Origin: a virus
DNA length: 33,847 nucleotides
Virus record (IMG/VR): IMGVR_UViG_3300015262_000024
Coordinates: 1-33,847 of that record
Reading direction: 5' to 3' (one strand)
Part shown: positions 1-33,847 of the stretch, piece after piece
How the letters are laid out: every line of letters starts with the position of its first letter
Numbering within the stretch: the first letter of the stretch is position 1
Notes under the pieces: generated by a model
Told to the model about the DNA's origin: nothing
Seen by the model: only the letters and a program-made list of their open reading frames with translations
Databases searched by the model: none
Made by a program: the position numbers and the translations under genes

Positions 1-186
1 ATAGTCGAGCCAGCGTAGGTACTCGAGCACATTCAATTCGAGTTTGCCGTCGCCAATGTAACGATAGTGCCGGTCTCGTTCGAGGCGACGACGACGCATC
101 TGGCTGATGAGAGTCGATGCTTTCCGCTTTACCAACGTCGCAGCCTCTTCCAGTGGAACCCATTGTCCGTCATCGCGCTTCGACAT
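1..186 (-). CDS. Excisionase-like DNA-binding protein, 3' end cut by the window edge
   Basis: Sixty-two codons are readable from an ATG at 186 with a strong AGGAGGTG Shine-Dalgarno just upstream; the gene runs off the left edge with no stop. The protein begins MSKRDDGQWVPLEEAATLV and continues with a basic RRRRLERDRHYR stretch and a LDYLRWLDY-like helix. The 'W-x-x-x-E-E-A-A' opening followed by an arginine-rich recognition helix and H-Y-R-Y is the pattern of small winged-helix excisionase/AlpA-type proteins, which bind and bend DNA at attachment sites or act as regulators. Family assignment is from pattern only. If the window ends are joined, the frame stays open for 47 more codons to a TAA near 33708. 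It is divergent from the gene at 525. No integrase is present next to it in this window. Confidence 0.75.
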   Translation of the reverse strand, partial: MSKRDDGQWVPLEEAATLVKRKASTLISQMRRRRLERDRHYRYIGDGKLELNVLEYLRWLDY

Positions 187-249
187 CAGCACCTCCTGGT
201 GGTTTGCCCATATGTTCGCATCGTGCTGCAAGGTGCGCAAAAATTCTGC

Positions 250-276
250 TTGACGACGTAACACGAGAGACATAAT
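250..276 (+). promoter_or_regulatory. Candidate sigma-70 promoter
   Basis: TTGACG at 250-255 matches five of six bases of the -35 consensus, and CATAAT at 271-276 matches five of six of the -10. The spacer is 15 bases, shorter than the optimal 17, which lowers confidence. It points towards the terminator at 341. Confidence 0.4.
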
Positions 277-340
277 CTTGTACTGCGCTTGAGACAACAA
301 GCGTCGGGTTTGGCGACCTGGTTTCTAGAGGCGGATGACG

Positions 341-363
341 ACCGCCATATGGCGGTATTTTTT
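341..363 (+). terminator. Intrinsic terminator in the early leader
   Basis: A perfect 16-base palindrome ACCGCCATATGGCGGT at 341-356 is followed by A and six T residues. The T-run exists only on the plus strand, so it stops rightward transcription, which would come from the promoter-like site about 80 bases upstream. It lies well before the first plus-strand gene at 525, so it acts as an attenuator or ends a short RNA. Confidence 0.7.
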
Positions 364-412
364 CGTCTGTATACTACGCACGCGTCCAGTTTATGGGCGG
401 GCGGTGGTAGGG

Positions 413-426
413 AGACCTTCGGGTCT
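413..426 (+). promoter_or_regulatory. UUCG-tetraloop hairpin in leader
   Basis: AGACC-TTCG-GGTCT forms a five-base-pair stem closed by the very stable C(UUCG)G tetraloop. It sits in the presumed untranslated leader of the gene at 525. Its role is unknown. Confidence 0.45.
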
Positions 427-524
427 GCCGGTTTCCTCTAGATCCGGTTCGCCAACCTTGTCATTCGCCTGCCCACCCCCGTTTGGCGACGAGAGGGCAG
501 GCATCCACTCTAGAGGATGCTGTC

Positions 525-896
525 ATGTCTACCGTCAAGCCTTCGTCTGTTCCTCCCTCCGCACCCGACTACACCGATCCGGCGTTTTGCAGCGCGCTGA
601 TGAATGACCATTGGGTCACCGGCGACGACAGCGAATTCGCCAAGGTTCCGGCAAACCTCATCGCCGACGTGTATCGCGCGTCTAACGCAATCAGCACAAT
701 CGCCCGGCTGGTTCATAACAGCAGCTGCGAGCCGGAAATGTCGAATGCTGAACCTCTCGGACAAGCAGCCCACTTGGGCCTGCTGAACGCGGCCGAACTC
801 ATCGGCCAGTACCTGACCGAAGTTGCGGATCGGATGCTGGAAGGCCTGCAACTGGCCAAGCGCGCGAACGAGTCTGCGGAGGTTCGCCATGACTGA
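525..896 (+). CDS. Hypothetical small helical protein (123 aa), first of a three-gene cluster
   Basis: I do not recognise a named family. The start at 525 (MSTVKPSSVPP) is preferred over an upstream in-frame ATG at 483 because GAGG lies at the right distance and the longer N-terminus is low in quality. The C-terminal half (residues about 45-115) is predicted to be mostly alpha-helical, with a pattern reminiscent of its neighbour, and it ends AEVRHD. The stop overlaps the next start by eight bases (ATGACTGA), so the two are translationally coupled. The next protein also ends EVRHD and both junctions carry almost the same nucleotides, pointing to tandem duplication. Expected role: early phage accessory protein, unknown. 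Confidence 0.7.
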   Translation: MSTVKPSSVPPSAPDYTDPAFCSALMNDHWVTGDDSEFAKVPANLIADVYRASNAISTIARLVHNSSCEPEMSNAEPLGQAAHLGLLNAAELIGQYLTEVADRMLEGLQLAKRANESAEVRHD

Positions 897-1176
897 CATC
901 CGCGCGCTGAAGACGCTGCCCGAGGCGCTTCCCAACGTCAGCGTAATGACAAGTTTCCTTTCTGTCACGGCCGATCTCCCGCTATTGGATGCTCTGCAAG
1001 CGTCGTCGTGTCATCTGACGGTTGCGCTCGACGTGCTGAGCGAGACTGCAGCCAATAGCACTGAAGGCTCGAGTGCGTTGTATGCCGTTCTCACGGCTGT
1101 GGGGATAGCTAAAGGGTTGCTTGATTCTGCCGTTGGTGCCATCGAGGTCGCCGACAAGGAGGTGCGCCATGACTGA
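889..1176 (+). CDS. DUF3077-like small protein (95 aa)
   Basis: The ATG at 889 follows a GGAGG motif in the end of the preceding gene. The protein has the pattern I associate with DUF3077: a stretch FLSVTADLPLLDALQASSC near residues 24-42, then a helix ending in AVGIAKGLLDSAVGAIE. DUF3077 proteins are common in proteobacterial genomes and phages and have no established function. It overlaps the gene before it and the gene after it by eight bases each, and ends EVRHD like the upstream protein. Domain assignment is from memory of the family pattern and needs a profile search. Confidence 0.7.
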   Translation: MTDIRALKTLPEALPNVSVMTSFLSVTADLPLLDALQASSCHLTVALDVLSETAANSTEGSSALYAVLTAVGIAKGLLDSAVGAIEVADKEVRHD

Positions 1177-1393
1177 CATCACCCGCATTTCTGAATCTGG
1201 CCGACCCCGCGGACGGCGCCGTATCCGTCCGATTGATGGAAAGCCTCTCGCAACCGTGATCAGCTTGGATGCGCACCGGAAATCCTTTCAAGCCAAAACC
1301 ACCGAGGATCAATTGCGGCGGTGCGTTGCCGTCCTCGGTATGGTGTCGAGCGCGATACTGATGGCAGCAGAGGCGCTCGCGAGCCTCAAATGA
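1169..1393 (+). CDS. Hypothetical basic protein (74 aa)
   Basis: The start at 1169 is fixed by AAGGAGG upstream and by the overlap with the preceding stop. The N-terminus (MTDITRISESGRPRGRRR) is arginine-rich; the C-terminal third is a hydrophobic helix (VAVLGMVSSAILMAAEALA, residues about 51-69). The first eight codons copy those of the upstream neighbour at nucleotide level (ATGACTGACATC), although the rest of the protein differs. The combination of a basic head and hydrophobic tail could mean membrane or nucleic acid association, but no function can be assigned. Confidence 0.65.
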   Translation: MTDITRISESGRPRGRRRIRPIDGKPLATVISLDAHRKSFQAKTTEDQLRRCVAVLGMVSSAILMAAEALASLK

Positions 1394-1576
1394 GCTACGC
1401 GGCGTGACGTTCTGCAACGCAACATGACGCGCGGAAGATCTGACTTGGGCGCGCGTCGTTTGATGGGATGCCGCGGGCCGACGTATATTGCGAAGCGAGT
1501 TCACCGTTCAGGCTCACCCGAAGCGGAGACGACGCCAGTCAAAGACGTTTTCATGGTCACGAGAAAGGGGATGCGA

Positions 1577-1807
1577 ATGTGCGCGATGTTTCTGACCGAC
1601 GACGAGTTGAGCGAACTCACCGGAAAGCGCCAGAACGCTGCGCGCATTCGTGCCCTGAATGGCATGGGCGTGCAGCACAAGATCCGTCCCGACGGCTCGA
1701 TCGCCGTCCTACGTGCGCACGTGGAGCGCCTCTTCGGAGAGAAGCCGCAAAAGGATGACCCCGAGGCCGCTTGGACGCCGCCGTGGATAAACAAAAGGGG
1801 GCTTTGA
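1577..1807 (+). CDS. DUF4224 domain-containing protein (76 aa)
   Basis: The protein MCAMFLTDDELSELTGKR... carries the DUF4224 signature: LTDDEL-ELTG near the start, then R-x-x-ALN-x-M-G-V and VLRAHVERLFG near residues 30-58. The start at 1577 has AAAGGGG six bases upstream; the longer in-frame starts at 1553 and 1571 are poorly spaced. In the temperate proteobacterial phages I recall, DUF4224 proteins sit immediately upstream of, or overlap, a tyrosine integrase gene and may help recombination. Here no integrase follows; the next sizeable gene is an unrelated 370-aa protein. This raises the possibility of an integrase loss. Confidence 0.8.
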   Translation: MCAMFLTDDELSELTGKRQNAARIRALNGMGVQHKIRPDGSIAVLRAHVERLFGEKPQKDDPEAAWTPPWINKRGL

Positions 1808-1832
1808 GACGACTGAGAATGGAGGCAACGCG

Positions 1833-1988
1833 ATGATCGCGACAACTGGTCGCCGGCTATTACCACTGCCGGGAAGAACGTCCGTTCGCCTGACCGGCAG
1901 TCAACCGTTTACAACCGCGCCTAGCTCGACGGGGCGAACGCAGGGTTCCCTTATCCTGTTGGCGCGGCTTTCTTTAAGGGGTGTGTGA
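1833..1988 (+). CDS. Possible small ORF (51 aa)
   Basis: ATG at 1833 has a good GGAGG seven bases upstream and gives a 51-residue basic peptide beginning MIATTGRRLLPLPGR and ending ARLSLRGV. The stop lies nine bases before the GTG of the next gene and the next ribosome-binding site overlaps it. There is no recognised homology. It could equally be a remnant left where an integrase used to be. Only the ribosome-binding site supports it. Confidence 0.35.
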   Translation: MIATTGRRLLPLPGRTSVRLTGSQPFTTAPSSTGRTQGSLILLARLSLRGV

Positions 1989-1997
1989 GGGAGCGCC

Positions 1998-3110
1998 GTG
2001 GAACACTTGAGGAAGTCGCACAGTATCAGCAGCTTGGTGAAAAATTGGTCGAATGAGGAGCCGGGAGATCTACAGTTTGAGCTGCTGCATGCAATAGCGA
2101 ACGGACTACTAGTAGTTACAGATCCCTTAGTCGACGCATCCGTATTGGATACGGAGAGCGAAGTCGAGCAATTCCTTGCTGAACATCCGGATTACCAGCG
2201 CGGCTATTGGCTTAGCGGTGACGAGGTAGTCTTTCGTCGCGATTTTCTGACTGCAATCTGGGAGTACATCGAGTATGGCTCACCGAAGACAGTAGCACTC
2301 GCAACGCTCTATGCAGCCTGCAATTATCTATGCATCAGGAAAACAGACTTCCTCCAGTACCTCAAGAAGCAACGTCGCTCGCTCCCGGCGTTCTGGTTTT
2401 CTTCCGCGGAGCGAACGGTCCTTGCGGATGTTTCTAACGAAGATTTGGGGAGTCGATTGTCGAGAATTGAGTCCGAACTGGACGCTCGGCGCGGCATACC
2501 GAGTTTGCTGGATCTCTGGTTCTTGCATGATACATGGACTCGGCAGCAAGGCTTGATGCTTATGTCGGGTCTTAGTCCTAGTACTAGGTTTGACTACGAA
2601 TACAATACATTCGACGATCGAATTCGGGAAATATCCTATCTTGAAACATTGGATGGACTTGAACACGACCCTAGAGATGGACATACCTATGAACAGAGGT
2701 TAGCGTTTTACGAGTCACTCTGGGATAGTGGCGATCATCCGCCAAGAGCGAAGCCACAATATTTTGTCGACTGGGCGGTTGCGAAGCGCAATCCACCGGC
2801 ATGGCTAGATTGGGCAATTTCAAATAAGTTGCTGAATGGACCGTCCGAATCAGGTAATTCAGCAACAAATGGATTTGAAAGCACCTTGCGCGAGCTGTGC
2901 GGTGGCCACGAGACTGTCTTGCTCACCCTCCTGATAAAAGGGGCTGTAGAGTGGTGGAGCAGTTACGATCCGAGCGATAAATCGACTGCTCCGAAAGCCG
3001 AGGATGTCACGGCATGGTTTGTCAAGCAGGGTGCGTCATCGCGCGTAGCCGAGGTAATGGCTCAGATCCTGCGAGCTGATGGGTTGCCGACAGGACCACG
3101 TGGTAAGTAA
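1998..3110 (+). CDS. Accessory protein of unknown function (370 aa), atypical composition
   Basis: A GTG start at 1998 is supported by GAGGGAG six bases upstream; no nearby ATG has a better site. The protein is acidic and rich in aromatic residues, has no signal peptide or clear membrane span, and shows no catalytic motif that I recognise. The last 60 residues form a compact unit, with EDVTAWFVKQGASSR and a terminal MAQILRADGLPTGPR-type tail; I recall a similar C-terminal tail on otherwise unrelated Burkholderia and Pseudomonas hypothetical proteins. The gene is visibly AT-richer and uses codons such as CTA, AGG and ATA more than its neighbours, which suggests separate acquisition (a moron). 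Abi or superinfection roles are speculative. Confidence 0.75.
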   Translation: MEHLRKSHSISSLVKNWSNEEPGDLQFELLHAIANGLLVVTDPLVDASVLDTESEVEQFLAEHPDYQRGYWLSGDEVVFRRDFLTAIWEYIEYGSPKTVALATLYAACNYLCIRKTDFLQYLKKQRRSLPAFWFSSAERTVLADVSNEDLGSRLSRIESELDARRGIPSLLDLWFLHDTWTRQQGLMLMSGLSPSTRFDYEYNTFDDRIREISYLETLDGLEHDPRDGHTYEQRLAFYESLWDSGDHPPRAKPQYFVDWAVAKRNPPAWLDWAISNKLLNGPSESGNSATNGFESTLRELCGGHETVLLTLLIKGAVEWWSSYDPSDKSTAPKAEDVTAWFVKQGASSRVAEVMAQILRADGLPTGPRGK

Positions 3111-3198
3111 TCGCGGTCACTTCATTTAAGTCGGATACGTCCCGACAGTTTGGTTGTCCGCGCTATGAAAACCCAATACGGGCGTGGCTTCGCGAGAA

Positions 3199-3244
3199 AA
3201 TAGGCGATTGTCCGCGCCAATTTTCCGCGACCTTCGCGCCTATT
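3199..3244. promoter_or_regulatory. Inverted repeat AATAGGCG/CGCCTATT
   Basis: AATAGGCG at 3199-3206 and CGCCTATT at 3237-3244 are perfect inverted eight-base arms separated by 30 bases. The intervening DNA also repeats TTGTCCGCGC, seen earlier near 3153. This is consistent with a pair of operator half-sites ahead of the regulator gene. Confidence 0.35.
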
Positions 3245-3268
3245 AGAGAGACTCAATTACCGCCAATA

Positions 3269-3296
3269 TTCACTCACTGGTTCCCAAGCGAGTGAA
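3269..3296. promoter_or_regulatory. Operator-like inverted repeat over the regulator's start site
   Basis: TTCACTC (3269-3275) and GAGTGAA (3290-3296) are perfect seven-base inverted arms 14 bases apart. The right arm overlaps the ribosome-binding region of the AlpA-like gene starting at 3298. A dimeric regulator bound here, perhaps the gene's own product, would block its translation or transcription. Inferred from position. Confidence 0.4.
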
Positions 3297-3297
3297 C

Positions 3298-3564
3298 ATG
3301 AAGAAGACAGCAGCGCAGGCCGATTCCTGCCAGCCGACCGAGCCGATCCTCCCGCGGGTCGGCCTTTCCAAATGGGCCCAGATCGCGCCCTTTATCCCGA
3401 TGTGCCGTGAGTCCTGGCGGAAGCTCGGACTCGCCGGCAAGGCTCCGCAGCCGATCCGGATGAGCCGTACCCACTCCTGCTACAGCAACGCCGAAGTGCA
3501 TCGGTGGCTGGCCGATCCGCTCGGCTATGCCGCTGCGCCTCAGGAAGGGCGGGAGGCGGCGTGA
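3298..3564 (+). CDS. AlpA-like helix-turn-helix regulator (88 aa)
   Basis: The start at 3298 is chosen because AAGCGAG lies five bases upstream; a GTG at 3292 is also in frame. After a 25-residue linker, the protein has GLSKWAQIAPFIPMCRESWRKL, then APQPIRMSRTHSCYSNAEVHRWL, which is the layout of AlpA/MerR-type winged helices: helix-turn-helix, a wing with P-x-R, and an 'EV-x-x-WL' final helix. Such proteins regulate phage early genes or excision. The stop is overlapped four bases by the next gene (GTGA). The inverted repeat at its own start suggests autoregulation. Confidence 0.75.
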   Translation: MKKTAAQADSCQPTEPILPRVGLSKWAQIAPFIPMCRESWRKLGLAGKAPQPIRMSRTHSCYSNAEVHRWLADPLGYAAAPQEGREAA

Positions 3565-3848
3565 CGAAGGCGATGATCACGCACGCGAGCGATTGCGCGA
3601 CGCACAACGAACCGGCATATCCGGCCGGGCCGTGCGATTGCGGCGCCGCGCTCAAAGCTGAGCGTAGATACGTCGCATGGCTGAGTCGTTGCGCTTGTAA
3701 TCATGCCGCGCGTTTTGGAAGAGGGCTCCGGTTTCGTGCAGATAGCCTATTTTGTCGGTTCGGAGGAGTTTCCAGTCGACAGGATTCCCTGAACGACTAC
3801 CCCCGGCCGTCTGATAGCAGCGGAGAAGGTAATGACCATCGTCATTGA
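3561..3848 (+). CDS. Small CDCG-motif protein, 3' part apparently replaced
   Basis: The GTG at 3561 overlaps the preceding stop. The first 33 residues, including SDCATHNEPAYPAGPCDCG, match a motif I recall in small phage proteins, in which cysteines and a histidine probably bind zinc. After ALKAE the remaining frame (to 3848) is exactly antisense to the WYL gene and looks non-biological, with frequent cysteine, arginine and serine. The conserved part therefore ends about where the WYL stop lies (3652). I infer that a WYL cassette replaced the native 3' end; the current C-terminus is probably non-functional read-through. Confidence 0.5.
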   Translation: MTKAMITHASDCATHNEPAYPAGPCDCGAALKAERRYVAWLSRCACNHAARFGRGLRFRADSLFCRFGGVSSRQDSLNDYPRPSDSSGEGNDHRH

Positions 3849-3951
3849 TTCCGTAGGCGTGTGGCTCGACGACGCGATCATAACCATCATACAAAAGCGC
3901 GAGTATCCGCTTATTGGTGATGGCATCGATCAGTTGCTGGTGGAAGCGCAT
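3652..3951 (-). CDS. Stand-alone WYL-domain protein (99 aa)
   Basis: This is the only plausible gene on its strand in the region. The protein MRFHQQLIDAITNKRILALLY then has RVVEPHAYG (residues about 26-34), G-H-Y-L-L-R-C-Y-Q and NPVDWKLLRTDKI, which match the beta-strand core of WYL domains, ending YKRNDSAMRRIYAQL. WYL domains sense ligands or nucleic acid ends and usually regulate defence or DNA-repair genes, normally fused to an HTH; here no HTH is present. It opposes all surrounding genes and overlaps the 3' end of the CDCG gene, suggesting insertion as a moron. The Shine-Dalgarno (GGGGA) is weak. Confidence 0.8.
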   Translation of the reverse strand: MRFHQQLIDAITNKRILALLYDGYDRVVEPHAYGINDDGHYLLRCYQTAGGSRSGNPVDWKLLRTDKIGYLHETGALFQNARHDYKRNDSAMRRIYAQL

Positions 3952-4293
3952 GGTGTCCCCGAAGCAGTGGTCGTTGTGGGCGCGGCAACGGCAATTCTAC
4001 TGCCGCCGCGGCTTCCCGCCCGATCGACAGAAAAGCGATGTGATGCTGCAGACGAACATTGCTGTCGAGATCCTGATCGTAGCGGCCGTCTCGTTGATCG
4101 AGAAAGCCGACAACATGGCTCAACTGTCGACGTCCCCACAAGCACTGGATCGGGCTTCCGCGACACGGAGCGCGCATTGTGGTGTCCCGCCTGGCGTGGG
4201 TTTGCGGCCGAAATGGGTTTCTGGTCCGGAATTCGCCGGGAAACCGAAGTAGCCTATGCACGTCGATTGGTCATCGACATAAAGAAAGTGGGC

Positions 4294-4380
4294 GCCCCGT
4301 TTTTTGGGCGATGAGTCGCGCCGGCCCACTCGGCAAGACGTTGGCCTAACCAGCCCATCGCCCAAAGCACGGGGCTTTTT
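4294..4380 (+). terminator. Long-stem hairpin with T-run ahead of the replication operon
   Basis: Positions 4294-4313 and 4356-4375 are complementary over 20 positions with one mismatch and one G-U pair (GCCCCG... and ...CGGGGC at the outer ends; TTGGGCGATG/CATCGCCCAA inside). The loop is 42 bases and also contains GGCC inverted repeats. TTTTT follows directly at 4376. The form is that of a large intrinsic terminator, an RNase III substrate or the 3' end of a small RNA, lying 50 bases upstream of the first replication-operon gene. Confidence 0.6.
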
Positions 4381-4394
4381 ATTGCCGTTTAGTA

Positions 4395-4420
4395 ATCCTT
4401 AGTGGATTGTTGGCAAGGAT
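4395..4420 (+). promoter_or_regulatory. Hairpin covering the first replication-operon ribosome-binding site
   Basis: ATCCTT (4395-4400) pairs with AAGGAT (4415-4420), which contains the AAGGA Shine-Dalgarno of the gene starting at 4428. The loop is 14 bases. Pairing would reduce initiation; weak stem, so the effect may be modest. Confidence 0.35.
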
Positions 4421-4427
4421 GGTAAGC

Positions 4428-4628
4428 ATGAAACCCGTTAAACATGATCGGTCAGTTGTTGATGATGAGGCGCGAGAAAGGCGCATTGCCGAACTCGGGC
4501 GCTTGATCGAAGCGCCGTGTGATTCGGCCACACGTCGACAGCACTGGCTTGAGATGCAAGCCGAGATTTCTGCACGGAGTTCTGACCAGGTTGCTCGGAT
4601 GGAGCGTGCGCGAGGGCTGAGCCGATGA
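4428..4628 (+). CDS. Small basic/acidic helical protein (66 aa), start of replication operon
   Basis: The start at 4428 has AAGGA eight bases upstream; earlier in-frame starts at 4407 and 4419 lack a site. The protein is highly charged and helical (DDEARERRIAELGRLIEAP, then HWLEMQAEISARS and RMERARG), compatible with a small coiled coil or adaptor. No named family is recognised. It overlaps the next start by ATGA. Being first in the replication operon, it may assist the replication proteins, but this is only context. Confidence 0.65.
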   Translation: MKPVKHDRSVVDDEARERRIAELGRLIEAPCDSATRRQHWLEMQAEISARSSDQVARMERARGLSR

Positions 4629-4732
4629 GAACGATCCTCAAGCTCGTCTTGCTGCGGGCGTACGGCGCCGGCCTCTTGTCGCTGCAGAGCACGCAGCGCG
4701 TCTATGACTTCTTCCGTCTGTCGAGGCACTGA
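4625..4732 (+). CDS. Tiny conserved-type phage peptide (35 aa)
   Basis: ATG at 4625 overlaps the preceding stop (ATGA), and its own TGA shares one base with the next ATG (TGATG at 4730). The peptide has a hydrophobic N-terminal helix (MRTILKLVLLRAYGAGLLS) followed by a short basic amphipathic tail. I recall similar peptides of about 35 residues, with the pattern hydrophobic helix, LLS, short tail, upstream of phage replication genes; their role is unknown. Stop/start coupling on both sides and the codon use support translation. A small membrane or protein-binding peptide is plausible. Confidence 0.6.
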   Translation: MRTILKLVLLRAYGAGLLSLQSTQRVYDFFRLSRH

Positions 4733-5592
4733 TGGCTGCCACCGATTACCTGCTCGACCTCGGGCATCCCGTTGCCTACTACCCTGGTCTTGTGAAGCAC
4801 CTCGGCAGCGTCAACGCCGTCCTGTTCTTCAGCCAGATCTTCTATTGGCAGGACAAGGCCGCGTCCGAACTCGGGGTGTACAAGACCGTCGAGGAAATCG
4901 AGGCTGAGACCGGCATGACGTATCGCGAGCAGGCGACCGCCCGGAAGCAACTCGTCGAACGTGGTGTGTTGGTCGAGACGAACAAGAGACTCGAGCACCG
5001 CGTCTACTACCGCATCGACCTTGATCGTTTGAACGAGATGTTGGAATCCGCGAACTGCGGAAAGCGCATTTCGGGGGAGGCTGATTCCGCAGTCCGCGGG
5101 GCTGCGAAAGCGCAAGTCGTTAATAAGACAAAGACTACTACAGAGACTACATCAAAGAGTACGGCTGACACGTCAGCCAAGCGCGATGTCGTCGACGAGA
5201 AGTTCGATGAGGCATGGCGGCAGTATCCGAAACGTGAAGGCTCGAATTCGAAGCAGGCAGCTCAGCGGGCTTGGAACGCTCGGATCCGTGAAGGCATCGA
5301 TCCGGATGTGCTGGCCGCGGCAGTGGTTGCCTACGCTGCGGCGATGAAGGCTGCAGGGAACATCGGGACGCCGTACGTCAAGCAGGCGTCGACGTTCTTC
5401 GGTCGTGATCGGCACTTCGAGGAATTCGCGAAGCTTCGTCCGGCTGACGGTGATCTCTTCGACGGCGGCACGGCGGTTCCGTGGTGGAAGGCGGCGGGCT
5501 TCACGTACCAGTGGCAGGCCACGAACGCCGGCTGCAGCGAACGATCGGCACACCTCTGGGCCAACGGTGTACGGCAAGGAGCGCCGGCATGA
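4732..5592 (+). CDS. Winged-helix DNA replication protein (O-like, 286 aa)
   Basis: The N-terminal 100 residues form a winged helix as in phage replication initiators: LGHPVAYYPGLVKHLGSVNAVLF, then a helix-turn-helix-like TVEEIEAETGMTYREQATAR and the wing LVERGVLVETN...RVYYRIDLDRL. A threonine/lysine-rich linker (about 123-150) follows, then a second helical domain with FDEAWRQYPKREG (residues about 163-175) and the G-T-PYVKQASTFFGRDRHFEEF end, typical of O/DnaT-like proteins that load a helicase. It probably binds the origin and recruits the primase-helicase encoded next, which it overlaps by ATGA. No origin iterons are obvious inside the gene. Confidence 0.8.
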   Translation: MAATDYLLDLGHPVAYYPGLVKHLGSVNAVLFFSQIFYWQDKAASELGVYKTVEEIEAETGMTYREQATARKQLVERGVLVETNKRLEHRVYYRIDLDRLNEMLESANCGKRISGEADSAVRGAAKAQVVNKTKTTTETTSKSTADTSAKRDVVDEKFDEAWRQYPKREGSNSKQAAQRAWNARIREGIDPDVLAAAVVAYAAAMKAAGNIGTPYVKQASTFFGRDRHFEEFAKLRPADGDLFDGGTAVPWWKAAGFTYQWQATNAGCSERSAHLWANGVRQGAPA

Positions 5593-7376
5593 ACGCGCGA
5601 GAACTGGCCGAGCTGATGGCGCAGAGCGCGCCGGCCGTCGCCGAGCACCTCCTGCCCAACGGTCGCAAGTCGGGCAAGGAATGGAAATCCGGCAGCACGG
5701 CGGGCGAGAAGGGGCAGAGCCTGTCGGTGTGCCTCAGCGGCGCCAAGCGCGGCGTGTGGAAGGATTTCGCCAGCGGCGAGGCGGGGGACCTTCTGGACCT
5801 TTGGTGCGCATGCCGGTCGCTGTCGGTGGCAGATGCGATGCGCGAGGCGAAGCAGTTCCTCGGCGTCCGCGACGACATGCCGAAGCGTCAGGCTCCGACG
5901 TATCAGCGTCCGGCACGGCCGAAGGCGACGCGGCCGACGAGCTTGCTGGACGAGTGGTTCGGTGGCCGCGCTATCACCGCTGAAACCGTGAAGGCATTCC
6001 AGATCGCCGAGCAGGCCAACGGACCGAAGACGCACATCGTCTTCCCGTACCTCCGCGGCGGCGAGCTGATCAACGCCAAATACCGGAACATCGCGGACAA
6101 GAAGGACATGCGGCAGGAGGCCGGCGCTGAGCCGTGCCTGTTCGGCTGGAACCTGATCGACCCTGCCCAGCGCGTCGTTGCGATCGCCGAAGGTGAAATC
6201 GACGCCATGACGTTGCACCAGGTCGGCATTCCCGCGCTGTCGGTGAATGCCGGCGCCGGCAACCACCAGTGGATCGACAGCGACTGGGAGCGCCTCGAGC
6301 GCTTCAGCGAGATCCTGCTCTGCTACGACAACGACGAAGCTGGCCGGAAGGGCGCCCAGGAGGTTGCGAACCGCCTCGGCATCGAGCGCTGCCGCGTCGT
6401 GTTCTTCGACGATTCGAAGGACGCGAACGAATACCTGCTGTCCGGTGCCACGGCTGCAGATTTCCGCCGTTGCTGCGATCAGGCATCGGGCTTCGACCCG
6501 GACGAGCTCAAGTCGATCGAACGCTTCTGGTCGAACGTCAAATCGATGTTCTACCCGGCGCACGAGGACTCGAATTTCCCGTACCTGTCGTTCTGCGGTC
6601 GCAACGAATTGTGGTTCGAGTTCCGCCCGGGCGAGGTGACGGTCTGGACGGGCATCAACGGGCACGGCAAGTCGCTGCTGCTTGGCCAGGTGCTCATCGG
6701 TCTGATGTGCCAGGGCGAGCGCGCATGCGTCTTCTCGGGCGAGATGCGGCCGGAGATGCAGGGCAAGCGGCTCGCGAAGCAACTGGGCGGCCTCGATCGG
6801 CCGGCGCCGGAGTATCTCGACCACATGGGCGCCTGGCTGCGCGATCGGATGTGGGTGTTCGATCTCGTCGGGGTCGCGGCGATCGAACGCCTCGTGACGG
6901 TGTTCACGTACGGCTTCAAGCGCTACGGGATCCGTCACTTCGTGATCGACAGCCTGATGATGACCGACGTCCCGGAAGACGGCCACGGCGCGATGACGGC
7001 GCAGAAAGAGGCGATGCGCCTGCTTGCCAACTTCGCGCGCCAGTACAACGTGCACGTGCACCTCGTCGCTCACCCGCGCAAGGGCCAGGACGAAAAGCGC
7101 AGTCCCGGGAAGATGGACGTCGGCGGCAGCGGGAAGATCACGGACGCCGCGGACAACGTGTTCTCAGTCTGGTCCGCTCAGAAGGATGAGGACGACGAGA
7201 GCGTCGACGAACCGGACGCGTTCCTGACGTTGCTGAAGGCGCGGAACGGCGAAACGCAGCGCCGGTCGCTCGCGCTGTTCTTCAACCGGGAATGCATGCA
7301 GTTCGGGCCAAGCGAGAGTCGCCGGCCGTACGTGTATCTGCCCTTCAGCCGGGTTGAGCTGGAGGCAGAGGCATGA
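5589..7376 (+). CDS. TOPRIM primase/RecA-type helicase (595 aa)
   Basis: The start at 5589 overlaps the upstream stop by four bases. The N-terminus (residues 20-75: KSGKEWKSG... WKDFASGEAGDLLDLW) is the fold that normally surrounds a primase zinc ribbon, but no CHC2 cysteines are seen. The TOPRIM motifs are AEGEIDAM (200-207) and the acidic CYDNDEAG (245-252). The helicase has Walker A GINGHGKS (355-362) and Walker B FVIDS (451-455). It should prime and unwind the replication fork as one polypeptide, like T7 gp4. There is no phage DNA polymerase in the window, so the host replisome is presumably recruited. Confidence 0.9.
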   Translation: MNARELAELMAQSAPAVAEHLLPNGRKSGKEWKSGSTAGEKGQSLSVCLSGAKRGVWKDFASGEAGDLLDLWCACRSLSVADAMREAKQFLGVRDDMPKRQAPTYQRPARPKATRPTSLLDEWFGGRAITAETVKAFQIAEQANGPKTHIVFPYLRGGELINAKYRNIADKKDMRQEAGAEPCLFGWNLIDPAQRVVAIAEGEIDAMTLHQVGIPALSVNAGAGNHQWIDSDWERLERFSEILLCYDNDEAGRKGAQEVANRLGIERCRVVFFDDSKDANEYLLSGATAADFRRCCDQASGFDPDELKSIERFWSNVKSMFYPAHEDSNFPYLSFCGRNELWFEFRPGEVTVWTGINGHGKSLLLGQVLIGLMCQGERACVFSGEMRPEMQGKRLAKQLGGLDRPAPEYLDHMGAWLRDRMWVFDLVGVAAIERLVTVFTYGFKRYGIRHFVIDSLMMTDVPEDGHGAMTAQKEAMRLLANFARQYNVHVHLVAHPRKGQDEKRSPGKMDVGGSGKITDAADNVFSVWSAQKDEDDESVDEPDAFLTLLKARNGETQRRSLALFFNRECMQFGPSESRRPYVYLPFSRVELEAEA

Positions 7377-7726
7377 AGCAGATCGAGCGGAACGGATCGG
7401 CGCAGCGGCAGATTTGTTTGCTCCTCGCGGGCCGTGGCGCCATGACGATCAACGAGATCGCCGAGGTACGGGGCATCCATCCGCGGGCGACGGCTCGTCA
7501 GCTCGATGCGTTGGCGGAAGCGGGATTCGTTTCCGCGTCGGGCAACCCCAAGCGCTACACCCGCACGGAGAAGCCGATCCCGCCCGTCGTGCCGCTTACG
7601 TCGAAGTCCGCGCGTATCGCGGAGAGCCGGCGGCGCGACGCGGAGCGTGTTTCGATGCCGTTCCGGATTCCGGCACCGACGGAACTCGATCGGGTGATGC
7701 TGTCCTGGGTCGGGGCAGAAGCATGA
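7373..7726 (+). CDS. Winged-helix protein (117 aa)
   Basis: It overlaps the primase-helicase stop (ATGA) and is overlapped by the next gene the same way. Residues 10-55 (QRQICLLLAGRGAMTINEIAEV...ARQLDALAEAGFVSASG) form a winged helix of the MarR/ArsR-like type: helix, T-I-N-E-I-A recognition segment, and a wing GNPKRYTRT. The rest is basic and less ordered, ending PTELDRVMLSWVG. Expected to bind DNA, perhaps as a replication accessory or regulator of the operon. Its length equals that of the next HTH protein. Confidence 0.75.
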   Translation: MKQIERNGSAQRQICLLLAGRGAMTINEIAEVRGIHPRATARQLDALAEAGFVSASGNPKRYTRTEKPIPPVVPLTSKSARIAESRRRDAERVSMPFRIPAPTELDRVMLSWVGAEA

Positions 7727-8076
7727 TCTCGCTGCGCAACCTGTCCAATCCGGATCTCGTCGGCCACCGCATCTGCGAGCTGCTCGAGCAGCAGGGCATG
7801 CTCACCCAAGCGAGTCTCGGTTTGCAGATCGGCGTGCCGCGCGGGACGATCTCGAAATACCTCACGGCGCTGACTGACGAGGGCTATACGTACATCGCAA
7901 ACTCGATCTCCTACGCCAAATCTAGCGGGGCACGAGGTATCAGACGCGGCGTAATCCTCCTCTACGCTCGGACGAAAAAGCCGCTGCCCATGATCACCGC
8001 CGATCGCGACGAGGTCACGCCGGCCGAACTGCACCGGATCATGTGCGGGCTCGTTGAGCGAGGGAAACAGATTTAA
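7723..8076 (+). CDS. Helix-turn-helix protein (117 aa)
   Basis: The ATG at 7723 overlaps the previous TGA. Residues 5-55 (SNPDLVGHRICELLEQQGMLTQASLGLQIGVPRGTISKYLTALTDEGY) hold a clear helix-turn-helix with QASLGLQIGVPRGTISKYL as the recognition unit, then a wing-like basic segment. The end VTPAELHRIMCGLVERGKQI parallels the ELDRVMLSW end of the preceding protein, so the two may be distant paralogues. It is the last gene of the replication operon and is followed 31 bases later by a terminator. Likely DNA-binding regulator; target unknown. Confidence 0.75.
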   Translation: MISLRNLSNPDLVGHRICELLEQQGMLTQASLGLQIGVPRGTISKYLTALTDEGYTYIANSISYAKSSGARGIRRGVILLYARTKKPLPMITADRDEVTPAELHRIMCGLVERGKQI

Positions 8077-8107
8077 CGTGGTCGCGTCTCCTTCACTACG
8101 GTGATTT

Positions 8108-8133
8108 GCCCGGCTCGCCGGGCGTTCTTTTTC
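8108..8133 (+). terminator. Intrinsic terminator after the replication operon
   Basis: GCCCGGC (8108-8114) and GCCGGGC (8117-8123) form a seven-base GC-rich stem around TC (the inner pairs open to give a workable loop), followed by GTTCTTTTTC. This closes the operon 4428-8076. Confidence 0.8.
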
Positions 8134-8137
8134 TGGA

Positions 8138-8356
8138 ATGCGCCTCGAATCCTCCATCTGCCCGCAATGCAAGCGCCTCTGGCGACTGAACATCGTCGCC
8201 ATGCTGCGTGAAGCGAAGGGCAGGAGATGGGTGTGTCGCGTCTGCCAGATCGCCAACGAAGCGGACGTCGCAAATAGGCAGCGCGACTCAGAAGAAATCG
8301 CCGATGGGGGCCCATTAGCCCAGGCCCGAACAACTGGTGCCGAGCCAGCTCGATAA
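8138..8356 (+). CDS. Small four-cysteine zinc-ribbon-like protein (72 aa)
   Basis: CPQC at residues 8-11 and CRVC at 33-36 form a CxxC-CxxC pair 21 residues apart, typical of a zinc ribbon. The tail from residue 45 is polar and probably disordered. The start at 8138 has only a weak GGA upstream and lies just after a terminator, so the gene needs read-through or a hidden promoter in the terminator region. No named family. The cysteine spacing and codon use support it; the start is uncertain. Confidence 0.5.
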   Translation: MRLESSICPQCKRLWRLNIVAMLREAKGRRWVCRVCQIANEADVANRQRDSEEIADGGPLAQARTTGAEPAR

Positions 8357-8519
8357 ACGTGGCTGAATGGCGGAGTCGCACCGCCAGGACCGACCGGAAT
8401 GGCTGAACGCACCAAGGCGCAGCAGGTCGACCAAGCCGGATATACCCACCTCGGCCTAGCAACGCTTCTAAAAAAAGCGGGTGGGAGGTTGCGCCCGTTC
8501 CATCGGTCCGGAGCTGAAC

Positions 8520-8699
8520 ATGATCGCGTACGCCATCTTCACGTCTGACGGCACACTACTTGCCACAATCTCGACGTCGACTCCGCCGACGCTCGAGCAG
8601 ATGGCGGACTACTGCGCGGAAATCAACGGATTCGCCGACCGAGACGAGTGGATGTACGAGGCGCACATCGACGGCATCGCGTACGCGCCTGTCCATTAG
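8520..8699 (+). CDS. Hypothetical small protein (59 aa)
   Basis: The start at 8520 has GGAGC six bases upstream and gives MIAYAIFTSDGTLLATISTSTPP, a beta-strand-rich opening, followed by a helix (TLEQMADYCAEINGF) and a YEAHIDGIAY strand. The compact alternating pattern suggests a small folded domain. There is no recognised family. Its stop is two bases from the stop of the convergent minus-strand gene at 8702. The 163 bases upstream (8357-8519) contain no gene I can support, only a small CGCTT...AAGCG hairpin near 8463-8479. Confidence 0.6.
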   Translation: MIAYAIFTSDGTLLATISTSTPPTLEQMADYCAEINGFADRDEWMYEAHIDGIAYAPVH

Positions 8700-8701
8700 C
8701 C

Positions 8702-9202
8702 TTAGCGGCGGGCCGTAAGCCGGCGACCGTGGAGGCAGGCTCTGAGACAGTCCTCTAGCCGAAGCGGTAGCGCCGCAACGCTATCCGCGCCGATATCGCC
8801 AAGCTTGCCGGTTTTGATTCGGTTCGCATGATATTCCGGAAGATCACCGTGATAGTCCCAGAGAACAACCCCGTTCTCCGCATCAAGCTCGATCCAAAAG
8901 CGGCAGTCTTTGTCACGGTCGAGTGGAACACCAAGCTTGTCGCGATGAAGCCGGAAAATCACTTCGGCTTGCGCCATGTACGGTTCTTCCGTCTTCTCGG
9001 AGTAGACGGCCTCGAACTTGCACTCGACGATTTGCTCCACGAAGCCACGAAATTCGGGCCGCAATTCGCGCATCAAGTCATCGAACGCGACGCGGTTGAT
9101 CATCGCTCTCCTGTTTCGTGCGGATTCCGAGTGTCGATGCCTCTGGAACTCCGCTTTCTCACGTTCAGCCTTCTCCTGCAGCAGCTCGCTATACCTTTTC
9201 AT
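8702..9202 (-). CDS. Hypothetical protein (166 aa) with coiled N-terminus
   Basis: Residues 1-32 are a charged helix (SELLQEKAEREKAEFQRHRH), and residues 34-166 form a mixed alpha/beta domain with an acidic CKFEAVYSEKTEEPYMAQAEV and the strand-rich FWIELDAENGVVLWDYHGD. I chose the start at 9202 because it abuts the stop of the preceding small gene (TAGATG), giving coupling; an internal start at 9103 has a stronger AGGAGA site and may also be used. No family is recognised. It faces the flanking operons in the opposite direction, so it may be an independently expressed accessory gene. Confidence 0.65.
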   Translation of the reverse strand: MKRYSELLQEKAEREKAEFQRHRHSESARNRRAMINRVAFDDLMRELRPEFRGFVEQIVECKFEAVYSEKTEEPYMAQAEVIFRLHRDKLGVPLDRDKDCRFWIELDAENGVVLWDYHGDLPEYHANRIKTGKLGDIGADSVAALPLRLEDCLRACLHGRRLTARR

Positions 9203-9349
9203 CTACGCCCCGTGGCCCATGGTCTGTTTGGCGATCGACTGCTCGCGATCGTTGTTCGTATGCGCAGCGATTGATCCGTCGCTCATGGCGCGCAGGCATT
9301 TAATCACATCCGCTGCGATCGAGAGTCCTCGTAGCTTTCGCAGGTCCAT
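9203..9349 (-). CDS. Small protein (48 aa) upstream of the 166-aa gene
   Basis: ATG at 9349 follows AAGGA at close range on the minus strand. The 48-residue product (MDLRKLRGLSIAADVIKCLR... to MGHGA) ends in TAG directly touching the next ATG, so translation of the larger gene is probably coupled to it. The N-terminal half is an amphipathic basic helix. No family is recognised. Upstream lies the CGTGCGCGCACG palindrome and a pyrimidine-rich leader. This gene is supported by the ribosome-binding site and coupling only. Confidence 0.5.
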   Translation of the reverse strand: MDLRKLRGLSIAADVIKCLRAMSDGSIAAHTNNDREQSIAKQTMGHGA

Positions 9350-9483
9350 TCCTTCGCGTGCGCGCACGTACGCGCGTGGAAAGGCTCAGGAGAGGAGGAG
9401 GGAAAAGGAGGAAAGGTGGCGCAAGAGGGTGTCCTGCGTGCCTCAAAAACACCCGTTTCCTGTCTCGACCCAATCCATTCAAT

Positions 9484-9511
9484 TACCTTTCTGTCACATT
9501 AAATACCTTTC
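9484..9511 (+). repeat. Direct repeats TACCTTTC, 20-base spacing
   Basis: TACCTTTC at 9484-9491 and again at 9504-9511 start 20 bases apart, about two helical turns, as for a protein bound on one face of DNA. The sequence between is AT-rich. A late-gene activator site is one possible reading. Confidence 0.35.
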
Positions 9512-9565
9512 ATGTTGCAGCGCGATCGGCCTGCTCGGAGCGGAGGTCGACCAACGAAACGTCAT

Positions 9566-9587
9566 AACTCATTGATTTTATTGAGTT
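9566..9587. repeat. Inverted repeat AACTCA/TGAGTT
   Basis: AACTCA (9566-9571) and TGAGTT (9582-9587) are perfect arms around an AT-rich ten-base centre. This could be an operator or recombinase core-type site; no crossover duplicate of it was seen elsewhere in the window. Confidence 0.35.
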
Positions 9588-9619
9588 GGTGCGCCGCATA
9601 CAAATTTGACATAATGGAC

Positions 9620-9661
9620 GCTATCAGTCGAAACAGGGCATTATCACGGCATAATGATAGC
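9620..9661. repeat. Nested inverted repeats ahead of the late operon
   Basis: GCTATCA (9620-9626) pairs with TGATAGC (9655-9661), and inside it CATTAT (9639-9644) pairs with ATAATG (9651-9656). The right arms overlap by two bases, so only one form can exist at a time, as in an alternating structure or two overlapping operators. Confidence 0.4.
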
Positions 9662-9700
9662 GATTCTCATCTAGATATTACAAAATCCTAACTCTGGGGC

Positions 9701-9726
9701 CACCCAGCGTCCTCCGGACGGGGGTG
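9701..9726 (+). promoter_or_regulatory. GC-rich leader hairpin
   Basis: CACCC and GGGTG at the base, CGTCC-TCC-GGACG at the top, with small internal asymmetry. There is no T-run, so it is not a terminator. A role in mRNA stability or as part of a packaging site is possible. Confidence 0.4.
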
Positions 9727-9779
9727 ACGAAATTTCGCAGACCACCTCGCCAATCCGCACGCGGGAAAAACATTGATGA

Positions 9780-9795
9780 TCCTCCGCGAGGAGGA
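9780..9795 (+). promoter_or_regulatory. Hairpin sequestering the terminase ribosome-binding site
   Basis: TCCTC (9780-9784) pairs with GAGGA (9791-9795) around CGCGAG. The GAGGA arm is part of the GAGGAGGA Shine-Dalgarno that serves the ATG at 9801. Folding would lower terminase synthesis relative to the rest of the operon. Confidence 0.45.
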
Positions 9796-9800
9796 AAGTC

Positions 9801-11804
9801 ATGGCCCTATCCAATGGAGCGTTGCTGAAGGCGATCTCGGAAGATCGGGCGCTCGGTTCCGCGATGCTGTTTCCGCATCGGCATCCGCAGGCGTCTCCGG
9901 CGTTCCACGTCGAGGTCATGGACCTGTGGCGGTGCGCGGACGAGTGGGTGCTGATCGAGGCATTCCGGGAGGGCGCGAAATCGACGCTGTCGGAAGAGCA
10001 TTTGCTGATCGAGGCGTGCTTCGGCAACTTCGGGTACTGCCTGATCATCGGCGAGACGTACACGAAGGCTTGCCAGCGTCTCGAGGCGATCAAGTTCGAG
10101 GCGACCAGAAACACGAAGCTGCAGGGCCTTTTCGGCCGTCTGAAGGAGTCGGGGCGGGTTTGGAACGAGCACCAGATGGAGCTTTCGAACGGCGTCCTGC
10201 TCGAGGCCCACGGCTGGGAAGAGGAGTTCCGCGGCTTCAAGTGGCGCGACATTCGGCCGGATCGGGCGTACCTCGACGACATCGAGAACAAAGAGCGGGT
10301 CAAGGACAAGGCGGCGGTCGACGCGTCGATGCGCAAGCTCTACCTCGAGCTGATCCCGGCGATGGACAAGGTCAAGGGCAAGATCCGGGTCACCGGCACG
10401 CCGCTGGCCGAGGACTGCATGATCACCCGGCTTCGCGAGAACCCGGACTGGACGAGCCGGCGCTATCCGATCTGCAACGGCGACATCGACGATCCTGACA
10501 CCGTAGCGATGTGGCCGGAGCGCTATCCGATGGACTGGGTCCGTCGGAAGCGCGACGAGATGGAGCGGGCGGGGCAGCTCCGGGGCTTCATGCAGGAGTA
10601 CATGCTCATGGCGATCGGCTCGCAGGACAAGCCGTTCGAGAGTGAGCATATCCGGGAGTGCGCGGTCGATCCGGCGCCGTGGCTGCCGAAGGTCGTGATC
10701 ACCGACCCCGCACGGACGACGGACGTGAAGAAGAGCGACCGGACTGGACGGGTAGTGGTCAGCCGGCTCGGCACGAAAATCTACGTGCACGCATCGTCGG
10801 GCGAGTTCTGGAAGCCGGACGAGGTGATCGAAGACGCCTTCAAGACCTCCGCTCGGTATGGCGACGCGGCCGTCGCGATCGAGAAGAACTCGCTCGACGA
10901 ATGGCTGCTGCAGCCGATGCGCGCGGAGATGCTACGCCGCGGCGTGACGCTCGCGCTTCGCCCGCTCACTGCCCCGCAGGATCGGGACAAGGTGCAGTTC
11001 ATCATGGGCATGCAGCCGTTCTTCGAGGCCGGTGACATCGTGCTGGTCGGCGGGCAAGGCCAGCACCCGAAGCTTGTTGCCGAGATCCTGAACTTCCCCA
11101 GCGGCAAACGGGACATCCTCAACGCGCTCGCGTACTTCCAGCGCGTGTTCTCCGGTTCCCCGGTGTACGAGGACTTCGGGCAGTCGAACATTGTGTCCGA
11201 GTACCAGCCGAGTCAGCAGCATCCCCTTGCCCTGGCGTTCAATTCGAACGGCACGGAGACAACCGCGGCCCTGGTTTGCATCGAGGGTCAGCGAATCGTC
11301 GTCGTAGCTGACTGGATCTCGCCAGTACCTCCCAAGGAAGCTGTAGCCGACATTACGCAGCTCGTGCGCGCTGCGTTTCCACGCGCACGCGTGACGACAT
11401 GGCTGCCGGCCGATGTGCTCGACCAGGCCGACCGCATGCCAATCGTGGCCGCTCTTCGCGCCGCGAACATGTACCCGATGCGCGGGGCATACGTGAACGT
11501 CGCGCGCGGTGCGCTTTCTCCGCTCATCCGTACCGAGGCCAAGGCTCGACGTCTGTTCCAGGTCGACCACGAAGGCGCGAAGCACACGCTCAACGCGATG
11601 GCCGGGGGCTACAACTATCCCGTCGACCGCGCGGGAAACCGGAATACGCTCCCCGAGACTGGTCCGCACCGTACCCTCGTCGAGGGACTCGAAGCGGCCG
11701 TGTACGTGATCTGCTCGCAGCAAGCGGACGTCCTGCCGGAAGGCGTGAACATGGGCGTGAACCCGCAGGGTGTGAGCTACCTGACCACTTTGCCGCGGAG
11801 ATGA
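9801..11804 (+). CDS. terL: Terminase large subunit (667 aa) with extra C-terminal domain
   Basis: The ATPase has a variant Walker A FREGAKST (55-62) and Walker B YLDDIE (157-162) with the catalytic glutamate E162. The nuclease domain follows: ITDPARTTD with D302, AIEKNSL with E361 and KRDILNALAY with D438, the three-acid RNase H-like pattern. Typical large terminases end about residue 455. Here about 200 further residues (470-667) look like a second RNase H-like fold: LALAFNSNGTET then IVVVADW strands and a GPHRTLVEGLEAAVYVIC end where the usual 'SH-x-x-DA' would be, but without acidic ligands. The motor packages DNA into the prohead. The start has a strong Shine-Dalgarno in a hairpin. Confidence 0.9.
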   Translation: MALSNGALLKAISEDRALGSAMLFPHRHPQASPAFHVEVMDLWRCADEWVLIEAFREGAKSTLSEEHLLIEACFGNFGYCLIIGETYTKACQRLEAIKFEATRNTKLQGLFGRLKESGRVWNEHQMELSNGVLLEAHGWEEEFRGFKWRDIRPDRAYLDDIENKERVKDKAAVDASMRKLYLELIPAMDKVKGKIRVTGTPLAEDCMITRLRENPDWTSRRYPICNGDIDDPDTVAMWPERYPMDWVRRKRDEMERAGQLRGFMQEYMLMAIGSQDKPFESEHIRECAVDPAPWLPKVVITDPARTTDVKKSDRTGRVVVSRLGTKIYVHASSGEFWKPDEVIEDAFKTSARYGDAAVAIEKNSLDEWLLQPMRAEMLRRGVTLALRPLTAPQDRDKVQFIMGMQPFFEAGDIVLVGGQGQHPKLVAEILNFPSGKRDILNALAYFQRVFSGSPVYEDFGQSNIVSEYQPSQQHPLALAFNSNGTETTAALVCIEGQRIVVVADWISPVPPKEAVADITQLVRAAFPRARVTTWLPADVLDQADRMPIVAALRAANMYPMRGAYVNVARGALSPLIRTEAKARRLFQVDHEGAKHTLNAMAGGYNYPVDRAGNRNTLPETGPHRTLVEGLEAAVYVICSQQADVLPEGVNMGVNPQGVSYLTTLPRR

Positions 11805-11806
11805 AC

Positions 11807-11968
11807 ATGGCAGTCGATCGCAAAATCACGCCCAAGGCGCCGTCGCAGCGCCCGTCGGATTTCTACAAGGGCAAGCAGCAGGGCGGCGCGTACGGCCGCG
11901 CCGAGAAGGTCGGCGAGCGCATGTCGGGCGGCCCGATGCGCGAAAAGATGTCGAAGCCGGGTCTGTGA
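11807..11968 (+). CDS. Small basic protein (53 aa)
   Basis: ATG at 11807 has CGGAG six bases upstream; an ATG at 11801 overlapping the terminase stop is the alternative and adds two residues. The product is rich in lysine, arginine, glycine and methionine (GRAEKVGERMSGGPMREKM) and looks disordered. It overlaps the next gene at GTGA. Position between terminase and portal suggests a small packaging or head protein. Unknown family. Confidence 0.65.
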   Translation: MAVDRKITPKAPSQRPSDFYKGKQQGGAYGRAEKVGERMSGGPMREKMSKPGL

Positions 11969-12147
11969 TCGTGAAGAAGCGCCGCGAATTCCAGGGTACG
12001 CGCTCCGAGTCGCGCCCAGTCGGCGACTTCTTTGCCGAGAAGACGGCGAAGAAACCGAATCGGGATGACCGACCGAAGCGCACGCCGAGCGACCGAGGCA
12101 CCGGCACGTCGCTCGAGCGCAAGCTCCGCGGCAAGGTGATCGGCTGA
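11965..12147 (+). CDS. Small basic protein (60 aa)
   Basis: A GTG start overlaps the preceding TGA (GTGA). The product is strongly basic and probably unstructured (KKRREFQGTRSESRPVGDFF, then PKRTPSDRGTGTSLERKLRGK). It lies directly upstream of the portal gene. I do not recognise it; a DNA- or RNA-binding role fits the charge but is not shown. Codon use matches the late operon. Confidence 0.6.
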   Translation: MIVKKRREFQGTRSESRPVGDFFAEKTAKKPNRDDRPKRTPSDRGTGTSLERKLRGKVIG

Positions 12148-12154
12148 TCCCTCC

Positions 12155-14344
12155 ATGGCCCGCCCGAAGAAGCCGAAAAAGCAGGACGACAAGCCCGCAG
12201 TCGAAACATTGGACGCGCGGGCGCTCGACGCTGAGAAGACGGGCGAAGAGATCGAGAACTGGGCCGACCAGCCAGATTCCGACGCCTACACCGAAGCGGC
12301 GAAGCTGTATCCGAAGATCGCGAAGTGCTACCAGAACAAGCAGGAGCAGATGGACCGCTGCGAGGAGTACTGGTCTATCTACAACGCCCAGCCGGACGAG
12401 AATCAGCAGTACTCCGGCAACTCCCAGTGCTACATCCCGGCCGTGCGCAACGCCGTCAACGCGCGCGTGAAGCGCACGCTGGCGCAACTCTTCCCCGTGA
12501 ATCACAAGCACGTTGGCGCGACCGGCCCGGACGGCAACATTCCCTTCGCGCAGATCAGCCTGCTCGAGCATTACATCCGCTCGGCCGCGATCAAGGATGT
12601 CGTGCGCGCGGACCTGATCGCGGGCGACGTGACGGGGCAATGGAACCTCTACGTCGACTGGTCGCGCACGCAGCGCCGGATCACCGAGCTGATCAAGAAG
12701 CCCCCGATTCTTGAAGACCATGAGCTGGGCGGGGAGGTCGAAGACCTAGCCGCGGACGACGACGACTGGGACTGGGAAAAGGAATCGAAAGACGTCACGA
12801 CCGAAGGGCCGGACATCGTTCAGTTCGCCACGGAGGACCTGGCCGTCTATCCGCCGACCTGCAACGACATCGAGAAGGCCACCGCGACCGCGATCCGGCT
12901 GCGTCTGACGATCGATGCGGTGGAACGGTTCGTCGACGAGGGCGTCTTTGTCGGCGTCGAGGCGAAGGAACTGATCGACAACCTCGCAAAGCCGGACGGC
13001 GGCCGCGAGAAATATGTTCCGCCGAAGAAGCGCACCGGCGACGCCGGCATCCGCACGGAAGGCACGTTCAAGTACGCGCTGATCTATGAGGTCCACACGA
13101 ACCTGGATCTCGGTAACGGCAAAGAGCCGTGTTTCGTGTATTTCGCCGGCCAGGATGTGATCCTGGGGATCATCCGCAACCCGTTCTGGTCGGGCAAACG
13201 GCCGATCATCTCGGCTCCGATCGAGCGCATCACGGGCTCGTTCTTCGGGATTTCGAAGATCGAGCCGGTCAAGTTCCTGCAGTGGAACCTGAACGACTAC
13301 TGGAACATGGGCCAGGATTCGGCGCAGTACAGCCTGCTGCCGATCACCATGGTCGACCCGCTGTCGAATCCGAACTACCAGTCGATGGTGGTGGGCCTCG
13401 CCGCGGTATGGCTGACGGACCCGAACAAGACGAAATTCGCGAACTTCCCGGCCCTCTACAAGGACGCAATGATGCTCTGCCAGGGCATCAAGCAGGAAAT
13501 CAACGAGTCGATGGACGTCAACGACGCCATGCTCGGGAAGATGCCCGCCGGCCGGAAGAATCAGGCGCAGATGGCCGCGCAGGCGCAGGCGCAAGAATCC
13601 AACATCATCGACAACGCGAAGCGGTACGAGGAAGTCATCCTCAATCCGCTGGTTGAATGGATGTTCGAGCTCGACCGGCAGTTCCGTACTGAGGAGCTGA
13701 CCGTCGAAGTGCTCGGCGAGATCGGCGCGCGCGCCAACCTGCAGACGATCCCGCCGCAGGCGTTCGGCGAGCGTTACTTCTTCCGCTGGTGCGGCACGTC
13801 GTACCAACAGAACCTGCAGCGCATGCAGCAGATGATTTCGTGGATGAACGTCCTGCGCGGAATCCCGCCGCAGCAGCTCGACGGCCGGCGCCTGAACATC
13901 GGGCCGATCCTCGAATACGGCACCGAGCAGATCTTCGGGCCCGAGGTCGCGCCGCGCATCCTGATCGACGAGCGGAATCTGTTTCACCTCGATCCGCAGG
14001 ACGAGAACCTGATGATGCACAACGGCCTGCCGGCTGAGATCCATCAGGCCGACGACGACCGCGCGCACATCGCCGCGCATCTGCAGGCGGCGCAGCTCAC
14101 GGGCGATCCTCAGGGCCTGTTCCGCGCGCACGTTCAGCAGCATCAGCAAGCCATGCAGGCGAAGCTCCAGGCGCAACAGGCGCCGAAGCAGCCGCAGGGG
14201 CAACCCGGCGTGCCGGGCGGCGCGGGGCCGGGTGTAGCAGGAACGCCGCGCGCGGGCGCGCAGCCTGGTCAGCCTCGACCGCAGGGGCCGGCCGGCATGA
14301 TCCATCCGGACCAGATTGCATCGCCGATGGCGGGGCCGCGATGA
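12155..14344 (+). CDS. Portal protein (729 aa, P22-portal-sized)
   Basis: This forms the dodecameric DNA channel at the capsid vertex. The body (residues about 45-600) has portal features: QMDRCEEYWSIYNAQ, the ARVKRTLAQLFP helix, NLYVDWSRTQRR, DIVQFATEDLAVYPPT, WSGKRPIISAPIERITGSFFGIS and the long helical FLQWNLNDYWNMGQDSAQYSLLP, then a QAQMAAQAQAQESN stretch. The length is close to that of P22 gp1. Residues about 640-729 are low-complexity, rich in Q, P, G and A, as in the barrel extension of some portals. The Shine-Dalgarno is weak. It sits immediately after terminase, as expected. Confidence 0.85.
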   Translation: MARPKKPKKQDDKPAVETLDARALDAEKTGEEIENWADQPDSDAYTEAAKLYPKIAKCYQNKQEQMDRCEEYWSIYNAQPDENQQYSGNSQCYIPAVRNAVNARVKRTLAQLFPVNHKHVGATGPDGNIPFAQISLLEHYIRSAAIKDVVRADLIAGDVTGQWNLYVDWSRTQRRITELIKKPPILEDHELGGEVEDLAADDDDWDWEKESKDVTTEGPDIVQFATEDLAVYPPTCNDIEKATATAIRLRLTIDAVERFVDEGVFVGVEAKELIDNLAKPDGGREKYVPPKKRTGDAGIRTEGTFKYALIYEVHTNLDLGNGKEPCFVYFAGQDVILGIIRNPFWSGKRPIISAPIERITGSFFGISKIEPVKFLQWNLNDYWNMGQDSAQYSLLPITMVDPLSNPNYQSMVVGLAAVWLTDPNKTKFANFPALYKDAMMLCQGIKQEINESMDVNDAMLGKMPAGRKNQAQMAAQAQAQESNIIDNAKRYEEVILNPLVEWMFELDRQFRTEELTVEVLGEIGARANLQTIPPQAFGERYFFRWCGTSYQQNLQRMQQMISWMNVLRGIPPQQLDGRRLNIGPILEYGTEQIFGPEVAPRILIDERNLFHLDPQDENLMMHNGLPAEIHQADDDRAHIAAHLQAAQLTGDPQGLFRAHVQQHQQAMQAKLQAQQAPKQPQGQPGVPGGAGPGVAGTPRAGAQPGQPRPQGPAGMIHPDQIASPMAGPR

Positions 14345-14685
14345 AACGCTTCGTTGCCCGGTGCACGCCGTGGGGAACCATCCAGACCGGCATCTTCTTC
14401 CGATCACTGACAGCGCTCGAGAAGGATGCAGTGATCGCGCACGAGCGCGCGCACCTGATTCGTCACGACCCGTTGCGCCGGCTCTGGTGGCTGCTGACGC
14501 TGCAGTTGATCTTCCGCCCGGAATGGGTTTTCGCGCGCGTGCGCGAACAAGAACTGGCAGCGGATCAGTACGTGAAAGAGCAGGGCCTCGCGGCGGGACT
14601 GCGCATGTTCTTGCGCCGCCATCCGCACCCCGGTAGCGCGCTGCATCCGAGCTCACAGGAAAGACTGGAGGCGCTCCATGTCTGA
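14341..14685 (+). CDS. Minimal M56/M48-like zinc metallopeptidase (114 aa)
   Basis: HERAH at residues 34-38 is an HExxH zinc site, followed by LIRHDPLRRLWW and a hydrophobic stretch (46-64), and EQELAAD (69-75) supplies the likely third ligand E71 with the conserved A-A-D. This is the core layout of gluzincin families M48/M56 (BlaR1-type). At 114 residues it is just the catalytic core, with no signal peptide. It overlaps the portal stop (ATGA) and the next start by eight bases, so it is co-translated with structural proteins. It might process virion proteins; no phage prohead protease of the usual type is present. Confidence 0.75.
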   Translation: MKRFVARCTPWGTIQTGIFFRSLTALEKDAVIAHERAHLIRHDPLRRLWWLLTLQLIFRPEWVFARVREQELAADQYVKEQGLAAGLRMFLRRHPHPGSALHPSSQERLEALHV

Positions 14686-14935
14686 CGCATTCCGGATCAC
14701 ACCGTACCAGGTCAAGGCGGAAGGCAAGGACGTCCCGCCGAACGAAATACAGGCCGCCATCAACTCGCTCGCGAATCAGATGACCACGGCGCTCAACCAA
14801 CTCGGCAACGGGGCTGGTCCTCAGTTTGCCGCAGCGATGCTCGCTTGGTTCAACAGTCTCCCCACCAATATGACGGGGCTGCCGGTTGGGGCGCTTTGGA
14901 ACGACGGCGGCACTCTCGCACAGGTACAACCATGA
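14678..14935 (+). CDS. Small virion-associated-type protein (85 aa)
   Basis: It overlaps the peptidase by eight bases. The N-terminal half is polar and helical (NEIQAAINSLANQMTTALNQLG); the C-terminal end LPVGALWNDGGTLAQVQP matches a tail-protein ending I recall in phages (LP-G-LW-N-GG-L). The role is unknown; position suggests a tail or spike-associated component. The tail spike start overlaps its stop (ATGA). Confidence 0.65.
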   Translation: MSDAFRITPYQVKAEGKDVPPNEIQAAINSLANQMTTALNQLGNGAGPQFAAAMLAWFNSLPTNMTGLPVGALWNDGGTLAQVQP

Positions 14936-17076
14936 AGAAACTCGCTATCCTGCTGCTGATCGGATTGCTGCCGATGCTCGGGAATGCTCAGAGCTATCCC
15001 TCACCGACGTACAACAACGTCTTGATCAATGGTACCGCTACGATTCCCCACGCGGCGATCACCGGCGGCACGATCACCGGACTGAGTTCTCCGTTGCCGG
15101 TTGCGTCCGGCGGCACGAACTCTGCCAGCGCAAGCGGTACGGCGCTCGACAATATCACCGGCTTTTCATCGACGGGGTTCCTCACGCGCACGGGCGCGGG
15201 CGCGTATTCGTTCCAAAGCCTCACGAACGGCATCACGCTCGGCAACCTCGCCCAGCAACCCGCCAATACCGTGCTCGGCAACGCATCGGGGTCCAGTGCG
15301 AACGTCACGGCGCTGACCGTTACCGGATGCAACGGCGCGGCTCAGGCGCTTCAGTGGACAAACGGTAGCGGTTTCGGCTGCAATTCGGGAATCGCCACGT
15401 CCGGGGCAAACGTCAACATCACGTCGCTGTCAGGATTGACGACGCCCCTTTCGGTCGGCCAAGGCGGGACCGGAGTAACTTCGTCGACCGGAACCGGATC
15501 GGTCGTGCTCGGCACGTCGCCGACCATCTCGAGTCCGACGCTGAACGGCACCTTCGCCGGCAGCATGACGATTCCGGCGACGAGCCTGACGTACGCGGCG
15601 AGCGGAACGGGCGCCGTATCACAGACAATCGCCAATCGTTTCGCGCAGGTCGCTTTCATCGACAGCTATGGCGCGGTCGGCAACGGCACGACAGACGATT
15701 CGACTCCGCTGGTCAACGCTGCGGCGTCGCTTGGGACGGCGGGCGGCCTCGTGTTCCTCGATTGCACGAAGAACTACGCGATCCTGTCGAATGTGACCAT
15801 TCCCGCGAACGTGCAGGTAAAGCAATGCCGCGGTGGCGGTCCATGGGGTAACCCGGGCGTCGATTGGTCCTCGGAACCGCTCGCCAACCAGCCGCACATC
15901 AATCTGGCGAGCACCGCGACGATTACGATGTCGAGCAACTCCGGCTTCGATGGCGTGATCCTGCTGAACGGTACAACGTTCCCCGTATCGTCCCCTTCGG
16001 GGTTCGCGGGCACTGCCATCAAGCTCGCATCCGGGAACGCAAACGACGTCCACATCAATGCGCTGATCGTCGGCTTCGCTACCTGCGTTGATGGTACGAA
16101 CGGCGGCGATCATCAGCGTTGGGATATCGAGTGCGATGCCAATCCCGCGTCGAGCGTTGGCGCCGTGATTATCGGTGGTGCGGGTGATACCTCGTACTAC
16201 CGCATTCGCACGTATCCGTGGGGAACGGTTGGCGCCGCATCCCCGACGCTGACACGAACGGGGATCGGTATTCAGATCCTTGCCGGCACAAACGACGACA
16301 GCCGCATGGAGTTGTTCGATTTCGGCCATGCCGTCGGCATCGACACGCGCGCGAACGGCAACGTGCACTACAAGCACGTTTGGGTGGATAACAATGCCAC
16401 GATGGGCATGTATGTCTACAACAACAACCAGTCCAAGTTTGACGCGGTATATGCATGGACCGGTCCCGGAATCGTATTCCAGAGCACCAGCAATCCTTCG
16501 ATTGACTACTTGTATTGCAACAGTAACGGGGTCGCAGGTGGGTCGTGCTTCACGACGGCGGCGGCAGTAAGCCCGATCATCCAGATCGCCAACCTTTACA
16601 TCGCTCAGTCGGGTTCATTTGGCATCAATATCGGCTCGACTACCGCACAGGTCACGATCGGCAGCGCAATTCTGACAGGCATAAACGGTGGCGCTGCACC
16701 ATACATCGTTGGCCCTTCGGGATGGCTCGCCAATCAGGTGCGAATCGGAAGCGTTGCATACACAGATTTGGCCGCCGGCGCTTCGCTGCTTGGTGGCAAT
16801 GTGCAGACTCTCCCAAACGTCGCAAGCGCCGCGACGCTCGCGCCTCCTGTTGCCTACGATCACTTCCTCGTCACGGGTTCAACGACGATCACGAACATCT
16901 CAGGTAACTGGGCCGATCGCCGCCTCATCCTGACGTTCGCTACGACTTGCACACTTACGAACAACGCCAATATTTCTCTCACCAGTGGCGCGAATCTATC
17001 GGCCGTTGCCGGGACGACGATCGCATTGTGGTACGACCAATCCAACGCCGTGTGGCGAGAAATGTGGCACCACTGA
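14932..17076 (+). CDS. Tail spike with beta-helix domain and N-terminal signal-like peptide (714 aa)
   Basis: Residues 1-19 (MKKLAILLLIGLLPMLGNA) look exactly like a Sec signal peptide with an A-x-A-type GNA|Q site. Residues 30-220 are a G/T/S-rich repeat region with SGGTN and GGTGVT motifs common in phage fibres. From about 240, SYGAVGNGTTDDSTPL begins a pectate-lyase-type right-handed beta-helix running to about 600, then a small C-terminal domain ends WYDQSNAVWREMWHH, typical of trimerising caps. It should bind and cut a host surface polysaccharide. Its place between portal and scaffold is unusual, since spikes are normally late in the operon. The catalytic residues cannot be named from sequence alone. 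Confidence 0.85.
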   Translation: MKKLAILLLIGLLPMLGNAQSYPSPTYNNVLINGTATIPHAAITGGTITGLSSPLPVASGGTNSASASGTALDNITGFSSTGFLTRTGAGAYSFQSLTNGITLGNLAQQPANTVLGNASGSSANVTALTVTGCNGAAQALQWTNGSGFGCNSGIATSGANVNITSLSGLTTPLSVGQGGTGVTSSTGTGSVVLGTSPTISSPTLNGTFAGSMTIPATSLTYAASGTGAVSQTIANRFAQVAFIDSYGAVGNGTTDDSTPLVNAAASLGTAGGLVFLDCTKNYAILSNVTIPANVQVKQCRGGGPWGNPGVDWSSEPLANQPHINLASTATITMSSNSGFDGVILLNGTTFPVSSPSGFAGTAIKLASGNANDVHINALIVGFATCVDGTNGGDHQRWDIECDANPASSVGAVIIGGAGDTSYYRIRTYPWGTVGAASPTLTRTGIGIQILAGTNDDSRMELFDFGHAVGIDTRANGNVHYKHVWVDNNATMGMYVYNNNQSKFDAVYAWTGPGIVFQSTSNPSIDYLYCNSNGVAGGSCFTTAAAVSPIIQIANLYIAQSGSFGINIGSTTAQVTIGSAILTGINGGAAPYIVGPSGWLANQVRIGSVAYTDLAAGASLLGGNVQTLPNVASAATLAPPVAYDHFLVTGSTTITNISGNWADRRLILTFATTCTLTNNANISLTSGANLSAVAGTTIALWYDQSNAVWREMWHH

Positions 17077-17142
17077 TCATCGGTGCTTTGAGAGGCAGGG
17101 AAACCGGAATAAAAAGTGCGGAACCCTGATCAGGAGATCGTC

Positions 17143-17661
17143 GTGAGCAAAACAATTCTGGCCCGTCTGCTTGGCCTCGTCTTTCCGGAAGTCGGTGCCG
17201 GCAATCCGCCGAGCATCCCGGACAACGGAGCGATGCCCGATCAGATCGGTCTGTACAACGCGGTTCTCGGTATGAATCCGTTCCAGGAAACCGGCTACAA
17301 CGTCGCGACGAACACCTCCGGCTTCACGCTCGGCGCCGCGCAAATCAGCGGTGCCGCACAGAACTTCCTGAACCTCACTGGCACGCTCGGGGCGGGCGCA
17401 AACGCGCAGCTGCCGACTGTCGCCACGCTGCTTGCGCAGTTGCCGACGGTGGTGCAAGGCTCGCCGGTCGGACTCAGCTTCCAGCTGCGCGTCATTAACA
17501 GCTCGAGCGGCGCCTTCGCCTGGACGGTGACCACGAACACCGGCTGGACGCTCGGCGGAACCATGTCGATCGCGCAGAACACCTGGCGCGATTTCATCGT
17601 CACCATCACCAGCGCGACGACCGCAACGCTCCAAGCGGTCGGTACGGGCACGCAATCGTAA
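17143..17661 (+). CDS. Head-associated protein with shared leader (172 aa)
   Basis: A GTG at 17143 has CAGGAG upstream and is preferred to a 17116 ATG. The first residues VSKTILARLLGLVFPEV match the starts of the next two proteins. The rest is S/T/G-rich with a beta-sandwich-like pattern: residues about 50-172 include FTLGAAQISGAAQNFLNLTG, LSFQLRVINSSSGAFAWTVTTN and a threonine-rich end. It resembles capsid decoration or head-fibre proteins but no named family is recognised. It is adjacent to scaffold and capsid. Confidence 0.7.
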   Translation: MSKTILARLLGLVFPEVGAGNPPSIPDNGAMPDQIGLYNAVLGMNPFQETGYNVATNTSGFTLGAAQISGAAQNFLNLTGTLGAGANAQLPTVATLLAQLPTVVQGSPVGLSFQLRVINSSSGAFAWTVTTNTGWTLGGTMSIAQNTWRDFIVTITSATTATLQAVGTGTQS

Positions 17662-17669
17662 GGGCGGCC

Positions 17670-18431
17670 ATGAGCAAGCTCCTGCAGCGACTTCTCGGTT
17701 ATCTGTTTCCCGGCGTCGACGACGCTGATCCTTCGGATCCTGGCGGCGATGTTGGGGGCGGTGACGCTGGTGGCGATGGCGGTGCCGGCGGTGACCCTGG
17801 CGCTGGCGATCCTGCTGCTGATACTCCGGATGACGATTTCGACTTCGATTTCGTCGAGCCCACCCCGGCGACGCGACGCACAACTTCCGACGCGGATCGG
17901 CTCGCGGCTCTCGAAGCAGAAGTAGAGCGCCGCGGGCGCCTGGTCGACGCGTCGCGCGCTGCGCCGACGGCGCCCGTCGCGGACCGTGATTTCGAAGCCG
18001 AAGAGGCGCGTCTGCGCGATCCGAACACCACGGATATCGAGCGCTGGCAGATCCAGTCGAACCGCACGCTGCGCCAGAGCCAACAGGCTGCGCAGGCCGC
18101 GCTGTTCCAGGCGCAGGACCTGCGCGACCAGACGCTGTTCGAATCGAAGATCGCCAGCGACCCGCACCGTGCACGCTATCGCGATCGCGTCGAGCAGGCC
18201 GTGCAGGACGAACGCCGCGCGGGCCGCAATGTCTCCCGCGAGGCGGTCTACTACTTCATGCTCGGCAAGGACATCGCGGACGGCAAGCTGAAGCCGAAGG
18301 CGAAAGCCAAGGCGCCCGCTGCGGACGTTCCGCGCGGCAAGACGCCGGGCGTGCGATCGAACGTGCCGCCGGCGCGCGGACAAACCGAACACCAGAAGCG
18401 CGCCGCGCGTCTGGCCGACGTGAACATCTGA
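17670..18431 (+). CDS. Probable scaffolding protein (253 aa)
   Basis: After the shared leader (MSKLLQRLLGYLFPGV), residues 20-50 are an acidic G/D-rich linker, followed by DDDFDFDF. From about 70 to 190 it is a long charged helix/coiled coil (ALEAEVERRGRLVD, LRQSQQAAQAALFQAQ) and ends in a basic tail (GKLKPKAKAKAPAADVPRGK). Acidic N-part, helical middle and basic C-terminal tail immediately before the capsid gene is the classic scaffold arrangement. The Shine-Dalgarno is weak (GGGCGG). Identity is inferred from position and composition. Confidence 0.75.
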   Translation: MSKLLQRLLGYLFPGVDDADPSDPGGDVGGGDAGGDGGAGGDPGAGDPAADTPDDDFDFDFVEPTPATRRTTSDADRLAALEAEVERRGRLVDASRAAPTAPVADRDFEAEEARLRDPNTTDIERWQIQSNRTLRQSQQAAQAALFQAQDLRDQTLFESKIASDPHRARYRDRVEQAVQDERRAGRNVSREAVYYFMLGKDIADGKLKPKAKAKAPAADVPRGKTPGVRSNVPPARGQTEHQKRAARLADVNI

Positions 18432-18447
18432 CCAGCACGAGGACACC

Positions 18448-19863
18448 ATGCTGACGAAAATTCTGGCCCTCCTGACGGGCCTCATGTTCCCCGGGATTAC
18501 GAACCAGTCGACGAGCTTTACGTCTGACGTCGAAGCGTACATCCAGGAAGAAGTCGAGCCGCTCGCACGCCGGCAACTGGTCGCGTACCAGTTCGGCAAG
18601 CCGCTCAAGCTCGACACGAACCGCGGAACGACGTACACCGCGTCGCGCTACCAGCGCCTGCCGCTGCCGTATGCACCGCTGCAGGAAGGCGTTGCGCCCC
18701 CGGGCGAGGCGATGACGCTGCAGCAGGTCAGCGCGACTGCGCAGCAGTGGGGCGACCGCGTCATCATCACCGACGTGGCGAACCTCACCATCAAGCACCC
18801 GCTGTTCCAGCAAGCGTGCGAACTGGTGTCGCTGCAGATGCCGGAAACGCTCGAGCGCAACACGCTGAACACGCTGCTGTCCGCGCCGCAGGTGAACTAC
18901 GCCGGGGGCGCTGCAAACCGCGCTGCGCTGACGGCGTCGAACGTGATGTCGCCGCACGAATCGAACCGCCTGTTCGCGTCGATGGCTGCGTACGGCGTGC
19001 CGCGCTTCAACGGCGACGAGCGCGAAGACATGATGATCGAGGCGGGCGCGTATCGCGATCCGTCGCAGACGCCGCGCGTCAAGCAGCATTACGTCGCGCT
19101 GATCAGCCCGTTCTCGGCGCAGGACATGCGCGAGAACTCGTCGGTGCAGCAAGCGTGGGCCTACAGCGACGTCAATCGGCTCTACAACAACGAGCTCGGC
19201 GACTTCGGCGGGATCCGCTACTGCGAAACGAACATGATGCCGTACTGGACGGGCGCGGCCGCGATCAACGGCTCCGCGTCGACGTCGGGTGGCCAGCTCG
19301 CGACGGGCACGTACTACGTCCAGGTGACGGCCGCGCCGGCTCTGACGTCGGTCGAGCAGACGATCTATCAGGTTTCGTCGTCGATCAGCGTCACGGGCCC
19401 GACGGGCTCGATCTCGGTGACCCTGCCGTCGTTCCCGAACTACGTGTTCAACGTGTATATCGGGACGACCGCGAACCCGGCCAACCTCGCCACGGCGATC
19501 GGCAATGGCGTTCCGGTGACCGGTGTGCTCGCCGGCCAGGCGACGCAGCTGCAACCGAACCAGACGGTCACGCTGACGGGCATCGGTGTCACACAGACGC
19601 CACCGGCCGCGCCCGCAACCGGCGTGTCGGTGTTTCCGGTGCTGTTCATCGGCAACCACAGCTACGGCCAGGTGCTGCTCGAGAACCCCGAGTTCCACTA
19701 CCTGACGGGCGCCGACAAGTCGGATCCGCTGAACCAAACCCGGGTCGTGTCGTGGAAGGTGTTCTACGGCTCGATCCTGCTCAACACGGCCTTCCTGGCC
19801 CGCGTCGAATGCGGCTCCGCGTTCGCACCGGGCTATCAGGGCGGTACCGTGACCACCGCGTAA
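18448..19863 (+). CDS. Major capsid protein, N4-gp56-like, with Ig-like insertion (471 aa)
   Basis: It begins with the shared leader (MLTKILALLTGLMFPGI), then the SDVEAYIQEEVEPLARRQLVAYQFGKP region and ADDVANLTIKHPLFQQACELVSLQM-type body of N4-gp56 family capsid proteins (HK97 fold). Residues about 274-390 are an inserted S/T/V/G-rich domain (ATGTYYVQVTA, ISVTGPTGSISVTL, VTLTGIGVTQT) with the alternating strands of an Ig/fibronectin-like module, followed by return to the capsid body (VFPVLFIGNHSYGQVLLENPEFHY). Such modules project from the capsid surface. The start is well supported by GAGGA. Confidence 0.85.
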   Translation: MLTKILALLTGLMFPGITNQSTSFTSDVEAYIQEEVEPLARRQLVAYQFGKPLKLDTNRGTTYTASRYQRLPLPYAPLQEGVAPPGEAMTLQQVSATAQQWGDRVIITDVANLTIKHPLFQQACELVSLQMPETLERNTLNTLLSAPQVNYAGGAANRAALTASNVMSPHESNRLFASMAAYGVPRFNGDEREDMMIEAGAYRDPSQTPRVKQHYVALISPFSAQDMRENSSVQQAWAYSDVNRLYNNELGDFGGIRYCETNMMPYWTGAAAINGSASTSGGQLATGTYYVQVTAAPALTSVEQTIYQVSSSISVTGPTGSISVTLPSFPNYVFNVYIGTTANPANLATAIGNGVPVTGVLAGQATQLQPNQTVTLTGIGVTQTPPAAPATGVSVFPVLFIGNHSYGQVLLENPEFHYLTGADKSDPLNQTRVVSWKVFYGSILLNTAFLARVECGSAFAPGYQGGTVTTA

Positions 19864-19873
19864 GGAGTAACTG

Positions 19874-20389
19874 ATGGCCGCACGTAACTCGCAGGAGCCG
19901 GGCAAACCGGCTCCCGGGTCGGCTGATGCCGACGAATTGCTCGGCGGTGCCGCACCGGTCGAGGAAAGCCGCGAAGACCTGCTCGAGCGCATTAAAGCGC
20001 TCGAAGCCGAAAACGCCAAGTTGGGCGCCGCGAAGGACATCGCCGAGGAAGAATCGGCTCGCCTGTCCGCGCAGGCGCAGTCGGCGCTGATGACGTCGGG
20101 CGTCGTCGAGCGTTTCGCCGGCAAGGCTGAAGACGGCGAGACGGATCTCTGGTGGTACCGCATCGATCTCGCGCCGTGCGGCGGCGAGCACCTGAAGATC
20201 AACGGCACGCCGTACCTGCACGGCCACACATACAAGTTCGACACGGATACCCTCCGCTCGATCAAGGAAATGGTCGCGCGCACCTGGGTGCACGAGAACG
20301 ACATCAACGGCCACGCGTTTAACCCGTACCGTCAGGCGCAGAACAAGGTGCTCGGAGGCGGCCCCGTGCCGGCCTGGGCACGATCGTAA
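19874..20389 (+). CDS. Hypothetical late protein with coiled-coil (171 aa)
   Basis: A strong AGGAG precedes the ATG. Residues about 30-70 form a coiled coil (EESREDLLERIKALEAENAKLGAAKDIAEEE), and residues about 80-171 form a globular domain with WWYRIDLAPCGGEHLKINGTPYLHGHTYKFD and a VHENDINGHAF end. It lies directly after the capsid gene, suggesting a capsid-associated or decoration protein, but I do not recognise the family. No catalytic motif. Confidence 0.65.
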   Translation: MAARNSQEPGKPAPGSADADELLGGAAPVEESREDLLERIKALEAENAKLGAAKDIAEEESARLSAQAQSALMTSGVVERFAGKAEDGETDLWWYRIDLAPCGGEHLKINGTPYLHGHTYKFDTDTLRSIKEMVARTWVHENDINGHAFNPYRQAQNKVLGGGPVPAWARS

Positions 20390-20412
20390 TTACCCACCCC
20401 GAAAGGAAGACC

Positions 20413-20838
20413 ATGTCGCAAGCCTCTCAGGAAGTTACGGCTGCAACGGTGATCGGCAACTTCACGATCACTCTCCCGGCGCCGAATCAGGCGCAGATCT
20501 CGGCCAGCGGTTACCTGGTCGAGGGCGAGGACAAAGCCTCGCTCGACGCCCGAATGGATACCGTGCGCGAGGCGCTCGAACGGCAGCAGCGCATGCTCGA
20601 AATCCCGGTGCTCCAAGCTCGAATCGAACAGATCGAGAAGGCACGCGAAGATATCGAGCGCGCCTATGCAGACCTCCTTCAGCGCAACAAGGACAAGCAG
20701 GCCGGCAAGGCGGGCTCGAAAGCGCTGTCGAGCCAGGAGCAGGCGAACCTGAAGAACGCCCCGCTTCAACTGAAGGGCATCGAGGCCGAGCTCGAGAAGG
20801 CGCGCAAGAAGATCGCCGACGCGCGCGCGGGGGCGTGA
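20413..20838 (+). CDS. Hypothetical coiled-coil late protein (141 aa)
   Basis: AAGGAAG upstream supports the start. A short beta-rich N-terminus (TVIGNFTITLPAPNQAQISASGYLVEG) is followed by two long charged helices (about 45-85 and 110-141) joined by KQAGKAGSKALSSQ. This looks like a virion-associated rod or chaperone-type protein. Not recognised by name. It lies one base before the next start. Confidence 0.65.
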   Translation: MSQASQEVTAATVIGNFTITLPAPNQAQISASGYLVEGEDKASLDARMDTVREALERQQRMLEIPVLQARIEQIEKAREDIERAYADLLQRNKDKQAGKAGSKALSSQEQANLKNAPLQLKGIEAELEKARKKIADARAGA

Positions 20839-20839
20839 A

Positions 20840-21544
20840 ATGGCCTACCTCCAGGCCCAACAGATCGTCGCGCGCGCATGCGCGATTGCGAAAGCCCCCG
20901 GCTGGCTGTCGCAAGGCGGCGTCTATTTGAACATGGTCCTGGAGGACCTCTGGCTGCATCGTGATCTGAAGATCAACCGGGTCGTCGAATTCGTGACGGT
21001 GCAGGCGAACAACTACGGCCCCTTCACGCTGCCGTTGAACTACCTGCGCACGTACGACCTGTTTTTTCAGCAGAACAACCTGCCGTACTTCCTGCATCCG
21101 ATTTCGCCGGAGGAGTGGGATCAGGAGTTCAAAGACCCGTCGATCGCGAACTATCCGTACGAGTTCATGACGCTGCTGTACGACGAGACGACAGCGCAGG
21201 CGAACAACTCGGCGGGGCAGCTCTTCATCTATCCGCAATCGTCGGGGCAGATCGTCCTGACGCACCGGTACATGGTGAAGCAGCCGGACATCGTCGCGCC
21301 CGAAACGTCGACGGTTATTCCGTGGTTCCCCGACCAGAACTATCTGATCAAGGCCACCGCGACTGAGCTGATGAGCGAGACGGACGACGTCCGTCAGGAA
21401 TCGTTTCGCGCGCAATGCGAGGCGATGCTGCGCACGCACCTAATCATGGAAGGCGACGAGCAGCAGGTCGTCAAGTCGGTTCGGCTCGACCCGCGGCGCT
21501 TCCATACGAACCGCACGCTGAAGCCGACGAAGATCACGGACTAG
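20840..21544 (+). CDS. Head-tail adaptor / tail tubular protein (234 aa)
   Basis: The helical N-terminus (AYLQAQQIVARACAIAKAPGWL) and the central ALPLNYLRTYDLFF-type strands with YPYEFMTLLYDETT and LFIYPQSSGQIVLTHRYM, then an extended helical end (QNYLIKATATELMSETDD), have the layout of T7 gp11/P22 gp4-like adaptors that dock below the portal. Assignment rests on layout and position between capsid and nozzle genes. It uses the TAG stop found in several other genes here. Confidence 0.7.
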   Translation: MAYLQAQQIVARACAIAKAPGWLSQGGVYLNMVLEDLWLHRDLKINRVVEFVTVQANNYGPFTLPLNYLRTYDLFFQQNNLPYFLHPISPEEWDQEFKDPSIANYPYEFMTLLYDETTAQANNSAGQLFIYPQSSGQIVLTHRYMVKQPDIVAPETSTVIPWFPDQNYLIKATATELMSETDDVRQESFRAQCEAMLRTHLIMEGDEQQVVKSVRLDPRRFHTNRTLKPTKITD

Positions 21545-21548
21545 GGCC

Positions 21549-23168
21549 ATGGCGATCCGCAATGCGAAGCCGGTCCGCTTCACGCCGAAAGGGCTCTGCG
21601 ACGCGTTCGACGCGACAGACGCCTTCGCCGGCGCCTGCCAGCTCCTGAGCAATCTTGTGTTCGACCAGGGCAACCCGGAGATCATCGTCGCGCGCCCCGG
21701 CGTCGGCAGCGCAGCGACAACGTTCGGCGGCTTCGCCTCACCGACGTACGTCTCCGTGCACACGGTGATCGGCACTGTCGCGTACGGGATGGTGTCGACG
21801 GCGCGCAATCCCGGCTTCGACGAACCGTTCGCGTTCAACCTGCTGACGAGCTCGTTCATCACGATCAGTGGGGTGACGTCGGCGAACGTGCCGTCGTCGC
21901 CGGCTACGAGCGGGGCATGGACACCTCCGACGATGGCGGTCGTGGGAACCAAGATCCTGATCACACACCCGGGATTCAGCGGGCTGAGCACGAACTTCTT
22001 CGGCGTAATCGACGTCTCGAATCCGTCCGCGCCTGTCTGGTCGTCGTCGAACCTCGCAACGAATCCACTTACCGCCGTGCCGACGTCGGTCGCGAACTTC
22101 AACAACCGGGCGTATTTCGCAGTCGGCAACGTGCTGAACTTCAGCGATCCGCTCGCTCCGCTCACGCGCACGAACGCGTCGCAGGCCGTGACGGTCGGCG
22201 ATACGACGCCGATCACCGTGCAATCGGGCCTGCCGATCCAAACGACGTCGGCCGGCGTGATCGGTGCGCTCGTCGTGTTCAAGGCTGGACAAGTCTGGCA
22301 GGTCACGGGCGACCTGACGACGAACAACCTGGCGTTGAACTACATTTCGCTGACGACGGGATGCATCGCGCCGCGCAGCGTTGTGCAGGGTCCGTTCGGC
22401 ATCTTCTTCGCTGGAGTCGACGCACCCTACATCCTGAACTTCCTCGGCACGCTGGTGCCGCTGTCGAGCCGCCCGGGAACCGACTTCCCGGCCGACCTAC
22501 AGGTGCCGTTCCAGAACACCACGCAGCCGTCGCGCATCAGTGCAGCGTTTGCCGGGAACATCTACCGCGTGTGCGTGCCGACTCTGATCCAGGGGCAGCA
22601 GCAGACAAACGACTACTGGTACGACATTCGGCGAAAGCGCTGGACCGGACCGCACACGTTCCTGTACGACTGCGCATCGCAATACGGGGAAGCGTTCGTT
22701 CTGTCGGGTGCGGCGCAGGGTGCGGCGCTATTCGTCAGCACGACGATCCCTTCGTCGAACTCAAGCTACCTGGATGCGGGCGCCGCGTTTCTTTGCCACC
22801 TGCGCTCGTCGGACTTCCCGAAAACCGGGCACATGCAGCAGCTTCAAGTTGTCGAATCGACGCTCGAGCTGGGGTCGACAGGAGCCCAGGTGTTTTTCAA
22901 TCTGACCGCGCTCAACGATCAGAACAACACGATTGCGTCAGCTTTTGTAACGACGCCGGCTCAGGGGTCGATCTGGGATGCGTTCGTATGGGGGCGTGCG
23001 AACTGGTCATCGAATTCCAGCATTCCGCACGTCTATACGATCCCGTGGCCGATCGCGCTCGTCTTCCAGAAGATGTCGCTCGATGTGACCGTTACGCCGA
23101 CCAATGAAATTCAGATCGGGACGTTCTACGCGCGGTATCAGGACGCCGGATACACAAACCAGGGGTGA
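21549..23168 (+). CDS. Tail nozzle/stabilization protein (539 aa)
   Basis: A long protein made of repeating beta-strand segments: SPTYVSVHTVIGTVAYGMVS, PTMAVVGTKILITHPGFS, NRAYFAVGNVLNFSDPL, GALVVFKAGQVWQVTGDL, GPFGIFFAGVDAPYIL, YWYDIRRKRWTG and QLQVVESTLELGSTGAQVF. Such blade-like repeats suggest a beta-propeller, as in P22 gp10- and T7 gp12-type nozzles that form the tail below the adaptor. It directly follows the adaptor gene, as those genes do. I cannot name catalytic residues and expect none. Confidence 0.7.
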   Translation: MAIRNAKPVRFTPKGLCDAFDATDAFAGACQLLSNLVFDQGNPEIIVARPGVGSAATTFGGFASPTYVSVHTVIGTVAYGMVSTARNPGFDEPFAFNLLTSSFITISGVTSANVPSSPATSGAWTPPTMAVVGTKILITHPGFSGLSTNFFGVIDVSNPSAPVWSSSNLATNPLTAVPTSVANFNNRAYFAVGNVLNFSDPLAPLTRTNASQAVTVGDTTPITVQSGLPIQTTSAGVIGALVVFKAGQVWQVTGDLTTNNLALNYISLTTGCIAPRSVVQGPFGIFFAGVDAPYILNFLGTLVPLSSRPGTDFPADLQVPFQNTTQPSRISAAFAGNIYRVCVPTLIQGQQQTNDYWYDIRRKRWTGPHTFLYDCASQYGEAFVLSGAAQGAALFVSTTIPSSNSSYLDAGAAFLCHLRSSDFPKTGHMQQLQVVESTLELGSTGAQVFFNLTALNDQNNTIASAFVTTPAQGSIWDAFVWGRANWSSNSSIPHVYTIPWPIALVFQKMSLDVTVTPTNEIQIGTFYARYQDAGYTNQG

Positions 23169-23170
23169 CC

Positions 23171-23992
23171 ATGAGCATCATCGGAACGCTTCCCGCCAAC
23201 CTGCAGAACGGCACGATCGCCGACGCGTCGCAGGTCATGGCCGACCTGAATTACATCGCCAACCAGGTGAACGCGAATGCCTTGGCTACTGCAGCCCTGA
23301 CAACCGCCATGGCCGCGGCGGGGCTCGGCGCGCTCGTCAACATCCAGGTGCTGTTGGCATCCGGTACCTACACGCCGTCCGCGAATGCCAACAGCGCGAT
23401 TGTGGCCGGCGTCGGGGCGGGTGCGGCCGGCGGTGGCACGAGCGCCGTTTCGCCGGGCCCAGCCGTTCCTGTCGCCGGTTCCGGCGGCGGCTCGGGAACC
23501 GTCGGGGTGATCTGGATTCCGTCGGGCCTGACCACGCAAGCCGTGACGATCGGAGCCGGCGGAACTGGCGTGGCAGGGTCTGGCGGAAACAACGGCGGTC
23601 AATCCAGTTTCGGAGGGCTGCTGATTCTTCCGGGTGGACTGGGTGGTCTCCTTGGCGGCGGTAACCCGGGATCCGGCACAGCCGCGCTCGGCGCGGCGCC
23701 TCCGCAATTGCCGGCCGCGCCGAGCGGCTCGGGGATTTTTCTCTACTCGACTCAAGGTGAACCCGGGATGCCCGGCCTGGACTTCCCCAACAACTCTCTG
23801 GGCGGTAGGGGTGGGAATAGCCCGTTCGGTTCAGGCGGTACGGGAGGTGTGGGTGGCACGACGACCAATGGCACGAACGGAAACGGTCGAGGAGCGGGCG
23901 GCGCCGGCGGCGCGATTTACTCCTCCGGGGTTTCGGGAACGGCCGGGTTTAACGGGACTGCGGCAGCGTTCATCGTTTTCGAGTTGGTTTAG
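23171..23992 (+). CDS. Glycine-rich tail fibre-type protein (273 aa)
   Basis: The ATG at 23171 follows AGGGGTG; a GTG at 23165 is in frame. The N-terminus (SIIGTLPANLQNGTIADASQVMADLNYIANQVN) is the tail-binding start I recall in phage fibre proteins. Residues about 70-270 are dominated by glycine runs (GAGAAGGGTSAV, GGSGGGSGTV-type, GGTGGVGGTTTNGTN), ending AAAFIVFELV, a common end for glycine-rich fibre tips. It may bind host receptors. Low-complexity sequence makes homology unreliable. Confidence 0.7.
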   Translation: MSIIGTLPANLQNGTIADASQVMADLNYIANQVNANALATAALTTAMAAAGLGALVNIQVLLASGTYTPSANANSAIVAGVGAGAAGGGTSAVSPGPAVPVAGSGGGSGTVGVIWIPSGLTTQAVTIGAGGTGVAGSGGNNGGQSSFGGLLILPGGLGGLLGGGNPGSGTAALGAAPPQLPAAPSGSGIFLYSTQGEPGMPGLDFPNNSLGGRGGNSPFGSGGTGGVGGTTTNGTNGNGRGAGGAGGAIYSSGVSGTAGFNGTAAAFIVFELV

Positions 23993-24036
23993 CCAAGGGA
24001 AACAAAACCACAATTCGCACAACTATCGGGGCAACC

Positions 24037-24225
24037 ATGGGCAATCGAACACTCACCGAAGACGACGTCAAGGCGATCGCCGAGCAGATCGAAAGCGGCA
24101 TCACTCAGCGTTTCCAGCTCAATGTCGGCCGGGGGATTCTCGGTCTGGCGTGGCGCGTTTTCATTTACGCCCTGATCGCAGTCGCAGCTTACGGTGCGGG
24201 CGGCGGGCTCAAGAAGTTCTTCTAG
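24037..24225 (+). CDS. Small single-span membrane protein (62 aa)
   Basis: A charged N-terminal helix (EDDVKAIAEQIESGITQRF) precedes one transmembrane helix (LAWRVFIYALIAVAAYGAGG, residues about 37-56) and a basic end KKFF. It begins the lysis cassette just upstream of the endolysin, so it may be a holin-like or antiholin protein; orientation would be N-in. The classic holin of the cassette is the 3TM protein further down. The stop is TAG. Confidence 0.6.
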   Translation: MGNRTLTEDDVKAIAEQIESGITQRFQLNVGRGILGLAWRVFIYALIAVAAYGAGGGLKKFF

Positions 24226-24234
24226 GAGATGGAC

Positions 24235-24453
24235 ATGCTGGAATCGATCAAATCCGCCATCGAGGCGCGTTTCTAGGCACTGGCGAACGATGGCCGTGCC
24301 TTCGTCGACAAGGTCGAGGAAGTCGTCGGTCTGGGCAACGCTGCGAAGGAGCTCGCCGATCTCGAATCGCGCGTGACGTCGATCATCACCGATGCCGAGG
24401 CTACCGCCGAGCAGAAGGTCGAACAGATCCTGCATGCGGTGGGCAAGCTGTGA
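24235..24453 (+). pseudogene. Small lysis-cassette gene interrupted by an in-frame amber codon
   Basis: The ATG at 24235 follows GGAG at six bases and gives MLESIKSAIEARF, then TAG at 24274, after which the frame stays open for 58 more codons (ALANDGRAFVDKVEEVVGLG... to ILHAVGKL) and ends in TGA at 24451, which overlaps the endolysin start. The open C-part has normal late-operon codon use and a helical pattern, so it is the rest of one gene. A single CAG (Gln) or GAG to TAG change would explain it. No in-frame restart codon is close. Amber is used as a normal stop at 8697, 21542 and 24223, so genome-wide recoding is unlikely. Sequencing error is possible. Confidence 0.7.
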
Positions 24454-24932
24454 GCAGCTTTGACGACGCCTTCGCAGCCCTGATGGGAAACGAGGGCGGG
24501 TACTCGAACAACCCGGCCGACCCCGGCGGCGAGACGATGTGGGGCGTCACGGCCCGCGTCGCGCGTGCGAACGGGTACGGCGGCGACATGCGTTCGATGC
24601 CGCAGGAAACGGCGCGGTTGATCGCGAAGCGGGTCTACTGGGATCCGTACTACTGCGATCAATTCGATCCGCGCGTGGCGTTCCAGGTGTTTGATGCCGC
24701 GTACAACGGCGGACTGCCGGTGACCTGGCTGCAGGAGGCTGCGGGCCTGAAGCCCGACGGCCGAATCGGACCAGTCACGATCGCCGCAGTGAACGCGACG
24801 GATCCGCTGCGCGTCGTCGCGCGGTTCCTTGCGTACCGGCTCAAGTACATGGCGGACCTGCACAACTGGCCGGCGTTCAGCCACGGGTGGGCAAACCGCA
24901 TCGCCAACAACCTTTTGAAGGCAACGTCATGA
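24450..24932 (+). CDS. GH108-family endolysin (160 aa)
   Basis: A GTG start overlaps the previous stop (GTGA). It has the GH108 signature NEGGYSNNPADPGGETMWGVT (residues 14-34) with catalytic glutamate E15, then the VYWDPYYCDQFDPRVAFQVFDAAYN motif and a PG-binding-3-type tail around LQEAAGLKPDGRIGPVT. GH108 enzymes cleave the peptidoglycan glycan strand. No signal peptide or SAR helix is evident, so it should depend on a holin for release. The length is normal for the family. Confidence 0.85.
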   Translation: MSSFDDAFAALMGNEGGYSNNPADPGGETMWGVTARVARANGYGGDMRSMPQETARLIAKRVYWDPYYCDQFDPRVAFQVFDAAYNGGLPVTWLQEAAGLKPDGRIGPVTIAAVNATDPLRVVARFLAYRLKYMADLHNWPAFSHGWANRIANNLLKATS

Positions 24933-25393
24933 AGAGTATTTGTGAGCGTTTCTGGGAAAAGGTTGATGTGCTCGTTGACGACCAGTGCTGGGAATGGATC
25001 GCGTCAAGATTCCCGAGTGGATATGGCCAGTTCCAGATGGACGGGCGTCCTCATCGCGCTAATCGAGTGGCATTTTGGTTGGTGCATGGGCACTGGCCGA
25101 TCGTTTGTCGTCACGAGTGCGACAACCCCGGTTGCGTGAACCCCAAGCATCTTTTGGATGGTTCGCACAAAGACAACCGCAACGATGCTGTCGTAAGAAA
25201 CCGAGCGAGATTTTCGTTGCCTGGAGAAGGGAATTGGAACTGCAAGCTGAGCGATGAACAAGTTCGGTCTTTGAGATCTCTTCGAGGGGCTGTTTCTGAG
25301 CGAAGAGCCGCAATGATTTTTGGTGTTAGCCGCGCCCAGATCGGAAGGATTTGGCGCGGTGAACGCCGCTCCAATATTTTGGGAGCCGCGTGA
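24929..25393 (+). CDS. HNH homing-type endonuclease (154 aa)
   Basis: It overlaps the endolysin stop (ATGA). CWEWIASRFPSGYGQF is the NUMOD-like lead-in common in phage HNH proteins, followed by CRHECDNPGCVNPKHL (60-75) with H62, N66, H74 and DGSHKDNRND as the HNH/zinc motif. Residues about 110-150 (LSDEQVRSLRSLRG...VSRAQIGRIWRGE) form an HTH that would guide DNA recognition. AT-richer than its neighbours and placed between endolysin and holin, so it is probably a mobile free-standing homing endonuclease. Confidence 0.85.
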   Translation: MKSICERFWEKVDVLVDDQCWEWIASRFPSGYGQFQMDGRPHRANRVAFWLVHGHWPIVCRHECDNPGCVNPKHLLDGSHKDNRNDAVVRNRARFSLPGEGNWNCKLSDEQVRSLRSLRGAVSERRAAMIFGVSRAQIGRIWRGERRSNILGAA

Positions 25394-25791
25394 TGGGATT
25401 CCTCGATCCGATTTCCGCAGTCTCCGACGTCGTCGGGAAGATCATCGACCGCGTCTGGCCGGACCCGGCGCAGGCCGCGGCAGCAAAGCTGCAGTTGCTG
25501 CAGCTTCAGCAGACGGGCGAGCTCGCGCAGATCACCGGGCAGATGCAGATCAACCAAGCTGAGGCGCAGAGCAGCGATCCGCTGCAGCATTGGCGTGGCG
25601 GGATGGGCTGGGTGTGCGTGTGCGGTTACGCATGGAACTTCGTTCTGCGCCCGGCGATGAGCGACATTTCCGCGCTTTTCGGGCATCACATCGTCCTCAC
25701 GGAAATGGACCTCACGCAGCTCGCGACGATCACGATCGGCATGCTGGGCCTCGGAGGCATGCACGTCTACCAGCAGGTCAAAGGCAAATGA
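25393..25791 (+). CDS. 3TM-type holin (132 aa)
   Basis: The ATG at 25393 has GGGAG upstream; a GTG at 25390 is the alternative. The sequence GFLDPISAVSDVVGKIIDRVWPDPAQAAAAKLQL, the QQTGELAQI helix and MGWVCVCGYAWNFVLRP membrane span (about residues 70-90), followed by a second hydrophobic segment LATITIGMLGLGGMHVY, match the pattern of the GTA-holin-3TM family. It should form membrane lesions that release the endolysin. It lies after the HNH gene, which splits it from its endolysin partner. Confidence 0.8.
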   Translation: MGFLDPISAVSDVVGKIIDRVWPDPAQAAAAKLQLLQLQQTGELAQITGQMQINQAEAQSSDPLQHWRGGMGWVCVCGYAWNFVLRPAMSDISALFGHHIVLTEMDLTQLATITIGMLGLGGMHVYQQVKGK

Positions 25792-26351
25792 ACAACCTGA
25801 TCCGCATCGGCGCCGGCATCGACACCGCACCTCTGCTGCTCGCCATCGCACGCCAGCCGGGTCTGTGGAATCGCCACACGTTTCGCACGGCGCGCGAAGA
25901 CAGTCCACACGCGGACGTATCGGACATCTGGCTGCGCTACAACGACGAGAAGCCGTACAAGGCGGCCGGCGATTACACCGCGTTCAACGACGCGCATGAC
26001 GCCGTGTTCTACCCGGAGTGGTATGCGCTGCCGCAAGTGCGACCGATCGTTTTCGGGCTGATGGCGCGGGTCGAGGGTACGCGCCTGGGCGGCATCCTGA
26101 TCACGAAGCTGCCGCCCGGCAAGCGCATCCTGCCGCACGCCGACGACAGCTGGCACGTGAGGCACTTCAACACGAAGCTGTACGTGCCGCTGCAGTCGAA
26201 TCCGAAGTGCTTGAACCGCGTCGAGAACGATGTGGTCGCGATGGCGCCGGGTGAGGTCTGGTACTTCGACAACACCAAGGAGCACGAGGTGGTGAACGAT
26301 GGCGACGACGATCGGATCACGCTGATCGTGTCGATTCGGTGCGAGAAATGA
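25788..26351 (+). CDS. Aspartyl/asparaginyl-type 2OG-Fe(II) dioxygenase (187 aa)
   Basis: It overlaps the holin stop (ATGA). The double-stranded beta-helix facial triad is visible as H117-A-D119 and H166 (TKEHEVVN), with 2-oxoglutarate-binding R176 in DRITLIVSI. The core HADDSWHVRHFNTKLYVPLQ and VVAMAPGEVWYFDN are typical of asparaginyl beta-hydroxylase-like proteins. It could hydroxylate a peptide side chain; the substrate is unknown. Enzymes of this group occur in some tailed phages; function there is not settled. It is coupled to the cupin gene that follows. Confidence 0.85.
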   Translation: MNNLIRIGAGIDTAPLLLAIARQPGLWNRHTFRTAREDSPHADVSDIWLRYNDEKPYKAAGDYTAFNDAHDAVFYPEWYALPQVRPIVFGLMARVEGTRLGGILITKLPPGKRILPHADDSWHVRHFNTKLYVPLQSNPKCLNRVENDVVAMAPGEVWYFDNTKEHEVVNDGDDDRITLIVSIRCEK

Positions 26352-26635
26352 CGATCAAGCACCACTTCACCGCAGGCGGCGTGTACGCGCGCGAGCAGAC
26401 GCTGCGCGCGGGGGAGGAAGTGCAGAAGCACGTGCACGACTACGACCACCTGAGCTATCTCGCGCACGGCACGGCGATGCTCGAGGTGGACGGGGAACTC
26501 AGCGTGCTGCACGGTCCTTGCATGCTCGAGGTGAAAGCGGGGCGGGCGCACCGCATTACCGCGCTGACGGACCTGACGTGGCTCTGCATCCATGCTGAAA
26601 GCGTGGCGGATCCCGAAACGTTGATGAAGGGGTGA
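26348..26635 (+). CDS. Small cupin-domain protein (95 aa)
   Basis: Starts at 26348, overlapping the hydroxylase stop. Cupin motif 1 is KHVHDYDHLSYLAHGTAML (27-45) with metal-ligand candidates H28, H30 and H34; motif 2 is KAGRAHRI (63-70) with H68. A single compact cupin barrel with an Fe/Mn-type centre is expected. The gene is translationally coupled to the 2OG dioxygenase, so the pair is likely one functional unit. Substrate unknown. Confidence 0.8.
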   Translation: MTIKHHFTAGGVYAREQTLRAGEEVQKHVHDYDHLSYLAHGTAMLEVDGELSVLHGPCMLEVKAGRAHRITALTDLTWLCIHAESVADPETLMKG

Positions 26636-26638
26636 ACC

Positions 26639-27673
26639 ATGCCGTTCGCAGCAGCCGTCGGCGCCGCCGGGTCCCTTATAGGCGGCCTCGTATCGGGTGG
26701 ATCTTCGCCGAGCGTATCCGGCGGGGGGCCGTCTTACTACGTGCCGACCGGACTCAGTTCTGCCGATCAATCATGGCAAAACTTGCTGTCCGGGATTGCT
26801 TCTGGCTTCAATAACCGGAACCTGGATCAGTACGGACAGGAATCGCTATGGAGCGGTACGAAGGCCGTAGATCAGTACGGAGGGCAGTACCAGAACGCTG
26901 CGAACGCAGCTGGCCAGGGCTACACCAACGCGGGCAACGCGCTGACCGGACTCGGCAATCTCGATCTCGCGACGCAGCAGGCATTGCTGGGTGCGGGGCA
27001 GAACGTCTACCAGATGGGCCTGGATCCGCAGAACGCGCTCTACGACCGCACACGTCAGCAGCTTACGGACCAGACGGCCGCGACGAATTCCATGTATGGG
27101 CTCGGTTCGTCCGCTGCCGGCGCTGGTGTGCAGAACCAGGCGCTGTCGAACTTCAACATCGACTGGCAGAACAATCAACTGTCACGCGCGCTGCAGGGGC
27201 TGCAGGGTTTCACAGGCGCGGCGAACACGGCAGGCCAGTACGGCCAAGCCGGCGCGAATGCATTGACGCAGGCACCGGGGTACATGCTGCTCGGTGGATC
27301 CGTGCCCTTCGATACCGCACAGACGATCGCTGCAACGCCGGGCAACCTCGCCAACACCTACGGCGCGTTCCTGAACCAGAACGTGTATGGGCCAGCGGAG
27401 GGGATCATGGGGTCGATCATTCCGTACATGAACTACGGTCAGGGCGCGCAATCGGTGCCGTTCCAGAGCCAGGCACAGGGCGCCGGCGCGCTCGGTAGCC
27501 TTGTATCGCAGGGCATTTCGGGTCTGGGTAACTCGATCCAGAATGCCGGCGGTTTCGGCAACTTCTTCAATGGCACGACCGGCTCGTTCGGCGGTGGGGA
27601 TTTCAGCGGCGCGTTCACGTCGAACCCGTATTACTCGGGCGGCGGGAACTCGTACGGTTTCACGATGGGGTAA
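26639..27673 (+). CDS. Internal virion/DNA-ejection-type protein (344 aa)
   Basis: A good GGGG-type site precedes the ATG. The N-terminus is small and glycine-rich with an amphipathic start (AAAVGAAGSLIGGLVSGG); the body is rich in Q, N, G, Y and A (QYGGQYQNAANAAGQG, LTGLGNLDLATQQALL, TRQQLTDQTAATNSMYGLGSS). This composition is usual for ejection proteins such as P22 gp7 or T7-type core proteins, which are carried in the head and released with DNA. Position next to two other large internal-type proteins supports it. Exact family not named. Confidence 0.65.
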   Translation: MPFAAAVGAAGSLIGGLVSGGSSPSVSGGGPSYYVPTGLSSADQSWQNLLSGIASGFNNRNLDQYGQESLWSGTKAVDQYGGQYQNAANAAGQGYTNAGNALTGLGNLDLATQQALLGAGQNVYQMGLDPQNALYDRTRQQLTDQTAATNSMYGLGSSAAGAGVQNQALSNFNIDWQNNQLSRALQGLQGFTGAANTAGQYGQAGANALTQAPGYMLLGGSVPFDTAQTIAATPGNLANTYGAFLNQNVYGPAEGIMGSIIPYMNYGQGAQSVPFQSQAQGAGALGSLVSQGISGLGNSIQNAGGFGNFFNGTTGSFGGGDFSGAFTSNPYYSGGGNSYGFTMG

Positions 27674-27676
27674 GCC

Positions 27677-29152
27677 ATGGCCGGACTCGCAGGGCTTCCG
27701 TACTTCCTTCAGTATCAGCAGCAGGCGCAAGAAGACGCCATGCGGCGTCAGTACGCCCAAATCCAGCTCGCGCAGTTCCAACAACAACAGCAGGATCGAC
27801 AGCGGCAGCAGGCTGCGCTGACGGCCGCGGGCAACGCGCTGCCGCAATTGCTCGCAGGGCAACAGCAGCCCGCGCAAATGGCCCCGCCACCCCAAGCACC
27901 GAACCCGGGGCAGGCGTCGACGCCGGCACAACCGCTGACCGCCATGCCCGGTCAGATACCACCGCTTCCACCTGGAATGCCTCCTGGCATGGGCGGGGGC
28001 ACGGGCGCGTCCGGGAAACCACCGCTGCCGCCGTTTCAGCCGATGCCGACGGCTGGCAGTCCGGCGCAGGCTTCGCCGGCGCAGATCCCGACACCTCCGG
28101 CCGCGCCTAGCGCCCAGCAACAGACGGGCGGCCCGCTGACGCTCGACAACGCCATCAAAGTGTTGAAGGACCAGGGGCTGTCCGGCGCGGACCTGATGGC
28201 CGGCCTGCAGCAGTTGACGCCTATCCTTGATTCGCAGGCGAAGGCGCAGGCAGCGCAGATCCAGCAACAGTTCACGCGTCAGCTGCAGATCGCGCAGTTG
28301 CAGGAGCGCTACGACTCGTTGCGTCAGCGTGCCGAGGACAACGCGTTGAACCGCGAAGACCGTCGGCAGGCCCGTGCCGAGTCGAATGCACTGCGGGCTG
28401 CATCGATTGCGCTTCGCCGACAGACGATCGCCATGGGAATGGGCGACGATGCGAAGTTCTCGCCGGAAGACCTGAAGTTTCTCGCGGAGCAGGCGCGCGC
28501 GGGCGATACGTCGGTCTATCTGAACCTCGGCCGCGGCGCGCAGGGCTCGAAGAACATCATCGCGCTGCGGCGCGAAGTGATGCGGCAGGAGCGCGAAGCG
28601 GGCGGTACCGGCGCGGACATCGCCGCGGCGAATGCTGGCTTCCAGGGCGAGAAAGCGGCGGCCCGCACAGGTGCTACGCGCGCGGCGAACATCGGCATGG
28701 CCGTTGCGGAAGCGCAGAAGACTTTCCCACTCGTGCGCGAGGCATCTGCCGCGCTGCCGCGTACCGAGTTCCCCGGCGTGAACCGCGCGATGCAGGCAGC
28801 GCAAACGGGTACAGGCGATCCCCGCGTTGTTGCGCTTGGCACGGCGCTGAATACGTCGGTGAACGCCTATGCTCGCGCGATCAGCCCGACCGGCGTGCCG
28901 ACGGTGTCGGACAAGGAGCACGCACGCGAGCTGTTGTCCACCGCCAGCACGCCGGAGCAGCTGAATGCGGTGCTGTCGATGATGGAAAAGGAAATGTCGG
29001 CGGCCCGCCAGGCGCCGACCGAAGTGCAGGCACAACAGAAGGCTCGCATTTCCGGCCGCGGTGAAGGCGCGCCGGCGGTCGGCACGATCGAGGGCGGCTA
29101 CCGGTTCAAGGGCGGCGATCCGTCGAAGCAAAGCAACTGGGAGAAGATGTAA
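27677..29152 (+). CDS. Internal virion/ejection-type protein (491 aa)
   Basis: Residues 20-160 are Q/P/G-rich and disordered (QYQQQAQEDAMRRQ, PPPQAPNPGQ, PPLPPGMPPGMGGG), then a long helical domain (about 190-490) with ERYDSLRQRAEDNALNREDRRQARAESNALRAA and similar charged helices follows. This fits an internal protein that crosses the cell envelope with the DNA. It shares its stop with the next start (TAATG), so translation is coupled. No enzyme motif is seen. Confidence 0.65.
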   Translation: MAGLAGLPYFLQYQQQAQEDAMRRQYAQIQLAQFQQQQQDRQRQQAALTAAGNALPQLLAGQQQPAQMAPPPQAPNPGQASTPAQPLTAMPGQIPPLPPGMPPGMGGGTGASGKPPLPPFQPMPTAGSPAQASPAQIPTPPAAPSAQQQTGGPLTLDNAIKVLKDQGLSGADLMAGLQQLTPILDSQAKAQAAQIQQQFTRQLQIAQLQERYDSLRQRAEDNALNREDRRQARAESNALRAASIALRRQTIAMGMGDDAKFSPEDLKFLAEQARAGDTSVYLNLGRGAQGSKNIIALRREVMRQEREAGGTGADIAAANAGFQGEKAAARTGATRAANIGMAVAEAQKTFPLVREASAALPRTEFPGVNRAMQAAQTGTGDPRVVALGTALNTSVNAYARAISPTGVPTVSDKEHARELLSTASTPEQLNAVLSMMEKEMSAARQAPTEVQAQQKARISGRGEGAPAVGTIEGGYRFKGGDPSKQSNWEKM

Positions 29153-30714
29153 TGGCCGGCCCGTGGGAAAAATACGCGCAGGACACGGCCGCGTCCGCTA
29201 CGGGACCGTGGGACAAGTACGGCGCTGCGCCCGCGGCAACGCCGCGCGGCCCCGTGGCACCCCTCGATCGTCTGCCGCCTGATAGCCCGGCGCCCGCCAC
29301 GGCGTCGAAGCACGCCGACACCATCGCGGAGCGCCTGCTCGGCTTGGGCAAAAGCGCGGTCGGGCTCGGCGAGGCCGGTCTGTCAACGGTGACCGGTGCG
29401 TTGGCCGCGCCCGTGGGCGCCGCATACGGCATCGGCAAGACGCTCACGAGCGGCAAGTACGGCACGCAACAAGGCATCGAAGAAGGCGACCGCGCGGGCG
29501 CTGCGCTCGCCGGCAAGCTGACGTATCAGCCGCGCACCGAGGCCGGCCGCGCCGATGTCGAGGCGCTCGGCAATTCGGGGCTGATGCATGCACTGCAGGG
29601 ATTGCCGGTCGAATCGCCGATGATTTCGCGAATCCCGGAAGTGCCACGCGGCGTGCTCGCGACCGGTGAAGGCGCAGCCGGCGCCGCGCGCGCTGGGGCG
29701 AATGCCGTCGGCCGCGGTGCCGTGCGCGCCGCTGCTCGTGCGCTGCCTGAAGTCGATCCGGAGACACTTCGGCTCGCGCGCGAGGCGCACGAGATGGGCT
29801 TCCGCTTCCGGCCGGACCAGATGTACGAGAACAAATTCGGGCGCATCGCCGGGCAGCTGTCGTCGGACGTGCCGTTCTCTGGCGAGACGTCGGGCGCGAA
29901 CCAGCGCGTGTTCAACCAGCGCTTGATCCAGGCGATCGGTGGTGACGGCGACAAGCTGACGCGCCAGGTGTACGCCAACGCGATGAAGAAGTCGGGGACC
30001 GAGATCGACGCGATCACGGCCGCCCACAGCATCCCGGTCGACAACGCGTTCCTGAACCGCCTGCAGCGTGCGAAGGGCAACCAGCTGCCGGAAGTGCAGG
30101 GCGTCGTGCAGGGGTACATCGACGATCTGGAGGGGCTCGCCGGCCCGCGCCAGACGCTCGCCGGTGGTGGCGCGACGTCGGCTGCGCGACAGCTCGATGG
30201 GGCGAAGCTGCGCCCTTTCCTGACGAAGCTGAAGTCAACGATCCGCGGCACCTCCAATGGCGACCTGCGGCACGCGCTGAGCGATCTGCAGGGCGAAATC
30301 GAAGACGCATTCCTGCCGCAGTTGTCGGCCGATGACGCGGCGCGCTATGCAGCCGCCCGCCGGCAGTACGCGATCGGGAAAACGATCGAGCCGCTCGTGG
30401 CGAAGTCGCCGGGCGGCAACATCAGCCCGAAGGCATTGATGGGCGCGGTAACGTCGAATGCGTACGGCAAGCGCGCGATGGCGATGGGCCAGGGCGGCGA
30501 ACTGGGCAAGCTGGCGGACATTGGTTCACTGTTTCTGCGCGAGCCCGGCACGTCGAACACTGCCGAGCGCGGCATCGTGGCCGGTCTGCTCGGCGGCGCG
30601 GGGTTCGGGGTCAATCCAGCCGCCGCCGCGGTGCCTTGGGCGGCCGCCAATCTGTACAACCGCGCTGGCCCTGCCATCACCGAACAACTCCTTCAGCGGC
30701 CGCCTACCCCATGA
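29152..30714 (+). CDS. Large internal virion protein (520 aa)
   Basis: It begins MAGPWEKYAQDTAASATGPW with the motif GPW(E/D)KY twice in the first 25 residues; I recall this repeat at the N-termini of large phage internal proteins. Hydrophobic, alanine/glycine-rich segments (LGKSAVGLGEAGLSTVTGAL and GIVAGLLGGAGFGVNPAAAAV) could span or insert in membranes. The middle (about 200-410) is helical. It probably enters the host with the genome. It overlaps the next gene at ATGA. Confidence 0.65.
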   Translation: MAGPWEKYAQDTAASATGPWDKYGAAPAATPRGPVAPLDRLPPDSPAPATASKHADTIAERLLGLGKSAVGLGEAGLSTVTGALAAPVGAAYGIGKTLTSGKYGTQQGIEEGDRAGAALAGKLTYQPRTEAGRADVEALGNSGLMHALQGLPVESPMISRIPEVPRGVLATGEGAAGAARAGANAVGRGAVRAAARALPEVDPETLRLAREAHEMGFRFRPDQMYENKFGRIAGQLSSDVPFSGETSGANQRVFNQRLIQAIGGDGDKLTRQVYANAMKKSGTEIDAITAAHSIPVDNAFLNRLQRAKGNQLPEVQGVVQGYIDDLEGLAGPRQTLAGGGATSAARQLDGAKLRPFLTKLKSTIRGTSNGDLRHALSDLQGEIEDAFLPQLSADDAARYAAARRQYAIGKTIEPLVAKSPGGNISPKALMGAVTSNAYGKRAMAMGQGGELGKLADIGSLFLREPGTSNTAERGIVAGLLGGAGFGVNPAAAAVPWAAANLYNRAGPAITEQLLQRPPTP

Positions 30715-32054
30715 GAATCCTCGCGATCGACGTCGGTTCGAACTGCCTCGATTGGCTGATGCGCTGCCAGGAGTGGGGGCACCAGGTTCTCTGGTACGAC
30801 AAGCCACGCCCGGACGGCACCGATCGTCATGCGGGCGAAGGCATCGTGCCGAAGATCCGCGACTACGACGAACTGCGGCGGAAGTGGCTCGGCTGGGCGG
30901 ACCTGATCTACACGCCCGACAACGTCAGCTACCTCGACATGCTCGAGCCGTACCGCCGGATTGGGTACCCGATCTACGGCTGCAACTTGGCGGCCGTCGA
31001 ATGGGAGCTTGATCGCGAGGTGGGGCAGAAGGTCATGGAAGAGTGCGGGATGCGCATCATCCCCGGCAAGACTTTCCATGACTACGAGTCCGCGATCGCC
31101 TACGTGAAGAAGCAGGGCAAGGCGTTCGTGTCGAAGCCGTCGGGCGACGGAGAACGCGCGATGTCCTACGTCGCCGACAGTGCGGCCGACATGGTCTACA
31201 TGCTCGGGCGCTGGAACAAGATCGACAAGTACCGGTCGGCTGCGCGCAAGGACGGCTTCATACTGCAGGAGAAGATCAGCGGTATCGAAATGGCCGTGGG
31301 CGGTTTCTTCGGGCCCGATGGATGGTCGCGCGGCTGGGTCGAGAACTGGGAAAACAAGAAGCTGATGAACGGCGACCTCGGCGTGAACACCGGCGAGATG
31401 GGCACCACGGTGCGCGTCGTCCGGCAATCGAAGCTTGCCGACGAGGTGCTGAAACCCGCTACCGAACACCTGAAGCGCATCGGCTACGTCGGCTACGTCG
31501 ACGTGAATTGCATGATCCCGACCGACGGGAAGGGCCCGTATCCGCTCGAGTGGACGATGCGCGACGGCTGGCCGATTCGCCACAACCTGACCGCGCTGAT
31601 CGAGGGCGATCCGGCGCAGTGGATGGCCGACAAGATCCAAGGCCGCGACACGCTGAAGATCCGCATGGATGAGGTGTGCATCTCGGTGCTGATGGCGCTG
31701 CCGGACTTCCCGTACTCGAAGATCACGAACAAGGAGTTGTGCGGCATCCCGATCTACGGCGCCGAGGACACGGAGCATCTGCACTTCTCCGAGGTAATGA
31801 TGGGCACGGCGCCACGTGAGGTGAACGGCAAGGTAGTTGACCTGCCGGGGCCCGTGACGGCCGGCGATTACGTGCTGATCGCTACGGGCACCGGAGAGAC
31901 GATCACTGGCGCACGCCGGTCGGCGTACAGCGCGATCAAGAAAGTGAAGATCCCGAACAGCCCGTTCTACCGCACCGACATCGGCGTCGGCCGGCTGAAG
32001 AAGCAGCTGCCCGAACTGCAGGCCATGGGCTACGCGAAAGGGCTGAGCTACTGA
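30711..32054 (+). CDS. PurD-like ATP-grasp ligase (447 aa)
   Basis: The core matches the ATP-grasp fold of GAR synthetase (PurD): FVSKPSGDGER with K142, QEKISGIEMAVGGFF with E187, PLEWTMRDGWPI (E280; PurD has E-F-N, here E-W-T) and a C-terminal ITGARRSAYSAIKKVK plus RTDIGVGRL that mirrors PurD's end. The N-terminus (MRILAIDVGSN) lacks PurD's GGREHA motif, so the acceptor is probably not phosphoribosylamine. The gene overlaps the preceding virion-protein gene and lies in the late operon, unlike a purine enzyme. It should ligate a carboxylate to an amine with ATP; substrates unknown. Confidence 0.8.
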   Translation: MRILAIDVGSNCLDWLMRCQEWGHQVLWYDKPRPDGTDRHAGEGIVPKIRDYDELRRKWLGWADLIYTPDNVSYLDMLEPYRRIGYPIYGCNLAAVEWELDREVGQKVMEECGMRIIPGKTFHDYESAIAYVKKQGKAFVSKPSGDGERAMSYVADSAADMVYMLGRWNKIDKYRSAARKDGFILQEKISGIEMAVGGFFGPDGWSRGWVENWENKKLMNGDLGVNTGEMGTTVRVVRQSKLADEVLKPATEHLKRIGYVGYVDVNCMIPTDGKGPYPLEWTMRDGWPIRHNLTALIEGDPAQWMADKIQGRDTLKIRMDEVCISVLMALPDFPYSKITNKELCGIPIYGAEDTEHLHFSEVMMGTAPREVNGKVVDLPGPVTAGDYVLIATGTGETITGARRSAYSAIKKVKIPNSPFYRTDIGVGRLKKQLPELQAMGYAKGLSY

Positions 32055-32055
32055 A

Positions 32056-32589
32056 ATGAGACGATCCATGCGCGCCGGCTTGATTTCCGAAGAATCAATC
32101 AAGACCGCCCTGACCGAAGCCAAGGGAGACATCTTCCTGGCTGCGTCGACGCTTGACTGCACCGCCCACGAGCTGGACGGGTACATTCGTGCATCTGCCG
32201 AGCTTCAGGGATTCGCCGCGGCGATCGAGAGGGTCAAGGTCGATCCGTCTTACTCGCGCATGAGCAGCGAGCAGTTTGACGCTCGAGTAGCGGATCTCAC
32301 CCGCGCATACAAAGTGGTCGGCCTTGAGGAACTTCACGGTCTGGCGACGATGAATCACAAGGACAGTGCAGCGATGGCGAAGGTCAAGCTGCAGGCTGCG
32401 ATCGCTCTGCGCGGCGGTGAACAGCGCGCCGTCGGCGATCGAGAGATCGAGCATGCTCTGTCCGAGCTCAACCAGCTGTATCACGCCAACGCTCCACGTA
32501 TCAAAGAGATCCGCCAGACCGTCGTCAAGCTTGAAGATGGTCGGGAAGCGACTCAACGAGTGATCGAACTTCAGCAAGATCAGCAATAG
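32056..32589 (+). CDS. Candidate small terminase subunit (177 aa)
   Basis: The N-terminal half holds a Fis-like helix-turn-helix (SIKTALTEAKGDIFLAAST...TAHELDGYI), followed by charged coiled segments and an end SELNQLYHANAPRIKEIRQTV; MNHKDSAAMAKVKLQAAIAL is the middle helix. A DNA-binding helical bundle of about 170 residues that could oligomerise fits small terminases such as those of N4-like phages. It is the last gene of the late operon, whereas terL is the first, which would bring them together only if the genome is circular or redundant. A regulator is the main alternative. The weak start at 32056 could be 32068. Confidence 0.5.
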   Translation: MRRSMRAGLISEESIKTALTEAKGDIFLAASTLDCTAHELDGYIRASAELQGFAAAIERVKVDPSYSRMSSEQFDARVADLTRAYKVVGLEELHGLATMNHKDSAAMAKVKLQAAIALRGGEQRAVGDREIEHALSELNQLYHANAPRIKEIRQTVVKLEDGREATQRVIELQQDQQ

Positions 32590-33337
32590 CCTGCAGGCGC
32601 TTTCGTTCGAGCAGGTCCCAATCGGGTTCATCGCTTCGGTACACCTGCCACTTCGTCAAGGAAATGTGCCCGCGGCGTGCCATCTCCTTGATGGCGGCCT
32701 TGTGACCTTCTTCGCGTGCCACCTTCTTCGACTCCGTCCGTCCGGACCCGATCCAATCCCAAGCGGGTACCAATCCGGGTGCGTCAGGCGCCAACCGCGG
32801 ACGCAGTTCCCATTCCTCGACTGGCTTCAGACTCTTGCGCATGTATGTCACGCGCTGGCGAGGAATTCCTGTCTCGGCCTCAAGTTGCTCGTCCGTCAAT
32901 CGTCGTCCGCGGCATGCGCTCCAGATCGCGCGCAAATTTTCGGCGCGCGGCGTGCGCAGGTCGATGCATTCCTCGTGTACGCGCCAGGTGTGCGGGACCG
33001 GGATCACGGTGTATTCGGAAGTATTGGCCTGAGAGCGCGTCAGCCGGTCCATCGTCATCGGGCATTCCACGAATACGAGGACGTCCGCCGGGCCGGCCCG
33101 ATCCGAATACGTGTAGCGATCAAGTAAGACGCCGCCGTTTTCCCGCCATCTCACCAGTTGTCCGTCGCTCGCGCGCTCCCACCACGCCCACACATAGACG
33201 GGGAGATCGGCGATCGACGCGCTCTTGAAGAACGCCGGCTTGATCGTTGTGTATCCGCGGTTCACCAGCACATGAGTGAAATCGGCGAATGCCTTGCGGA
33301 TCGAGCCGGCAGTATCAGAAGTCGAATAGAGCTTCAC
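32525..33337 (-). CDS. HTH-containing protein of unknown function (270 aa)
   Basis: A GTG start at 33337 is used; its ribosome-binding site is weak. Residues 1-135 form a mixed alpha/beta domain (FADFTHVLVNRGYTTIKPAFF, VYVWAWWERASDG, VLVFVECPM) and residues about 145-170 are a clear helix-turn-helix (LTDEQLEAETGIPRQRVTYMRKSL). The rest is basic/helical. The 3' end overlaps the small terminase candidate by 65 bases tail to tail. It is probably a minus-strand regulator or accessory gene, co-transcribed with the upstream lipoprotein. I do not recognise the family. Confidence 0.65.
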   Translation of the reverse strand: MKLYSTSDTAGSIRKAFADFTHVLVNRGYTTIKPAFFKSASIADLPVYVWAWWERASDGQLVRWRENGGVLLDRYTYSDRAGPADVLVFVECPMTMDRLTRSQANTSEYTVIPVPHTWRVHEECIDLRTPRAENLRAIWSACRGRRLTDEQLEAETGIPRQRVTYMRKSLKPVEEWELRPRLAPDAPGLVPAWDWIGSGRTESKKVAREEGHKAAIKEMARRGHISLTKWQVYRSDEPDWDLLERKRLQAIADLAEVRSLVESLPDHLQA

Positions 33338-33346
33338 GGCGCGTCG

Positions 33347-33556
33347 TCACTTCCGGAGCCCGCCTTGAGCTTGCGACGCCGGGCAGGGCGCTTCGGGTGC
33401 CTCACACGCCCGAAGCACCGGGCCAACCTGGCCGCCGGCCGTCGCATTGCGTGCTACCAGAGGACCGGGCTCGTCACCGCCACCGCATGCTGCACATGCG
33501 AGCAGTACCGATACGGCTAACGAAATGCGAAATGCCCCACTGAAGTTCTTTGCCAT
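33347..33556 (-). CDS. Small lipoprotein (69 aa)
   Basis: The start at 33556 has AAGGAG six bases upstream on the minus strand and is preferred over longer frames. It has a basic N-terminus, hydrophobic helix (FRISLAVSVLLA) and a lipobox with Cys21 (LLAC), then a short disordered Pro/Gly/Ala tail. It should be lipid-anchored, probably in the outer membrane. Such phage lipoproteins can act in superinfection exclusion or as o-spanins; no Rz-like partner is seen, so function is open. It ends nine bases before the 270-aa gene. Confidence 0.7.
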   Translation of the reverse strand: MAKNFSGAFRISLAVSVLLACAACGGGDEPGPLVARNATAGGQVGPVLRACEAPEAPCPASQAQGGLRK

Positions 33557-33847
33557 GACGATCTCCTTGCGCGATGATGGAATCCGTCGGTGTGTTGTGC
33601 CGATGAGACACAAAACCGACAGGCTGTGCGCAAGGGGGCACATGTGGGGGCATCCGGAAAATACAAACTCGCGGAATGCCAGTATCAGAAAGGCAGAGCG
33701 CTCTTAATATGGCTCCGGCCTCAGCACCAGAAGTCGAACGCGCCCCGTCACGGGCCGTTCGCGAAAAAGCGCTGCCGGTCGGCTGACCGCAGCGCTTTTT
33801 TGTTGATGGCCCTCAGCCGGGATGATGCCGTTCGCGCAGGCACGGTA
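33557..33847. other. Right-end non-coding stretch
   Basis: No gene is supported here. It includes the upstream region of the lipoprotein gene, a strong terminator (33764-33801), and short repeats of a segment at 33310-33326 (CAGTATCAGAA at 33680-33690 and CAGAAGTCGAA at 33728-33738). If the window ends are joined, the truncated left-end gene would read through this region. Confidence 0.45.
33764..33801. terminator. Strong two-way intrinsic terminator
   Basis: AAAAAGCGCTG and CGGTC on the left pair with GACCG and CAGCGCTTTTT on the right, with a GGCT loop and one bulged C. Both flanks give T-runs on their own strand (TTTTTT on plus, AAAAA reading as TTTTT on minus), so it can stop transcription from either side. 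Confidence 0.85.

Follow-up and report, generated by a model that had tools for sequence, protein, structure and literature searches.

Introduction

PurD (TIGR00877; PDB 2YW2, 2QK4, 2XCL), the glycinamide ribonucleotide synthetase, consists of an N-terminal, an ATP-grasp and a C-terminal domain. In the A. aeolicus enzyme, ATP is coordinated by K103, K143, E185, E192 and K214, glycine by D212, R287 and E292, and magnesium by E100 and K214 (PMC8880213). Ligases of the ATP-grasp and amidoligase type are also encoded by phages and are predicted to modify proteins or the cell wall (PMC4431377, PMC3890496, PMC10580990). The families defined by Iyer, Burroughs and Aravind include the R2K/CDC123 clade, the COOH-NH2 ligases and Amidoligase_2. 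None of these three papers describes a PurD-like phage family, and our literature search found no paper on one.

Here we analyse a stretch of 33,847 nucleotides (the window), a Burkholderia-type prophage that belongs to a large group of phages carrying a PurD-like ligase. Previous work has covered PurD, ATP-grasp enzymes and other amidoligases of phages; this PurD-like phage subfamily, however, appears to be undescribed, as judged from the literature searched, PHROGs and viral structures.

Results

The ligase gene closes the particle-building module

The ligase gene overlaps the last ejection-protein-like gene and lies at the end of the particle-building genes (Table 1). The 520-residue upstream protein matches the 'DNA ejection protein' family PHROG 26400 (1e-26), and the shared ATGA suggests that translation of the ligase is coupled to that of the upstream gene. 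The gene boundaries and the overlap with an internal virion protein gene, both proposed in a preliminary description made from the sequence, agree with these results. The 177-residue gene downstream has no match in Pfam or PHROG; it also comes after the ligase in the Burkholderia-type clade.

Several other genes of the window deserve a comment. The HNH endonuclease-like gene is poorly conserved at its position among relatives and is possibly a homing endonuclease insertion. The hydroxylase and cupin genes of the late operon are both well conserved (dN/dS 0.13 and 0.09) and are also present in some freshwater relatives. An obligate partnership of the ligase with these two genes is not supported, the hydroxylase being found in 4 of 20 distant records. 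The 270-residue gene on the opposite strand evolves fastest among the genes compared (dN/dS 0.25).

Table 1. Genes, domains and active-site motifs of the window, in window coordinates; residue numbers are those of the ligase.
Feature	Position	Strand	Basis or remark
Terminase	9801		late genes
Portal or connector	12155		late genes
Scaffold	17116		late genes
Major head protein	18448		late genes
Tail-fibre assembly	23165		late genes
Endolysin	within 23634-24932		late genes
HNH endonuclease-like gene	24887-25393	+	between endolysin and holin
Holin-like protein	25390		late genes
Aspartyl/asparaginyl hydroxylase-like gene	25788-26351	+	PF05118, 61.6 bits (cut-off 22.6)
Small cupin	26339-26635	+	after hydroxylase gene; 30.5 bits (cut-off 27.2)
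Ejection (internal virion) protein-like gene, 520 aa	29152..30714	+	directly upstream of ligase; PHROG 26400
ATGA stop/start overlap, 4 bp	30711..30714	+	ligase start on ejection-protein gene stop
PurD-like ATP-grasp ligase, 447 aa	30711..32054	+	ATG at 30711; Pfam GARS_A and GARS_C, AlphaFold2 model
DVGSN, residues 7-11	30729..30743	+	position of PurD GGREH loop, without R-E-H; alignment with host PurDs
K142, ATP-binding lysine	31134..31136	+	A. aeolicus PurD K143; 35/35
Residues 186-193 (Q186 ... E193), ATP-binding positions	31266..31289	+	PurD E185, E192
E214 and K216	31350..31358	+	PurD D212 (glycine) and K214 (ATP and Mg); 35/35 each
TGEMGT loop, residues 227-232	31389..31406	+	replaces PurD NTGGMGA
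D264, extra acidic residue, candidate metal ligand	31500..31502	+	A or G in PurD
EWTMRDGWP, residues 280-288	31548..31574	+	replaces PurD EFNCRMGDP
GARS_C-like C-terminal domain	31674..32051	+	Pfam, model, PurD alignment
Downstream gene, 177 aa	32056..32589	+	directly downstream of ligase; small-terminase-like by eye only
270-aa gene	32525-33337	-	no family assigned

The ligase is widespread and strongly constrained

A scan of IMG/VR with the single ligase protein returned 132 relatives; scans with alignments returned at least 497 and at least 561, and a wider scan 580. The gene is present in all 34 records picked by a tail gene and in all 25 picked by the capsid gene. Together the two selections comprise 44 different related phage records, all with the ligase (two cut short by a contig end), and none of these copies contains an internal stop codon. 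Of the 11 late genes compared, the ligase has the lowest median dN/dS relative to the window copy, 0.057 (the others range from 0.09 to 0.25), with 0.215 for the upstream ejection protein. Median identity is 91% for the ligase versus 56% for the adjoining ejection protein. Ligase identity resembles that of the capsid protein and mostly exceeds the value for the large terminase. The more than 500 relatives, the low dN/dS and the absence of internal stops in the 44 records exclude a chance open reading frame. The ligase is among the best-conserved proteins of these phages and is under strong purifying selection.

Two observations concern individual records. A single IMG/VR record of 79,073 bases (L263/L266, G034) contains two ligase copies, 83% and 72% identical to that of the window, and perhaps represents a tandem pair of phages or prophages, or else an assembly chimera. 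Several 'phage' records match the ligase at only 24-26% identity, one of them annotated as phosphoribosylamine--glycine ligase. These look like true purD genes, possibly from host DNA.

The protein is predicted to adopt the PurD fold

The ligase scores above the Pfam cut-offs for GARS_A (40.1 bits, cut-off 27) and GARS_C (36.2 bits, cut-off 34.8). The NCBI purD model TIGR00877 gives 92.8 bits, less than a third of its equivalog cut-off of 288. No other Pfam domain is found at E up to 1, including the phage amidoligase domains Amidoligase_2 and COOH-NH2 ligase; while the Iyer, Burroughs and Aravind families are likewise phage-encoded ligases, none of their Pfam domains occurs on this protein. 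No described phage family in PHROGs matches at E up to 0.001. In a PDB sequence search all above-noise matches were PurD, and a profile built from 31 ligase relatives found PurD entries only (1e-28).

The AlphaFold2 model (pLDDT 89.1, pTM 0.87) was compared with solved structures. Thirteen PurD entries rank first among the matches listed (Z 29.4-32.4), with an rmsd of 3.2-4.3 across 377-396 residues, and span ligase residues 1-433. The next structural group, PurK and PurT, follows at Z 23.5 and below. The rank of PurD and the gap to PurK and PurT indicate a PurD fold from the N to the C terminus. Profiles and model together place the ligase in the ATP-grasp superfamily, with a predicted GARS/PurD fold including its N and C domains. 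The preliminary description had already read it as a PurD-like ATP-grasp ligase. The best match in a viral structure library, where a weak or missing match is no proof of absence, had a TM of 0.48, and no full PurD-like architecture was found there.

The identity to PurD is about 20%. The C domain retains the YR.DIG end but differs from PurD by an insertion (about residues 340-380) and by a C-terminal extension past YRTDIG.

Catalytic residues are kept and substrate motifs are changed

Residues were mapped from A. aeolicus PurD by the PDB sequence alignment. The ATP set (K103, K143, E185, E192, K214) falls on R102, K142, Q186, E193 and K216 of the ligase, the glycine set (D212, R287, E292) on E214, R284 and I289, and the magnesium residue E100 on E99. 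Conservation was assessed in 35 representatives with less than 85% mutual identity, drawn from 146 different proteins and reaching down to 26% identity to the window ligase. E99, R102, K142, E193, E214, K216, E280, T282 and R284 are invariant. Q186 is kept in 33 representatives and E187 in 27. The ATP-grasp residues named in the preliminary description therefore hold for K142 and E280, while E187 is less well kept than Q186 and E193. The ATP-binding lysine and glutamates and the acid-binding arginine are thus shared with PurD.

The substrate motifs differ. The GGREH loop of the N domain, which belongs to the phosphoribosylamine site, is found in 16 of the 17 PurDs compared, and as GAREH in the remaining one, but is missing from the ligase. 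Likewise, NTGGMG and EFN.R.GDP occur in all 17 PurDs, while the ligase has TGEMGT and EWTMRDGWPI. In the latter motif, E280 is the metal glutamate, T282 takes the place of the metal-site asparagine, R284 corresponds to the arginine for the acid substrate, and the GDPE end, which binds glycine in PurD, is gone (DGWPI). G228, E229 and G231 of the TGEMGT loop, as well as G286 and P288, are present in all 35 representatives. The position of the glycine-ammonium residue E292, I289 in the window ligase, is L, T, I or S across the family, and D290 of the A. aeolicus enzyme falls on W287. Both the loss of the N-terminal substrate motif and the N-to-T change had been noticed earlier; the invariance of T282 makes the latter a signature of the family.

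The ligase has a further acidic residue, D264, in 34 of 35 representatives (N in the other one). We take an acidic residue at this position to be a metal ligand in ATP-grasp enzymes such as D-Ala-D-Ala ligase, and by this analogy D264 may compensate for the N-to-T change.

Since the residues for ATP, magnesium and the acid are kept or conservatively replaced, while GGREH, NTGGMG and GDPE are lost, activation of an acid should work, but probably with an acid other than glycine and an acceptor other than phosphoribosylamine.

A clade separate from PurD

We calculated a tree from 15 phage proteins, three plasmid-borne cellular relatives (Halarchaeum, Roseomonas, Sphingomonas) and 17 PurDs. Phage proteins and cellular relatives split from the PurDs at 100/100; this split involves long branches, and joins of this kind prompt a warning from the tree program. 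The phage proteins group together at 99/97.

The Halarchaeum protein WP_123078225.1 ('phosphoribosylglycinamide synthetase C domain-containing protein') and the hypothetical Roseomonas protein WP_207415351.1 belong to the same clade as the ligase. They differ in being only 27-31% identical to the window ligase and in lying on plasmids, outside any virion operon. The neighbourhoods of the three plasmid-borne relatives are unrelated and indicate no single pathway. Because the cellular relatives have the same TGEMGT and EFT (EFT.R.G.P) motifs as the phage proteins, the N-to-T change marks a subfamily and is older than this phage. Judged from these motifs, it is the sign of a distinct clade and not of decay.

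The clade comprises hundreds of phage genes together with rare haloarchaeal and alphaproteobacterial relatives. Among several hundred Pseudomonadota genomes, sampled by class, family and phylum, the family was found at the cut-offs used in few genomes only, three of which are already known prophage carriers. The Sphingomonas daechungensis plasmid relative (L294:11483-12789) is annotated as two ORFs, either because the copy is disrupted or through a sequencing error, and its end overlaps a SET-domain gene.

A constant place beside variable virion genes

At 106 loci the overlap between the ligase start and the stop of a large upstream gene is exactly 4 bp. At many others the ligase begins within a few bases of the upstream gene, and part of the Burkholderia-type clade has 80-220 bp between the two genes, with no overlap. 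Most of the more distant loci also show the -4 spacing. The position is kept in freshwater phages without detectable counterparts of the window's capsid, portal, tail and ejection proteins. In distant phages the gene preceding the ligase reaches about 1,960 aa. Giant genes directly upstream in freshwater phages (L357:4122-10004, 1,960 aa; L343:5445-10004, 1,519 aa; L110:6915-10004, 1,029 aa) have no Pfam match; in PHROGs they show only local matches to functionally unassigned families, or no match.

Among the most divergent phages (clade L316-L323), the ligase adjoins a virion structural protein (PHROG 437), an SU10-adaptor-like protein (a weak match, below its cut-off) is also beside it, and an internal virion protein (PHROG 511) is encoded shortly downstream. 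In many freshwater phages a lysozyme gene is close downstream. Apart from the ligase, the two main phage lineages detectably share few genes, namely those for cupin, hydroxylase, holin and a lysozyme-type protein, and a terminase that matches weakly. The ligase itself served to find the distant loci, so the gene may have been transferred between phages. If it did move, its constant place would be all the more notable.

The neighbouring ejection protein varies freely. Ligases 97-98% identical to that of the window adjoin ejection proteins only 54-59% identical (L011, L021, L024), and beside several ligases 89-94% identical no homologue of the window's ejection protein is detectable (L027, L028, L029, L032-L035). 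The C-termini of the proteins upstream of the ligase share no motif, and no virion protein detectably common to all lineages, as a shared target, was found. Since the type and C-terminus of the ejection protein change while the ligase is near-constant, we consider the adjacent protein an improbable dedicated target.

Discussion

The PurD-like fold, the catalytic residues, the separate clade, the purifying selection and the fixed place in the virion module emerge from computation. A working active site, changed substrate sites, the strongest constraint and the constant place point to an enzyme needed late. Its position last among the particle-building genes and its high conservation indicate that the family probably does an important chemical job late in infection. 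On balance we consider it probable that the protein has the PurD fold and is catalytically competent as an ATP-grasp ligase, but has ceased to be a glycinamide ribonucleotide synthetase and acts late, serving particle assembly or ejection.

By homology, a carboxylic acid would be activated with Mg-ATP to an acyl phosphate, and the acyl group would then be passed to an amine or similar nucleophile; acid and acceptor would both differ from glycine and phosphoribosylamine. The ligase may be expressed late, by coupling to the last ejection-protein gene, and act in particle assembly or ejection, and we lean towards such a particle-related role. Most likely, a small acid would be attached to a virion component via a short or surface-exposed site, not to one dedicated partner. 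The fuller proposal is tentative: the family may form a widespread virion-module class of re-purposed PurD-fold ligases that link a small acid to a component of the virion or of ejection and are indispensable to large groups of podovirus-like phages. What stands of the preliminary reading is an ATP-grasp ligase that resembles PurD, lies in a virion operon, has an altered substrate site and is distinct from ordinary PurD. Modification of a virion peptide, which it also suggested, is possible, and no more so than a late substrate in the host or among small molecules; the adjacent ejection protein, variable or absent beside a near-constant ligase, is disfavoured as the dedicated substrate.

Less likely, in our estimate, is that the ligase acts late on a small molecule or on a structure of the host, such as a nucleotide or a precursor of the envelope or peptidoglycan, with no relation to the particle and with the place in the operon setting only the timing. 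Most ATP-grasp enzymes ligate small molecules. No ejection or tail protein is nearly as conserved as the ligase, which is indifferent to the ejection protein preceding it; the replacement of that protein by unrelated types and the lack of a common virion target fit such a substrate at least as well as a virion component. The lysozyme gene of many freshwater phages agrees with an action on the host. However, across very different phages the ligase stays in the virion module and not by metabolic or early genes, and no substrate pathway is seen beside it.

It is improbable that the ligase is packaged and ejected with the internal proteins to act in the newly infected cell. While its position next to an ejection-protein gene in unrelated lineages, with 4 bp shared, would suit this, no packaging signal is apparent, and the overlap accounts for co-expression without packaging. 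Still less credible is a catalytically dead relative retained as a structural or regulatory protein. The metal-site asparagine is indeed changed to threonine, but cellular relatives carry the same threonine, a new acidic residue (D264) is present at the metal site, and all other catalytic residues are invariant down to 26% identity; this set and the dN/dS lead us to reject a decayed enzyme. An ordinary phage-captured host purD, boosting purine synthesis as an auxiliary metabolic gene, shares the fold and domains but is rejected on score, motifs and tree, and the Paraburkholderia genomes tested that carry the prophage (3/3) have their own intact purD.

Hundreds of phages thus keep an unannotated ligase inside their particle-building module, which databases would call purD or nothing. 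If it modifies the virion, the assembly of these phages would generally include enzymatic tailoring; if its action is on the host, it would mark a late-stage target common to very different phages. Either way, the family cautions against labelling PurD-like phage genes as auxiliary purine genes, and a simple sequence test can be applied: N-to-T at the metal site, TGE[MQ]GT and a missing GGREH.
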